DNA from: an uncultured Bacteroidales bacterium
GTDB lineage: Bacteria; Bacteroidota; Bacteroidia; Bacteroidales; UBA932
Direction: 5' to 3'
Length of the DNA stretch: 64,000 nucleotides
NCBI GenBank assembly: GCA_946055165.1
Contig: CAMGFA010000004.1
Span: forward strand, 1-64,000
Below the pieces are notes generated by a model, which made no database searches, had not been told where the DNA came from, and worked only from the letters and a program-made list of their open reading frames with translations. Positions 1 through 64,000 of this stretch are shown in pieces. Numbering within the stretch: position 1 is the stretch's first letter; each line of letters opens with the position of its first letter. The position numbers and the translations under genes are program-made.

Positions 1-44
1 TTTTCAGTCAAAATAGCGAAAAAAGGCCCTATTTTCGCTAAAAT
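1..44 (-). repeat. Family C repeat unit (reverse orientation), ttttcagtcaaaatagcgaaaaaaggccctattttcgctaaaat
   Basis: Reverse complement matches the unit at 62971-63020. Contains the inverted repeat TAGCGAAAA/TTTTCGCTA. Confidence 0.75.
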
Positions 45-110
45 GGCCCCGTAGCTAAACCAGTCCCGTAGCTACAACTCTGCTCAAGTCCCGCCATCTA
101 AAATAACACC

Positions 111-207
111 GGAATGTTTGAGCGTAGCGAGTTCCCGGCCATCACCGACTTCGCAGGCCAAGCCGCAGCGCGCATCGCCTGAAAGCCATGAGCTGGCTGC
201 CTCGCAG
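111..207 (+). repeat. Family A dispersed repeat, copy A1 (left half missing)
   Basis: tgtttgagcgtagcgagttcccggccatcaccgacttcgcaggccaagccgcagcgcgcatcgcctgaaagccatgag is shared with copies at 30.2, 39.5 and 61.8 kb. Confidence 0.9.
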
Positions 208-351
208 GACAAACAGGGTTTTTCACGTGATCTTTGATTATTGCAGACCTTTTGAAATTTGTTGCCCAAAGAAAGAAGTAGGCCGCTTTCTGCAACGTTG
301 TGCAAAGATACTGCATCTATTACGGTGGTGTATACTAAAAACTTTTTTGTT

Positions 352-1533
352 ATGAAGAAAATTATGAACATCTGCGCAGCTGCATTTGGCGCTGCCCTTC
401 TTTTTGCAGCTTGCGAAAAGGACAACAATTCTGAGAACAACAATCAGAACAAACCGGATGAGTCCACGGAGTTGGAAATCCCTGAAACCATGTTTTTCGG
501 CTATTATTTAGGCGATTACAACGAGGCCGGAACTGACAATGTCATTATTAATCTGATGAAAGGTGAAATCTCTTATGATGACGACGACAACTATATCGGA
601 AACGGCGAAATCTGCAGTCTGGATATCAATATCGAGGCTCTTGCAGAACAGTATGATAAAGATCACGCCACCCTTCCTTGCGGAACTTACACAGTTGACA
701 CTGAAGGTACCTATGCTGCCGGAACAATCAATGCAGAAGACAGTTATGTACTCAAGGTGGTTGATGATGTTGTGCTTATTGATGAAATTGCCGTCAAGAG
801 CGGAACTGTTACCATCAGCGAAGTATCAAGCAAATCTGCCGCTCCAGCAGCAAATATCAGCACAAGAAAAATCAGCGTTGACCTCGTTCTGAGTGATGAT
901 ACTCCATATAGTTTTGAATATGAAGGCTATGCCGCCCTCAGCAACTCTTCAGAGGAGTCCCTTTTCACCAATCTTGTAGCTGATGTTACCGTAGGCGACC
1001 TTTGTGTTGCAAGCATGGCAAATATGGGAAATCTCGATGAGACCGGCAAAACAGAGACCTGGGTTATCTCTCTTGGTGACAAATACTACGATATCGAAAC
1101 CGACTATGGCTATGGCGAGTCAATGTTCCTTTATCTCAATCTTGAACCGGGTCTTGAGGCTCTTCCTTCCGGACACTTCGATACATTTGTAGATCTTTTT
1201 GACGAGAATCTTACTGAGTTGGAGCCGAATACCCTTGTGTGCGGTATTACATTCTATGGAATGTATGCCGGATGCTGGTACACCTGTCCTGCCCGCACCC
1301 TCGAGTCTTCAATGGTAGGCGGCAGCCTTGATATCGAGAGCAGCGACGAAAACAGCGACGGCATCTTCGAGTATAAGATTAGCGGCTCACTGGAAGATGC
1401 ATATGGCGTAAAAGTCAATTTCAGCTATACCGGTGAAATCGAGAAGATGGTTTACGATACTGAGGAATACTCTCTCAAATCAGCTTCTTCAAACAAGCTT
1501 TATGGCCGTAAATCCCCGGTCCGTATGAAATAA
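352..1533 (+). CDS. Secreted lipoprotein of unknown function
   Basis: ORF track; Met at 352 gives MKKIMNICAAAFGAALLFAAC, a lipoprotein signal peptide with lipobox. Confidence 0.75.
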   Translation: MKKIMNICAAAFGAALLFAACEKDNNSENNNQNKPDESTELEIPETMFFGYYLGDYNEAGTDNVIINLMKGEISYDDDDNYIGNGEICSLDINIEALAEQYDKDHATLPCGTYTVDTEGTYAAGTINAEDSYVLKVVDDVVLIDEIAVKSGTVTISEVSSKSAAPAANISTRKISVDLVLSDDTPYSFEYEGYAALSNSSEESLFTNLVADVTVGDLCVASMANMGNLDETGKTETWVISLGDKYYDIETDYGYGESMFLYLNLEPGLEALPSGHFDTFVDLFDENLTELEPNTLVCGITFYGMYAGCWYTCPARTLESSMVGGSLDIESSDENSDGIFEYKISGSLEDAYGVKVNFSYTGEIEKMVYDTEEYSLKSASSNKLYGRKSPVRMK

Positions 1534-1534
1534 T

Positions 1535-3478
1535 TTACAGTAAGTTACCCTGAAAGTCCACTTCACGGGCAAAAGGGTTCAACTCGCTGTCAAGAAGCAG
1601 GCAGGCTTCGAGTCTGGTAATGCTGCGCGCCTCGTCTTTGTTGCGCGACTTGCATTTGAAAGACTTGCGCCTGCCTTGCTTTATGTTCTTTATCAAGGCC
1701 TTGAATTCAGCCACGCTCACCTCCTCCGTGGAAGGATTGTACCCAATTCCGTAGTAATCTTCCAAATATAAATCACACCAGCGCAGCGGCTGCTCCGTAT
1801 GCATCCAAGTCTCGTTGGACCAATCCACATTTCTGCCCTCGGCCCTGAGAATTCCGGTACTGCCTATTCTCTGAACGGCAGCGAAGTTTGGATCGTCCAA
1901 AGGCAGGTCAAGATAGGGCTGGATATATGCGCCGGCTTCGAGAAGCTTTCTCTGAAGTTCGCGTACGCCGACTTCCCGCACTTTGCAGTCCTTCTGCAGG
2001 GCAAGAGCAGCAAAGGCCCCTGCCGCCTGCCCGATTTCCAGAACAACAGGCTGCAGACGGGTAGTGCCGTTTACAAGGTTCGATACGCTGACGGACTTTT
2101 CCGCAACGATGAAGTCCTCCACCTCCAACGGCACAAGGCAGCCTGCAGGCAGGCTGTACGACGGTACCGGAGCAAACCACAGATGATTGAGCTTTCTCCA
2201 CTGGGGATTGGCATAGTGGTGATGGTCAACAGGATAGTCGCCAACGGCAATGCCGGAGCGGAAAGCATTGTCGCGGTATCGGTCCGAAATTTCGTCCAAA
2301 ATGAAAAGATGCTCGCCCTCGATGCGCCGGCTCTCCCTGTGATAAGGGATGAGGGCCAGACGGTCCTCCGAAGGGAATTCGTCGTCGGCCAGGCCCAGAT
2401 TCCTGTAGCCCAGCTCGCTTTGAAGAAAGTACAGAAAGCCGAGGGTATGCTTCTTTGCCAGGTCAATTATCGAATCCCTCTGCTCACGGCTGAGCTCTAT
2501 AATGTTGGCATAGAAGTCGTTGGCTTCTATAGGCCAGTTGATCATATATTTGCCGTTCTGAAGCCTGCCGTAGGACAGCATCATTTCCCGGCTCCATTTG
2601 GTCTGGGGCTTCTCGAAATCCGGACTGTTCAGAGGGTTTTCGCAGCAGTTGGCATAGTTGCTCACGCAGTAGCCCTCCGGCATAGGGATGCTCATATCGG
2701 CATCGGGCCCGAAATCCTTGAGAGTCATCACCATAGTGAGGTCCTGCACAATGTCGAAGCCTTCCTCGAATGCCATTTCCTCACCGGTGCGGGCTTTGTC
2801 GTCGAAGCCGATGTGGTATTTCACACCCACAGCCTTGGCGATGTCGCCCAACTCGGTCCCGTCGATGAGAATCCGGCATCGGACATGTTTCTTGCGGCCT
2901 TCGCTGTTGCAGAAGCAGACCTCCCAGCCGCGGCCCTCGAGCTTTGTCGCACCTTCGAAGCGCAGGCCCTTCTCGAGCCGGATCTGAGGCTCGGCCGCCA
3001 CCATCTTTTCAAGCAGGGCCTCGCCCACTGAAGGCTCGTACATAATGTTGCTCACCCAGGCCGTGCGCAGGGCATCGTAGCCGCCGTAATGCTCGGCCAG
3101 GGCATCGGTAAACTCGCGGAAAATGCCTCCGCGCAGCTTGTAATTGCCGTCGATGGCCGATACGCCCGCGCTCGTGAGCATGCCTCCAATCCACGGGCCT
3201 TCCTCCGCGACAAAGGTGCTGCAGCCCATGCGGGCAGCCTGCAAGGCGGCAGCAGTGCCCGAAGCTCCACCTCCCACGACAAGAACATCGAACTCCTCGC
3301 AACTCTCCATCCCTTCTTTCACATACTGCCACTTATCCCTGGCCTTTTCAGAATTGGCAAAATCAGGGAAATTGGCCGATGCGTCGATATAGCGGGGTTT
3401 TTCGCTCAGCCCCTCTGCTGAAGCGAGCAGGGACAGCAGCGATGCCGCAATGGTGCCGATGAGTCTTCGTGGGTGCAT
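1535..3478 (-). CDS. Secreted FAD-dependent oxidoreductase (xanthan-lyase-associated type)
   Basis: Signal peptide plus FDVLVVGGGASGTAAALQAARMG dinucleotide-binding motif. Confidence 0.8.
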   Translation of the reverse strand: MHPRRLIGTIAASLLSLLASAEGLSEKPRYIDASANFPDFANSEKARDKWQYVKEGMESCEEFDVLVVGGGASGTAAALQAARMGCSTFVAEEGPWIGGMLTSAGVSAIDGNYKLRGGIFREFTDALAEHYGGYDALRTAWVSNIMYEPSVGEALLEKMVAAEPQIRLEKGLRFEGATKLEGRGWEVCFCNSEGRKKHVRCRILIDGTELGDIAKAVGVKYHIGFDDKARTGEEMAFEEGFDIVQDLTMVMTLKDFGPDADMSIPMPEGYCVSNYANCCENPLNSPDFEKPQTKWSREMMLSYGRLQNGKYMINWPIEANDFYANIIELSREQRDSIIDLAKKHTLGFLYFLQSELGYRNLGLADDEFPSEDRLALIPYHRESRRIEGEHLFILDEISDRYRDNAFRSGIAVGDYPVDHHHYANPQWRKLNHLWFAPVPSYSLPAGCLVPLEVEDFIVAEKSVSVSNLVNGTTRLQPVVLEIGQAAGAFAALALQKDCKVREVGVRELQRKLLEAGAYIQPYLDLPLDDPNFAAVQRIGSTGILRAEGRNVDWSNETWMHTEQPLRWCDLYLEDYYGIGYNPSTEEVSVAEFKALIKNIKQGRRKSFKCKSRNKDEARSITRLEACLLLDSELNPFAREVDFQGNLL

Positions 3479-3481
3479 TTT

Positions 3482-4549
3482 TTATTCCAGAACTTTGGCC
3501 GGGAATTCCCAGTTCATTACTGTTGAGATATATGGCGCAAGAACGCTGGCCACTTTGCGGTGACCATTGTAGTTGGGGTGCCAGCTGGCGCCCAGATCGC
3601 TCTCTTCGTTGTGGACCTTGTCGGACAGGGCAAGGCAGTGGACATTGTCCAGACCGCTCTTTTCCACAGCGCGCCTTACATAGTAGCCCATAAGAGGGTC
3701 GGCCTTGGAGGCCATGCATATTACAGGAACCCCGGGGTGGAAAGCGCGGACTTTTTGGAGCAGGATGCCGTAATTGTCGCACCAGTAGTTTATGTTTGGC
3801 TGCTTTCCGCAGGAAAAGTCGTTTGTTCCCAAATAAATCACAACCAGATCGGCCCTGTAGCCCCCTTCCCAGGCCTCTTCGCTGTGCTGGTCGAAAGTCT
3901 GGGAGTAGAACTTGACCATATTTTCGCTTTGATTGTAGTCGTCGTAGTTGCGCACAATTCCGCGTCCGCTATGGCTGATGTGCACGGTTTCGGCATCGAA
4001 AAAGCGTCCTAAAATGTCGGCATAGGTAAGCGAAGGGTTTTCCGTTTCCGGGCGGAAAGGGCAGTCGCGTGATGGGGCTTCCGTGCCATAGCCGCAGGTG
4101 TAGGAGTCGCCGATGAATTCAATAAGCCGCCCTTTGCGCTTAGGAGCGGGGAGGAAGTTACCGTCTGTACTGAACTCCTTTGCCGTGAATGTTCCCTGTT
4201 CACCTTCCGTGCGTTTTTGGAATATTATGCTGTGATTGCCTTTCTTCCCCTTGAAGAGGCAGATTGTGGTGTCGGACTTCACGCAGATAACCCTGTCAGG
4301 AACGGCACACTGCTCCTTGTCTATCCAAAGATTGAAGTAGTCTGCATGGGTGTCGCTGCATTTGAGCTCCAGACGGCTGCCCTGGAAATTGAGTCTTAGT
4401 GTTGTGGCGCTCCAGTCGAAGGAGAGTTCCGTGTCTTGCGGGAGGCATCGTCCTATACAGGAAATTCTTCCGTCGGTGGCAGGAATTGTCTCTGCAAGAC
4501 ATAATCCTGTGCTGATCAGCAGGGCTGCGATAAGTGTTATCTTTTTCAT
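3482..4549 (-). CDS. SGNH/GDSL-type carbohydrate esterase (CE2-like)
   Basis: Signal peptide; IEFIGDSYTCGYG block I; LGTNDFS block; ASWHPNYNGH block V with Asp/His. Confidence 0.8.
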   Translation of the reverse strand: MKKITLIAALLISTGLCLAETIPATDGRISCIGRCLPQDTELSFDWSATTLRLNFQGSRLELKCSDTHADYFNLWIDKEQCAVPDRVICVKSDTTICLFKGKKGNHSIIFQKRTEGEQGTFTAKEFSTDGNFLPAPKRKGRLIEFIGDSYTCGYGTEAPSRDCPFRPETENPSLTYADILGRFFDAETVHISHSGRGIVRNYDDYNQSENMVKFYSQTFDQHSEEAWEGGYRADLVVIYLGTNDFSCGKQPNINYWCDNYGILLQKVRAFHPGVPVICMASKADPLMGYYVRRAVEKSGLDNVHCLALSDKVHNEESDLGASWHPNYNGHRKVASVLAPYISTVMNWEFPAKVLE

Positions 4550-4640
4550 ATTGGCTATAGTTTCTTTGTCAACAAAAATAGTGTTTTTAAGTGAAAAAAT
4601 GCTTAAATTAGTGCGCTAAATACTAATATAGGGAAAACTT

Positions 4641-7600
4641 ATGAAAAAGACGCTTTTATGTCTGTTCCTTCTTTGCTGTACTGTCATCTCGAGGGCAGGA
4701 ATAACAGTGGAAGGTTATGTTCGCGATGACAAAGGAACTCCGCTTTCGGGGGTCAAGGTCACCGATGGCCACAATATCGTGCGCACTGCCGCCGATGGCC
4801 TCTATTCATTTGACCTGCACGACGATGCTGCTTTTGTTTACATCAGCATCCCTTCGGGTTTCGATTGTCTTGGCCGCAATGGCGCACCTCTTTTCTACCA
4901 CAGGATAGACCGTTCCGCTGCCGAGCAGCGCTACAATTTCGACCTTGTGCGCAGTGTCCGGGACCAAAACAGGCACCAGTTCTATGTCTGGGCCGATGTC
5001 CAGGTGTATCGCGAAAAGGAAGTGGAATATGTGAAACAGGCTGCGGCCGATGCCAAAGCCTATTCCGCCAGCTGCGGTCTGCCGGCCTTCGGCATTTCCT
5101 GCGGCGATATTGTCGGGGAGTCCGACAGCGGCCTGATGGCATCTGTCCACAAGGCCTGCTCCGAGGCAGGATTTCCTTTCTTTGCCCTTATGGGCAACCA
5201 CGATTACATGCCGGGTGCCAGCAACGAGGAGTCCAAAGAATTGTATCAGAGTCTTTTCGGTCCCAACTACTACTCTTTTGACAGGGGCCGCGTCCACTAT
5301 GTGGTGCTGGACGATGTGTTCTACTACTCCCGCCATTATATGGGCTATATAGAGCATGCTCAGCTGGAATGGCTCAAAAAGGACCTCAAGGATCTTCCGG
5401 AAGGCAGCAGCGTCGTGCTTTTCATGCACATTCCAACATACAGCCGCCAGGCTGAAGCCGGGGACTTCAAGTCCGAGGGAATCAATAAGATAGTTACAAA
5501 CCGCGATGCCCTCTACGATATACTCAAGCCATTCAACTGCCATATCTGCTCCGCCCACGAGCACTATGCCGAGAACTATCAGATTGCCGACAATCTGATG
5601 GAACACGTTCATGCTCCTTTGAGCGGCCTCTTCTGGCAGTCCCTTTACAGCTGCGACGGCCTGCCTTGGGGCTACTACGTTTATGATGTGGACGGCGACA
5701 ATATCACCTGGCAGTACAAAGCTGTGGGAATGGACCCTCAGGTGCAGTTCTCCGCCTACCGTGTGGGTGAAGACCCTCTCAAGCCGGAATGCATTGTGGC
5801 AAATGTCTGGAACTACGATCCTTCCTGGAAGGTGGAGTGGAAGGAGAACGGCGTTCTCCAGGGAGAGATGACCCGTTACAGCGGATGGGACCACAATATT
5901 GTAGCCGATGTCGATGCCCGTCGTGAGAAGGAGTTCACTTGGAAATCCATAGGAGCAGGCGAGACCCGCCATCTTTTCTGCGCAACTCCGTCCCGTGCCG
6001 ATTCCGATATCGAAATTCTGGTTACAGACCGCTTCGGAAGAGTTTATACCTGGTCCAATTCAAGGCAGGACATCTATTCCACGGGTTCCTACACCCTTAC
6101 TTCGGAAAAACTTGTTGAAGCTGGGGAACAGTACTATGCCCCAGCCTGCGTTCAACATCCTCTCTACGGCAGCTATATCGGCGTAAACCGTATGGAGACA
6201 GCTCTTTACGAGCTTGCCATCGACGAAATGGTGCGCAATATCGAGGAAGACGGAACTTTCCGCACCGGCGAACTCTGGTCGGGAGTGTGGACAAGGGATG
6301 TAAGTTACAGCGCAATACTCAGTCTAGCCCATCTGGAGCCGGAAGTTGTCAAGACCTCCCTTATGCGCAAGGTGGACAAGAAGAACAGGATTATCCAGGA
6401 CACAGGAACTGGAGGAAGCTGGCCTTGCTCGAGCGACCGTGTTGTCTGGGCCATTGCAGCATGGCAGGTTTATCTGCAGACAGGAGACCTCCAATGGCTC
6501 AAGCAGGTCTATCCTATCATCAAGCGCAGCATAGAGGCCGATCTGGTGAGCGTTTACGATTCCGAAACAGGGCTCTTTAGGGGCGAAAGCAGCTTCATAG
6601 ACTGGAGGGAGCAGAGCTATCCGGCCTGGATGCAGCCGGTTGACATCTCCCAAAGCGAGTGTCTCGGAACCAATGCTGTTTACTATCGTGCCCTGCAGTG
6701 CCTTTCGCTTATGGCAGGCAAACTTGGAGTGTCCCGCGCCAATGAGGCCAAGCGCTTTGAGAGCCTTGCAGAAGACCTCAAGGATGCAATAAACCACTAT
6801 TTCTGGATGGAGAAGGAAGGCTACTATGCTCAGTTCATTTATGGCCGCAACGCCAAGGTCCTTTCTCCTCGCAGCGAGACTCTGGGAGAGAGCCTCTGTG
6901 TGCTCTGGGACATTGCAAGCCCTTCACAGGCAATGAGAATCATCGAATCCATGCCGGTATGCGACTTTGGTCCGACCATCTTCTCGCCTCAGATTTCAGC
7001 CATTTCCAGCTATCATAACAATGCCATCTGGCCCTTTGTGACCTCATTCTACGGAATGGCCGCAGCCCGCACCGGGAATACGAGCGCTGTGGCACACGCC
7101 CTGGCTTCCAATTCCCGCGCAGCCCTGCGCTTCGGCTCCAATCAGGAGAATATGGTGGCATCGACCGGAGGAAAGGAGACCGCCCTCAATTCTCCTCGCC
7201 AGCTTTGGAGCGTTGCCGGTTACATCGGTCTTTGTCACAATGCACTGCTGGGAATCAACTACGAAGACGAAGGCATCCGCTTCTCGCCGTGCGTGCCCGG
7301 AACTATGGGCAGCAACCGCCAGCTCGAAGGCCTCAAATACAGGAATATGACTCTTGATATTGAGATTGTCGGTACTGGTTGCGAGATCCGCGACTTCCTG
7401 CTCGACGGCACCAAGTCCTCTGCCCCGTTTGTTCCTGCCAGTCTCGAAGGCAGGCATAAGGTGAAGATCATTTTGGCATCGTCCGCAAGCCAGTCCCAGG
7501 ACAAAATCAATCTGCTTCCGGTTCAGTGGGACCTCGATATCCCTGCCGTAACTCTTACTGCCGGCGAACTTGTTTGGCAGAGCGTCAAGGGGGCCGATTC

Positions 7601-8114
7601 ATACAAGATTCTCTGCGACGGAGTGGTTGTTGACCAGACCCAGTCCCTTACATACAGGCCGGCAATTCCGGGCGAATATGCCGTGATTGCCACTTCTGCT
7701 TCGGGAGCCTACTCCTTTATGAGCGAGCCTCTGCGCTTCAATCTGAAAGAGCAGCTCGTTCCGGTGGAGATGCCTGTAGGAGGGAAACTCGGTTCGCAGC
7801 TCAAAATCGACATTGAAGTGCCTCACGACGGAAACTATGTGCTCGACATAGAGTATTCCAACGGCAACGGCAACATCACCACTTTCAACAAGTGTGCAAC
7901 CCGTACCATCTATATCGACCGCAAGAAGGTGGATGTGGCAGTGTTCCCTCAGAGGGGAGACAGCTGGGACGACAGGGGCTGGTCCAATCCTGTGAAAGTG
8001 GAACTCAGTCAGGGCAAGCACAGTCTGGAGCTGCGCTACCTCGAGGAAAATGTGAATATGAATATAGATATCGATGCGGCAATTATCCATAATGTCCGTA
8101 TCACAGAACAATAA
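4641..8114 (+). CDS. Calcineurin-like metallophosphoesterase fused to a (alpha/alpha)6-barrel glycoside hydrolase-like domain
   Basis: N-terminal half has DVQVYREKE, GDIVGE, GNHDYMPG, HIPTYS and SAHEHYAENY (phosphoesterase motifs). C-terminal half has WSGVWTRDVSYSAILSLAHL, SSFIDWREQSYPAWMQP and NNAIWPFVTSFYGMAAARTG (six-hairpin glycosidase-like). Confidence 0.75.
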   Translation: MKKTLLCLFLLCCTVISRAGITVEGYVRDDKGTPLSGVKVTDGHNIVRTAADGLYSFDLHDDAAFVYISIPSGFDCLGRNGAPLFYHRIDRSAAEQRYNFDLVRSVRDQNRHQFYVWADVQVYREKEVEYVKQAAADAKAYSASCGLPAFGISCGDIVGESDSGLMASVHKACSEAGFPFFALMGNHDYMPGASNEESKELYQSLFGPNYYSFDRGRVHYVVLDDVFYYSRHYMGYIEHAQLEWLKKDLKDLPEGSSVVLFMHIPTYSRQAEAGDFKSEGINKIVTNRDALYDILKPFNCHICSAHEHYAENYQIADNLMEHVHAPLSGLFWQSLYSCDGLPWGYYVYDVDGDNITWQYKAVGMDPQVQFSAYRVGEDPLKPECIVANVWNYDPSWKVEWKENGVLQGEMTRYSGWDHNIVADVDARREKEFTWKSIGAGETRHLFCATPSRADSDIEILVTDRFGRVYTWSNSRQDIYSTGSYTLTSEKLVEAGEQYYAPACVQHPLYGSYIGVNRMETALYELAIDEMVRNIEEDGTFRTGELWSGVWTRDVSYSAILSLAHLEPEVVKTSLMRKVDKKNRIIQDTGTGGSWPCSSDRVVWAIAAWQVYLQTGDLQWLKQVYPIIKRSIEADLVSVYDSETGLFRGESSFIDWREQSYPAWMQPVDISQSECLGTNAVYYRALQCLSLMAGKLGVSRANEAKRFESLAEDLKDAINHYFWMEKEGYYAQFIYGRNAKVLSPRSETLGESLCVLWDIASPSQAMRIIESMPVCDFGPTIFSPQISAISSYHNNAIWPFVTSFYGMAAARTGNTSAVAHALASNSRAALRFGSNQENMVASTGGKETALNSPRQLWSVAGYIGLCHNALLGINYEDEGIRFSPCVPGTMGSNRQLEGLKYRNMTLDIEIVGTGCEIRDFLLDGTKSSAPFVPASLEGRHKVKIILASSASQSQDKINLLPVQWDLDIPAVTLTAGELVWQSVKGADSYKILCDGVVVDQTQSLTYRPAIPGEYAVIATSASGAYSFMSEPLRFNLKEQLVPVEMPVGGKLGSQLKIDIEVPHDGNYVLDIEYSNGNGNITTFNKCATRTIYIDRKKVDVAVFPQRGDSWDDRGWSNPVKVELSQGKHSLELRYLEENVNMNIDIDAAIIHNVRITEQ

Positions 8115-8119
8115 AAAAT

Positions 8120-8914
8120 ATGAAACTTATCATCAAAGAAAACAGTGCTGAGGGCTCCCTCTGGGCCGCTCACCACATTGCAAACAGAATCAGGGAGAAG
8201 GCTGCCGTAAGCGACAAGCCATTTGTTCTCGGTCTTTGCACCGGATCCACTCCTATAGAAACTTACAGGGAACTTGCCCGTATGGTGAAAGACGGGGAAC
8301 TTTCCTTCAAGAATGTGATCTCTTTCAATATGGACGAGTACGTGGGCTTGCCTGAGGAACATCCTGAGAGCTACCACTCCTTCATGCACCACAATCTCTT
8401 CGACCATATCGACGAGCCTGCGGAGAATATCCACATCCTCAACGGAAATGCTCCCGACCTCGAAGCCGAGTGCAAGGCTTACGAAGAGGCTATCGTGGCA
8501 GCAGGAGGTTTCGACCTCTTCCTCGGAGGAATCGGTGAAGACGGACACATCGCTTTCAACGAGCCATTCTCTCCTCTCACAAGCCGCACAAGGGTAGTGA
8601 CCCTCACAGAGGACACCAGGATTGTGAACAGCCGTTTCTTTGACAACGATCCTTCGAAGGTTCCAGCCCAGGCTCTTTCAGTGGGTGTTGCAACTGTTAC
8701 CGATTCCCGCGAGGTCGTTATTCTCGCCTTCGGTCCAAAGAAGGCACGCGCCATCAAGGATGCTGTGGAAGGTCCGTACAGCCACATGTGCACCGTATCG
8801 GCCCTGCAGAATCACCAGTACGGCATCATCGTTTGCGATGAGGCATCGGTAGGGGAACTCAAAGTAAATTCATATAAATATTTCAAAGCTGTAGAAAAAG
8901 CTGAAAAATTATAA
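8120..8914 (+). CDS. nagB: Glucosamine-6-phosphate deaminase
   Basis: FVLGLCTGSTPIETYRELARM, SFNMDEYVGLPEEHPESYHSFM, GGIGEDGHIAFNEP. Confidence 0.95.
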   Translation: MKLIIKENSAEGSLWAAHHIANRIREKAAVSDKPFVLGLCTGSTPIETYRELARMVKDGELSFKNVISFNMDEYVGLPEEHPESYHSFMHHNLFDHIDEPAENIHILNGNAPDLEAECKAYEEAIVAAGGFDLFLGGIGEDGHIAFNEPFSPLTSRTRVVTLTEDTRIVNSRFFDNDPSKVPAQALSVGVATVTDSREVVILAFGPKKARAIKDAVEGPYSHMCTVSALQNHQYGIIVCDEASVGELKVNSYKYFKAVEKAEKL

Positions 8915-10848
8915 TGAAACATTTTTCTTTGCCTAAAGACGGCGGTCTCATCGAAGAAGGCCTGCCAAAAGACATTCTGCACGGACAGGAGCATATTTAC
9001 ACGGAAATCTGCGAGAATCCTTTCATTGCAAGCCGTCTTGTTTGTGAAGAGATAATAGCTCAGATCAAGGCTTTCGAGGTATCGAAGCCCGGCAAGCTTT
9101 TCAAACTGGGCCTTTCCACCGGTTCCACACCGGTTTCGCTCTACAAGGATTTGCGCAAAGCCTGTGCAGAGGGCAGGATTTCCTTCAGAAATGTGAGAAT
9201 CAGCTCAATTGATGAGTACTATCCTCTCAGCCAGGACGCTCATCAGAGCCGCAACTACATTCTCCATTCCGAACTTATCGACCATATTGACGTACGGCCG
9301 GAGAACGTTGTTCTTCCCGACGGTACAGTTCCGCTTTCAGGTATCTCAGAGTATTGCACCACCCTTGAGGAGCAGTTGCATAATCTCGACCTGCTCGTAA
9401 TAGGCGTGGGCGAAGGTGGCCAGGTGGGCTTCAACGAGAACGGATCGTCCCGCCAGAGCCGCTGCCGTCTGGTGCACCTGCCTTACAAGTCCCGAAAGCG
9501 CCAGGCCAATTATTTCGGCGGAAATGTGGCCGATACCCCTTCCCAGGCCATTACAATGGGTATTGCCACCATGCTCAGCGCCTCCAAGGTCATCCTCATG
9601 GCCTGGGGCGAAGACAAGTCCGATGTTGTAAAGCGTGTGGTTGAGGGCAGCATCAGCCCCGACTGTCCGGCCAGTTTCTTCCAGTTGCACGACAACTGCA
9701 AGTTCTATGTCGATGAGAACTCCGGCTGCCAGCTGACCCGTATTGTGGCACCTTGGTGCATAGGCCCATGCGAGTGGACTCCGAAGTTCCGCCGCAAGGC
9801 CGTTGTATGGCTGTGCCAGAGGGTGGGCAAGCCTATTCTCAAGCTCTCCTATCAGGACTATCTGCAGAACTCCCTGAGTGGCCTGATCGAAGCCTGCGGC
9901 TCCTATGACAAAATCAATATCGAGGTCTTCAATGACCTCCAGCATACCATCACGGGCTGGCCGGGAGGAAAGCCGAATGCCGACGATTCCACCCGTCCCG
10001 TACCATCTTCGCCAAATCCAAAGACTGTGCTCATCTTCTCGCCTCATCCCGACGACGATGTGATTTCTATGGGCGGTACCTTCATCCGTCTTGCCCATCA
10101 GGGACACAATGTGCACGTGGCTTATCAGACTTCCGGCAACGTGGCCGTTCACGACGATGTTGTGCTTCAGCATATGGACGCAGCCAGGGAGCTCGGTTTC
10201 GGCGACCGATTCGACGAGGTGAAAGCTCTGGTGGCATCCAAAGTCCCGGGCGAGGCCGAGCCGCGCGAACTGCTCAACATCAAGGCAGCCATCCGCCGCA
10301 GCGAAGCCAAAGGCGCCTGCCGCAGTTTCGGGCTCGACGACATAAACAACGTCCACTTCCTCAACCTTCCGTTCTACGAGAGCGGCGGTATAAAGAAGCT
10401 CCCTCGCTCCCAGGCCGATGTTGACATAATCAAGGATCTTCTCTGCAAGCTCAAGCCCCAGATGGTCTTCATGGCCGGAGATCTGGCCGATCCTCACGGA
10501 ACACACCGTGTATGTACCGAGTGTGCACTCGAGGCTCTTGACCAGCTGCGCGAGCAGGGTGTGGAATGGATAAAGGATTGTCACGTATGGCTTTACCGCG
10601 GCGCCTGGATGGAATGGGACCTCGGCAGTGTGGATATGGCCGTGCCGCTTTCTCCGGACGAGGTTGTGGAGAAACGCCACGCCATCTACCGCCATCTTTC
10701 CCAGAAGGACATAGTGCCGTTCCCGGGAGAAGACAGCCGTGAGTTCTGGCAGAGGGCCGAGGAGCGAACAGAGAATACTGCACGCCAGTATGACCTTCTC
10801 GGAATGGCCGAATACCAGGCAATGGAGGTCTTCCTCAAACTCTGGTAG
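8914..10848 (+). CDS. NagB-like deaminase domain fused to PIG-L/LmbE deacetylase domain
   Basis: N-terminal LGLSTGSTPVSLYKDL and SSIDEYYPL; C-terminal VLIFSPHPDDDVISMGGTFIRL ... GDLADPHGTHR (PIG-L zinc motifs). Confidence 0.9.
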   Translation: MKHFSLPKDGGLIEEGLPKDILHGQEHIYTEICENPFIASRLVCEEIIAQIKAFEVSKPGKLFKLGLSTGSTPVSLYKDLRKACAEGRISFRNVRISSIDEYYPLSQDAHQSRNYILHSELIDHIDVRPENVVLPDGTVPLSGISEYCTTLEEQLHNLDLLVIGVGEGGQVGFNENGSSRQSRCRLVHLPYKSRKRQANYFGGNVADTPSQAITMGIATMLSASKVILMAWGEDKSDVVKRVVEGSISPDCPASFFQLHDNCKFYVDENSGCQLTRIVAPWCIGPCEWTPKFRRKAVVWLCQRVGKPILKLSYQDYLQNSLSGLIEACGSYDKINIEVFNDLQHTITGWPGGKPNADDSTRPVPSSPNPKTVLIFSPHPDDDVISMGGTFIRLAHQGHNVHVAYQTSGNVAVHDDVVLQHMDAARELGFGDRFDEVKALVASKVPGEAEPRELLNIKAAIRRSEAKGACRSFGLDDINNVHFLNLPFYESGGIKKLPRSQADVDIIKDLLCKLKPQMVFMAGDLADPHGTHRVCTECALEALDQLREQGVEWIKDCHVWLYRGAWMEWDLGSVDMAVPLSPDEVVEKRHAIYRHLSQKDIVPFPGEDSREFWQRAEERTENTARQYDLLGMAEYQAMEVFLKLW

Positions 10849-10850
10849 AG

Positions 10851-11678
10851 ATGACAGGCCCTTCACTTGGAAAAATCAAGCATGTTGCTCTGGATATGGA
10901 CGGTACCATATACCTGAGCAACACGCTTTTCCCTTTTACCCTGGATTTTCTGGCCGGCCTGGAGAAACTGGGAATAAGCTATTCTTTTCTCACCAACAAT
11001 CCCAGCAAATCTCTCGACGACTATATGGCCAAACTCCGCTCAATGGGCATACCTGCCACGAGGGAGCAGATGTACACAACCACCATCGCCACTATCGACT
11101 ACATAAGGGAGCATTTCCCATCGGCCAGAAGACTCTATCTTCTGGGCACTCCGTCGATGATTTCGCAGTTCGAGAAAGAGGGCTTCGAATCGATGAGCGA
11201 GGACGATGACAATGCCCCGGACCTTGTTGTGGCATCGTTCGATATGAGCCTCTGCTACAAGCGCCTGTGCCGCGCAGCCTGGTGGATTTCGAAGGGTCTG
11301 CCATATCTTGCAACCAATCCCGACAGGGTCTGCCCAACGGACCAGAAGACCGTTTTGGTGGATTGCGGCTCCATCTGTGCCTGCATTGAAAGTGCTACCG
11401 GCCGCAAGCCGGACCACACTCTCGGCAAGCCCGATGCCTCAATGCTGGAGGGTATCTGCCACAGACTCGGACTCAAAGCAGAGCAGATTGCAATGGTGGG
11501 CGACCGCCTTTACACCGACATAGCCCTTGCCCACAATGCAGGTGCTCTGGGTGTCCTGGTACTCAGCGGCGAAAGCACTCCGGCCGATGTCGAAGCCTGT
11601 CCCGAGGCTTCCCGACCTCATCTGGTGGTGGAGAATATCGCAGACTTGGGCCGACTGCTGGCAGAAAGCAGAAAATAA
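10851..11678 (+). CDS. HAD-IIA family phosphatase (NagD-like)
   Basis: LDMDGTIYLSNTLFP, TNNPS, GKPDASMLEGI, MVGDRLYTDI. Confidence 0.9.
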   Translation: MTGPSLGKIKHVALDMDGTIYLSNTLFPFTLDFLAGLEKLGISYSFLTNNPSKSLDDYMAKLRSMGIPATREQMYTTTIATIDYIREHFPSARRLYLLGTPSMISQFEKEGFESMSEDDDNAPDLVVASFDMSLCYKRLCRAAWWISKGLPYLATNPDRVCPTDQKTVLVDCGSICACIESATGRKPDHTLGKPDASMLEGICHRLGLKAEQIAMVGDRLYTDIALAHNAGALGVLVLSGESTPADVEACPEASRPHLVVENIADLGRLLAESRK

Positions 11679-11691
11679 GTAAAATCAGCTG

Positions 11692-12660
11692 ATGAACAGT
11701 TTCGGAAAAAATATCAGAGTCAGTATTTTCGGTGCCTCTCACGGACAGCTAGTGGGGCTTCTGCTCGACGGTTTCCCGGCAGGGATTGCCGTATCGGAAG
11801 AAGACTTTGCGGCAGATATCGCACGCCGTGCCCCTCACGGGGCTTTTACTACTGCCCGTCACGAGGATGACATTCCCCATATCGTGAGCGGGGTTTACGA
11901 AGGCCACAGCACCGGGGCTCCGATAGGCATACTCTTCTACAACAAAGACCAGCATTCTTCCGATTACGAGGCTTTCCGCAATACGCCCCGTCCTGGAACT
12001 GCAGATTATACTGCTGCAATCAAATACGGCGGTTTTGCCGATATGCGCGGCAGCGGGCCATTCTCCGGCCGCCTGACTTTGCCTCTGGTTGCAGCCGGGG
12101 TATTGGCGAAGAAACTTCTGCCAAAGGGCCTGAGCATCAAAGCCTCCATCTGCGAATTGGGCGGAGAGTCCGATTCTTCCCGCTGGAAAGCTTTGCTTGA
12201 GCAGGTATCGGCCGAGGGGGATTCTCTTGGCGCCGTGCTTTCCTGCAGTATAGAAGGCCTTCCGGCTGGTCTGGGCGAGCCTTTCTGGGACAGCTGCGAA
12301 AGTCTGCTTTCCCATGCCATTTTTTCCATCCCCGGAGTCAGGGGAGTGGAGTTCGGCGACGGTTTTGCAGCAGCAGCCATGCGCGGCTCCCGGCACAATG
12401 ATCCCATAGGAGCTGACGGACCCGAAAAGAACGGGGCAGGCGGAATAAACGGAGGCATAAGCAACGGCGCTCCCTTGTTCCTGCGGGTTGCTTTCAAACC
12501 TACCTCATCCATTGCTGCAAAGCAGCAGAGCTATGATTTCGCAGCCCATGCTCCTCGTGAAATCACTGTGGGCGGAAGGCACGATGTATGCTTTGCCCTG
12601 CGATGCCCTGTGATAGTGGAGGCGGCTTGTGCAGTGGTTATTGCTGATTTGCTGAAATAA
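11692..12660 (+). CDS. aroC: Chorismate synthase
   Basis: SFGKNIRVSIFGASHGQLVG, RPGTADYTAAIKYG, MRGSGPFSGRLTLPLVAAG, HDVCFALRCPVIVEAACAVV. Confidence 0.95.
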   Translation: MNSFGKNIRVSIFGASHGQLVGLLLDGFPAGIAVSEEDFAADIARRAPHGAFTTARHEDDIPHIVSGVYEGHSTGAPIGILFYNKDQHSSDYEAFRNTPRPGTADYTAAIKYGGFADMRGSGPFSGRLTLPLVAAGVLAKKLLPKGLSIKASICELGGESDSSRWKALLEQVSAEGDSLGAVLSCSIEGLPAGLGEPFWDSCESLLSHAIFSIPGVRGVEFGDGFAAAAMRGSRHNDPIGADGPEKNGAGGINGGISNGAPLFLRVAFKPTSSIAAKQQSYDFAAHAPREITVGGRHDVCFALRCPVIVEAACAVVIADLLK

Positions 12661-12661
12661 T

Positions 12662-12692
12662 TTTGTGGATTGGAGTTTTTTCCATACCTTTG
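12662..12692 (+). promoter_or_regulatory. Bacteroidales-type promoter (TTTG-N19-TACCTTTG) for the tRNA-Leu
   Basis: TTTG at 12662 and TACCTTTG at 12685, matching the -33/-7 consensus, about 30 nt before the tRNA. Confidence 0.65.
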
Positions 12693-12723
12693 TAACCCTT
12701 TTCAAAGAAAGGAGTCTGCAATT

Positions 12724-12811
12724 GCCCGAATGGCGGAATTGGTAGACGCGCTGGACTCAAAATCCAGTGTCCCTTAAAGACGTGCCGGTTCGAGCCCGGC
12801 TTTGGGCACCA
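12724..12811 (+). tRNA. tRNA-Leu (anticodon CAA), CCA encoded
   Basis: Acceptor GCCCGAA/TTTGGGC + A + CCA; anticodon stem-loop CTGGA-CTCAAAA-TCCAG; GGTTCGAGCCC T-arm; long variable arm. Confidence 0.97.
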
Positions 12812-12812
12812 G

Positions 12813-12842
12813 AGACTGACCTTCACGGTCGGTCTTTTTTTT
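12813..12842 (+). terminator. Rho-independent terminator downstream of tRNA-Leu
   Basis: agactgacc-ttcac-ggtcggtct followed by a T run. Confidence 0.85.
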
Positions 12843-12852
12843 ATTTTATGGA

Positions 12853-14487
12853 TTACTGCTCCAACAGGGATTTGGCGTTGGCAAGCGATTCAGCGGTAAT
12901 GCTCTCGCCGCTGAGCATACGGGCAATTTCCTGAATCCGGGCTTCGGAATCGAGCCTGCTTATGCTGGAAACCGTGCGCCCGTTGCGCTCGAATTTGCTT
13001 ACAAGGAAATGAGCCTGGCCTCTTGCTGCAACCTGAGGCAGATGGGTTATGGCGAATACCTGCATGTAGGCCCCCATATCGCATATCATCTTGCCCATCT
13101 TGTGGGCCACGCTTCCGGAAACGCCTGTGTCTATTTCGTCGAAAATCATGGTAGGCATGTTCCGGTATCGTGCCATCAATTCCTTTATGCAGAGCATAAT
13201 ACGCGACATTTCACCGCCCGATGCACATTTGGCCAGCTCCACACAGGAGCCTGAGTTGGAAGAGAATTTGTAGCAGACCTTGTCATAGCCGTTTTCCGAA
13301 CTCTCTCCTTTTGAAATTTCAACTTCGAAGCGGGCCTTGTCCAGTTCCAGGTTCCTTATTCTTGCCTCCAGAGTACGTGCAAGCTCCGGAGCTGCGGCAG
13401 CTCTGGCCTTATGCAGCTCTTCTGCGAGTTTGCCGTATGTGTCTTTTGCCTGCAGGCAGCGTTTTTCAAGCTCATCTATGCTGAATTCGAGATTGTCGCC
13501 CCGGGCCAGCGCATCGGTATATTGCTGAAGGATTTCCAGCAGTTCTTCTTCGCTGTGGACATTGTGCTTGCGCTCAAGGGAATAGAGCAGCCCCAGACGT
13601 TCTTCCAGAGCATCGAGCCTCTCTTTGGAGACATCGAGCGAGGCATCGGCATTCTCGATTTCGCCCAAAATGTCGTCAATCTCTATTCTGGCCGATTCCA
13701 CCCTGCTCTCCAGCTCCTGCATTGCCGGCACAAAACGACCTGCCTTTTCCAGAGCGCGCTGGGCATCGCGCAATTGTTGGTGCAGATTCAGAAGCCCGCC
13801 CGCAATGGCGTACTGCTCCTTGATCTGTTCCGCATTGGCAAGACTCTTCTGCTCCAGTTCCAGTTCCTCTATTTCGCCCACTTTGATTTTGGCAGCGGAC
13901 AATTGCTCGTACTGGGCCTGATTGTAGTCCCTTTTCGCCTGCAGGTCCTGCAACTGCGCCTTCGCCTGCTCCAGTTCCTTTTCGAGGGAGCGGTATTCCG
14001 CCCATGCTCTGCGGCAGGAGGAGGCAATATCTTCGCAGCGTGCAAAGCTGTCAAGCAGCCCGAGCTGGAAGTCGCTGCGGGCAAGAAGCAGGTTCTGATG
14101 CTGGGAGTGGATGTCTATAAGAAGGGAGGAAAGTTCTCCCAAAAGCCCCACTGACACAGGGCAGTCGTTTATGAAACTGCGCGAGCGTCCTGAGGCGAAT
14201 ACTACACGTCTTATGATGATTTCCCGGTCGGGGCAGGGGATGTCCTCTTTTTCCAATATGTCCTCCAACTCCGGGGAAGAGTCGAAAACAGCCTCCACAA
14301 TGAGGCTGTCGGCTCCGCCGGAAATCACGGAGGCATCGGCTTTTGCTCCGGTAAGCAGGGACAAAGCTCCGAGCAGAATGCTCTTGCCGGCACCGGTCTG
14401 GCCCGTAATAATTATAAGACCCTGAGGAAACTGAACTTCCAAAGAGTCTATAAGTACATAATTCTCAACGTGTAGCGAGCGCAGCAT
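12853..14487 (-). CDS. recN: DNA repair protein RecN
   Basis: MLRSLHVENYVLIDSLEVQFPQGLIIITGQTGAGKSILLGAL ... SGGEMSRIMLCIKELMA ... IFDEIDTGVSG. Confidence 0.95.
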   Translation of the reverse strand: MLRSLHVENYVLIDSLEVQFPQGLIIITGQTGAGKSILLGALSLLTGAKADASVISGGADSLIVEAVFDSSPELEDILEKEDIPCPDREIIIRRVVFASGRSRSFINDCPVSVGLLGELSSLLIDIHSQHQNLLLARSDFQLGLLDSFARCEDIASSCRRAWAEYRSLEKELEQAKAQLQDLQAKRDYNQAQYEQLSAAKIKVGEIEELELEQKSLANAEQIKEQYAIAGGLLNLHQQLRDAQRALEKAGRFVPAMQELESRVESARIEIDDILGEIENADASLDVSKERLDALEERLGLLYSLERKHNVHSEEELLEILQQYTDALARGDNLEFSIDELEKRCLQAKDTYGKLAEELHKARAAAAPELARTLEARIRNLELDKARFEVEISKGESSENGYDKVCYKFSSNSGSCVELAKCASGGEMSRIMLCIKELMARYRNMPTMIFDEIDTGVSGSVAHKMGKMICDMGAYMQVFAITHLPQVAARGQAHFLVSKFERNGRTVSSISRLDSEARIQEIARMLSGESITAESLANAKSLLEQ

Positions 14488-14816
14488 TATTTCTTCTCAA
14501 GATCGCTTGAGTGAGCCTTGCGGAAATAGAGCTCGTTGTTCTGGAATTCGGAGATGGCGATGAGATCCGGTTTCGGCTGGCGCTCATAGTATTTGGAGAT
14601 TTCTATCTGCTCCTTGTTCTCGAAAACCTCGTCCATATTGTCGCGTTCGTTCTTGAACTCCTCAAGCTTGCGGGTGATTTCTTTCTTTTCTGCAAGGGAA
14701 ATCTGGTTGGCCCTCTTGGAGAGGACTACAACTGTCTCGTAAAGATTTCCGGTCTCTTTCACCATGTCGCGTGTGTCGCGGGTGATAGTGTTTGTAGGTA
14801 CTTTCTTGATATCCAT
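14487..14816 (-). CDS. RNA polymerase omega-like (RpoZ/Rpb6-type) protein of Bacteroidetes
   Basis: VKETGNLYETVVVLSKRANQISLAEKKEITRKLEEF; sits between recN and bamD. Confidence 0.75.
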   Translation of the reverse strand: MDIKKVPTNTITRDTRDMVKETGNLYETVVVLSKRANQISLAEKKEITRKLEEFKNERDNMDEVFENKEQIEISKYYERQPKPDLIAISEFQNNELYFRKAHSSDLEKK

Positions 14817-14874
14817 AATAAATTCTCTTTCTATATATTGTACGGACTTCGCATTGGCAGGAGTTTCAAAACTT

Positions 14875-15666
14875 TTATAACTTTTTCACTTTGGCGTAGA
14901 GTCCGTCAAGTTCCTTGCGATAGTGCGATTCCGGGAATTCTTCTATGAAGTTGAGGTAGTCGTCAATGAAGACCATATACCTTTCCTTCTGCTTCTGGGG
15001 TACGCTCAGATAGGCATATTTGTACGAGGACATTGCCGAATAATAGAGGATGTCTTCCCTGTAGATATTGTTCGCATCTTCCTTGAGCACGTTCTTCAGG
15101 GCCACTCTGGAGGCTTTGTAGTCCTCCATCTTGTAGTAGAGTTTGGCCGATTCGAAAGCCTTGCGGTCGAGCCTTTCTTCCAGATCTTCGAGCATGCGGT
15201 CGCAGATGGCGATGTTCGGAGAGTTGAGATGGCTGAGTTTGTACTCGTTGATTGCCGTTATGGCCTTGTATGTAGGGGTCTGGTCCAGTTCATAGCGAAG
15301 GGTTCCGCGATAGAGGCAGTCTATTCTCAGGAACTGTGCCGGCTCGTTGAAAGGGCTGGCAGGATAATTGGCTAAAAAATGCTCCAGGTTCGACTCCGCA
15401 CTGTAGTAGTCGCGCATATTGTAGTTGCTCAGAGCCCAGTAGAAGTTTACCGTATCGTCCTTCTCCGTGCCCTGGGTAAACATTGCCAGAGATTCGAAAA
15501 GCTGGGCGGCCTTGCTGTATTTGCCGCTGTTGAAATACTCGAATGCGGCATCGTACTTGGCCTGCACGTTGTTGCTCTGCAGGAGTTCCTCGTATTGGGA
15601 TTTGCATCCGGCGGCCAGAGCAAGGGCACAGGCCGCAAAAATCACAAAATTCTTATTCAACTTCAT
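14875..15666 (-). CDS. bamD: Outer membrane assembly lipoprotein BamD
   Basis: Lipobox LALAAGC; AAFEYFNSGKYSKAAQLFESL and YYSAESNLEHFLANYPASPF TPR-type repeats. Confidence 0.85.
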   Translation of the reverse strand: MKLNKNFVIFAACALALAAGCKSQYEELLQSNNVQAKYDAAFEYFNSGKYSKAAQLFESLAMFTQGTEKDDTVNFYWALSNYNMRDYYSAESNLEHFLANYPASPFNEPAQFLRIDCLYRGTLRYELDQTPTYKAITAINEYKLSHLNSPNIAICDRMLEDLEERLDRKAFESAKLYYKMEDYKASRVALKNVLKEDANNIYREDILYYSAMSSYKYAYLSVPQKQKERYMVFIDDYLNFIEEFPESHYRKELDGLYAKVKKL

Positions 15667-16568
15667 TTCTTGAGATATTTTTCTGCTTCAAGTGCTGCGC
15701 GACAGCCGTCTGCCGCAGCCGTGATGGCCTGTCTGAAATCGGTGTTGCGAACATCTCCGGCAACGAAAACCCCGTCGGCCGCCGTCTTCACGCCATCGGC
15801 CACTATATAGCCCTGTGCATCGACTTCCAATTGGCCGCCGAGCCATTCCGTGTTGGGATGTCTTCCGATTGCAAGGAAAAAGCCGTCGATTTCCTTTTCA
15901 AAAATCTCGCCATTGCGCTCAAGACGTACGCCAGTGAGGCCGAGAACGTTTCCGAGAAGCTCCTTCGTCACTGTTTCGTAGAGGATTTCGATGTTTTCTG
16001 TCCTTTCCACACGCTCCTTGCTGGCCTGCGATGCGCGAAGATAGTTCTTGCGCACAATCATATATACTTTCTTTGCAATCGAACTCAGATACATTGCCTC
16101 TTCGCAGGCGCTGTCGCCTCCTCCCACAACTGCAACCGTCTTGCCTCTGTAGAAGAAGCCGTCGCAGGTGGCGCAGGCAGATACACCCTGTCCCTTGAAC
16201 TTCTGTTCACTCTCCAGTCCAAGGTAGCGGGCGCTTGCTCCAGTGGCAATGATCATTGTTTCCCAGCAAAGCTGCTCTCCGCTTCCGAGCTCTGCAGTGC
16301 GGGCCTTGAGGTCGCAGGACAAAACCTTGTCGCTCAGTATTTCCGTTCCCAGATTCTGTGCCTGGGCACGCATTTCCATCATCAGGCTCTGGGCATCCAC
16401 ACCTTTGGCGAAGCCAGGATAGTTCTCTATGAGAGTGGTGGTCATCAGCTGGCCGCCCGGTTCAGGACCTTCGACCACAACAGGGGAAAGAGCAGCGCGG
16501 CAGGCATAGATGGCCGCCGTATATGCTGCAGGGCCTCCGCCCACAATAAGACATTTGACTTGTTTCAT
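15663..16568 (-). CDS. trxB: Thioredoxin-disulfide reductase
   Basis: GGGPAAYTAAIYACRA, SACATCDGFFYRGK, GGGDSACEEA, GVFVAGDVRN. Confidence 0.95.
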   Translation of the reverse strand: MKQVKCLIVGGGPAAYTAAIYACRAALSPVVVEGPEPGGQLMTTTLIENYPGFAKGVDAQSLMMEMRAQAQNLGTEILSDKVLSCDLKARTAELGSGEQLCWETMIIATGASARYLGLESEQKFKGQGVSACATCDGFFYRGKTVAVVGGGDSACEEAMYLSSIAKKVYMIVRKNYLRASQASKERVERTENIEILYETVTKELLGNVLGLTGVRLERNGEIFEKEIDGFFLAIGRHPNTEWLGGQLEVDAQGYIVADGVKTAADGVFVAGDVRNTDFRQAITAAADGCRAALEAEKYLKK

Positions 16569-17863
16569 ATCAATTCACATAATAAGGTGGCCTGGGAACA
16601 GTCCACAACTTTTACATTTACATAATCGCCGGCTTTGTGTGTTTCGTCCACCCACACGCACATTTTGTTGTTGCCGGCACGGCCGCATAGCTGCCCTCCC
16701 TTTTTGGACGGGCCCTCCACCAATACTTCGAATACCTTGCCCAAATCGGCTCTGTTGCTTTCCAGGGAAAGTCTGTTCTGAAGTGCAATGATTTCGTTCA
16801 GGCGCCTGGTCTTTACTTCAATAGGAACATCGTCGGGATATTTTTTAGCTGCAAGGGTGCCCGGACGCTCTGAGTAATAAAACATGAAGGCGGCATCGAA
16901 GCGCACTTCTTCGAAGAGGGAGAGAGTGAGCTGGTGGTCCTCTTCGGTTTCCGAGCAGAATCCTGCAATCACATCGGTGGAAATGGCACAGTCAGGCATA
17001 TATTCCCTAATCCTGGCCACTCTTTCAAGGTACCAGGCGCGGCTGTAGCGGCGTCGCATTTTCTCCAGAATCCTGTCCGAACCCGACTGCACAGGCAGGT
17101 GGATGTGGTGGCAGATATTTGGGTAGGAAGCCATTACTTTGAGTACCGAATCGGAAATGTCTTGAGGATTGGATGTGGAAAAACGCAGCCTGAGCTGGGG
17201 ACTAATCCGGGCCACCATTTCCAGAAGGCCGGCAAAATCCACATCGCCGAAGTGGTAGGAGTCCACGTTCTGGCCCAGCAGGGTGACTTCCCTGTAGCCT
17301 TTTTGAACGCATTCGCAGGCTTCGCGAACAATGCTGGAGCAATCGCGGCTGCGCTCCACCCCGCGGGTGTAAGGCACTACGCAGTAGGAACATACATTGT
17401 TGCATCCGCGCATTATGGAGATATAGGCAGAAACCCCGTTTTTGTCCAGACGCAGAGGGCTGATGTCGGCGTATGTCTCTTCCCGGGAGAGGATTACGTC
17501 AATCTGCGGATGTCCGTCGGCAGCTGCCTCCAAAAGCTGTGGAAGCCGCCTGTAGGCATCGGGCCCGGCAACAATATCCACTTTGCCACCGCTCAGAAGC
17601 TGCTCTTTCATCCTCTCGGCCATGCAGCCCAAAATTCCTATTATCACCGGCCTGGACTTGCGCTGGAGTACGAACTGCTCAATCCGGCCGAGGATGCGCT
17701 GCTCCGCGTTGTCGCGGATGGAACAGGTGTTGGCCATTATTATGTCTGCCCTGTCAATGTCCTCGCAGCGGTGATAACCCTCCTTTTCGAGAATGGAGAA
17801 AATCACCTCGGTGTCGGCCACATTCATCTGACAGCCATAGGTTTCTATATATACTTCCTTCAT
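16565..17863 (-). CDS. miaB: tRNA-2-methylthio-N6-dimethylallyladenosine synthase
   Basis: MKEVYIETYGCQMNVADTEV start at 17863; radical-SAM MRGCNNVCSYCVVPYTRG. The longer ORF-track start overlaps the divergent gene. Confidence 0.93.
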   Translation of the reverse strand: MKEVYIETYGCQMNVADTEVIFSILEKEGYHRCEDIDRADIIMANTCSIRDNAEQRILGRIEQFVLQRKSRPVIIGILGCMAERMKEQLLSGGKVDIVAGPDAYRRLPQLLEAAADGHPQIDVILSREETYADISPLRLDKNGVSAYISIMRGCNNVCSYCVVPYTRGVERSRDCSSIVREACECVQKGYREVTLLGQNVDSYHFGDVDFAGLLEMVARISPQLRLRFSTSNPQDISDSVLKVMASYPNICHHIHLPVQSGSDRILEKMRRRYSRAWYLERVARIREYMPDCAISTDVIAGFCSETEEDHQLTLSLFEEVRFDAAFMFYYSERPGTLAAKKYPDDVPIEVKTRRLNEIIALQNRLSLESNRADLGKVFEVLVEGPSKKGGQLCGRAGNNKMCVWVDETHKAGDYVNVKVVDCSQATLLCELI

Positions 17864-17983
17864 AATTTCTACTCTAAATCCTTCAAAGATACTACAAATT
17901 TTGTATTTTTGCGGCCTAATAGGCAACGAAAGTTGTGCGGATGGCATTTTTGCTTCTGCCGCTTTTGAAAAAACAGTTGAAAT

Positions 17984-19978
17984 ATGATTTGTACCAGTCT
18001 TCATCACAAGAATCTCGAAGAATTGTTCGAAGCTCTCGACAGCCCTTTGGTCGAGATGGCGGAAATCCGTCTGGACCTCTGTCCTTTGAACAATGAGGAA
18101 ATCGAGGAACTCTTCTCCTCCTGTGAGAAAGCTCTCATTGCATGCTGCCGTGTGGACGGAAATGACATGCAGCTCTGGGAGCAGGCATATTTGAAGATGG
18201 AGACTGCTGTGAAGGCCGGTGCTGCCTATGTGGACCTGGACATTGCCGCCCCTGTTTCCATAAGCCAGAGGGTGCAGAAACTTGCCAAAAACTGCCCGGT
18301 GACCCTCATCCGTTCCTATCACAATTTTGAACTTACTCCCGACGACGACTATCTCCGCAAGGCGGTGCTGCGCTGTTTCCGCTACGGGGCCGATATCGCA
18401 AAACTTGCCTGTATGCCGCAGTGCCCCGAAGATGTTGCCCGCCTTCAGGCTTTCTACCGGGCCGGTTTCGCCGAAAACGCCGATATTGTTCCGTCCAGAC
18501 TCCTGATGTTCTCCATGGGTGAAATGGGCCGCGAATCGAGGATAGAGTGTCTTGCCAACGGCGCTCCTTTCTCCTTTGCCTATCTGGACCAGCCTTGTGC
18601 TGCAGGCCAGTGGCAGCTGGACGATATGCATAAAAGGCTGTACGGAGATTGGCATGGGGTTTTCCGCAATGATTTTCAGGCTCCCTGCTCCAAAAGCTTT
18701 GCCCAGAGGGCAATAGTGGCTGCGGCACTTGCCGGCGGCACTTCCCGTCTGGAGCATTACAGCGAGTGCGAAGACAACAAGGCCGCAATAGGCTTTGCAA
18801 AGAGCATAGGGGCCAGAGTGCGTCACGGCAAAGGCAGGCTCATAATTGAAGGCATAGGGGCCGATTCATCCACAAAACTGGAAAAGCCTTGCGTGAACGT
18901 GCACGAATCGGGCCTTATGGCAAGGCTCGCCCTGCCTCTGCTCTCGGTACTGGGCAGCGATGAAAGGCAGATTAAGGGCGAAGGCACCCTGCTGCAGAGG
19001 CCATTGAGCAATGCCGAGGAAATAATGGCCGCTTTCGGAATTCTGCTCAAAAACGAAGATACTCAGCATAAGAAGGGCATATACGTGCCATTGAGCATAA
19101 AGGGGAAGTTCTACCCGGGTATTGCCAATATTCCGGGACAGGGCGGCTCGCAGCTCATCTCCGGCCTTCTTGCAGCCCTGCCTTTATGCGACAGGGAGTC
19201 CAAGCTCTATGTAAGTGAGCCCAAGAGCATACCTTATATGTTTATGACACAGGACGTTCTGCGGCACTTTGGGGCCAAGATCGATTGTGAGCTCGAGGGC
19301 GATGCCCAGATGCTCGAACTCCAGGACTGGACTTACTGCACGGGAATCAATTTCAGAATAAGACCCAACGGAGGCTACAAGGCTGCCGATATTGTGCTCG
19401 AAGGGGACTGGAGCGCTGCTGCCAATTTCCTTGTTTGCGGGGCCCTTTTCGGAGCTGCCGAAGTGCAGGGCCTTGACTGCAGGTCCGTACAGGCCGATAT
19501 CTCCATCCTCGACATTCTTTCCGATGCCGGAGCCTGCGTGGCTTATGACGAGAATTGCGTGAGTGTGCGCCGCGCCCCGTTGCAGAGCCTGAATTTCGAC
19601 CTCTCCCACGCTCCCGATATTTTCCCGATAGCCAGCATTTTTGCTGCATTCTGTCCGGGCGAGAGCCGCTTTGCCGGTGTGAGCCGTCTGCACAACAAGG
19701 AAAGCAACAGGGCCGATGCCATTGTGCAGATTCTTACCCAAATGGGCGTGGAAGCGTCCATTCAGGGCAACGATCTGGTAATAAAGGGGGAAAGTCTCAG
19801 CTCCAGAATGCTCAACGGTCATCTGCTCAAAGGAGGAAAGTATTCGTCCCGCCACGACCATCGTCTGGTGATGGCCCTTAAAGTGGCGTCCTATGCTGCC
19901 GACAGCGAGATTGAAATAGACGACTGCGCCTGTGTGGGCAAGTCCTTCCCGGGCTTTTTCGAGCAGATGGACAATTAG
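17984..19978 (+). CDS. Fused type I 3-dehydroquinate dehydratase (AroD) - EPSP synthase (AroA)
   Basis: N-terminal VEMAEIRLDLC ... VTLIRSYHNFELTP ... ADIAKLACMP (AroD type I). After about residue 225, DFQAPCSKSFAQRAIVAAALAGG, PGQGGSQLISGLLAALPL and RLHNKESNRADAI (AroA). Confidence 0.88.
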   Translation: MICTSLHHKNLEELFEALDSPLVEMAEIRLDLCPLNNEEIEELFSSCEKALIACCRVDGNDMQLWEQAYLKMETAVKAGAAYVDLDIAAPVSISQRVQKLAKNCPVTLIRSYHNFELTPDDDYLRKAVLRCFRYGADIAKLACMPQCPEDVARLQAFYRAGFAENADIVPSRLLMFSMGEMGRESRIECLANGAPFSFAYLDQPCAAGQWQLDDMHKRLYGDWHGVFRNDFQAPCSKSFAQRAIVAAALAGGTSRLEHYSECEDNKAAIGFAKSIGARVRHGKGRLIIEGIGADSSTKLEKPCVNVHESGLMARLALPLLSVLGSDERQIKGEGTLLQRPLSNAEEIMAAFGILLKNEDTQHKKGIYVPLSIKGKFYPGIANIPGQGGSQLISGLLAALPLCDRESKLYVSEPKSIPYMFMTQDVLRHFGAKIDCELEGDAQMLELQDWTYCTGINFRIRPNGGYKAADIVLEGDWSAAANFLVCGALFGAAEVQGLDCRSVQADISILDILSDAGACVAYDENCVSVRRAPLQSLNFDLSHAPDIFPIASIFAAFCPGESRFAGVSRLHNKESNRADAIVQILTQMGVEASIQGNDLVIKGESLSSRMLNGHLLKGGKYSSRHDHRLVMALKVASYAADSEIEIDDCACVGKSFPGFFEQMDN

Positions 19979-20913
19979 ATTTCCATTTCACATACGGCAG
20001 GATTGCCGATTTCTGTAAGAAACACAATCCTCAGTTTTCCGCTGCTGCGTTTTTTGTCCTGTTTAAAGGCGGGGCGCAGTTCCTCAAGAGCGCAAGGTAA
20101 ATCTGTATCCAGCCTGCAGGCGCGGAAGTCCTTTTCCAGGCGGTCTGCCAGTGCCTGATTGCACAGGCCTTGCCGGGCAGCCAGTTTGTGTATCTGGACG
20201 ATTCCTATTCCCACCGCCTGCCCGTGGCTCATTTCCACTCCCTTGCAGGAAGCCCACCATTCAATGGCGTGGCCAAGGGTGTGGCCCAGATTGAGCAGAA
20301 TCCTCGGCCCTTTTTCCCGAGGGTCCATATCCACTATCTGCATCTTGAGCCTTCCGGCCATCTGCCCGAGCTCGAAAAGCTCTTTTATTCCGGCTTTCCT
20401 TGTGGAAATCTTTTGAACTGCTTTTCTATAGAGCTCAGGCTCAAAAAGCAGAAAGGTTTTCAGCATTTCCACAATGCCGTTTTTGATTTCTTTTTCCGGA
20501 AGTGTATTCAGAGGCTCCTGAAAGAAATGTATGTGGTCTGGTATCCTGAAGCAGCCCAGACTGTTCTTGATTCCGTTGAAATTCACACCGTTTTTTCCGC
20601 CGATAGAAGCATCGACCTGGGCCAGCAGGGTGGTGGGAACAACTTCAAAACCTATCCCCCGCTTGAAAATGGAGGCTGCAAAACCGCAGATATCGCTGCA
20701 TATACCGCCGCCTACACAAAGCAGGCAGCTGTCCCTGTCTGCTCCGGCCTGCTGCAGATGGCTGCAGATCGTCTCAACTGTGGCCAGACTTTTGTCCTGC
20801 TCGGAAATGTCCAGGGCAAGGCTGCCGAGAATGTTGGCATTGTCCAGCCCTTTTGCATAGCTTTCTGCAAATTGTCCGACTTTGCGGTCGTAAACGAGAA
20901 AATAGGATTTCAT
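19975..20913 (-). CDS. aroB: 3-dehydroquinate synthase
   Basis: CVGGGICSDICGFAASIFKRGIGFEVVPTTLLAQVDASIGGKNGVNF; LLNLGHTLGHAIEWW. Start at MKSYFLVYDRK. Confidence 0.93.
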   Translation of the reverse strand: MKSYFLVYDRKVGQFAESYAKGLDNANILGSLALDISEQDKSLATVETICSHLQQAGADRDSCLLCVGGGICSDICGFAASIFKRGIGFEVVPTTLLAQVDASIGGKNGVNFNGIKNSLGCFRIPDHIHFFQEPLNTLPEKEIKNGIVEMLKTFLLFEPELYRKAVQKISTRKAGIKELFELGQMAGRLKMQIVDMDPREKGPRILLNLGHTLGHAIEWWASCKGVEMSHGQAVGIGIVQIHKLAARQGLCNQALADRLEKDFRACRLDTDLPCALEELRPAFKQDKKRSSGKLRIVFLTEIGNPAVCEMEI

Positions 20914-20923
20914 ATTGCGGATA

Positions 20924-22087
20924 TTAATGTTCAAGCCAAGGAAGAGGGTCCTGGGATGAGGTGCCTTTCCAAAGCTGGAAATGAAGCTGGGTTTCACCTG
21001 CAATGGTATCGACCGTGCCCAGAACATCCCCGGCCCATACCTTGTCTCCGCTCTTTACGTTCACATTCTTGAGCTTGCAGTAGAAGGTGAAGTATTCGCC
21101 GTGCTGAAGAAGCACGCACTGGTTGTACCCTGGCATCACAACAATCTGGCTCACAACACCTTCAAAGACAGAATGGACCTTTGCATCGGCTGCGGTGGAA
21201 ATGTTTATTCCGTTGTTGAAAGGCAGGTCCACATTTTTGTACACAGGATGCTTGTGCTTTCCGTAGAAGCCCACCACGGTGCCATCCACAGGCATAGGCA
21301 GTTTGCCTTTGCCCGCCAGGAACTCTTTGCTTAGAGCCTTTTCGTATTCGCTTGGAGTCTTGCTCTTGCGCTTTGCTTCCTGGGCCGCAATGATTTCTGC
21401 AATCTTTTTGTTCAGCTGTTCTATCTGCTTTTTCTTGTTCTTTATTTCTGCCTGATACTTTTTCTTGTTGTTTTTCAGGTCCTTAACAATCTGCTGCTCC
21501 TTACTTTCGGCTTTGTTGAGCGATTGCAGTTCAGCTTTGTGGCGCTTGAATACAAGGGACGATTGGGTTTTGAGGCTGTCCAGCGAGGCTTGCCTCTGTT
21601 CCAGTTCGAGTTTTGTGCGGCTAATGCTTTCCGCTTCTGCCCTCAGATTGTCCGATGCGCTGCGCAGGTAGTCGAAGCGGCGCACTATCTGGCTCAGGCT
21701 TTTGCCGGAGAGGATGTAAAGGAAGCGGAAACGGACATCTCTGCTTATGTATGCACTTTTGACCAGACTCTCGTAGTAGGCCAGGCTGTTGTCCAGTTTT
21801 TCCTGGGTTTCGGCCAGTTCCTTGCGGGTGCTGCGGATTTGCGAGTCTATGCTTTTGAGTTCTTTTTCGGACTGGGACACCAACTGTTTGGTGCTTCCGA
21901 TCTTGCTGCGGACAAGAGCAAGGCGTGCTGCTGCATCGGCACTTTTGCTGTCGTTGGCCTTGATTTGGGCATCGATGGCTTCAATTTCCTTCTGCAGGCG
22001 TTCGATTTCTTTGCGCTGCTGGTTTTGCCCCATACACAGAGGCAGGGACAGCACTAGAGCAAGGCAGATTGCAGCAAAACGTTTCAT
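20924..22087 (-). CDS. EnvC-like murein hydrolase activator / M23 family peptidase with coiled coil
   Basis: Signal peptide MKRFAAICLALVLSLPLCMG, long coiled coil, degenerate LytM domain at the C-terminus. Confidence 0.85.
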   Translation of the reverse strand: MKRFAAICLALVLSLPLCMGQNQQRKEIERLQKEIEAIDAQIKANDSKSADAAARLALVRSKIGSTKQLVSQSEKELKSIDSQIRSTRKELAETQEKLDNSLAYYESLVKSAYISRDVRFRFLYILSGKSLSQIVRRFDYLRSASDNLRAEAESISRTKLELEQRQASLDSLKTQSSLVFKRHKAELQSLNKAESKEQQIVKDLKNNKKKYQAEIKNKKKQIEQLNKKIAEIIAAQEAKRKSKTPSEYEKALSKEFLAGKGKLPMPVDGTVVGFYGKHKHPVYKNVDLPFNNGINISTAADAKVHSVFEGVVSQIVVMPGYNQCVLLQHGEYFTFYCKLKNVNVKSGDKVWAGDVLGTVDTIAGETQLHFQLWKGTSSQDPLPWLEH

Positions 22088-23463
22088 TGTTTTATTTTGT
22101 TCTCGTAGAGTTGCATATAATAGGCCGCGAGGTCCTTTTCCCCGAGGGCCTGCAGGGTTATGGCATAGTGATACAGGCATTCGGCGTGGTCTTTTCCGCC
22201 GTGAACCATACATTTCTTGAAGTAGTTGCGGGCCTGCTCGTATTTGCCCAAGTTGTACAGAATGCAGCCGTAGGTATCCAGGAACGATGCGTTGTCGGGT
22301 TCCAGTTCCACCGCTTTGCGGCTCATTTTCTCCGCTTTCCGAATTTTTACCCCGTCCTGAAAGAGAACATAGGCGTAGTTGTTGAGGGTGGTGGCATCGT
22401 CCGGCTGGCATTTGATTGCCCGGTCAAAGCATTTGTAGGCTTCTTTCTTTCGTCCCGCATCGTGCAGGATGCTGGCTTTGGTGGAATACAGGTTGCAGCG
22501 TATCTGCTTGTCGGAGAAGCGTTTGAGCGCTCTGTCGCAGATTTCCGAGGCTGACTGGACATCGTTTTTGTAAAGGAAGAGAAGTGTATAGACCGGGCTG
22601 ATGTTCTCGGGACAGGCTTTTTCGTAGATACGGTAGATTTCTGCAGCTTTTTCCGTATCTCCAGCTTGGTAGTACCATATTCCGGCCAGATTCAGGGATG
22701 ATGAATCGGCAGGATGGGTATCCACCACAGCATCGACCATATCGCAGAGCTGCTTGAAATAGATCTGCCTTTCCTGGGCAGTGGTACTGAAGACTATACG
22801 GCCCACATAATCACTTTTTTTGGATGGATCTATATAAGGCTGCCTGATGAATTTGTCTATGTTTACGAAATAGGCTGCCATATTGCCGCTCATCCTGTTG
22901 CATTCGGCAAGGCCGAGAATGGCCGGGGTGTAGTCTTCGTCCAAAGCCAGAGCCTGCTCGTAGTAAACCCTTGCGAGAGAGTCGCTGTCTTCCCTGTAGA
23001 GTTTGTTGTCTGCCAGGTTGGTGAGCATATAAGGTGTGCGGTAGAGCTTCGGAAAACGTTCCATCATAACCGCGCATAGGGAATCGGTCTTGTCTATTGC
23101 GTTGGGAAGGATGTTGTAGCAAGCGAGCACGGCCTCGTAGTAGAAGTGGTTGCCGGGGTCCAGGGCAAGGGCAGTGTCGAAGCTCTGGAGAGCGGCCTCA
23201 AAATGGCCTTGACGCTGCTGGGCCTGGCCGAGATAGAACCAGAGGGCATCGTCTTCGGGGTAGAGCTCGGTAAGGCGGTAGAGAGAATCGGAAGCCGTAA
23301 GATACTGGTCGCGGCTGAGCATCAGGGAAATCTCGCCTATGTCGTAGGGCAGGGCTTCGGTATGGCTCACGTGCCAGTCGCCGGGGTCGATGCTGTTCTG
23401 CGCGGAACAAAGGACTCCGAGACTCAAAAAAAGGCACACTGCAATACTTGTCTGTAACTTCAT
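22084..23463 (-). CDS. Secreted TPR-repeat protein
   Basis: Multiple TPR-like motifs (ALWFYLGQAQQRQGHFEAALQSFDTALALDPGN). Confidence 0.85.
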   Translation of the reverse strand: MKLQTSIAVCLFLSLGVLCSAQNSIDPGDWHVSHTEALPYDIGEISLMLSRDQYLTASDSLYRLTELYPEDDALWFYLGQAQQRQGHFEAALQSFDTALALDPGNHFYYEAVLACYNILPNAIDKTDSLCAVMMERFPKLYRTPYMLTNLADNKLYREDSDSLARVYYEQALALDEDYTPAILGLAECNRMSGNMAAYFVNIDKFIRQPYIDPSKKSDYVGRIVFSTTAQERQIYFKQLCDMVDAVVDTHPADSSSLNLAGIWYYQAGDTEKAAEIYRIYEKACPENISPVYTLLFLYKNDVQSASEICDRALKRFSDKQIRCNLYSTKASILHDAGRKKEAYKCFDRAIKCQPDDATTLNNYAYVLFQDGVKIRKAEKMSRKAVELEPDNASFLDTYGCILYNLGKYEQARNYFKKCMVHGGKDHAECLYHYAITLQALGEKDLAAYYMQLYENKIKQ

Positions 23464-23483
23464 AAGTTACAAATATAGTAAAT

Positions 23484-23642
23484 TTATTGTTTCCGGGATG
23501 CGCAGAAACTTTTGAAGGAGCAGGAACTGCAGCCGGAGGCTTCACATTTTTTTCTGCGGCGGGAGAGTCTGATGCTGAAAACCAGCGCCACCACAAAAAG
23601 CAGTGCCACTATTGCGAGGATTATTATGCTTATCGAATTCAT
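23484..23642 (-). CDS. FeoB-associated Cys-rich membrane protein
   Basis: Single TM then CEASGCSSCSFKSFC; immediately downstream of feoB. Confidence 0.75.
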   Translation of the reverse strand: MNSISIIILAIVALLFVVALVFSIRLSRRRKKCEASGCSSCSFKSFCASRKQ

Positions 23643-23643
23643 C

Positions 23644-25998
23644 TTATAGAAAGAGTCCTGCAATGAGATACGATGCGTAGGCCACAATCCATGCAAGAAC
23701 ACATTGGAAGATTACGCAGAGCAAGGCCCAGCGGCGTCCGAGTTCGGCCCTGATGGCGCTCACCGCTGCAACGCAAGGCGTGTAGAGCAGGCAGAATACC
23801 AGCATCGGCACGGCCATAAGAGGGGTCATTGACGATGCCAGGCCCAAAACTTCCACGCTTGAAACCACGCTTTCCTTTGCGAGGAAGCCGCTTATCAGCG
23901 CTGTCACCACCCTCCAGTCGTCCAGCCCGAGGGGCTTGAAGACTGGCGCAACGATTCCCGCAACCCGGGCCAGAATGCTTCTGGAGTTGTCGCTCACCAG
24001 ATTGAGGGAAAAGTCGAAGTTCTGCAGGAACCAGATAACAATCGTAGCTACGAAAATCACGGTAAAGGCTTTCTGCACAAAGTCTTTGGTCTTGTCCCAG
24101 AGCAGATGGCCCACATTTGCGGGGTGGGGCAGGCGGTAAACCGGAAGCTCCATCATAAAAGGTGCCGCCTGGGAATCGGGCCTGAGCACTTTGTTGGCCA
24201 GAGCTACGAGAATGGCAATCACTATACCCAGCAGGTAAAGGCCTATGGTTACGAGAGCCGCGTGTTCAGGGAAAAAGGCCGTGGCAAAGAAGCCGTAGAT
24301 TGCAATCTTGGCCGAGCAGCTCATGAAGGGGATGAGCACGATGGTGCGCTTGCGGTCGTGTACCGAAGGCAGTGTCCTCGAAGCCATTACTGCCGGCACG
24401 GAGCAGCCGAAGCCAATGAGCATCGGAACAATGCTTCGCCCGCTGAGACCTATTTTTCGGAGCAGGCTGTCCGATACGTAGGCGATTCTGGCCATATAGC
24501 CGCTGTCTTCAAGCAATGAAAGGAAAAAGAACAGGACTATTATTATCGGCACGAAACTCAGCACGCCTCCCACTCCTGCAATAATGCCGTCGCATACCAG
24601 GGAAATTACTGCCGGGCTCACATTCCAGGCGGTGAACAGCTCCCTGAGGAAGAGGCCCAGCGAATCGACACCGCGGGCAAGCAAATCCTGAAGGGAGCTG
24701 CCTATCAGTCCGAAAGTGAGCCAGAACACCAGTGCCATTATGAGTATGAAGGCCGGAATGGCCGTCCATTTTCCTGTCAGAACCTTGTCTATTTTGTCGG
24801 ATCTGAGCCTTTCCTTGCTTTTGCGGGGTTTCACAACGGCCTCGGCACACACGGATTTGATGAAGGTGTAGCGCATTTCCGCCATCGCAGCTTGCCTGTC
24901 CAAGCCTCTTTCCTTTTCCATATTGGAGATTATGCTCTCCACCATATCCTGTTCGGCTTCGCTCAGGCGGAGAGTGGCCATTATGGCCGAGTCCCCTTCC
25001 ACGAGGGCGCTGGCGGCAAAACGCAGTGGGAGGCCGCATTGTTTGCAATGGTCTTCAATGAGAGCCATTATGGAATGCAGGCAGCGGTGCACTGCTCCTC
25101 CGTGGTCGTTTTCGTCGCAGAAGTCCTGCCGTGCAGGTTTTTCCTGGTACATCGCGATGTGCATCGCGTGGTCCACGAGTTCGTCGATGGCCTCGCCTTT
25201 CGCAGCGCTTATCGGCACCACAGGAATGCCCAACTCCCTTTCGAGAGTGTTGATATGGATGGCTCCTCCGTTGCCCCTCAGTTCGTCCATCATATTGATT
25301 GCAAGCACAATGGGAATATCCAGTTCCATCAGCTGCATTGTGAGGTAGAGATGCCTTTCGATATTGCCGGCATCCACTATGTTTATGAGAGCTTTGGGAT
25401 GTTCGTAGAGAATGAAATTTCGGGACACTATCTCCTCCTGGCTGTAGGTGGAAAGGGAGTATATTCCCGGAAGGTCGGTGACTTTTGTGTTGGCTTTGTG
25501 CCTTATGCTTCCGCTTTTCTGTTCCACGGTGACTCCCGGGAAATTGCCCACGTGCTGATTGGCTCCCGTGAGCTGGTTGAAAAGGGTGGTTTTGCCGCAG
25601 TTCTGCTGACCCACCAGTGCAAAGCTGAGTTCTTCGCCTTTGGGCAGGGGATGGGCGTGGTCCTTGGAGTGGTATTTGCCCGATTCGCCATAACCCGGGT
25701 GGGCATTGTGCTCGTGCAGGGAGCTGCTATACGCTTTTTCGAGTCCTTTTCCGTTTTCCTCTATCCGCTCTTGCCCCAAGGTTTCCACTTCTATCTTTTC
25801 CGCCTCGTCCTCGCGCAGGCTTATGTTGAAATCCATAATGGAGAGTTCCAGAGGCCCTCCCATCGGAGCACGTCCTATTATGCTCACCACTGCTCCAGGG
25901 ATGAGACCCATCCCGAGCAAATGTTTTCTCAGGCTTCCTTCACCTCCAACCGTAAGCACTTTGGCGCTTCGGCCGATCTCAAGTTCATTTAGCTTCAT
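23644..25998 (-). CDS. feoB: Fused FeoA-FeoB ferrous iron transporter
   Basis: N-terminal FeoA SH3-like LLGMGLIPGAVVSIIGRAPMGGPLEL; then VGQQNCGKTTLFNQLTG G-domain and multiple TM segments. Confidence 0.93.
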   Translation of the reverse strand: MKLNELEIGRSAKVLTVGGEGSLRKHLLGMGLIPGAVVSIIGRAPMGGPLELSIMDFNISLREDEAEKIEVETLGQERIEENGKGLEKAYSSSLHEHNAHPGYGESGKYHSKDHAHPLPKGEELSFALVGQQNCGKTTLFNQLTGANQHVGNFPGVTVEQKSGSIRHKANTKVTDLPGIYSLSTYSQEEIVSRNFILYEHPKALINIVDAGNIERHLYLTMQLMELDIPIVLAINMMDELRGNGGAIHINTLERELGIPVVPISAAKGEAIDELVDHAMHIAMYQEKPARQDFCDENDHGGAVHRCLHSIMALIEDHCKQCGLPLRFAASALVEGDSAIMATLRLSEAEQDMVESIISNMEKERGLDRQAAMAEMRYTFIKSVCAEAVVKPRKSKERLRSDKIDKVLTGKWTAIPAFILIMALVFWLTFGLIGSSLQDLLARGVDSLGLFLRELFTAWNVSPAVISLVCDGIIAGVGGVLSFVPIIIVLFFFLSLLEDSGYMARIAYVSDSLLRKIGLSGRSIVPMLIGFGCSVPAVMASRTLPSVHDRKRTIVLIPFMSCSAKIAIYGFFATAFFPEHAALVTIGLYLLGIVIAILVALANKVLRPDSQAAPFMMELPVYRLPHPANVGHLLWDKTKDFVQKAFTVIFVATIVIWFLQNFDFSLNLVSDNSRSILARVAGIVAPVFKPLGLDDWRVVTALISGFLAKESVVSSVEVLGLASSMTPLMAVPMLVFCLLYTPCVAAVSAIRAELGRRWALLCVIFQCVLAWIVAYASYLIAGLFL

Positions 25999-26053
25999 AA
26001 CAGCAGCAAAGATACTCAATATCCCTCAGCATTGGACTCATTACTTGTTGGTA

Positions 26054-28303
26054 TCAGCCCAAAATGTTGATGATTTTTTCCTCGCCTGCAAGCCAGACCT
26101 TGTCGCCCTCGCAGAAAAGGTACTGAGGGTCCGGGTTGGTAATGAACTCTTCCCCGTGCAGAACGCTGATAACCATACATTTGTATTTGCGCAGGTTGGC
26201 ATTGCGCAAGCTGTGTCCGCAGAGCCTGCTTTCGGCCGAGAGGGTAATGCACTTGACGCAGAATTCGATATCGGAGTTGTCGGCCGGAGAATCTTCCGAG
26301 TCCTCGAACATCTGTCTCAGGGCTTCTATCTGCTCGCTGCTTCCCACAGCCAGGACTTTGTCGTAAGGGTAGAGGACTTCGGTATGGGTAGGAATTATGA
26401 TATCCTGCTTGCCGCGGCTGATTTTGATTATGTTGGCTCCGCTGGTGGACCGCAAAGGTATTTCGCTCAGTCTCTTTCCAATCCATTGGGACTGCGGCGA
26501 CAGTTCAAGGGGCTCGATGTGGACATCGTAGCCAGCCAGTTTCTCCTGAACAGAAGTCGTTACAGGGGAATTGATTTTGGCATCGATTTCCTTTCCGTTG
26601 AGGTTGTCGAAGAAGCGCTTCTCCATATTGTTGCCCTGTTTGAACAGGCTCTTTCCCAAAAGGATGAAAACAATGGCCCCAATGAAGAGCAGTACCATCG
26701 ACACTGCCCCGAGGTGGATGTGTGTGGTGATGATTCCGATAACAAAATTCACTGCCAGCAAGGTTCTCAAAAGCGAAAGGGCCAGGATGAGGAAGAGATT
26801 GGAATGTTTCTGCCTTATCAGAACGGCCGCTTTTTTGTTTATGCTGCCGGCATCGATGGCAAGGCCATAGACGAAAGGGGCAATGGCCACAAGGGTTATG
26901 CAGGTATTCACTATGGACATAAGGGTGCTGCTCCAGTGCGGGAACCATCCTGCCAGGGCCGGTTCGAGCCAATGTCTTGTGATGTAGCTTATTGTGATGA
27001 TAACAACAGAATAGAGCACCACTCTGAGCAGATAAACCTTGAAATACTCTTTCCAGGCGCTCTTTTCCGAGTAGCTGGCCTTTTCTTCTTTGCGATCACT
27101 GTCTATCTTTTCAAGCACGGCGGCAGGCAGTTTTCTTTTGAGGAAGTTGTAGTAAGGCCGGGCAATCTTGAAAGTGTAGGGTGCCAGCAGGTTGCTTATC
27201 ACAAAGGTACTAACAATGATGGGGTAGATATTGTCGCCCACAACGCCAAGGCTCACTCCAACTCCGGCAATGATGAAGGCGAACTCTCCGAGTGAGCCGA
27301 GAGCGAAACCGCTGTAGAGTGCGTGCTCCAGACCTTTTCCGCTGAGCAGCACGCCACCTGTTGCAAAGGTTCCGTTAATTACTATCACGGCCACCACCAG
27401 CAGCAGGATTACCGCCCAATTCTGCGCAATGGAAGCAGGGGAGACCATCATACCGGCCGATACGAAGAAGATTGCCCCGAAAAGGTCCTGAATAGGATGA
27501 ACCATTTTCTCAATCTGTTCGCTTTCAATGGTCTCGGCCAGAATGGAGCCCATGATGAAGGCTCCGAGGGCGGAGGAGAAGCCCATCCCTTCGGCCAGGG
27601 CCACCATGCCGAAACAGAGGCCTATGCTCACCAGCAGCAGAATTTCGCTGCTGAGGAATTTCCTGGCCTTTTTAAACAGGGTAGGGATAAGGTATATGCC
27701 TACTACAAACCATATAATCAGGCAGATAAGCAGCTTGCTTATGGCGCCGAGCAGCTGGGTTCCGGAAAATTTGTTGGACACGGCCATTGTGGAGAAAATC
27801 ACCATCAGTACAATGGCAATGATGTCCTCAATCACCAAAGCTCCGAAAACCGTGGCCGCAAAAGGCTTTTTCTTGTAGCCCATTTCGTCCAGGTTCTTGA
27901 TTATCACCATAGTGGACGACATCGGCAGCATTCCGCCCAAAAAGACACTTTCCATGGTGCTCCAGCCGAGGGCCTGACCTGTGACAAAGCCTATGATAAA
28001 GCCGCCCAGAAACTTGCACAGGGCCGTGAAGATGGCGCTGTTGCCCGATTTGAGGAGCTTCTTGAAGCTGAACTCCAGACCCAGACCGAACATGAGGAAG
28101 ATGATACCGATTTCGGACCACTGGTGCACCGATTCCATGGAACTTATTCCGGGGAAAAAGCTGATGTTCGGGCCAATGAGGAAGCCCGCAATGATATAGC
28201 CCAGGATGGTAGGCTGCTTGAGGGCTTTGGATATTATGGTAAAAATGCCTGCGGAGATGAGGATTACCGCAAGGTCGCGTACAAAATTAACTTCTTCGCT
28301 CAT
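26054..28303 (-). CDS. CPA2-type cation:proton antiporter with C-terminal RCK_C/TrkA-C domains
   Basis: Multi-TM antiporter core plus SQWIGKRLSEIPLRSTSGANIIKISRG and RLCGHSLRNANLRKYKCMVISV. Confidence 0.88.
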   Translation of the reverse strand: MSEEVNFVRDLAVILISAGIFTIISKALKQPTILGYIIAGFLIGPNISFFPGISSMESVHQWSEIGIIFLMFGLGLEFSFKKLLKSGNSAIFTALCKFLGGFIIGFVTGQALGWSTMESVFLGGMLPMSSTMVIIKNLDEMGYKKKPFAATVFGALVIEDIIAIVLMVIFSTMAVSNKFSGTQLLGAISKLLICLIIWFVVGIYLIPTLFKKARKFLSSEILLLVSIGLCFGMVALAEGMGFSSALGAFIMGSILAETIESEQIEKMVHPIQDLFGAIFFVSAGMMVSPASIAQNWAVILLLVVAVIVINGTFATGGVLLSGKGLEHALYSGFALGSLGEFAFIIAGVGVSLGVVGDNIYPIIVSTFVISNLLAPYTFKIARPYYNFLKRKLPAAVLEKIDSDRKEEKASYSEKSAWKEYFKVYLLRVVLYSVVIITISYITRHWLEPALAGWFPHWSSTLMSIVNTCITLVAIAPFVYGLAIDAGSINKKAAVLIRQKHSNLFLILALSLLRTLLAVNFVIGIITTHIHLGAVSMVLLFIGAIVFILLGKSLFKQGNNMEKRFFDNLNGKEIDAKINSPVTTSVQEKLAGYDVHIEPLELSPQSQWIGKRLSEIPLRSTSGANIIKISRGKQDIIIPTHTEVLYPYDKVLAVGSSEQIEALRQMFEDSEDSPADNSDIEFCVKCITLSAESRLCGHSLRNANLRKYKCMVISVLHGEEFITNPDPQYLFCEGDKVWLAGEEKIINILG

Positions 28304-29126
28304 GTGCTGCTGCTTTGCTGAGTTTGACATTCTGCTCTATTGCCGCTCTGTCTTTTTGTGGAACGGCGCAGTCCAGGAAAGCTTCCCATATAATATCCAC
28401 CGCCACCTTGCTTGGATGGACAAGGTCCTCGGCGTAGAAACGGTAGTCGCGCAACTGATCCATAAGAATTTCAAAGGCAGGAAAATAAGGCAGTTTTTCC
28501 TGGTACAGAGCCAGGTGCAGGGCCGACTTGCTCACAGTATTGTCCCGGGCGCATTGGGCAAGGTGCCTTATGGGGCTCACCGTAAAGAGGAAACTCTTTT
28601 CGGGATGTTTTTCCACAATTCCCCTCAGCAGTTCGCGGATTTGCTGCAATTCCAGCATTTCGTGGCTGAATTCCTTTGCCGGGCGTTTGAGGCAGTTGCT
28701 CACCACCTTGCCGCCGTGCTTCCAGACCATAGCCGTGCCGAGGGTGATTATCACCCTGTCGCAGTTTTTCCAGAATTCGCGGGCCTGCTGCAGCCTGGCA
28801 TTGGCATTTTTCAGAAATTCTCCGGCCGATTCCCTTGCGAAACTGCTGTGGTGCGAGAAGGAGCATATTCTTCCGTCTCCTGCACCCATCTGCACGCAGT
28901 CGCTTTCGCAGAAGAAATCATCGGAGTCCAGCTTTTCTATGGCCGATGCTATCGAGGCAGGGTTGTAAAGTGTGCCGAAGGGGTTGCAGACTGTGTTGAA
29001 GCCGCTTTCTGCGAACTTGTCGGCCATTGCGGAAGCGAAACAGCTTCCCAGCAGCATGATGCTGCTGCCGAGGCCGAATTCCGTTTCCGTGCGGGGGCAA
29101 TTGACAACTGTTGCAAGTTTTACCAT
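28287..29126 (-). CDS. GSCFA domain protein (SGNH-like)
   Basis: SSIMLLGSCFASAMADKF (GSCFA motif); VITLGTAMVW. Confidence 0.85.
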   Translation of the reverse strand: MVKLATVVNCPRTETEFGLGSSIMLLGSCFASAMADKFAESGFNTVCNPFGTLYNPASIASAIEKLDSDDFFCESDCVQMGAGDGRICSFSHHSSFARESAGEFLKNANARLQQAREFWKNCDRVIITLGTAMVWKHGGKVVSNCLKRPAKEFSHEMLELQQIRELLRGIVEKHPEKSFLFTVSPIRHLAQCARDNTVSKSALHLALYQEKLPYFPAFEILMDQLRDYRFYAEDLVHPSKVAVDIIWEAFLDCAVPQKDRAAIEQNVKLSKAAAHERRS

Positions 29127-29169
29127 CGCACAAATTTAATTATAATTATTTTTCCTTAACTTTGTGATT

Positions 29170-30120
29170 ATGAAAAAATCATCAAAAGTTATCGTAATTG
29201 TGCTGGCCGTAGTGCTGGTACTTTTTCTTGCGGTCACTTTCGGAGGTGGCGCATATATGGTGAACTTTGCACTCTTGCCTGAAAACAGGGGCTTCGACAT
29301 TCAGGCGGAAAGGGAAAAAATGGAGAGCCGCTGCCCGGGAATCATTGCCTGGCAGGACGAGCTCATCCAGTCGGGTTGCCTTAAAGACACCTTCGTCGTA
29401 TTCCCCAACGGTCGCAGGATGCACGCCCAGTACGCTGCTGCCGCAGTGCCGGGCAACAAGACTGCCATTCTCCTGCACGGATACGGCAACAATCCTACCA
29501 CTATGGTCGTATATGCCCGCATGTTCCGTGACTCCTTGGGTTTCAATGTGTTCATGCCCGGAATGGCTGCACACGGCCAGAGTGAGGGAACCCACATCCA
29601 GATGGGCTGGAAGGACAGGGAAGATGCACTTCAGTGGATTCCTGTTGCCCACGATATCTTCAAGGATGATGAAATGATAATTTTCGGCATGTCCATGGGT
29701 GCCGCAACCACTATGATGCTCAGTGGGGAAGAGACTCCGGATTATGTCAAGGCCTTTATCGAAGACGCCGGCTACACCTCTGTCTGGGACCAGTTCAAGG
29801 ATCAGCTGGACAAGATGTTTGGCCTGCCACCTTTCCCTGTTCTCTACGGTGCCGACCTTGTTTGCAGAATGCGTTTCGGATGGAACTTCAAAGAGGCGTC
29901 GAGTGTGAAACAGGTGGCCAAGAGCACAAAGCCTATGCTTTTCATACACGGTGAGCAAGACGACTTTGTCCCTACCTGGATGCTTATGCCTTGCTACGAA
30001 GCCAAAACTCAAGGATACAAAGAGTATTGGATTGCTCCGGGTTCCGCCCACGTGAGGTCAATCACCGACCACCAGGCCGAGTTCACCGCCCACGTCCGCG
30101 CTTTCCTCGACAAGATTTAA
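29170..30120 (+). CDS. Membrane-anchored alpha/beta hydrolase
   Basis: N-terminal TM; AILLHGYGNN; IFGMSMGAATTM nucleophile elbow; FIHGEQDDFVP. Confidence 0.88.
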   Translation: MKKSSKVIVIVLAVVLVLFLAVTFGGGAYMVNFALLPENRGFDIQAEREKMESRCPGIIAWQDELIQSGCLKDTFVVFPNGRRMHAQYAAAAVPGNKTAILLHGYGNNPTTMVVYARMFRDSLGFNVFMPGMAAHGQSEGTHIQMGWKDREDALQWIPVAHDIFKDDEMIIFGMSMGAATTMMLSGEETPDYVKAFIEDAGYTSVWDQFKDQLDKMFGLPPFPVLYGADLVCRMRFGWNFKEASSVKQVAKSTKPMLFIHGEQDDFVPTWMLMPCYEAKTQGYKEYWIAPGSAHVRSITDHQAEFTAHVRAFLDKI

Positions 30121-30171
30121 ACCGACTCGGACTTCGCTGCTGTGAAAATGTCCTGCTAGGCGGCCGGGCTC

Positions 30172-30270
30172 ATGGCTGGAAGGCTTGCAGCGCAAGGGAA
30201 CTGTGCGAGCAATGGACGCAAGGCGTCCATCCGCGAGCGCAGCTTGGGCCAGAAGGAGGTGAAACAATGA
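30172..30270 (+). CDS. Putative micro-ORF 1 of family A repeat (MAGRLAAQGNCASNGRKASIRERSLGQKEVKQ)
   Basis: Open frame shared in A2, A3 and A4; overlaps micro-ORF 2 by ATGA. No proof of translation. Confidence 0.2.
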   Translation: MAGRLAAQGNCASNGRKASIRERSLGQKEVKQ

Positions 30271-30344
30271 CCGGGGTGTTTGAGCGAAGCGAGTTCCCGG
30301 CCATCACCGACTTCGCAGGCCAAGCCGCAGCGCGCATCGCCTGA
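30267..30344 (+). CDS. Putative micro-ORF 2 of family A repeat (MTGVFERSEFPAITDFAGQAAARIA)
   Basis: AAGGAGGT 6 nt upstream of the ATG; frame conserved in all four copies. Confidence 0.25.
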   Translation: MTGVFERSEFPAITDFAGQAAARIA

Positions 30345-30442
30345 AAGCCATGAGTCTGGCTGCCTAGCAGTGTGTAAAACGGCACTTTTACACATAAAAA
30401 TGAAAAATTAAGACTTTATCGTGATTATTTCCGCAAATAGCG

Positions 30443-31453
30443 CTATTGTTTATTGATAATACTATTCTCAATTTCTTGCAGTTCAAGCATATCTTGCCTA
30501 TCTGCCTCCAAAGCTTCATATTCACGTCTCCTCTGGTCATATTGTTCATAAATCTCTTTGACGTGTTTTTCCATCACCTGATTGGAAATTCGCCCAGCGT
30601 CAGGCAATATAGTCTGGTTCTGAAATGTCAGCATCGCATCAACGTAGTTGCGCCAAAAACTCATTGTGAGATCTCGACGCTCTTTTACTCTCAGCTCAGC
30701 TGATTCGAGAAAGATTGTGACTAGTCGGTTTAATTTATCAAGTTCATTCTCATGAAGGTAATTCTTGGCAATGAATATATCTTGTTTGCGAACAATACTC
30801 CCTTTCCATGAAGTAAGACCCATATTAGGTCTTTCGGCATCAGCCCGTTCCATAATTAGTTCTGCGGCAGTATGATTTGTTACCGCATACAGAAGTTTGT
30901 TTTGCGTCTCTGCAAAGAACATCTGGACTGATTTATCGCTTGCATCATAGTCACTGCTAAGTGCAAATAATTCCCTGAGTTTTTGATAAAACCGTTTTTC
31001 TGATGCTCTGATATCCCTAATTTTGGAAAGCAGTTCATCAAAATAATCGGGTCTGCCATCAGGATTTTTCAAACGATCAGAATCAATAACAAAGCCCTTT
31101 ACCAAATACTCTGATAAGTTTCTCGTGGCCCATTGGCGGAACTGGATGCCTCGAACACCTTTGACACGATAACCAACAGCTAACACCATATCCAGAGAGT
31201 AATGTTCCACCATATATTGCTTTCCATCAGAAGCAGTTGTCAAAATATTTTTGACAACTGCAATCTTGGGTAATTCTTTCTCTTTCAATATATTGGTAAT
31301 ATGATAGCTGATAGACTGTTTGGAGGTGGCAAAAAGTTCCGCCATCTGTAATTGGTTTAGCCAAACCATTCCATCTGCACCTATAAGAACTACCGATGTT
31401 TTTCCATCATCAGTATTGTAGATAATGATGTCATTCTGCTCCATTCTTCCCAA
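30443..31453 (-). CDS. RhuM family (virulence protein-like) protein
   Basis: NQLQMAELFATSKQSISYHITNILKEKEL ... VEHYSLDMVLAVGYRVKGVRGIQFRQWATRNLSEYLVKGF. Confidence 0.88.
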   Translation of the reverse strand: MGRMEQNDIIIYNTDDGKTSVVLIGADGMVWLNQLQMAELFATSKQSISYHITNILKEKELPKIAVVKNILTTASDGKQYMVEHYSLDMVLAVGYRVKGVRGIQFRQWATRNLSEYLVKGFVIDSDRLKNPDGRPDYFDELLSKIRDIRASEKRFYQKLRELFALSSDYDASDKSVQMFFAETQNKLLYAVTNHTAAELIMERADAERPNMGLTSWKGSIVRKQDIFIAKNYLHENELDKLNRLVTIFLESAELRVKERRDLTMSFWRNYVDAMLTFQNQTILPDAGRISNQVMEKHVKEIYEQYDQRRREYEALEADRQDMLELQEIENSIINKQ

Positions 31454-31595
31454 TATTATGTTTGTAAATAATATAATCGAAAATCCAAATCTATTCCCGC
31501 TTAATCAAATACTTAATCTTGGATATTTCGCCGTTCAATCCGAAGTAGCCTTATTAAACAGCTGCGCTCATGACCGCAATTCGGGACGGGTATTG

Positions 31596-32060
31596 TCACT
31601 TCAGTTCGTCTTCCGCATACAGATAAGGGAAGTTTGACTGCTCATATTCGAAGTAATCTTCCTCGTTAAAGAAGCGGGCACATTCTTTTTCGGCATTCTC
31701 CAGACTGTCGGAAGCGTGCACCACATTTTCCTGGTGGCTCATGCAATAATCTCCTCTCAAAGTGCCGGGAGCCGCTTTTCTGCCATTGGTAGAGCCCGTC
31801 ATTTCCCTTACCACAGCCACGGCATCAATTCCCTCAAGACAGAGCAAAAGAACAGGAGCTGCCATCATGGATTTCTCTATGATAGGATAGAAAGGTTTGT
31901 CAACCAGGTGCTTATAGTGCTCGGCGCACTTTTCCCTGGTGAAGCGGTACATTTTCATAGCCACTATCTTAAGGCCCTTTCTTTCAAAGCGGGTGATGAT
32001 TTCCCCAACAATTCCACGCTGCAGAGAGCAGGGTTTGATAATTACAAAAGTTCTTTCCAT
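31596..32060 (-). CDS. ndk: Nucleoside diphosphate kinase
   Basis: ERTFVIIKPCSLQRGIVGEII; GTLRGDYCMSHQENVVHASDSLENAEKE. Confidence 0.93.
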   Translation of the reverse strand: MERTFVIIKPCSLQRGIVGEIITRFERKGLKIVAMKMYRFTREKCAEHYKHLVDKPFYPIIEKSMMAAPVLLLCLEGIDAVAVVREMTGSTNGRKAAPGTLRGDYCMSHQENVVHASDSLENAEKECARFFNEEDYFEYEQSNFPYLYAEDELK

Positions 32061-32071
32061 AACAATTCAAT

Positions 32072-32656
32072 TCAATCTATGTCAGGATTGCCGGCCGGTT
32101 CAAGTCTTTCGAGCACTGGAGAAAGGAAGGATTGGATTTGCAATTGGCGGGCAACATCTTCCGGAATGCCGCGTGAACGCATGTAGAACAGTTCATCCTC
32201 GTTGAGCGAGCCTATGGTTGCCCCGTGGGAGCATATTACGTCATCGGCATAGATTTCAAGCTGGGGAGAGGTCTGCACCTGGGCATCGCGGGAAAGAAGA
32301 ATGGAATGGTTTTCCTGGTAGGCCTCGGTTTTCTGGGCATCAGGAGCCACATAGATGAGCCCGTCGAACACCACGCGGGCTTTTCCGTCCACAACGCCTT
32401 TGAACAGCTGCCGGGAGTGGCATTCTCCGCACAGATGGCGCACATTGAGATGGAAAGCCACTTTTTCATCCGCTTTGCACAGATATACTCCGGCAAGGTC
32501 GAGCGAGGCTCCCGGACCGGCAAGCTCCACTTCAAGTTTCACATCGGCATTCACTCCCTCGCCGACCACGAAAGTGGCATAGAAGCTTTCTCCCGATCCC
32601 AAAACCAGGTGCTGCGGGATGGTATCTTTCCCAACAATATAGACCTTTTTATCCAT
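32072..32656 (-). CDS. sufD: SufD-like Fe-S scaffold component, compact (about 194 aa)
   Basis: SufBD core SSQLEIYADDVICSHGATIGSLNEDELFYMRSRGIPEDVARQLQI; adjacent to sufC and sufB; no room for a normal N-terminal domain. Confidence 0.8.
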   Translation of the reverse strand: MDKKVYIVGKDTIPQHLVLGSGESFYATFVVGEGVNADVKLEVELAGPGASLDLAGVYLCKADEKVAFHLNVRHLCGECHSRQLFKGVVDGKARVVFDGLIYVAPDAQKTEAYQENHSILLSRDAQVQTSPQLEIYADDVICSHGATIGSLNEDELFYMRSRGIPEDVARQLQIQSFLSPVLERLEPAGNPDID

Positions 32657-33404
32657 TGATATTCTCAAAACCTTTTGATTCAATTTCATCCACAAGCTCA
32701 CGGCCTGCAGTACGCACAATCACTCCATCTTTGAGCACGTGCACCACATCGGGCACAATATATTGCAGAAGCTTGTGGTAATGGGTAATGATAATGGACG
32801 AAGTCTGCGGAGTGCGGAGAGCATTCACACCGTCTGCGACAACCCGGAGGGCATCCACATCCAGACCGCTGTCGGTCTCGTCAAGAATGGAAAGCACGGG
32901 CTCCAGCATTGCCATCTGGAAAATTTCGGCTCTCTTCTTCTCTCCTCCGGAAAAGCCTACATTCACATCACGCTTGGCAAATTCCCCTTTCATCTGGACC
33001 AAAGCCATTTTGGCTTTCATCAGCTTGAGGAACTCGGCAGGACTCAAATCGTCAAGACCCGCAGCCTTGCGGCGCGCAGATAAGGCCGCTTTCATGAAAT
33101 TCGTGATGCTTACGCCCGGAATCTCTATAGGATATTGGAAACTCAGGAAAATTCCGGCCCAGCTTCTCTGCTCCGGGCTCATGGACAAAAGATCCTGTCC
33201 GGCAAAGCTGATGCTGCCGGAAGTGACGGTGAACTGAGGCTTGCCTGCAAGCACTGCGCTCAGGGTTGACTTGCCCGCACCGTTTGGCCCCATCACTGCG
33301 TGAACTTCGCCTCGGCGTATGGTAAGATTTACTCCGTGAAGGATTTCCTTGCCTTCAACACCTGCGTGCAGGTCCTTGATTTCTAGAAGTATGTTGTTGT
33401 CCAT
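32649..33404 (-). CDS. sufC: Fe-S assembly ATPase SufC
   Basis: VMGPNGAGKSTLSAVLAG; GFSGGEKKRAEIFQMAMLEP; LDETDSGLDVDAL. Confidence 0.95.
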   Translation of the reverse strand: MDNNILLEIKDLHAGVEGKEILHGVNLTIRRGEVHAVMGPNGAGKSTLSAVLAGKPQFTVTSGSISFAGQDLLSMSPEQRSWAGIFLSFQYPIEIPGVSITNFMKAALSARRKAAGLDDLSPAEFLKLMKAKMALVQMKGEFAKRDVNVGFSGGEKKRAEIFQMAMLEPVLSILDETDSGLDVDALRVVADGVNALRTPQTSSIIITHYHKLLQYIVPDVVHVLKDGVIVRTAGRELVDEIESKGFENING

Positions 33405-33408
33405 TGTA

Positions 33409-34038
33409 CTATGCTTTGTTCTTGTAAAGTTTAGACCAGCTTATCAGCGACCACAGGCCGTTTATTAGATACAGGCCGCACACTATTGGCATGAAGATGT
33501 GTCCCACCGAGATATGAAGGGCAATCTGGGTGATGTTCACCAGCAGCCAGGCAATCCAGCAGTCCCATTTCTTCTGGGCGCTCAGGAACTGTGCAACCAG
33601 AATAAGGACAGTAACGCAGGAATCCAGATATGGGTGCGGGTCTGCAGGGAAAAGTACATCCAGCAGCCAGCCCCATACTCCTGCAATCACAAGCACTGCC
33701 ACCACTGCAAAAACCCTCTGAACGGCGCTCAGACGCGACACGGCCAAAGCCTTCTCGTCTTTGCTGCTTTTCTCCCCTTCCTTGGGGTGAGTCCAGCGGT
33801 AGTGCCCCATTACATTGATCATAAGGGAGATGGGCTGAAGCAAAAGACTTGCGTAGAGGTGCTTGTTCCAGAACATCACAAAAAGGGCGGTAGTGTAGAG
33901 ATAGCCCACCCAGAAATTGTATTTGCTGTTCCTTCCTGCGAGGAAAACGCAGGTCAGGCCCAATACCGATGTAATTACATCTATCAGAAGCACCGGCGCT
34001 CCGCCAAGCGAAAAAAGTGTAAAATTCATCCAATCCAT
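33409..34038 (-). CDS. pnuC: Nicotinamide mononucleotide/riboside transporter PnuC-like
   Basis: Multi-TM; LGLTCVFLAGRNSKYNFWVGYLYTTALFVMFW; AQKKWDCWIAWLLVNI. Confidence 0.85.
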   Translation of the reverse strand: MDWMNFTLFSLGGAPVLLIDVITSVLGLTCVFLAGRNSKYNFWVGYLYTTALFVMFWNKHLYASLLLQPISLMINVMGHYRWTHPKEGEKSSKDEKALAVSRLSAVQRVFAVVAVLVIAGVWGWLLDVLFPADPHPYLDSCVTVLILVAQFLSAQKKWDCWIAWLLVNITQIALHISVGHIFMPIVCGLYLINGLWSLISWSKLYKNKA

Positions 34039-34042
34039 AATT

Positions 34043-35491
34043 CTAACCTACTGAGCCTTCGAGCGAAACCGAAAGCAGTTTTTGGGCTTCCACGGCGAAC
34101 TCCATAGGGAGTCGCTGAAGCACTTCTTTTGCATAACCATTTACAATCAGCCCCACGGCCTCTTCGGCAGGGATGCCTCGCTGATTGCAGTAAAACAGTT
34201 GTTCTTCACTTATGCGCGAGGTCGTTGCCTCGTGTTCCACCACCGCACTCGGGTTGGAGTTGCGGATGACAGGGAAGGTGTGTGCCCCGCATTGCGAGCC
34301 GATCAGCAGGGAGTCGCACTGCGAGTAGTTCCGGGCATTGTCGGCACCGCCGTTCATCTGCACCAGGCCGCGGTAGGAGTTTTCGCTGTGCCCGGCGCTT
34401 ATTCCCTTGGATACAATGCGGCTGCGGGTGTTGCGTCCGATGTGGATCATCTTCGTTCCAGTATCGGCCATCTGATAATTGTTGGTTAGGGCAACGGAGT
34501 AGAACTCCGAAGTGCTGTTGTCGCCTTTGAGGATGGTGGAAGGGTATTTCCAGGTAATGGCCGATCCGGTCTCGACCTGGGTCCAGCTCAGGTGCGAAGC
34601 TTCGCCTTTGCAGATTCCGCGTTTGGTCACAAGGTTGAGAATGCCTCCGCGGCCCTGGGCATCGCCCGGGTACCAGTTCTGCACGGTGCTGTAGCGCACA
34701 TCGGCCCCCTTTTCCACTACAATTTCCACCACCGCGGCGTGCAGCTGGTGTTCGTCCCTTATCGGCGCGGTGCAGCCTTCCATATAGCTGAGCTGGGAGC
34801 CTTCGTCGGCGATGATGAGAGTGCGCTCGAACTGGCCCGTGCCGCTGGCGTTGATACGGAAGTAGCTCGAAAGGTCCATAGGGCACTTCACCCCTTTTGG
34901 GATGTAGCAGAACGAACCGTCGGAGAAAACGGCGCTGTTGAGCGCGGCGTAGAAGTTGTCTCCGACCGGCACTACCGATGCCAGGTACTTGCGCACCAGC
35001 TCGGGGTATTCGCGAACCGCTTCGGAGAAGGAGCAGAAGATGATGCCTTTCTCGGCCAGGCTGGCGCGGAATGTGGTGGCAACGCTCACAGAATCGAACA
35101 CGGCATCCACCGCAACATTCGATTTGTCCTTTACTCCGGCCAGAAATTCGCGTTCGCGCAGAGGAATGCCCAGCTTGTCGAAAGTTTTTTCCAGTTCGGG
35201 GTCTATCTCCTTGGGGCCTTCTTTTCTGGCTTTTGGAGCGGCATAATATATAATGTCCTGAAAATCAATTTCCGGAAGACGTAGATGCCCCCAGGTTGGA
35301 GGCTCCATCTGAAGCCACCTGTCATAGGCCTCGAGGCGGAAGTCCAGCAGCCATTGCGGCTCGTCTTTGAGGGCAGAGATATGGCGTATGATATCCTTGT
35401 TCAAGCCCTTTGGAGCGTAATCCTGCTCGATGTCCGTCACAAAGCCCTCCTTGTAGTCCTTGGAGGTGAAATCTTTGATTACTTCATCCAT
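34043..35491 (-). CDS. sufB: Fe-S cluster assembly protein SufB
   Basis: [66 protein letters not shown]. Start at [17 protein letters not shown]. Confidence 0.95.
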
Positions 35492-35561
35492 AAGTGTGCA
35501 AATATACGCATTTTTGCCTAACTTTGCTCCACTTGTTGTTTGGCTTGGATCAATACCTATT

Positions 35562-37490
35562 ATGCATTTTTTAGCCCTTCTTGCCGTCTTGAGTTTGAAT
35601 GTGCCCCAGCAGGATACCCTCGCTGCCGCCCGTTCGACTGCAGCACGCGAGCTCTCATTCAACAGTGCCGTGCCTGTGCTCTATATGGGGAAGGAGCAGC
35701 TTCAGAACACTCCGGCTCAGAGTCTGAGCGAGGCGTTGCGCGGCTTTTCGGCCTTGAGCATAAAGGATTACGGCGGTCTGGGCGGGCTCAAGACAGTGAG
35801 CATCCGCAATTTCGGAGCCCAGCACAGCTGTCTGGTGCTGGACGGTATATGTCTGTCCGATGCGATGAACGGCCAGGTGGATTTGGGCCGATACAGCCTC
35901 GACGACATCGCTTCCATCAAGGTGGAGATAGCCGGCAGCAACGATATTTTCTGCAGTGCGAGGCAGCTTTCGGGCGTGGGTGCCGTGAGCATAAATGTCG
36001 CCCCTCCCGTTTTTGAGGAAAACAGGAATTTCGGGGCCGGTGCACTGCTGAGTGCCGGCAGTTTCGGGACCCTGAAATCGGGACTTGAGTTCAAATGCCG
36101 TCCTTTTCCCAAATGGAGTGCTTCAGGCTCCCTGTCCTACCTGAGTTCGGAAGGGAACTATCCTTTTTCAATCCGGAACGGTACTCAGACCCAGGAGCAG
36201 CTTCGCCTCAATTCCGACATCTCCGCCCTCAATGCCCAGCTGCGTGTTTTCGGCACCCTTCCGCGCGGAAGCCTGCGCCTTTGCGGTACCTGGTACGACA
36301 GTTCGAGAGGTCTTCCCGGAAGTGTGATACTCTACACCCAGCACCCTTCCGAGCGTCTTTGGGACAAGGATCTGTTTCTTTCGGCCCTGTACGAGGGCCC
36401 TGCAAGGCTTAATGGGCAGATGCGGCTGAGTGCCAGCTGGACTTCAAAATGGAACCGCTACACCAATTCCGACCCCAGATACGCCACGCCTCTGGACGAT
36501 TATTATCTGCAGAATGAGGCAGCTTTCAGCGGGGTTCTGCTATATCATCCCTGGTCCATCTTCAGCTTCAGTATTGCAGAGGATATAATATGTAACGCTC
36601 TCGAATCCAATATCCCAAATTGTATATGGCCGTGGAGGCTGCTTTCATACAGTGCGGTATCGGCCAAACTGCAGACCTCTTCGCTCAGCCTCACAGCTTC
36701 GGTGCTCGCAAGCCTGATGTATGAGATGTCCGACCGCGGGGAGGCGGCCGATCCTTTCGCCGGCCTGAGTCCTTCCCTGAGCCTGAGCTATGCCATCAAC
36801 GATAATTTCAGCCTCAGGGCAAGCAGCAAGCAGAGTCTTCGCCTGCCTACTTTCAACGACCTTTACTACCCGCGCACCGGCAACAGGGACCTCGCTCCGG
36901 AAAGGGCCTGGCAGAACAATCTGGGACTCAGTTGGAGCGCCGGGAACATTGGGGCATCGGCCGATGTCTTCTATAATCTGGTGAAAGACAAGATTGTGGC
37001 AGTGCCGACCATGTTCATCTGGAGTATGCGCAATGTGGGAAAGGTGCAGATGCTCGGCTGCGATCTGGCCCTCCACTGGCAGGGCCGTCCGCTCGAATGG
37101 CTGGGCCTCAGGGCAGATATAAACTATTCTTTCAACAGGGCTGTGGACCTCACCGACCCTTCCGCCAAGAATTATGGGCATCAGATAGCCTATACGCCCA
37201 GGCACAGCGCCGGTGCAGGCCTGCAGTTCGAGCTGCCTTTCTGTCGCCTGTCCTACAGCCTTTCAGCAGTGGGGGAGCGCTACAGTCTTGCGCAGAACAC
37301 GCCGGCCTACCGTATGGACCCCTATGCGGACCACAGCCTGAGTATTTCCCGTGAGTTTTCTTTCGGCCGATTCTGCCGCCTTCAGCTCAGTGCCGATGCC
37401 CTTAACATCACCAACATCAACTACGAAATCATACAATACTATCCTATGCCGGCAAGGAATTACCGGTTGACTATAAAATTATCATACTGA
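35562..37490 (+). CDS. TonB-dependent outer membrane receptor (BtuB/FepA-like)
   Basis: Plug domain [47 protein letters not shown]; beta-barrel strands with a terminal aromatic/Tyr strand. Confidence 0.88.
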
Positions 37491-38548
37491 TGAAAAAATT
37501 CATTTTGCCAGTACTTATGCTGTTTTTGGTCTGCTCCTGTCAGGCCCCGCGTACAGAATCTCCACTTGAACCTTCCCCATACGGACTTCTGGTCCTGAAC
37601 AATGGCAACTGGGGCGGGAACGATGCTTCATTGTGCGTCTATTCTACAGAGGATAAAACACTTGCTGCCAATGTTTTCGAAGCTGCCAACGGCCGCAGGC
37701 CCGGTGATCTCGGGCAGGATATGATTATTGTCGGAGACGAACTCTATATTGCTATGAACGGCTCCCAGCTGATATATGTCTGCGACCGCAATTACACTGT
37801 CAAAGACGAGTTGCGCGCCTACTCCAACGATATCCAGCTTTCCCCGCGCTGCCTCCTGTATGCCCGTAACAGGGTTTATGTCACCTATTATGAGGGCTAT
37901 CTCGGAGAAATCGACCCCGATACACACAAGATGCGGCTCTGCGCTGTAGGAGCCAATCCGGAAGGTCTCTGCTATGCGGCAGGAAAGATATATGTTGCCA
38001 ATTCCGGAGGTGCTCTTTCTCCAGACTTCAACAACACTTTGTCGGTAGTGGATCCGGTGGAGTTCAAGCAGGTATCTTCCATTGAGGTCAATACCAATCC
38101 TGTAGCTCTTTGTGCCGATTCGGCCGGGAAGTGGATATATATCCTCAGCTATGGCAACTATTCCAATATCCGGCCTATGCTTCAGGCATATGACATTGCA
38201 GCCGCCACCCTTTCCGACTGCCCATACAATGATGTGAAGAGCCTTGCCATGGGCCCGGATGATGTGCTTTATCTGGCCTGCGGTTTCTACGATGATTTGT
38301 GGCAGGTTTCGGGAAGTCTTTACTGTCACGATGCCTCCGCGAACAAGCCTCTCGGAACTTTCGGTGCAGAGAATTTTACCCCATATTATTCCCTTTCGGT
38401 CGATGCTTCGAGCGGAGAGGTATATGTGGGATGCTCCGACTACAAGACCAATGGAGATGTGTATGTGCTCGATTCCGAAGGTAAGATTCTCTATTTCTTC
38501 GACTGTGCGGGGCTCAATCCGCAGAAGGTGCTGAAACTGTATGATTAA
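37490..38548 (+). CDS. Surface beta-propeller lipoprotein (DUF5074/YncE-like, BtuG-like)
   Basis: Lipobox FLVCSC; repeated propeller blades; start overlaps the stop of the TonB receptor. Confidence 0.75.
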   Translation: MKKFILPVLMLFLVCSCQAPRTESPLEPSPYGLLVLNNGNWGGNDASLCVYSTEDKTLAANVFEAANGRRPGDLGQDMIIVGDELYIAMNGSQLIYVCDRNYTVKDELRAYSNDIQLSPRCLLYARNRVYVTYYEGYLGEIDPDTHKMRLCAVGANPEGLCYAAGKIYVANSGGALSPDFNNTLSVVDPVEFKQVSSIEVNTNPVALCADSAGKWIYILSYGNYSNIRPMLQAYDIAAATLSDCPYNDVKSLAMGPDDVLYLACGFYDDLWQVSGSLYCHDASANKPLGTFGAENFTPYYSLSVDASSGEVYVGCSDYKTNGDVYVLDSEGKILYFFDCAGLNPQKVLKLYD

Positions 38549-39332
38549 TCTGCTTTATGTCATTCTCTGCGGCATTGCTCTGCCTGTAGGGGGCGTGCAG
38601 ATGCAGTATTTGTGGCGCAACCAGCTGGGCGACATCTATTCTCTGGGCTTGGGCAGCGCTGCCTGTCTTGGCGCTGCCGCCGCTACTATGAGCGGCTGGT
38701 GTTCCCTCACTGTGGGGGCTTTTGTCTGCCAGGCCGTATGCGCTCTTTTTGTCTCCCTTGTCGCCTTGAGGCTGGATACTTCCAGGCTTATAACCTTCGG
38801 TATCATTTTCGGAACTTTCGTGGGTTCCCTGGGAACAATTGTGGTTACCAATGCTCCGAGCGGAGAGCTGCTGAAGCAGTATTATCTTTGGGGAGCGGCC
38901 AATTTCAAACTTGAGGGGGTCACCACTTTGGATATTGTTATCTCTCTTCTGCTGTTTGCTGCCGGAATGGCTTGTGCCTGTTTCTGTTCCAAGGCTCTGA
39001 CGCGCCACTACAAGGGAGAAATCGAACTCTCCAATCCGGCCAAGGCAGGAATACTCTGTATGATAAGCATCCTGGTAACCAGTGTGGTAAGTATTTGCGG
39101 AACCATTGGTTTTGTGAGTCTCGGGGTGCCTAATCTTGCAAGGGTGCTGCTCAAGACCAAGGACATACGTAAGCATTATCTGCTCAGTTCCGCAATGGGT
39201 GTGGCATTGCTGCTGATTACTTATCTCGTGGTGGAGTATTGCAATTTCGGTATCTATCTCCCGGTGAGCGCCACGATGGCCCTCTTGGCCCTGCCTTTGA
39301 GCATCGTGCTTTTCAAAAAACAGGCAATGTAA
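38541..39332 (+). CDS. FecCD/BtuC-type ABC permease, N-terminally short
   Basis: GVQMQYLWRNQLGDIYSLGLGSAACLGAA ... GTIGFVSLGVPNLARVL; only 263 aa. Confidence 0.78.
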   Translation: MINLLYVILCGIALPVGGVQMQYLWRNQLGDIYSLGLGSAACLGAAAATMSGWCSLTVGAFVCQAVCALFVSLVALRLDTSRLITFGIIFGTFVGSLGTIVVTNAPSGELLKQYYLWGAANFKLEGVTTLDIVISLLLFAAGMACACFCSKALTRHYKGEIELSNPAKAGILCMISILVTSVVSICGTIGFVSLGVPNLARVLLKTKDIRKHYLLSSAMGVALLLITYLVVEYCNFGIYLPVSATMALLALPLSIVLFKKQAM

Positions 39333-39349
39333 ACTGTTTGGTGTTATAA

Positions 39350-39462
39350 CGGCAGAAGGGTAGTTCGCCTTCAGAAACTCCTCCCCACTGCGCGCCGAGC
39401 GCTTGTGGGTCCCCTCCTTCCTCAGGAGACGAGGTTTCTTCCGGCGAACTACCCTTCTGCCG
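39350..39462 (-). repeat. Family B structured repeat, copy B1
   Basis: Perfect 20-bp terminal inverted repeat CGGCAGAAGGGTAGTTCGCC/GGCGAACTACCCTTCTGCCG; core cctcgtctcctgaggaagga on the minus strand. Confidence 0.9.
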
Positions 39463-39500
39463 TAAATCCAACCAGTTGTAAATGATGAACTGTAAGTAAA

Positions 39501-39719
39501 CTGCGAGGCAGGCAGGTTTGTGGCTGAAAGGCTTGCGGCGCAAGGGGACTGCGCGAGCAATGGACGCAAGGCGTCCATCCGCGAGCGCAGCTTGGACCAG
39601 AAGGAGGTGGAACAATGGCCGGGGTGTTTGAGCGTAGCGAGTTCCCGGCCATCACCGACTTCGCAGGACAAGCCGCAGCGCGCATCCGCCTGAAAGCCAT
39701 AAGCCTGGCTGACTCGCAG
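39501..39719 (+). repeat. Family A dispersed repeat, copy A3 (complete)
   Basis: Left CTGCGAGGCAGGCAGGTTTGTGGCT; right AGCCATAAGCCTGGCTGACTCGCAG inverted repeats; core identical to other A copies. Confidence 0.93.
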
Positions 39720-39767
39720 AATATAATTCAGTTGGATTAACGGAACTGTCCTTAAGCAGAGAAACAA

Positions 39768-40478
39768 TCAGTTGTCGAGGCAGTAGGTGATTGAGCTCAC
39801 AACGCGAACTTTCTTGATTTGAGGAGTGTTGGAGTCGCGGTCACTGATACTGAAGGTGCCCTGAGAAGCGGTTTTGATTTTACCGATTCTGCTCCCCGAA
39901 TCATTCGCAAACTGCTCTGCAGCAACACGTGCATTTGCGGTAGCCTGTTGTATCATCTCCGGTTTGATGTCGTTGAGTCCCTCAAATTCATAGCAGAGCC
40001 TGTTGGCAGCATCCCACTCATTCTCCCCGCCAATGAGTATGCCCTTCTTGAGCAGCTCGGAAATTCTGGAACTCATGGCCGTAACCTTCTCCACCTGATG
40101 GGAGCAGACAGTGATGACAGTCTTGCTGATATAACGGAATTTCCTGTCCATCCCATAAGTCGAAGCGAACTTGTCGGAAATGAAAGGAGCGTTGACAGTG
40201 ATTTCGGAATCGGTCAGACCTTCCTTTTTGAGGAACTCGAGAATGCTGTTCCTGTCCTTTTCAATCTGGGCAGTAAGGCTCCCCAGGTCGTCGGCCATGT
40301 TTTTGAAGGTAATCGGCCATATAACCTTGTCGGCCAACACTTCCCGCTCGCACAAGCCCTTCACCGAAACGGTTCTGTCGTAGGAGCGGTACTCCCTGAC
40401 GGCCTTGGGCAGGCAAAGCCCGCACACAACAATTGCAGCGGCAATGGCGCAGCTGCCGATAAGTCTTGTCTTTTCCAT
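39768..40478 (-). CDS. SIMPL domain protein
   Basis: TVSVKGLCEREVLADKVIWPITFKNMADDL; DANRLCYEFEGLNDIKPEMIQQATANARVAAEQFANDSG. Confidence 0.85.
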   Translation of the reverse strand: MEKTRLIGSCAIAAAIVVCGLCLPKAVREYRSYDRTVSVKGLCEREVLADKVIWPITFKNMADDLGSLTAQIEKDRNSILEFLKKEGLTDSEITVNAPFISDKFASTYGMDRKFRYISKTVITVCSHQVEKVTAMSSRISELLKKGILIGGENEWDAANRLCYEFEGLNDIKPEMIQQATANARVAAEQFANDSGSRIGKIKTASQGTFSISDRDSNTPQIKKVRVVSSITYCLDN

Positions 40479-40584
40479 ATATTGTTAAGATTTGTTCACC
40501 GGGCCAAAGGTGTGCAAATACCATTCCAGCCTGCTCAAATCTTGGAAATAATTGCTATATTTGCGCGATTATGCAAATACTACT

Positions 40585-43215
40585 ATGACATCGAAAGAAA
40601 TAAGACAGAAATTCCTTGATTTCTACGCTTCAAAAGGGCACACAATTGTGCCTTCGGCTCCGATGGTGGTGAAGGGCGACCCTACCCTGATGTTCACCAA
40701 CGCCGGAATGAATCAGTTCAAAGATATTTTCCTCGGAAACTGCAAGGCCCCGTACAAACGTGCGGCGGACAGCCAGAAATGTCTGCGCGTGAGCGGCAAG
40801 CACAACGATCTCGAAGAAGTGGGGCACGATACCTACCACCATACAATGTTCGAAATGCTGGGCAACTGGAGCTTCGGCGACTATTTCAAGACCGCGGCCA
40901 TAGATATGGCCTGGGAACTGCTCACTGAAGTTTACAAGATAGACAAGAACCTGCTTTACGCCACCGTATTTGAGGGAAGTGCCGAAGATGGCACCTCGAT
41001 GGACGATGAGGCCCGCCAGGCCTGGCTCAAGCATCTGCCGGAGGACCATATCCTTCTCGGAAACAAGCACGACAATTTCTGGGAGATGGGCGACACAGGC
41101 CCTTGCGGTCCATGCTCTGAAATCCACATCGACATACGTACGCCTGAGGAGAAGGCTTCCGGAGTTCTCGGAAGGGATTTGGTGAACAAGTCCGACCCTC
41201 ATGTTATCGAAATATGGAACATTGTGTTCATGCAGTACATGCGTATGGCCGACGGCCATCTCGAAAATCTTCCGGCCAAGAATATCGACACCGGAATGGG
41301 TTTCGAGCGCCTGTGCGCAGTGCTCCAGGGCAAAAACAGTAACTACGATTCCGATGTCTTCACCGGAATGCTTGCAAAGATAGGGGAACTCAGCGGCCAC
41401 CGCTACGGAGAGAATGCCCAGTGCGATGTGGCAATGCGCGTAATTGCGGACCACATCCGCGCCATCGCTTTCTCCATTGCCGACGGTCAGCTTCCGTCCA
41501 ACGTGAAGGCCGGTTATGTTATCCGCCGCATCCTGCGCCGTGCAGTGCGTTACGGCTACACTTTCCTCGGTTTCACCGAGCCTTTCCTCTGCCGTCTGCT
41601 TCCTCAGCTCATCAGTGACATGGGCGAGGCCTATCCGGAACTTGTGAGCCAGCAGAAACTCATTGAATCGGTAATCAGGGAGGAAGAAATGGCCTTCCTG
41701 CGCACTCTCGACAGGGGAATCAAGCTTCTCGACGAATATATGGCCAAATCGGCCGATTCCAAAACCATAAACGGAGTCGATGCCTTTGTGCTCTACGATA
41801 CCTTCGGCTTCCCGATCGACCTCACGGAACTCATTGCATCGGAAAACGGCTACAAAGTTGATCTCGACGCTTTCCAGGTCGAGCTGCAGAAGCAGAAGGA
41901 GCGCGCCCGCAACGCCACTTCCAACGAGTTCGGCGACTGGGTGGAATTCCACGAGGGTGAAAGCCGCTTCGTGGGCTATGACCAGACCACTGTTGAGGGA
42001 GTCAAACTCCTGAAACACCGCAGTGTGGTTCAGAAGAACCGCAGCAGTCTGCAGCTTGTGTTCGACCGCACTCCTTTCTACGGAGAGATGGGCGGCGAGG
42101 TTGGAGACAGCGGGTATATCGTATCGGCCGATGGAGAAAAGATAGAGATACTCGACACCATAAAGGAGAACAATCTTACCATACATATCGCCAAAAGCCT
42201 GCCTCAGAACTGCGAAGGGGATTTTACCCTTGTGGTAGATGCCGCACGCCGCAGACGTATCGAGAACAACCACAGTTGCACCCACCTTCTCGACCAGGTG
42301 CTCAGGGAGGTTTTGGGAACACACGTGGAGCAGAAGGGTTCTTATGTATGTGAAAGCTATCTGCGCTTCGACTTCTCCCATTTTGAGAAGCTCAGCCAGG
42401 ATCAGATTCGTCAGGTGGAGCATCGTGTGAACGAGCTTATCAGGGAAAACTATCCTCGTGAAGAGCAGAGGGATGCCACCATGGAGCAGGCCCGTCAGAT
42501 GGGAGCCATTGCCCTCTTCGGAGAAAAATACGGAGACAGGGTGAGGGTGATCAAGTTTGGCGACAGCGTGGAGCTTTGTGGCGGGTGCCATACAAGTGCC
42601 ACAGGAAATATCGGTTATTTCCAGATTGTCTCCGAAAGCGCCATTGCTGCAGGTATCCGAAGGATAGAGGCTGTTACCGGCATCGACGCCGAGCGCTATT
42701 CCGAGGTGGCACAGGAGGCTGTGCGCACTGCAAGGTCTTTCTTTAACAATATCCCGGATCTTGCCGGTGCCATCCAGAAGCTCATTGCAGAGAACGCCAA
42801 CTATAAGAAGCAGGCTGAAGCCTTTGCAAAACAGAAGGTTGCAGAGTTTGCCAAGGCTCTGAGCTCCACCGCCAAAGAGGTGAACGGAGTTCAGCTCATC
42901 AAAGTGAAACACCTTCCGGAGGACAGCCGCGAGCCTTCCCTGGTGCGCGATGCCAGTCTTCTGCTTCAGAAGGAACTCAAGAATACGGCCATCGTTGCCG
43001 CTTATGAGTTCGACGGCAAGCCTCAGCTGCTGCTGATGTATTCCGCCGACCTTGTGGCTGCGGGCAAGAATGCCGGCAAGGACATCCGTGAGGCCGCGAA
43101 GTTCATTCTCGGCGGAGGCGGCGGCCAGCCGGGCCTTGCAACGGCGGGCGGAAAGAACACCGAAGGACTGTCACAGGCCCTCGATACTCTTGTCAATCTC
43201 GCCACGGCAAAATAA
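40585..43215 (+). CDS. alaS: Alanyl-tRNA synthetase
   Basis: [63 protein letters not shown]. Confidence 0.97.
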
Positions 43216-45657
43216 ATGAAGAAACTCGACCGTTTCATACTTAAAGCCTTTATCGGGCCTTTTGTCGCCGTCCTTCTGGTGGTGGTGTTCATCCTTATGC
43301 TCCAGTTTCTCTGGGTGTATATAGATGAACTTGTGGGCAAAGGCCTGGGCTTCAAGGTGATACTCGAGTTTATGATGTGGGGTACTTGCACCATCCTCCC
43401 TCTCTCCCTGCCTCTTGCCACCCTGCTCGCCTCGATGATGACTCTCGGTCAGATGACGGAGAACAACGAGCTTCTGGCAATCAAGGCCAGCGGAGTGTCT
43501 CTTGTGAGGGTGATGATACCCCTCACGATAGTATCGGCCTTCATTGCCGTGGGAGCCTTCTTCGTCGGCAACAATCTTGTGCCGAAGGCCTACAATGAGA
43601 TCTTCACCCTTCGCGACGACATCTCCCGCACCAAGGAGGAAATCAAGATCCCGTCCGGAACGTTCTACGACGGAATCGACGGCTACATCCTCCGTGTCGA
43701 GGACCAGAGCAAAGACGGAATGATGCACTCCGTGATGGTTTACGACCATACTTCCAAAAAGGGCAACATCTCCATCACCCTTGCCGATTCCGCCACGATG
43801 CGCCTGTCCAAGTCCAAAGATTATCTCATCTTCACCCTTTACAACGGCACCAACTACCAGGAAAGCAACAGCCGCAAGAACAAGGAGGACATACACGAAC
43901 TGCAGAAAATCTCTTTCGACAACCAGCAGCTCATCATTTCCCTCTCCAACTATGCCTTCCAAAAGAGTGACGAGGCCCGATACGGCAATCAGACAATGGC
44001 CAAGAAGGTGACCCAGCTCCGCTTTGAGCGCGACTCCCTCAGGGCCGTGAGCGATTCGGCCGATATCAAACATTACAAAAAGCTCAAGGACGGCAATTTC
44101 CTGCTCTTCAAGAAACAGCTGGACACTGCCTGGACGGCAGCCCACAGCACAAATTTCGAGGATGAGAGTTTCCTCACATGGAAGAAGAGAAAGGACAAGA
44201 TACGCGCACTGAGCCAGGCGGCCGACAAGGCCAATGCCATGGCCGGAGAACTCACCGGCTACAGCAGCGAGACCTATGTGGACCAGTTCTATCTCAGGCA
44301 CAGCAGTGTGGAACTGCTGAAGAAGTTTGCCCAGGCTCTGGCCTGCTTCATCCTCTTCTTCGTGGGAGCCCCTTTAGGTGCCCTCATAGGCAAGGGAGGG
44401 CTGGGAACCAGTGCCATCATTTCCGTTCTGTTCTTCGTGCTCTACTGGGTGGTGGACATCTCCGGCATCAAGCTGGCGAAGAATGGTGCAGTGGGTGCCC
44501 CGATAGGAGCTTTCATCTCCTCAATGGTACTTTTCCCGATAGGTATGTACCTGTCGTGGAAGGCAGTACACGATTCTCCGATTATCAACATGGATTCCAT
44601 AAAAGCTTCATTCAGGAAACTGGCCAGCAAAATAGGCGGCCTCTTCCGCAAAACAAGAATTGTCTATATGGGCACTCCGGAGTTCGCAGTGGCTCCTCTC
44701 GATGCCCTTGTAAAACACAAATACAATGTGGTGGGCGTTGTTACCGTGGCCGACAAGGCCAGCGGACGCGGCCTCAAAGTGAACGAAAGTGCGGTCAAAA
44801 AGTACGCTGTGGCACACAATATTCCTGTGCTTCAGCCTCTTAAGCTCAAAGACCCCGAATTCCTTGCCCAGCTCAAGGCCCTCAAGGCCGACATCTTTGT
44901 TGTCGTTGCCTTCAGGATGCTTCCGGAAGAGGTGTGGAAGATGCCGCGTCTGGGTACTTTCAATCTCCATGCAGCCCTGCTTCCTCAATACAGGGGAGCC
45001 GCCCCTATCAACTGGGCTCTTATCAACGGTGAAAAGATTACCGGTGTAACCACATTCATGATAGACAAGAACATAGATACCGGTGGAATTATTCTGCGCC
45101 AGGAATGCCGAATTTCCGATGAGGACAATGCCGGAACCGTTCACGACAAGCTTATGGCTATGGGCTCGGACCTTGTACTCGAAACGGTTCAAGGAATAAT
45201 CGAGAAGAATGTCGAGACCCGCACCCAGCGCAGCTTCGTTCAGGGCAGCGAGGTGCTCAAGCCTGCTCCAAAGCTCACTCCGGAACTCCAGAATATAGAT
45301 TGGAATGCTCCGGCCCTGCAGATTCACAATCTTGTGAGAGGTCTGAGCCCGTATCCTGCAGCCTATACCTATATACAGAAAGAAGGCGCGGAGCCTCAGC
45401 TTCTGAAGATTTTTGCTTCTGCTGTTGTTGCTGCTCCTGAAAATCTGCCTGCCGGAACCATATTAAGTGACGGAAAGAGCAGTCTTTCCATTGTCTGCGG
45501 CGATGGTAATGCTCTCGAACTCAAGGATGTTCAGTTGCAGGGCAAGAAGCGTATGCCTGTAGGGGACTTCCTTCGCGGTTGGCGCGATGCTGGCCTTTAC
45601 AAGGCTCTTTGCGGAACTTCTGCCGCAGAAATTGCAAGACTCAAAGAAAAAAAGTAA
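43216..45657 (+). CDS. In-frame fusion: LptF/LptG (YjgP/YjgQ) family permease - methionyl-tRNA formyltransferase (Fmt)
   Basis: N-terminal YjgP/Q: FILKAFIGPFVAVLLVVVFILMLQFLWVYIDELVGKGL ... PLATLLASMMTLGQMTENNELLAIKASGVS. From about residue 478, RKTRIVYMGTPEFAVAPLDALVKHKYNVVGVVTVADKASGRGLK ... FNLHAALLPQYRGAAPINWALINGEKITGVTTF (Fmt). Confidence 0.88.
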   Translation: MKKLDRFILKAFIGPFVAVLLVVVFILMLQFLWVYIDELVGKGLGFKVILEFMMWGTCTILPLSLPLATLLASMMTLGQMTENNELLAIKASGVSLVRVMIPLTIVSAFIAVGAFFVGNNLVPKAYNEIFTLRDDISRTKEEIKIPSGTFYDGIDGYILRVEDQSKDGMMHSVMVYDHTSKKGNISITLADSATMRLSKSKDYLIFTLYNGTNYQESNSRKNKEDIHELQKISFDNQQLIISLSNYAFQKSDEARYGNQTMAKKVTQLRFERDSLRAVSDSADIKHYKKLKDGNFLLFKKQLDTAWTAAHSTNFEDESFLTWKKRKDKIRALSQAADKANAMAGELTGYSSETYVDQFYLRHSSVELLKKFAQALACFILFFVGAPLGALIGKGGLGTSAIISVLFFVLYWVVDISGIKLAKNGAVGAPIGAFISSMVLFPIGMYLSWKAVHDSPIINMDSIKASFRKLASKIGGLFRKTRIVYMGTPEFAVAPLDALVKHKYNVVGVVTVADKASGRGLKVNESAVKKYAVAHNIPVLQPLKLKDPEFLAQLKALKADIFVVVAFRMLPEEVWKMPRLGTFNLHAALLPQYRGAAPINWALINGEKITGVTTFMIDKNIDTGGIILRQECRISDEDNAGTVHDKLMAMGSDLVLETVQGIIEKNVETRTQRSFVQGSEVLKPAPKLTPELQNIDWNAPALQIHNLVRGLSPYPAAYTYIQKEGAEPQLLKIFASAVVAAPENLPAGTILSDGKSSLSIVCGDGNALELKDVQLQGKKRMPVGDFLRGWRDAGLYKALCGTSAAEIARLKEKK

Positions 45658-45667
45658 ATTTGTGCGG

Positions 45668-46651
45668 ATGTCCAGATTCAGCAAATATGTTTACAACCCC
45701 GACACTCTGATGTATGAGCGTCAGGAAGATTCCAAGTTCCATATTGCGCTCAAGGTGCTGCTTTTTGCGGGAACGGTGGTTCTCCTCGTGTTTTTCTATT
45801 TCTGGTTCTATACCCGTGTTCTGGGTCTGGATTTGCCCAAAACGGCCCGTCTCAAGAAAGAGAATGCGGCATGGGTGGCCAAATTTGAACTTCTCAATCA
45901 CGAACTGGACATGTCCGAGCGCCTGCTCGACGGCATAGAAAAGCGTGACGACGATGTGTACCGTTCCATCTTCGGTCTCGAAGACATTCCCCAGGAAGTG
46001 AAACAGGCCGGTTTCGGCGGCGTGAACCGCTATTCTTATCTCGACGATTTCGGGGCATCGGCCCTTCTCAAAAGCACGGTGAAGCGTCTTGATGTGCTCA
46101 CCAAGCGTTCCTATATCCAGAGCAAGGCTCTCGACGAAGTGGCCCTCGTTTCCAAGCAGGCCGACCAGCTGAGCTCCTGTATGCCTAGCGTTCCTCCTAT
46201 CAACCCTATTCCGAGAAGTTACCGGATTTCCAGCGGCTTCGGCTACAGAATGCACCCTATCAAGCAGCGCAGAATTTTCCACGACGGCCTCGATTTCGCC
46301 ACAGGCAAGGTGGGGCCCGGCGTCTATGCTACGGGCGACGGCGAAGTGGAGAAGGTGCGCTACAATTTCTTCGGTTACGGCAACGAAGTGGTCATAAACC
46401 ACGGTTTCGGATACAAGACCCGCTATGCCCATCTCAAGGACATCAATGTGAAAAAGGGCCAGAAAGTCAAGCGCGGCGAGCAGATAGGAACTGTGGGCAA
46501 TACCGGCCAGTCCACCGGCCCTCACCTTCATTATGAAGTGCTCTACAAGACCAAGCCGATAGACCCGGCGCCATTTATGGATTTGACCATGAAGCCGGAC
46601 GAATATCAGGCAATGGTAGAAAAGATAGCAAACGAAAATGAGCGATCATAG
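45668..46651 (+). CDS. M23 family metallopeptidase, membrane anchored
   Basis: SSGFGYRMHPIKQRRIFHDGLDFAT; YAHLKDINVKKGQKVKRGEQIGTVGNTGQSTGPHLHYEV. Confidence 0.93.
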   Translation: MSRFSKYVYNPDTLMYERQEDSKFHIALKVLLFAGTVVLLVFFYFWFYTRVLGLDLPKTARLKKENAAWVAKFELLNHELDMSERLLDGIEKRDDDVYRSIFGLEDIPQEVKQAGFGGVNRYSYLDDFGASALLKSTVKRLDVLTKRSYIQSKALDEVALVSKQADQLSSCMPSVPPINPIPRSYRISSGFGYRMHPIKQRRIFHDGLDFATGKVGPGVYATGDGEVEKVRYNFFGYGNEVVINHGFGYKTRYAHLKDINVKKGQKVKRGEQIGTVGNTGQSTGPHLHYEVLYKTKPIDPAPFMDLTMKPDEYQAMVEKIANENERS

Positions 46652-47582
46652 ATACAGAATAGGGTCCGACTTTCTTTTCAAGGAGTCGGACAAACCTTAT
46701 CAGCGGGTACTGCGTTTCCTGCTGATTGCTGCCGTGACTGCATTTGTGCTGGCGCTGGTGCTGTATCTTGTTTTCTCCGTGGCCGTGAACACCGACGTGG
46801 AGGGACGTCTCAAGAGGGAGAACAAAATGTACGAAAAGCTCTATCCCCAGCTCCTTCCGGGCCAGGAGCTTTTGGACGATGCCATCTCCAATCTCGAGCT
46901 CAAGGACGGAGCCATCTACCGCGATGTCTTCAATTCCAGTGCTCCGAGCGTGGACCCCATCAACACTCTCACTGCCCTGAACGATACTGTTCTCAATACC
47001 AAACTAATAGCCTATGCTTCGGACAAATCGGACCGTATGTATGAGGATATGTTCAAGATAGAGAACAGCTTCCGGGAGGCCCTTTACAAGGTGGCATCGG
47101 ACAATGCCCTTATTCCTCCTATGTTCCTTCCGCTCAAGGACATCTCCTTCACCCAGCTGGGCGCATCGGTCGGTCTCAAGACCAATCCTGTGCTCAAGGC
47201 AAGGGTGCCGCACAAGGGGCTCGACATCATCGTCCCGAGCGGAACTCCGGTGTATAGCTCCGGCGAAGGCACGGTGACAGAGGTGGTAAAGTCGAACAAG
47301 GGTTCGGGCAATACTGTGACCATCTCGCACGCCGGGGGCTATGTGACAAAATACGCCCACCTTTCCACAATGTCGGTCAAACGCGGCCAGAAGGTCAAGG
47401 CCCGGCAAAAGATAGGCACTGTGGGAATGAGCGGCAGTTCCTTTGCTCCGCATCTGCACTACGAGGTGAGCTATATGGGCCAGACGGTGGATCCCGTGAA
47501 CTTCATCTTCGCATCGGTGAGCGCCGATGAATATGCCAATATGTTTTATATGGCTGCCAATACGGAACAGTCAATGGATTAG
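46638..47582 (+). CDS. M23 family metallopeptidase, membrane anchored (paralog)
   Basis: PHKGLDIIVPSGTPVYSSGEGTV; YAHLSTMSVKRGQKVKARQKIGTVGMSGSSFAPHLHYEV. Confidence 0.92.
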   Translation: MSDHRYRIGSDFLFKESDKPYQRVLRFLLIAAVTAFVLALVLYLVFSVAVNTDVEGRLKRENKMYEKLYPQLLPGQELLDDAISNLELKDGAIYRDVFNSSAPSVDPINTLTALNDTVLNTKLIAYASDKSDRMYEDMFKIENSFREALYKVASDNALIPPMFLPLKDISFTQLGASVGLKTNPVLKARVPHKGLDIIVPSGTPVYSSGEGTVTEVVKSNKGSGNTVTISHAGGYVTKYAHLSTMSVKRGQKVKARQKIGTVGMSGSSFAPHLHYEVSYMGQTVDPVNFIFASVSADEYANMFYMAANTEQSMD

Positions 47583-47588
47583 GACCTT

Positions 47589-47906
47589 ATGGAAAAGCTG
47601 TACTATACTGTGAGCGAAGTGGCGCAGATGCTCGGCGAACAGGCCAGCTGCATACGATACTGGAGCGATTCTTTTCCCCAGCTTTCTCGGCTCAAGCGCA
47701 GCAGCCGCGGAAACAGGCTCTATACACAGAAGGATATAGAACTGCTGAAGGAAATCCAGCGTCTGATTCAGGTGAAGGGCCTCACCATCAACGGTGCGGT
47801 GCGTGTCCTTTCCGAAGGCCTTTCTTCCCAGGATAACAAGGCCAAGGCACTGGCCGGTCTCAAGCTTGTGAAGGCCCGTTTGGAGGAAGTGAAAAAAATA
47901 CTATAA
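47589..47906 (+). CDS. MerR family transcriptional regulator
   Basis: YYTVSEVAQMLGEQASCIRYWSDSFPQLSRLKRSSRGNRLYTQKDIELLKEIQRLI. Confidence 0.9.
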   Translation: MEKLYYTVSEVAQMLGEQASCIRYWSDSFPQLSRLKRSSRGNRLYTQKDIELLKEIQRLIQVKGLTINGAVRVLSEGLSSQDNKAKALAGLKLVKARLEEVKKIL

Positions 47907-47959
47907 AATTGAGAACTTTTCATTAACTTTGCGACCCACGAAAATAATCAGAATCAGAT

Positions 47960-48781
47960 ATGTCAGAAAAAGTAAAAAGCAAGAAAATCGAGACTCCTAT
48001 CGACCAGCGGGAGACCTTTGTGTCCCTCTCCAGGAACTTCGGTGAAGGAGCTCTCTCTGTAGAAGAGAAACTTCAGGTGCTCTACTCCCTTCAGGAGACC
48101 GACAATGAAATCGAGAAGATTGTGAATCTTCGCGGTGCCCTTCCTCAGGAAGTGGCTGAAATCGAGAAAGAACTCGACGGCCTCAAAGCCCGTGTGGACG
48201 AGTTCAAGTCTCTCATTTCCCAGTCCGACCTCAAAATCGCCAATTGCAAGAAGCAGATTGAGGAGTACGATGTGGAAATCGCAAAATATCAGGCCCAGCT
48301 CACCAATATCGCCAACAGCCGTGAGTTCGACTCCATAAGCAAGGAGCTTGAGAATCTCGGTCTTTTGCGTGATATCGCCCAGAAGCATATCAACGAGGAG
48401 CGTATGGCCATTTCCGGCTTCAGGGCCGATATCGACGACCTCCAGGGCCGTCTGGCCATCAGGGAAGAGGACCTTGCCGCAAAGCGCGGGGAACTCGACA
48501 GCATCGTTGAATCTACAGCCAAGGACGAGGAGAGGCTTCTGGCCAAGCGTGAGGAGTACAGCTCCAAGCTCGACGAGCGCACTCTCGTGGCCTACGACCG
48601 CATCCGCAACAGCGTGCACAACCATCTCGCAGTGGTATCGGTCTATAACGGAGACTCTTGCGGAGGTTGCTTCAATACCATTACCCCACAGCGCCTTATC
48701 GAAATATCTTCCGGTAAGAAGCTTATTATCTGCGAAAACTGCGGACGTATTCTTGTAAACCCACTGGCTAAGGCAGAATAG
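47960..48781 (+). CDS. C4-type zinc ribbon / coiled-coil protein
   Basis: Long coiled coil; C-terminal CGGCFNTITPQRLIEISSGKKLIICENCGRILV. Confidence 0.85.
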   Translation: MSEKVKSKKIETPIDQRETFVSLSRNFGEGALSVEEKLQVLYSLQETDNEIEKIVNLRGALPQEVAEIEKELDGLKARVDEFKSLISQSDLKIANCKKQIEEYDVEIAKYQAQLTNIANSREFDSISKELENLGLLRDIAQKHINEERMAISGFRADIDDLQGRLAIREEDLAAKRGELDSIVESTAKDEERLLAKREEYSSKLDERTLVAYDRIRNSVHNHLAVVSVYNGDSCGGCFNTITPQRLIEISSGKKLIICENCGRILVNPLAKAE

Positions 48782-48783
48782 CA

Positions 48784-50247
48784 ATGGCCGAAAGGAGAAA
48801 GAAAGCGAGTGACGATGTCGTTGCCCAGATAGGTCGTGAGTTGGGGAAGACCCCTCCTCAGGCTTTGGATGTGGAAGAGGCAGTGCTCGGTGCAATGCTC
48901 CTCGAGCCCCGTTGTATAGACGAGGCTGTTGATGAGCTCAAGCCGAACTGCTTTTTCAGTGAACGGCACCGTATGATTTTCGAAGCTATGGTATCGCTGG
49001 TCAATGAGCATCAGCCTATAGACAGCGTTACCGTAGTGAACAAACTCATCCAGCAGGACCGTCTGGAGGATGTTGGAGGCCCCGGCATCGTGGCCGATTT
49101 GGCCGGCAAGGTGGGATCGGCCGCCCATATAGAGGCTTATCTTCGCATTCTCAAGCAGAAGGCCATACAGCGCGACCTCATCAGCGCTGCCCATGACATC
49201 CTGAACGATTCCTACAACGACGAAATCAAGCTCGATGTCCTTGTGGACCGTGCCCAGACCAAGGTGTTCAATGCCACGGAAGGCGGGGAGAAACACAGCG
49301 TCCAGGATATCGGCACAGTGATTTCCAAGGCCATGGAGCGTCTGCAGCAGTTGCAGAGCATCAGTGGCTACAGCGGTGTTCCTTCGGGTTTTCCGAGCCT
49401 GGACAAAATCACTAACGGCTGGCAGAAATCGGACCTCATAATCCTTGCGGCCCGTCCTTCTGTGGGAAAGACAGCTTTTGCGCTCAATCTTGCGCGCAAC
49501 GCTGCTGTGGACCATAACAGGCCTGTGGCTTTCTTCTCTTTGGAAATGTCATCCATACAGCTTGCAAGCCGTCTGATGACAACAGAATCGGGCCTGAGCG
49601 CCGATAAAATCAAAGGCGGCATCAAGCTCGAAAACGATGAGTGGGTGCTTTTGGAGCAGAGCCTCAAGCGTCTGCAGAAGGCCCCTCTCTATATCGACGA
49701 GACTCCGGGCCTGCCTATTATGGAATTCCGCTCCAAGGCCAAGAATCTGGTGAACCAGAAAAAGGTGGAACTCATCATTGTGGACTATCTCCAGCTTATG
49801 CAGGGCCCTACCGAACTCAAGGGCGTGCGCGAGCAGGAGGTGGCCGCCATCTCCCGTATGCTCAAGGCCACGGCCAAGGAGTTGAATGTGGCAATCATAG
49901 CCCTGTCGCAGCTTTCCCGCGAAAGTGTGAAACGCCAGGGAAGTCAGGGCAAGCCTGTTCTTTCCGACCTTCGCGAATCGGGAAGTATAGAGCAGGATGC
50001 CGACGTTGTGGTATTCATCCACCGTCCGGATTTCCTCGGCCTCACGGAAGGGGAAGTGGACAAGGAGAAGACCCAGATTATCATTGCCAAGCATCGTAAT
50101 GGTGAGACCAAGGACATAGACATGCTCTTCAAGGGCGAAAAGGTGAAATTCGTGGAAATTGCGGACACGCTGTACAGCGAAACGCCTGAATACGAGTCCA
50201 GTATGAACACGGTTTCCAGCTATGACATTATTCCGGAGGAAATGTAA
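48784..50247 (+). CDS. dnaB: Replicative DNA helicase
   Basis: PPQALDVEEAVLGAMLLEP; ILAARPSVGKTAFALNLARNAA; IVDYLQLMQGP; DLRESGSIEQDADVV. Confidence 0.96.
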   Translation: MAERRKKASDDVVAQIGRELGKTPPQALDVEEAVLGAMLLEPRCIDEAVDELKPNCFFSERHRMIFEAMVSLVNEHQPIDSVTVVNKLIQQDRLEDVGGPGIVADLAGKVGSAAHIEAYLRILKQKAIQRDLISAAHDILNDSYNDEIKLDVLVDRAQTKVFNATEGGEKHSVQDIGTVISKAMERLQQLQSISGYSGVPSGFPSLDKITNGWQKSDLIILAARPSVGKTAFALNLARNAAVDHNRPVAFFSLEMSSIQLASRLMTTESGLSADKIKGGIKLENDEWVLLEQSLKRLQKAPLYIDETPGLPIMEFRSKAKNLVNQKKVELIIVDYLQLMQGPTELKGVREQEVAAISRMLKATAKELNVAIIALSQLSRESVKRQGSQGKPVLSDLRESGSIEQDADVVVFIHRPDFLGLTEGEVDKEKTQIIIAKHRNGETKDIDMLFKGEKVKFVEIADTLYSETPEYESSMNTVSSYDIIPEEM

Positions 50248-50657
50248 TGGAAAAGGAAATCAGCCATTCCGGTAAAATCGTGGAAATTACTCCGCAACAG
50301 ATGGTTGTGGAGATTGTTTCCGAATCGGCCTGCTCCTCCTGCCACGCTTCCGCACTTTGCGGAATGGCCGAAATCAAGCACAAGAAGATAGAACTTCCGG
50401 CTCAGGTGGGCTATTCCATCGGGGAGGAAGTGTGGGTGAATCTGAAGAAGACCATGGGAATGAAGGCCGTATGGCTTGCCTATGTGCTTCCTCTGCTTGT
50501 GCTCATTGCCGGAGTGCTTCTCTTTTCCGCATTGGGAATGGCGGAGCTTTTGTGCGGATTGGCTTCGCTTGCTCTGGTGGCTCTTTATTATCTGATCATA
50601 TTCTTGTTCAGGAACAAGTTAAAAAACGAATACACATTTTACATCAAGAAAAAATGA
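50247..50657 (+). CDS. RseC/MucC-like SoxR-reducing system protein
   Basis: ESACSSCHASALCGMAE; two TM helices; directly upstream of rnfB. Confidence 0.85.
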   Translation: MEKEISHSGKIVEITPQQMVVEIVSESACSSCHASALCGMAEIKHKKIELPAQVGYSIGEEVWVNLKKTMGMKAVWLAYVLPLLVLIAGVLLFSALGMAELLCGLASLALVALYYLIIFLFRNKLKNEYTFYIKKK

Positions 50658-51595
50658 CTGTAACGATTATTCAAACCATTGCGGTTCTCACCCTGCTCGG
50701 ACTTCTTTTGGCCCTGGTCCTTTTCCTTGTGGCCAAAAAGTTCAAGGTTGAGGAGGACCCGAGAATCGACGAGGTCGAAAAGGCCATGCCCGGAGCCAAC
50801 TGCGGCGGTTGCGGTTTTGCCGGCTGCCGTGCCTTTGCCGATGCTGCCGTGAAGGCCGATTCTCTCGAGAAAGTCTTCTGCCCTGTGGGCGGCAATGACG
50901 TTATGAAGAAGGTGGCTGCCATTCTCGGAAAGGAAGTGGCCGAAAAAGCACCTATGGTGGCAGTTGTCCGCTGTAACGGCTCGTGCCAGAACAGACCGCT
51001 TGTAAACGACTGGGACGGTGTACGTTCCTGCAAAGTGAAGGCTGGAATTTATACCGGCGATACAGGCTGCGCCTATGGCTGTCTTGGCTGTGGCGACTGT
51101 GTGGCTGCATGCGCTTTCGGAGCTCTTTCAATGGATCCGGAGACTGGCCTTCCTGTGGTTGACGAGTCCAAATGTACGGCCTGCGGAGCCTGTGTAAAGG
51201 CTTGTCCGCGTTCCATCATCGAACTCAGGAACAAGGGACCTCGTGGTATGCGGGTTTATGTAAGCTGTGTAAACAAGGAAAAGGGTCCGGTGGCCAAAAA
51301 GGCTTGCAAGGCGGCTTGTATCGGTTGTGGAATCTGCGCTAAGACCTGTACACACGGGGCAATTACAGTTGAAGCCAATCTGGCATATATAGATTACAGC
51401 AAGTGCAAACTGTGCCGCGAATGTGAGGCACTTTGCCCTACCGGAGCCATCCACGGAGTCAATTTCCCTAAAGAACTTGACAAGGAAGCCGTAAAGGCCC
51501 GCATCAACGAACGCAAACGCAAGGCCCAGGAAGCTGCTCTGGCAGCGAAGGAGGCCGCAACAAAGGAGGTAGCAAATGAAAAAACTGACATTTAG
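50654..51595 (+). CDS. rnfB: Rnf complex subunit B
   Basis: IDEVEKAMPGANCGGCGFAGCRAFADA; multiple 4Fe-4S motifs. Start at MTVTIIQTIAVL. Confidence 0.95.
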   Translation: MTVTIIQTIAVLTLLGLLLALVLFLVAKKFKVEEDPRIDEVEKAMPGANCGGCGFAGCRAFADAAVKADSLEKVFCPVGGNDVMKKVAAILGKEVAEKAPMVAVVRCNGSCQNRPLVNDWDGVRSCKVKAGIYTGDTGCAYGCLGCGDCVAACAFGALSMDPETGLPVVDESKCTACGACVKACPRSIIELRNKGPRGMRVYVSCVNKEKGPVAKKACKAACIGCGICAKTCTHGAITVEANLAYIDYSKCKLCRECEALCPTGAIHGVNFPKELDKEAVKARINERKRKAQEAALAAKEAATKEVANEKTDI

Positions 51596-52934
51596 CATCG
51601 GCGGCATCCATCCTGCCGATTCCAAAATATCCAGGGACTGCCGTATTGAGGAGCTTCCTCTTCCTCAGACTGTGTATGTGTCTATGGCCCAGCACCTCGG
51701 CGCTCCCGCCACTCCTGTTGTGGCTGTGGGTGACAAAGTGCTTGCCGGCCAGGTCATCGGACAGCCTTCAGGATTTATTTCGGCCTTCGTCCATTCCCCG
51801 GTGAGCGGAACAGTGCGAAGCATTGCTCCACGTGCCGACCTTGCCGGCCGTCCTCAGACCCACGTTGAAATTGCTGTCGAAGGGGATGAATGGGCAGAAG
51901 GAATAGACCTCAGCCCTGAACTGATTACTGAAATCACGCTCAGTCGCGAAGAGATGCTGGAACGCATCAAAAATGCCGGAGTTGTGGGACTTGGAGGTGC
52001 CACTTTCCCTACTCACGTGAAACTCAATCCTGCTCCCGGAAGCAAGGCCGAGTGCCTTATAATCAATGGAGCGGAATGTGAACCATATCTTACAAGCGAT
52101 TTCCGCATAATGCTCGAGCGCAGCAAGGAAATCCTTGTTGGTGTTGCCATTATGCAGAAGATTCTGGGAGATTGTCCGGCTGTTGTGGGAATTGAGGAGA
52201 ACAAGCCCGAGGCTATAGAAGCAATGGGAAGGGCTCTGTCTGAACTTCCGTACAGCAACATACGCATCCAGTCTCTCAAAAAGCGCTATCCGCAGGGAGG
52301 CGAGAAACAGCTCATCGATGCCGTAATGCGCCGTCAGGTGAAGTCCGGCGGTCTGCCTATCAGCGTCGGTGCAGTGGTGCAGAATGTAGCTACAGCCCTG
52401 GCCGTTTACGAGGCCGTCCAGAAAAACAAGCCTCTTGTAAGCAATACCCTCACCATCACGGGTGACTGCCTGCCGGCCGACAGGCAGCGCAACTTCCTTT
52501 TCCGCATCGGTGTTCCGCTTTCTTTCATTGCCGAGCAGGCCGGCGGCGTTCCGGACGATGCCGCCAAAATCATTAGCGGCGGTCCGATGATGGGGCGTGC
52601 CATCGCCAATATGGAAGCTACTACCGTCAAGGGAAGCAGTTCTTTGCTTTACCTCACAGAAGAGCAGACCCGCCGCAAGCCGGAGGGCGCCTGCATCCGT
52701 TGCGGCCGTTGTTCCGATGCCTGTCCTATGGGCCTCGAGCCTTTCCTTTTGAACAGGCTCATCAAAACCGGCGATGTGGACGGACTGGAGCAGAACGCCA
52801 TTCAGGATTGCATCGAATGTGGCTGCTGTCTTTACAGCTGCCCTGCAAATATTCCGCTTCTGGACCGCATCCGCGTTTCAAAGGCTCAGGTTATGGGAAT
52901 TATCCGCGCCCGCGCTGCGGCTCAAAAAAAGTAA
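51576..52934 (+). CDS. rnfC: Rnf complex subunit C
   Basis: GVVGLGGATFPTHVKLNP; CIRCGRCSDACPMGL; CIECGCCLYSCPANIPL. Confidence 0.95.
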   Translation: MKKLTFSIGGIHPADSKISRDCRIEELPLPQTVYVSMAQHLGAPATPVVAVGDKVLAGQVIGQPSGFISAFVHSPVSGTVRSIAPRADLAGRPQTHVEIAVEGDEWAEGIDLSPELITEITLSREEMLERIKNAGVVGLGGATFPTHVKLNPAPGSKAECLIINGAECEPYLTSDFRIMLERSKEILVGVAIMQKILGDCPAVVGIEENKPEAIEAMGRALSELPYSNIRIQSLKKRYPQGGEKQLIDAVMRRQVKSGGLPISVGAVVQNVATALAVYEAVQKNKPLVSNTLTITGDCLPADRQRNFLFRIGVPLSFIAEQAGGVPDDAAKIISGGPMMGRAIANMEATTVKGSSSLLYLTEEQTRRKPEGACIRCGRCSDACPMGLEPFLLNRLIKTGDVDGLEQNAIQDCIECGCCLYSCPANIPLLDRIRVSKAQVMGIIRARAAAQKK

Positions 52935-52940
52935 TGCCTT

Positions 52941-53906
52941 ATGAAAGACAAACTCATAGTATCTCCTTCACCGCACCTTCACAGCAAGACGAGCACGCGC
53001 TCCCTTATGCTGGATGTGATTATTGCCCTTGTTCCCGCAATAATCGTTTCGGTGCTTTTCTATGGCTGGCACGAACTCCTCGTTCTGGGAGTGAGCGTGG
53101 CATCCTGTGTCCTGCTTGAATGGGCCATTACGAAGTATCTGCTCAAGGCTCCATCCACAATCGGGGACCTTTCTGCAGTTGTCACCGGTCTCCTGCTGGC
53201 AATGAACCTGCCTTGCACCACCCCTTGGTGGGTAGTATTCATAGGCGCTGTCGTTGCCATCGGAGTAGCCAAGATGACTTTCGGCGGAATCGGCCAGAAT
53301 GTCTTCAATCCGGCTTTGACGGGCCGAGTATTCCTGCTCATCTCCTTCCCTACATATATGACCGACTGGACTGTTCCGGCAGGCTTCATCCACAGCAGCG
53401 ATGCCGTATCGGGCGCGACTCTGCTGGGCAGGTTCGCCGAAGGGGGAGTCGATGCCATTGCAGGAACGGACTATCTCCGCACCCTCTTCCTCAATATAGG
53501 GGGATCGGCCGGAGAAATTAGCGCAATAGCACTGCTCATCGGTTTCGGCTATCTGCTCATAAGGAGGGTAATCAAGCCTTGGATAACGCTCAGTATCTTT
53601 GCTACAGTGTTTGTTTTCAGCGGAATATGCTGGCTTGCCAATCCGGCTGAATTCACCGACCCTGTTTTCAACCTGCTCACCGGCGGTCTCATTCTCGGTG
53701 CCTGCTTTATGGCTACCGATTATGTGACTTCTCCTATGAGCGATTGGGGCGGGGTAATTTACGGTATAGGAATAGGTATTCTGGTAATGCTCATCCGCTA
53801 CTTCGGCTCATATCCTGAAGGAATGAGCTTCGCCATTTTGATTATGAATATGGTGGTTCCGCTTCTGAACAGGGCATTCCACCAGAAAAAATACGGGAGG
53901 AACTAG
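52941..53906 (+). CDS. rnfD: Rnf complex subunit D
   Basis: SPSPHLHSKTSTRSLMLDVIIAL; TGLLLAMNLPCTTPWW; VSGATLLGRF. Confidence 0.95.
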   Translation: MKDKLIVSPSPHLHSKTSTRSLMLDVIIALVPAIIVSVLFYGWHELLVLGVSVASCVLLEWAITKYLLKAPSTIGDLSAVVTGLLLAMNLPCTTPWWVVFIGAVVAIGVAKMTFGGIGQNVFNPALTGRVFLLISFPTYMTDWTVPAGFIHSSDAVSGATLLGRFAEGGVDAIAGTDYLRTLFLNIGGSAGEISAIALLIGFGYLLIRRVIKPWITLSIFATVFVFSGICWLANPAEFTDPVFNLLTGGLILGACFMATDYVTSPMSDWGGVIYGIGIGILVMLIRYFGSYPEGMSFAILIMNMVVPLLNRAFHQKKYGRN

Positions 53907-53908
53907 CA

Positions 53909-54478
53909 ATGGCAGCACAATCCAACCTTAAGAATATGCTCATCTGCCTCACGGCAGTGTGCCTTGTGTGTTCGGCTCTTCTTGCCGGGGTCAATGCCCT
54001 CACGGCCGAGCCGATAAAGAAAGCCGCTGATACTGCTCTTGTGGCTTCTATTTCCGAGGTCCTGCCTCAGGGCGGGGAACTTTCTGCTGAAAAGAAGGCT
54101 TCTCTGGGCGATGTGGAATACACCTATTACGAGCTTTGTGCCGGGGAAGAGACCCTCGCCTATGCTGTCCGCTCTTCTTCAATTGGTTTCGGCGGTCCGC
54201 TTGTGCTTATGGTGGGCGTTCTGGCCGATGGTACCGTGTACAACACGTCTGTTCTTTCGCATAGCGAGACTCCGGGTCTGGGAGCCAAGTGCAACACCGA
54301 CGAGCACTTCTATTCCCAGTTCCGCCAGCTTCCTGCAAAGGCCCCTCTGGCGCTTTCAAAGGATGGCGGCAGCCTCGATGCCATTACAGCCTCGACTATT
54401 ACCTCAAGAGCTTATGTTGCGGCTGTGAACAATGCAGTGGAACTTGTCAAAACAATAGGAGGTCAGAGCAATGAATAA
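53909..54478 (+). CDS. rnfG: Rnf complex subunit G
   Basis: SHSETPGLGAKCNTDEHFYSQF; DAITASTITSRAYVAAVNNAVE (FMN-binding S(T)AT motif). Confidence 0.93.
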   Translation: MAAQSNLKNMLICLTAVCLVCSALLAGVNALTAEPIKKAADTALVASISEVLPQGGELSAEKKASLGDVEYTYYELCAGEETLAYAVRSSSIGFGGPLVLMVGVLADGTVYNTSVLSHSETPGLGAKCNTDEHFYSQFRQLPAKAPLALSKDGGSLDAITASTITSRAYVAAVNNAVELVKTIGGQSNE

Positions 54479-55061
54479 GAATCTTGCAACTATTACCAAG
54501 GGCATAATCAAGAACAATCCTGTCTTTGTGCTGGTGCTCGGTATGTGTCCTACCCTGGCTACCACCACCTCTGCCATCAACGGTCTTGAGATGGGACTTG
54601 CCACAATGTTTGTGCTCATTCTCTCGAACATTGTGATTTCTCTTCTTGCTCCGGCAGTCCCGGACAAGGTGCACATTCCTGTGTACATTGTGGTAATTGC
54701 CACTTTTGTGACTCTGCTTCAGCTGCTTATGCAGGCTTTTGTGCCTGATGTATATAAGACCCTCGGTCTGTTTATTCCGCTTATCGTGGTGAACTGTATT
54801 GTTCTTGGACGTGCCGAGGCTTTTGCAAGCAAGAACGGCCCTTGGGCATCGGCTCTCGACGGCGTGGGAATAGGTCTGGGATTCACTTTGGCACTTACCG
54901 TAATAGGTCTGGTCCGCGAAATATTAGGAAGCGGCTCTGCCTTCGGTTTCAAGATTATTCCGGGCGACGGTATTCTTGCCTTCGTAATGGCTCCGGGCGC
55001 TTTTATGGTACTCGGTTACCTTATGGTTGTGTTCAATAAATTATTCAAAAAGGAGCAGTAG
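54471..55061 (+). CDS. rnfE: Rnf complex subunit E
   Basis: NPVFVLVLGMCPTLATTTSAINGLEMGLATMFVLILSN; VVNCIVLGRAEAFASKN. Confidence 0.95.
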   Translation: MNKNLATITKGIIKNNPVFVLVLGMCPTLATTTSAINGLEMGLATMFVLILSNIVISLLAPAVPDKVHIPVYIVVIATFVTLLQLLMQAFVPDVYKTLGLFIPLIVVNCIVLGRAEAFASKNGPWASALDGVGIGLGFTLALTVIGLVREILGSGSAFGFKIIPGDGILAFVMAPGAFMVLGYLMVVFNKLFKKEQ

Positions 55062-55064
55062 AAT

Positions 55065-55667
55065 ATGGAATACATTCTTATTATCATCTCTGCGATTTTC
55101 GTAAACAACATTCTTTTGTCGCAGTTTTTGGGAATCTGTCCGTTCCTTGGGGTTTCCAACAAATTGAGCACCGCCACTGGAATGTCCGGGGCAGTGTGCT
55201 TTGTGATTACCCTTGCTACTGTTGTTACTTTCCTTATCAACAAATACTTGCTCCTTCCTTTCGGCTTGGAGTATCTTCAGACCATTGCATTCATCCTGGT
55301 TATCGCCTCACTTGTCCAGATGGTGGAGATTGTGCTCAAGAAAATCAGCCCTTCCCTCTATCAGGCTTTGGGTATTTTCCTGCCTTTGATTACAACGAAC
55401 TGTGCAGTGCTCGGTGTCGCAATCACTGTTGTTACAAAGCAGTTTTCTTTCGGTGGTGTGGAAATAGGCCTTCTTAACCTTGGTCAAGCAACGGTTTATG
55501 CATTTGCAACATCTATAGGATATGGTTTGGCAATGATTCTTTTCGCCGGTTTGCGTGAGCATCTTGCCGGAAACAATATCCCTAAAGCATTCAAAGGTCT
55601 TCCTATCGCTCTCATTACCGTGAGCATAATGGCTATGGCCTTCTTCGGCTTCAGCGGGATGGTATAG
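55065..55667 (+). CDS. rnfA: Rnf complex subunit A
   Basis: FVNNILLSQFLGICPFLGVSNKLSTATGMSGAVCFV; TTNCAVLGVA. Confidence 0.95.
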   Translation: MEYILIIISAIFVNNILLSQFLGICPFLGVSNKLSTATGMSGAVCFVITLATVVTFLINKYLLLPFGLEYLQTIAFILVIASLVQMVEIVLKKISPSLYQALGIFLPLITTNCAVLGVAITVVTKQFSFGGVEIGLLNLGQATVYAFATSIGYGLAMILFAGLREHLAGNNIPKAFKGLPIALITVSIMAMAFFGFSGMV

Positions 55668-55685
55668 TAAAAACGTAAATTTGTA

Positions 55686-56753
55686 ATGAGTATAAAGCAT
55701 TTTCAACGGTTTTTCCTTCTGACGGCACTTCTCTGTCTTCTGTTTTCCTGTGTAGAGGAATCTCCTGCTCCGCCAGATAATGGTGAGGAAATCGAAAACC
55801 CGGAACCTAATCCGGAACCTAATCCGGAACCGGAGCCTGAGCCAGAGCCGGAACCTAATCCGGAACCAGAGCCAAAGCCAGAACCTGAGCCGGAACCGGA
55901 ACCAGAACCTAAGCCGGAGGGCTTGCGTTACGCCTGGGCGGAACTTCCGTTGGTGAACGATTACGACCGCAATGGTCGTGACGATTCCGATGCTTCGCTT
56001 TATTACGCTTATCATTTTACCGACCTCAAGGCTCCGGACGGAAGCAAGGCCCGCAATTATACGGTCTGCTTCAGCGGGGAGCATCACTGCCCTGTGTGGG
56101 TCTCCGCTCCACGGCACAATATGTATCAGGTGAAGAAAGTGAACAGGACCGATGCCTACAAGGCCGATCCCGACATTCCTTACGACATTCAATATCATAG
56201 CAAGAGTACGGGAGGCGGCTGCAACAAGGGTCATATGCTGGGATCGGCCGAAAGACTGGCTTCCAGAACCACCAACGAGCAGGTATTTTACTATTCCAAC
56301 ATTGCCCCGCAGCTTTCTGCCGGTTTCAATACCGGAGGCGGCGGATGGAATATACTTGAAGATTATATCGATACTCAGGTCTGCCCAGATACTTTGTATG
56401 TAGTAATCGGCTGTTATTTCGATACCTATACCGACGGCTACGGCAAGAAAGCCAGCCCGAAGAGAATAGAGTTCGGTGGCCGCAGCGATGTATCTTTCCC
56501 GACGATGTTCTATTATGCGCTTCTGCGTACAAAGAGCGGCTCGTCGCATAAGGCAGTGAAGGATTGCAAGGCAGATGAACTGCAATGCGTTGCTTTTGTC
56601 CGTTCCCACACCAACGAGCTTAAGGGACAGGAAGTGAGCTCAAAGGAAATGATGTCCATCGCCGATTTGGAAAAAATCACCGGATTCACTTATTTTGTAA
56701 ATGTTCCTCAGGCTCCGAAAAAGAGCTACAAGGCATCGGATTGGGATTTGTAA
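55686..56753 (+). CDS. Secreted/lipoprotein DNA/RNA non-specific endonuclease with Pro-Glu repeat linker
   Basis: Lipobox LLCLLFSC; linker [25 protein letters not shown]...; NUC domain with [18 protein letters not shown] and [15 protein letters not shown]. Confidence 0.85.
55799..55920 (+). repeat. In-frame Pro-Glu coding microsatellite (ccggaacct/ccagag units)
   Basis: Tandem 6-nt PE/PN/PK units encoding the linker of the nuclease. Confidence 0.9.
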
Positions 56754-56882
56754 GTTATGGGACAACTGCTGGCTTTCCTTTTTGGCGCAATGGCCATCTC
56801 TTTTCTCTGCTCCGTTCTCGAAGCAGTGCTTATGTCCACGCCTATTTCCTATATTACTTTGCGTGAAGAGGAGGGTTACAAG
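55935..56882 (+). repeat. Segmental duplication, copy 1 (948 bp)
   Basis: Aligns without indels to 60526-61473 (offset 4591); about four substitutions seen by eye. Confidence 0.95.
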
Positions 56883-57794
56883 CCTGCAGTAAAAATGAAA
56901 TCCTACAAACAGGATTCATCCCGTCCTATTGCCGCCATTCTGTCTCTTAATACCATTGCCAACACCATAGGAGCTGCCGGTGTAGGACGTCAGGCCACAA
57001 TTGTTTTCGGAAGCGAATGGTTTGGTCTTGTGAGCGCCATAACCACTGTGCTCATTCTTGTCTTTTCCGAGATTGTCCCAAAGACCATCGGTACCACTTG
57101 CTGGAGACAACTTATGGGATTTACAACTTCTGTAATCCGTTGTCTGATAGTGATTATGTTCCCTTGTGTGTGGCTCATAGAGAAACTTCAGAGGCTTATT
57201 ACACCAAAGTCGGCCGAGGCTGCCATTTCCCGTGACGAGGTATCGGCCATGGCCAATGTCGCCGAGGAAGCCGGTGACCTTGAAGAAGATGAGAATGAGA
57301 TCATCCAGAACGTCATAAATATGGATGAGATTGTGGCTTCGGATGTAATGACTCCGCGTGTGGTTGCTGCAATAGCTCCGGAATCGATGTCTGTCAAGGC
57401 CTTCTTCAGGGACAAGCGCTACAGGAACCATTCGCGTATTCCTGTTTTTGCCGACAACGATGAATACATCACGGGCTATATTCTGAGAATGGACGCCCTT
57501 CAGCTTGTGGCTGAGGACAAATTTGATACTACTTTGGGCAATATCAAGCGCCCTGTTGCAAGTTTCTCTCAGGATACTACCTTGGATGTGATATGGGACG
57601 AGATGCTCACCAAGGATGAGCAGATTTCTATTGTAATAGACGAGTATGGCAGTTTCCAGGGAATTCTTAGCCTGGAAGACGTGATAGAAACAATTGTGGG
57701 CAGTGAAATCGTGGACGAGCGCGACTCCGTCCGCGACATGCAGCAGCTCGCCCTCTCCCAATGGAAAAAACGCAGCGACCAGGCCGGAAAATAG
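56757..57794 (+). CDS. CNNM/CorC-HlyC family transmembrane protein with CBS domains
   Basis: FSEIVPKTIG; MDEIVASDVMTPRVVAAI; YGSFQGILSLEDVIETIVGSEIVDE. Confidence 0.9.
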   Translation: MGQLLAFLFGAMAISFLCSVLEAVLMSTPISYITLREEEGYKPAVKMKSYKQDSSRPIAAILSLNTIANTIGAAGVGRQATIVFGSEWFGLVSAITTVLILVFSEIVPKTIGTTCWRQLMGFTTSVIRCLIVIMFPCVWLIEKLQRLITPKSAEAAISRDEVSAMANVAEEAGDLEEDENEIIQNVINMDEIVASDVMTPRVVAAIAPESMSVKAFFRDKRYRNHSRIPVFADNDEYITGYILRMDALQLVAEDKFDTTLGNIKRPVASFSQDTTLDVIWDEMLTKDEQISIVIDEYGSFQGILSLEDVIETIVGSEIVDERDSVRDMQQLALSQWKKRSDQAGK

Positions 57795-57825
57795 TCCTTC
57801 GCATAATCATATCCTCTATATTTTC

Positions 57826-57860
57826 GAAAAGCAGGGCTGTGTGCCCTGCTTTTCTTCTTC
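57826..57860 (+). terminator. Rho-independent terminator after the CNNM gene
   Basis: GAAAAGCAGGGC-tgtgt-GCCCTGCTTTTC hairpin (perfect 12-bp stem). Confidence 0.85.
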
Positions 57861-57910
57861 CATCGTTGCCAGTTTGTTTTTTGTGACTTGTAGGAATAAG
57901 TAAAATGTAT

Positions 57911-57941
57911 TTTGAAAAGTTGGGTGGGGGTAGTATATTTG
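57911..57941 (+). promoter_or_regulatory. Consensus Bacteroidales promoter (TTTG-N19-TATATTTG)
   Basis: TTTG at 57911 and TATATTTG at 57934; about 50 nt upstream of the ATG at 57991. Confidence 0.7.
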
Positions 57942-57990
57942 CCTAAAATTAAGATATGAAGAGACTATAATCTTGATAATCAAATTCAAT

Positions 57991-60900
57991 ATGAAAAGAT
58001 TTTTTTGTTTGTCCGCTACGATTCTATTGTTATTCGCAGGGTGTTCTGAGGTAAATGTGCCTGAAGAACTTCTTAATGGAGATTTGATTGGTCGTCTTGA
58101 TGATTTGGAATCGAGAGTAGATGACCTGGAACAGCAATGCAAAAAAATTAACTCTGACATTGCCGCTTTGCAGGCGATTGTAAATGCTGTTCAGACAAGA
58201 GACTACATTACTGCTGTGGAGCCCGTTGTGGAAAACGGTGTGGAAGTGGGATGCAGAATTGTTTTTGCAAATGCCAATCCGATTGTTATTTATCACGGCA
58301 AAGACGGTACAGATGGTACAGATGGTAAAGATGGAGAAGATGGCAAGGACGGAGCAGATGGTGAAAACGGACAGGATGGAGTAGCTCCTGTTATTGGAAT
58401 TGCCCAGGATTCCGACAGTGTTTGGTATTGGACGCTGAATGGAAATTGGCTCCTTGATGATGCTGGAAATAAAATCAAGGCTGTTGGTGTTGATGGTGCC
58501 GACGGCAATGACGGAACAGATGGCCTTGATGGAAAGGATGGTGTGACTCCAACATTGCAAATCACTGAAGGTTATTGGGAAATATCTTATGACAATGGTG
58601 TTACCTGGACCAGATTGGGCAAGGCTGTCGGTGAAGACGGAAAAGATGGTCAGGATGGAGTTGGTAACTGCATTATCAGCAAGGTTTATGAGGATAATGG
58701 CTATGTGGTATTTCTGCTTTCAACAGGAGAAGAATACAAAGTCCCTTTTTCTGCCAATAGTCTTGATATTATTTTCTCTGTAGAACCAGGCTTTGGCTTG
58801 ATGCCGGGTAAAACAACGGTAATAGATTACACTATTGTTGGTGGCGATGAAAATACACTTGTAAGATTAATTCCAGGTGAAATATTGGAATGTGTTGTTA
58901 AAGCAAAAAGTAATACAGAAGGGTCCATTTATATTAAAGTATGGCCACATGATGAGGATGCTTGGGATAGGATCATTGATCCAGATGTGTATGGAGATGC
59001 AACATATGGGGATATGATGGAGCCTATGTATGCCCTTTTGGTAAGTGTCTCCGACGGAAAAGGAAATACTGTTTTGAAATCTTTGAATTTTGCACACGGT
59101 GTGCTTGAATCAATATGTGATGCATATTTGGTTGATGCTACCGCCGGTTTGATTACAACCACAGTTAAGGCTAATACTTCCTATGATGAGGTTGTTTATG
59201 ATGCGTCTTGGCTTTCATTCGTTGAAACCAAGGCAATGCGAGAAGATAAACTAACATTTGCTTATGAGGCTAATGATTCAGACAGATATCGCAGTACTAT
59301 TGTGTATTTGAAAAATACTCTTGGCCAAACTTTGGAATCTTTTGCAATTGCTCAAAGAACTGCTGCATTGTCCGGCAATATTGAATTTGCGGATTTGAAA
59401 GTAAAGGATATTTGCGTGCAGAGATATGATAAGGATGGTGACGGAGAGTTGTCGTACGATGAGGCAGCACTTGTAACAGATGTAAACGGATTGTTCGATG
59501 ATGTCTTTGAATCAATCAAATCTTTTGATGAATTCCAGTTTTTTATATCAGTAAATAAGCTTCCGGACGAATTCTTTTTGGATTGTACTGCTTTGGAATC
59601 TACCATTCTGCCAAATAATTTGGATTCTCTTGGTCGAGGAGTATTTGCAAACTGCACTGCTTTGAAGAGTATTACAATTCCTGAAGGAGTGACATCTATT
59701 CTTGATTACTGTTTCACGGACTGTACGTCTTTAAAGGAGATCAATTTGCCAGAAATTCTTAATGAAATCGGCAGTTATGCTTTTTATCACTGTTCATCAT
59801 TGGAGAGCATCACAATTCCAGAAGGAGTGACATCTCTTCCTTATGCATGTTTCAGGGGCTGTACGTCTTTAAAGGAAATTAATTTGCCGGAAACTCTTGA
59901 TATAATCGGCGAATATGCTTTTGAAAACTGTTCATCATTGGAGAGCATCACAATTCCAGAAGGCGTAAAAATAATTGATGAGCAATTTTATAGTTGTGTG
60001 TCTCTTAAGAGAGTATATCTTCCGAAATCAATAGTGGAGTTAAACGGGAGAACATTTTGGGATTGTGAAAATGTGTCATTTGTGTTGCGCGCAACCACTC
60101 CGCCATTAATCAGAGAATTAGAGAATTATATGATTTATGTGCCAAACGAGGCTATTTCAGTTTATCGTGAATTGTATCCGGATTGTTCTTTCCGCCCAAT
60201 ATCTATTATGGAAAATATTACAGAATCGTGGGATATTATGGGCTCAATGACCAATTGGGAAAGAACAGTTTCATTCATTGCTTCTGGGGACAAGTATGTA
60301 ATCAAAGAACTTAAGTTGAGTGCTTCTGATGAATTTGTAATAAGAGGCGGAAATGAAACTGTACTGTACAATTCTTCATATTCGCTTGGAGAAAATGGCA
60401 GTTCCTTGACTTTGGGTGAATCGGGATCTTACATTCAGGTGGCTGACGATGGCCTTTATGATTTGGAGTTCGATCCGCTTTCCAAGACCATCTCATTCAA
60501 AAGAGTAGTGGCACAAATCGCAGCATGGGCGGAACTTCCGTTGGTGAACGATTACGACCGCAATGGCCGTGACGATTCCGATGCTTCGCTTTATTACGCT
60601 TATCATTTTACTGACCTCAAGGCTCCGGACGGAAGCAAGGCCCGCAATTATACGGTCTGCTTCAGCGGGGAGCATCACTGCCCTGTGTGGGTCTCCGCTC
60701 CACGGCACAATATGTATCAGGTGAAGAAAGTGAACAGGACCGATGCCTACAAGGCCGATCCCGACATTCCTTACGACATTCAATATCATAGCAAGAGTAC
60801 GGGAGGCGGCTGCAACAAGGGTCATATGCTGGGATCGGCCGAAAGACTGGCTTCCAGAACCACCAACGAGCAGGTATTTTACTATTCCAACATTGCCCCG

Positions 60901-61344
60901 CAGCTTTCTGCCGGTTTCAATACCGGAGGCGGCGGATGGAATATACTTGAAGATTATATCGATACTCAGGTCTGCCCAGATACTTTGTATGTAGTAATCG
61001 GCTGTTATTTCGATACCTATACCGACGGCTACGGCAAGAAAGCCAGCCCGAAGAGAATAGAGTTCGGTGGCCGCAGCGATGTATCTTTCCCGACGATGTT
61101 CTATTATGCGCTTCTGCGTACAAAGAGCGGCTCGTCGCATAAGGCAGTGAAGGATTGCAAGGCAGATGAACTGCAATGCGTTGCTTTTGTCCGTTCCCAC
61201 ACCAACGAGCTTAAGGGACAGGAAGTGAGCTCAAAGGAAATGATGTCCATCGCCGATTTGGAAAAAATCACCGGATTCACTTATTTTGTAAATGTTCCTC
61301 AGGCTCCGAAAAAGAGCTACAAGGCATCGGATTGGGATTTGTAA
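57991..61344 (+). CDS. Mosaic surface lipoprotein: DUF4988-like coiled coil + collagen-like repeats + BACON-like + EF-hand-like + BspA LRRs + beta-sandwich + NUC endonuclease domain
   Basis: Lipobox LLLFAGC; GTDGTDGKDGEDGKDGADGENGQDG; DKDGDGELSYDEA; LRR units ...CTSLKEINLPE...IG.YAF..CSSLESITIPEGV; C-terminal NUC domain identical to 55686-56753. Confidence 0.85.
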   Translation: MKRFFCLSATILLLFAGCSEVNVPEELLNGDLIGRLDDLESRVDDLEQQCKKINSDIAALQAIVNAVQTRDYITAVEPVVENGVEVGCRIVFANANPIVIYHGKDGTDGTDGKDGEDGKDGADGENGQDGVAPVIGIAQDSDSVWYWTLNGNWLLDDAGNKIKAVGVDGADGNDGTDGLDGKDGVTPTLQITEGYWEISYDNGVTWTRLGKAVGEDGKDGQDGVGNCIISKVYEDNGYVVFLLSTGEEYKVPFSANSLDIIFSVEPGFGLMPGKTTVIDYTIVGGDENTLVRLIPGEILECVVKAKSNTEGSIYIKVWPHDEDAWDRIIDPDVYGDATYGDMMEPMYALLVSVSDGKGNTVLKSLNFAHGVLESICDAYLVDATAGLITTTVKANTSYDEVVYDASWLSFVETKAMREDKLTFAYEANDSDRYRSTIVYLKNTLGQTLESFAIAQRTAALSGNIEFADLKVKDICVQRYDKDGDGELSYDEAALVTDVNGLFDDVFESIKSFDEFQFFISVNKLPDEFFLDCTALESTILPNNLDSLGRGVFANCTALKSITIPEGVTSILDYCFTDCTSLKEINLPEILNEIGSYAFYHCSSLESITIPEGVTSLPYACFRGCTSLKEINLPETLDIIGEYAFENCSSLESITIPEGVKIIDEQFYSCVSLKRVYLPKSIVELNGRTFWDCENVSFVLRATTPPLIRELENYMIYVPNEAISVYRELYPDCSFRPISIMENITESWDIMGSMTNWERTVSFIASGDKYVIKELKLSASDEFVIRGGNETVLYNSSYSLGENGSSLTLGESGSYIQVADDGLYDLEFDPLSKTISFKRVVAQIAAWAELPLVNDYDRNGRDDSDASLYYAYHFTDLKAPDGSKARNYTVCFSGEHHCPVWVSAPRHNMYQVKKVNRTDAYKADPDIPYDIQYHSKSTGGGCNKGHMLGSAERLASRTTNEQVFYYSNIAPQLSAGFNTGGGGWNILEDYIDTQVCPDTLYVVIGCYFDTYTDGYGKKASPKRIEFGGRSDVSFPTMFYYALLRTKSGSSHKAVKDCKADELQCVAFVRSHTNELKGQEVSSKEMMSIADLEKITGFTYFVNVPQAPKKSYKASDWDL

Positions 61345-61473
61345 GTTATGGGACAACTGCTGGCTTTCCTTTTTGGCGCAATGGCCATCTCTTTTCTCTG
61401 CTCCGTTCTCGAAGTAGTGCTCATGTCCACGCCTATTTCCTATATTACTTTGCGTGAAGAGGAGGGTTACAAG
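60526..61473 (+). repeat. Segmental duplication, copy 2 (948 bp)
   Basis: See copy 1 at 55935-56882. Confidence 0.95.
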
Positions 61474-61479
61474 AAGTAA
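61348..61479 (+). pseudogene. Truncated duplicate of the CNNM gene 5' end (43 codons)
   Basis: MGQLLAFLFGAMAISFLCSVLEVVLMSTPISYITLREEEGYKK* versus ...LEAVLMSTPISYITLREEEGYKPAVKMK in the intact gene. Confidence 0.93.
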
Positions 61480-61528
61480 TGGTTTTGCTTGGCTCGTGAA
61501 ATTCATCGAGCATGGCGGTGTTGTTGAA

Positions 61529-61689
61529 GCGTTCTTGAGGGTCTTGCCGAAAGAGACCTCGTCTCCTGAGGAAGGAAGGGGCCCACAAGCGTAGCGAAGT
61601 GGGAAGGAGTCTCTGCATATCATCTTGCCGAAATCACTGCACTTCTGCTTGCCGATAACACTCTGAAGGCAAGGACCCTCAAGCACGCG
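61529..61689 (+). repeat. Family B structured repeat, copy B2 (with about 50-bp insertion)
   Basis: gcgttcttgagggtcttgccgaaagagacctcgtctcctgagg ... ctctgaaggcaaggaccctcaagcacgcg; CTCTG duplicated around the insert. Confidence 0.88.
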
Positions 61690-61747
61690 AAGAAAGAGCC
61701 CACAAGCCCGCGCAAAAAGATGAGGAGATTGCTGATGAAACTATGTC

Positions 61748-61966
61748 CTGCGGGGCAGCCGGGGTCGTGGCTGGAAGGCTTGCGGCGCAAGGGAACTGCG
61801 CAAGCAATGGACGCAAGGCGTCCATCCGCGAGCGCAGCTTGTCCAAGAAGGAGGTGAATAAATGGCCGGGGTGTTTGAGCGAAGCGAGTTCCCGGCCATC
61901 ACCGACTTCGCAGGCCAAGCCGCAGCGTGCATCCGCCTGAAAGCCACGAACCTGGCCGACTCGCAG
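61748..61966 (+). repeat. Family A dispersed repeat, copy A4 (complete)
   Basis: Left CTGCGGGGCAGCCGGGGTCGTGGCT; right AGCCACGAACCTGGCCGACTCGCAG; core shared with A2 and A3. A second partial core (gcaatggacgcaggatggccatccgcgagcgcagc) follows at 61968. Confidence 0.92.
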
Positions 61967-62175
61967 GGCAATGGACGCAGGATGGCCATCCGCGAGCGCA
62001 GCATGGTACAGAAGACGTCTTCATTATGACTAATAACGCCAATTCCAAGCAACTGCATAGGGCTGATATCTGTTGACGCAGATCTTTTGGCGGCGATAAT
62101 ATAAGGACTCTCACCCAAGGGCTTGTTGGAAGAGCATATTTTATGCGGATTTCTGCTCAAATCCAACTGAAAAAG

Positions 62176-62231
62176 CATAATTTCAGTGAAATTATGGAGA
62201 AACGCCTTTGAAAATCGCATTTCTCCATAAT
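62176..62231. repeat. Two overlapping perfect palindromes (alternative hairpins)
   Basis: CATAATTTCA-G-TGAAATTATG (62176-62196) overlaps ATTATGGAGAAA ... TTTCTCCATAAT (62191-62231). Confidence 0.85.
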
Positions 62232-62746
62232 AATACCCAAAAGATGCTCGAATCCAGAAATCAGAGCAGAATAAGGTGGTTTTTCTGCTCTCGACCAAGT
62301 TAATGAAAAGGTAACACCTGCCTGTCTGCCGACAGCTCAAGTGAGACCTAACTTTGTTGTATAAATACAAACTGACAATATGCTTACACAAGAACAGGTC
62401 GAAGAATTGGTGGGTGTGCCAGATGTAATGATGGACATTGAGGAGGGCATCTGGAACGGGATGTATTGCTGGAACAAGTGAGTGGAGGTGGATGTGCCAG
62501 ATGTAATGGTTTTGCTTGCCTCGTGAAATTCATCGGGCACGGCAAAGTCCATTCTACGTGCGTGAGTGGCATATCCTTGTGCTCAACGGCACATCAAATT
62601 GGGTGCCATCGAGCACCTTACATATTTTCATATTACTGATAATCAGTGTGTTAAGTATTGTCGTTGTGCTCGATGTTTTTCTCGAAGGCAATTCTTCCAA
62701 TTTGCGAGTTGCTTGTGGAGCGTTTTCATTAATTGATCACCGCAGG

Positions 62747-62849
62747 GCGAAAGTTATTTCCGCGCACTGTCGTTGGTTGAGGTCCTGGAACTATGTGCAG
62801 TGTTCATTATCATCAACCACAGGCGAAAGTTATTTCCGCGCACTGTCGT
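62747..62849 (+). repeat. 27-bp direct repeat pair gcgaaagttatttccgcgcactgtcgt (62747-62773, 62823-62849) with inverted partial copy at about 62892-62904
   Basis: Direct reading; inverted match gaataactttcgc. Confidence 0.88.
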
Positions 62850-62943
62850 CGCGCCTGAGCTCTGTGGGTGGCTCCGCGCGCCGACCTGGCAGAATAACTT
62901 TCGCTGGCAGGAACATCTAGCACGGTGATGCTATAGGACGCGG

Positions 62944-62972
62944 GCTTGAGGGTCTTGCCGAAAGAGACCTCA
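62944..62972 (+). repeat. Family B repeat, truncated copy B3 (left terminus only)
   Basis: ggcttgagggtcttgccgaaagagacctc, then junction to family C. Confidence 0.85.
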
Positions 62973-63082
62973 TTTTAGCGAAAATAGGGCCTTTTTTTGC
63001 TATTTTGACTGAAAATACTTCATTTTAGCGAAATTAGGCCCTTATTTCGCTATTTTGACTAAATTACTTCATTTTAGCGAAA
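62971..63082 (+). repeat. Family C tandem repeat (about 2.3 units of 49-50 bp)
   Basis: cattttagcgaaa...ctattttgact... at 62971, 63021 and 63070 (partial); inverse of window positions 1-44. Confidence 0.9.
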
Positions 63083-63100
63083 GCCACGAGCCTGGCTGAC
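63079..63100 (+). repeat. Family A right-terminus fragment A5
   Basis: gaaagccacgagcctggctgac matches the right ends of A3 and A4. Confidence 0.75.
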
Positions 63101-63103
63101 CGG

Positions 63104-63201
63104 CCTTGCCGAAAGAGACCTCGTCTCCTGAGGAAGGAAGGGGCCCACAAGCGTAGCGAAGTGGGAAGGAGTCTCTGAAGGCAAGACCCTCAAGAATGCG
63201 C
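63104..63201 (+). repeat. Family B structured repeat, copy B4
   Basis: cttgccgaaagagacctcgtctcctgaggaaggaaggggcccacaagcgtagcgaagtgggaaggagtctctgaaggcaagaccctcaagaatgcgc. Confidence 0.9.
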
Positions 63202-63234
63202 AGAAAGTTGAGGAGACCCTGCTGCCCCTGCAGT

Positions 63235-63996
63235 TTAGTTTATGAACTTCGCGATGTCCTCCCACACTTCGGCTTTGCCTTCGAGAAGAATTTCGTGGCG
63301 AAGGCCGGGATAGAGTTTGGAGGAGACTTTGCCGTAGCCCCGCTCCCGCATGAAATCCACAGCCTTGTCAAAGTCTTTGTCGCTTATGCGGCAAGGGTCA
63401 TCCCCGCCGGAAACGAACAGTACAGGCATCTTGGAATGGGCCATTTGCCAGCCTTTAGGATTGTAGCACTCTTTCATTATCTTGAACAGATTCTTGAATC
63501 CGTTGGCAGTGAAACAGAATCCACACAGAGGATCGGCCTTGTATTCCTTCACGTTGCTTCTGTTGGCACTCAGCCAGCCAAGGGCCCCATCGCCCGGGAA
63601 GAGTTTGCCGAAACTTCCAAAGGACATGGCGTTCAGCAGCTTGGACCTGTGATGAGCCCCGCAGAAAAATGAGACGATGCCGGCGAGAGCCATTCCGGCC
63701 GAGCAGGCGCTGTTGTAGGAAGGGCAGCCACAGACAATCAGCTTGGCAATCCTGTCATCATATTTTCGGCAGAAAGCCCTGACAACCATAGAGCCCATAC
63801 TGTGCCCGAAAAGGCAGACTTCCAGTCCCGGGTACTCTTTCTTGACCCAATCCTGAACGAGAAGAAGGTCTTCGACAAGGGCATCGGCCCCGCCTTTGAA
63901 CATAAAGCCCAGGTCTTCAGGGCTTTTGATGGATTCGCCATGTCCACGATGGTCGTGGATGACGCATACCCAGCCTTGTTTGCTGAGATAATTCAT
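63235..63996 (-). CDS. Alpha/beta hydrolase (monoacylglycerol lipase-like), 5' end beyond the window
   Basis: WVCVIHDHRGHGES; CLFGHSMGSMVVRAF nucleophile elbow; VLFVSGGDDPC. Confidence 0.88.
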   Translation of the reverse strand: MNYLSKQGWVCVIHDHRGHGESIKSPEDLGFMFKGGADALVEDLLLVQDWVKKEYPGLEVCLFGHSMGSMVVRAFCRKYDDRIAKLIVCGCPSYNSACSAGMALAGIVSFFCGAHHRSKLLNAMSFGSFGKLFPGDGALGWLSANRSNVKEYKADPLCGFCFTANGFKNLFKIMKECYNPKGWQMAHSKMPVLFVSGGDDPCRISDKDFDKAVDFMRERGYGKVSSKLYPGLRHEILLEGKAEVWEDIAKFIN

Positions 63997-64000
63997 AAAT

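Follow-up and report, generated by a model that had tools for sequence, protein, structure and literature searches.

The repeat families A and B are apparently mobile folded elements of one class, in which the core is fixed and the closing stem can be changed almost completely and yet remain paired. We observed directly their dispersal, their fold and its covariation, a contrast in diversity between arms and core, the replacement of whole stems, the inversion of elements and, mainly for B, insertion in frame within genes. The window, i.e. the whole stretch of 64,000 nucleotides that was analysed, corresponds to contig C4 of a 54-contig assembly that is 96% complete and amounts to 1.70 Mb. The genome, that of a gut bacterium, probably belongs to Candidatus Cryptobacteroides, because the relatives of a protein encoded in the window are from Bacteroidales MAGs, two of them Candidatus Cryptobacteroides, the closest having 73% identity.

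With its 219 bp, A is short, non-coding, present in many copies and bounded by terminal inverted repeats of 25 bp, i.e. it has the form of a MITE. Searching the whole genome with the element gave 42 BLAST matches (best non-self E 1.7e-94), which correspond to 17 full-length and ~25 partial copies, including a diverged singleton (L160), in agreement with the original prediction of a dispersed MITE/REP-like element. All three complete copies that had been placed in the window were found (Table 1), and many more lie outside it. A supposed half copy at 111-207 turned out not to be a simple half: it is the right-hand portion of A (119-219) within a second and recurrent form, A', in which a terminal inverted repeat is followed by a tandem array of D units, by C, and by A[119-219]. 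An end fragment reported near the end of the window is present, but it is the right arm of A joined to an array of 50-bp D units within a B element. The uniform orientation of the copies holds inside the window and fails genome-wide, since the A copy of L131 is inverted relative to the neighbouring module H when compared with L147. The clusters containing A are intergenic: by a simple longest-ORF gene call, convergent neighbours are the commonest arrangement (10 of the 25 clusters with both neighbours called), divergent ones are the rarest (2), and none of the clusters was seen to have A inside a gene.

Table 1. Elements of families A, B, D and E located in the window.
Feature	Positions	Strand	Details
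Variant A'	1-232	+	D unit 1-43, C 45-106, A 119-219 at 109-207, F 209-232; at contig start
Full A copy A2	30153-30370	+	Stem arms 30153-30177 and 30346-30370
Hairpin P3 of A2	30201-30242	+	CTGTGCGAGC AATGGACGC AAG GCGTCCAT ... GAGCGCAG; from the fold, covariation helix 5
Hairpin P4 of A2	30252-30314	+	GAAGGAGGTG...ATGACCGGG...CCCGGCCATCACCGACTTC; contains the start of an SD-ATG mini-ORF and GCGNAGC at 30284-30290; from the fold
Diverged B element	39349-39463	-	21-bp perfect stem of its own, 39349-39369 / 39443-39463, with no sequence relationship to the stem usual in B
Full A copy A3	39501-39719	+	From the sequence and a BLAST match
B element, interrupted	61529-61747	+	Interrupted by an insert of ~50 bp; followed by the Bk linker, 61712-61747
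Full A copy A4	61748-61966	+	Preceded by a B element and the Bk linker
Extra A fragment	61968-62014	+	A 57-103; immediately after A4
E hairpins	62746-62904	+	Partial 62746-62773, full 62822-62904
B element, opened	62945-63199	+	Two parts, 62945-62971 and 63102-63199, with a D tandem array (62973-63072) between them
A right-arm fragment	63079-63100	+	Fused to the D array; from the module decomposition

Several genes in the window were noted as well. The first full copy, A2, is adjoined by a gene encoding a RhuM-family protein (PF13310, E 1e-106; 30443-31453, minus strand). A large protein encoded at 57973-61344 (plus strand) has leucine-rich repeats of the BspA type and a C-terminal DNA/RNA non-specific endonuclease domain, and its gene includes a 138-bp internal tandem repeat. 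Finally, a single ORF at 43216-45657 (plus strand) matches LptF/LptG in its N-terminal half and methionyl-tRNA formyltransferase in its C-terminal half, and full-length relatives of this ORF are present in Bacteroidales.

The A2 copy folds with an energy of -131.6 kcal/mol (z -9.67), a value reached by none of 200 shuffles. The minimum-energy fold consists of a terminal stem of 25 bp, which confirms the terminal inverted repeat at a length slightly above the ~24 bp originally given, of an inner stem, and of two hairpin branches. The hairpin CTTGC-GGC-GCAAG, which had been described as conserved, is an alternative to this fold, where the segment pairs with GCGCATCGCC. Ten pairs have changed on both sides among the 17 copies, against a mean of 4.5 in shuffles and 1-5 in slid controls, the number of double-changed pairs rises to 19 when L160 is included (5.2 in shuffles), and the two arms of a copy pair at 82.2% Watson-Crick against 78.7% when arms are permuted (p = 0.0004), all of which are optimistic values because shuffle and permutation controls leave shared ancestry in. 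The individual changes that had suggested covariation are real, both the A:T, G:T, G:C series of the inner arm and the T:A to G:C change of the outer arm. However, L143 has a changed right arm without the matching change on the left, given which the coupling of the arms is strong rather than perfect. Mismatches in the arms include many G.U cells. Pairing is also kept after the exchange of a whole block in the A copy of L153, where the apex of hairpin P3 was swapped from GGACGC-AAG-GCGTCC to GGCCTT-GAA-AAGGCC. The N of the GCGNAGC motif in hairpin P4 differs among copies. Overall, diversity is 3.6 times as high in the arms as in the core (pi of 0.184 versus 0.051). The claim that pairing of the ends is selected therefore stands in so far as terminal pairing is maintained, but this does not establish selection on an RNA as the cause, because template switching predicts the same covariation.

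The singleton L160, found on contig C31 at the same place as L024, is the one case where the core of A is kept and the terminal stem has been replaced while still being paired. Its core has ~80% identity to A and its loop has the same 168 nt; its terminal stem is near-perfect and wholly different from that of A (TTTTGAGCCGAAGAGACTTTGGCATCT / AGATACCAAAGTCTCTTCGGCTCAAAA). Relative to the consensus fold of A, 18 pairs have changed on both sides and remain paired, 5 have changed on one side and remain paired, and 5 are broken. L160 occupies almost exactly the gap between two convergent genes, its stem is followed by no T-run on either strand, and the surrounding gene order, which we searched in congeners for an empty site, is not conserved in them. 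We also considered A as a protein-coding mini-gene starting at the SD-ATG mini-ORF, and rejected this because the changes in L160 fall mostly in codon positions 1 and 2 and a perfect stem replaces the SD.

Copies of A are embedded in a nested mosaic. Decomposition of the collected stretches surrounding the A matches gave the modules E (a hairpin of 83 nt), B (a hairpin of 109 nt), the Bk linker, A (219 nt), C, D (a tandem unit of 50 bp), F, G and H. They frequently follow the order E-B-Bk-A-F, a composite bounded by similar outer ends in inverted orientation (GGATCACGTGAAAAACCCTGTTTG at F and GGNTCAGGTGCAAAACCCTGTGTG at the left). Units of D form spacer-less tandem arrays within both A and B elements and lie at many contig ends, which explains the fragmentation of the assembly. 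Some of the mosaics located at contig ends could be due to errors of assembly, and interior copies are safer. Some loci have additional repeats: L132:2181-2259 is a diverged E hairpin, the inner stem of which (GTCGGCGCG/CGCGCCGAC) pairs better than that of the multi-copy E, and in L150 and L168 a further repeat family links E to B, in the form of ~90-bp tandem repeats whose motifs include GTGCCAGATGCAATG and ATCTGGCACGGTGATG.

This organization might be thought to result from a classical MITE, mobilised by a DDE-type enzyme by means of the 25-bp ends or of the F ends that bound the E-B-A-F composite, then shuffled into mosaics by recombination, in which case the pairing of the arms would simply be an inherited terminal inverted repeat. 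The inverted ends common to full copies, the related outer ends of E-B-Bk-A-F, the abundance of mosaics and solo ends, and the precedent of BrickBuilt MITEs with internal tandem arrays in Porphyromonas (PMC4596501) all fit this scenario. Yet, conservation should be highest at ends that a transposase recognises, and the arms of A are the least conserved part of the element and are absent altogether from L160. No target-site duplication was seen by eye in the flanks of A, where borders are blurred by neighbouring modules, and no clean empty site was found for A. We thus regard a DDE-type MITE as an unlikely explanation.

The replacement of stems is much more extensive in family B. Its core, of ~75 nt, has three hairpins in the ~80 distinct elements of the loci that we fetched. 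It was found in at least 58 of 399 sampled congeners, which is a lower bound since a composite query matched 62 of them, four by other parts of the query only, and two candidates were scored per genome. A pattern search across 395 genomes of the order gave 24 matches in the genome under study, three in a single genome from another genus in its family, and no others. A pseudoknot of 5 bp joins the first hairpin's loop to the strand after this hairpin, and we found it in the versions CCCTC:GAGGG, CCCGT:ACGGG, CCCGC:GCGGG, CCCAT:ATGGG and TCCGC:GCGGA. These positions are paired at 98.9% over 57 sequences; two of the pairs have 24 double changes each, and a single G.U cell was counted. The stems of B are locus-specific, many having 20-32 bp and some up to 32 perfect bp, and their median pairing score is 13, which drops to 7 if each arm is combined with that of another locus. 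Counts over 38 elements, picked for their good stems and hence selected for pairing, gave 833 Watson-Crick, 10 G.U and 13 other positions. The arms have a pi of 0.10-0.13, versus 0.009 for the core. The same core is kept within different stems in the B copy at 39349 of the window and at ~80 loci of congeners; in L339, two copies ~1.6 kb apart in one genome have different perfect stems of 30 bp. The cores of A and B are not homologous beyond short motifs, and the motif GCGNAGC is common to both. The DNA oligonucleotide d(GCGNAGC) forms an unusually stable mini-hairpin, and its presence in both cores would suit a role as single-stranded DNA.

Orthologous sites of different species show how stems change in place. 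The flanks of B elements at these sites are ~68-80% identical and the arms are rewritten, to the point that the arms of L274 and L304 have an identity of 0.31, which is the level of shuffled sequences, for flanks at 73-75%. The core is inverted between L277 and L323, and in L300 relative to both L274 and L304. The locus-specific stems might suggest that hairpins already present, e.g. terminators, receive a core in their loop, in which case each stem would be the target; L160 and the B copy at 39349 do lie between convergent genes, and there are insertion sequences known to target REP palindromes (PMC1525189). However, a pre-existing target should not change far more than its flanks, as the arms of L274 and L304 do, the stem of L160 lacks the T-run of a terminator on both strands, and long perfect stems are also present where copies lie inside genes, e.g. 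32 bp in L277. Such targeting is, in our opinion, highly improbable.

Copies of B are found in frame within genes encoding a SpoU/RlmB-like methylase (L336, L347), FolC (L340), YhhN (L277, L323) and HemW (L294). Matches to the methylase query came from 287 of 300 genomes in the genus, and the element is absent from all 30 orthologues displayed. L336 and L347, which form a close pair, differ by 12 nt on one side of the element, and on the other there is a gain of 6-7 nt, which is the complement of the host codons abutting the stem; this change of the arms could not be polarised against the 30 methylase orthologues because the loop is too variable. The RlmB-like methylases of L374 and L382 have, in the same loop, an unrelated palindromic insert in frame (CATTCCGAGCGAAGCGAAGGAATCT, read HSERSEGI) that contains GCGAAGC, and a second family of palindromes may thus use this loop.

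If A and B encoded functional structured RNAs, or elements acting at the 3' end of genes, compensation would reflect selection on the RNA fold and copy number would reflect useful amplification. The covarying helices and pseudoknot, the conserved core, the G.U cells in the stem of A (which selection on RNA would also give) and the tendency to lie at gene 3' ends, convergent neighbours being the most common (10 of 25 clusters), are consistent with this. But B is found in both orientations relative to genes, even within the same gene in two species (L277/L323), insertions occur within unrelated genes, A is known from one species only with many truncated and chimeric copies, and no Rfam family corresponds to these elements. 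Searching Rfam with the window returned only a tRNA, and 12 B loci of congeners gave only matches far below the gathering score, which led us to reject a known RNA family for A or B. In our view, functional RNAs have a low probability as an explanation.

The distribution of A is narrower than that of B. We found no DNA match to A in 60 relatives, and a covariance model of its core, searched in 400 genomes of the genus with seven candidates scored per genome, detected it in its own genome and in none of the 399 congeners. Exact 31-36-mers gave no match in 85,488 species genomes and viral contigs, a collection possibly leaving out records near the genome under study, and we rejected a phage or plasmid origin of A for lack of a match. 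The genome has no match to the Y1 (TnpA-REP) transposase (PF01797), for which controls matched in 5 of 14 genomes, which argues against the REP/RAYT route of mobilisation put forward in the original prediction. It has also no match to the reverse transcriptase profile (PF00078; controls matched in 3 of 14 genomes), and we thus rejected RNAs of retrons, diversity-generating retroelements or group II introns.

Precedents exist for palindromic repeats that are dispersed, for MITEs with tandem arrays (BrickBuilt, PMC4596501) and for palindromes within genes (RPE, PMC10969869), and our comparisons with RPEs, BrickBuilt and Correia elements rely on published descriptions. RPEs are short palindromic repeats of ~150 bp, in several families, located between genes and in frame inside protein-coding genes (PMC10969869). 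They resemble B in the latter trait, but they are families of sequences, whereas the stems described here are locus-specific, the B core is pseudoknotted, and A was seen in no gene. BrickBuilt MITEs of Porphyromonas gingivalis are intergenic and species-restricted, with a leader and a tail that have small inverted ends and flank a spacer-less array (PMC4596501). They share with A' the order Bacteroidales and the array between inverted ends (the D array in A'), but their unit has 23 bp instead of the 50 bp of D, and neither a covarying core nor a replaceable stem is described for them. Like A, REPs and BIMEs, or REPINs with their RAYT (TnpA-REP), are high-copy palindromes in intergenic mosaics (PMC2817692, PMC3116915), but REPs have 20-40 bp (PMC3733652), against 219 bp for A, and the genome with A lacks a detectable Y1 transposase. 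Correia elements of Neisseria are MITEs of similar size to A for which inversion was reported (PMC10969869), but their description includes no replaceable stem (PMC10969869). Finally, template-switch (quasipalindrome) mutagenesis produces homogenised arms, inverted spacers and the creation or repair of stems in one event (PMC8604942, PMC8794818), but it is a mutational process of unrelated sites, whereas its recurrent target in our case would be a dispersed family whose core is conserved. We found in neither Rfam nor the open-licence papers searched any element that, throughout a genus, keeps its core and has matched stems that can be replaced.

We give an even chance to A being a non-autonomous mobile hairpin repeat within a nested mosaic, probably of the same kind as B, with a core that is recognised and arms that are free to change as long as they match. 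According to this model, the element would consist of a conserved folded core, with several hairpins and, in B, a pseudoknot between a loop and a strand, and of a long closing stem of free sequence and matched sides. It would act as a folded single strand, most likely single-stranded DNA transiently exposed at replication, and an enzyme recognising the core would move it to new places. Recognition, or another function of the folded core, is suggested in A and B by the conservation of the core and, in B, of the pseudoknot. The complementarity of the arms would be kept partly by the need for the fold and partly by template switching at replication, which could use one arm, possibly along with host sequence next to it, as the template for the other. 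When it occurs between inverted repeats, template switching is reported to homogenise their arms and invert the spacer (PMC8604942), and also to create and maintain hairpins (PMC8794818). The rewritten arms and the inverted cores fit such a process, and arms are probably re-matched by it as well as by selection. What we infer is that the intermediate is single-stranded, that recognition occurs in trans, and that the arms are matched through template switching. The extension from B to A is an analogy that would go beyond the evidence of L160 and L131, and is suggested by L160, by the contrast between arms and core, by the shared GCGNAGC motif and by the inverted copy of A in L131. A stronger version of the model, which we find possible but somewhat doubtful, is that these elements make up an undescribed class of selfish palindromes of Cryptobacteroides, whose core is conserved (and pseudoknotted in B) and whose stem is renewed by inverted copying of adjacent DNA, so that a perfect hairpin is kept wherever they lie, even within genes.

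If this model is correct, a repeat family with a lasting fold and a replaced terminal sequence would provide a natural test to separate covariation caused by selection from covariation caused by a copying process, and would bear on the use of base-pair covariation as proof of functional RNA. These elements would also add a case in Bacteroidales to the few mobile elements that insert in frame within genes, and would explain why the assembly breaks at so many repeats.
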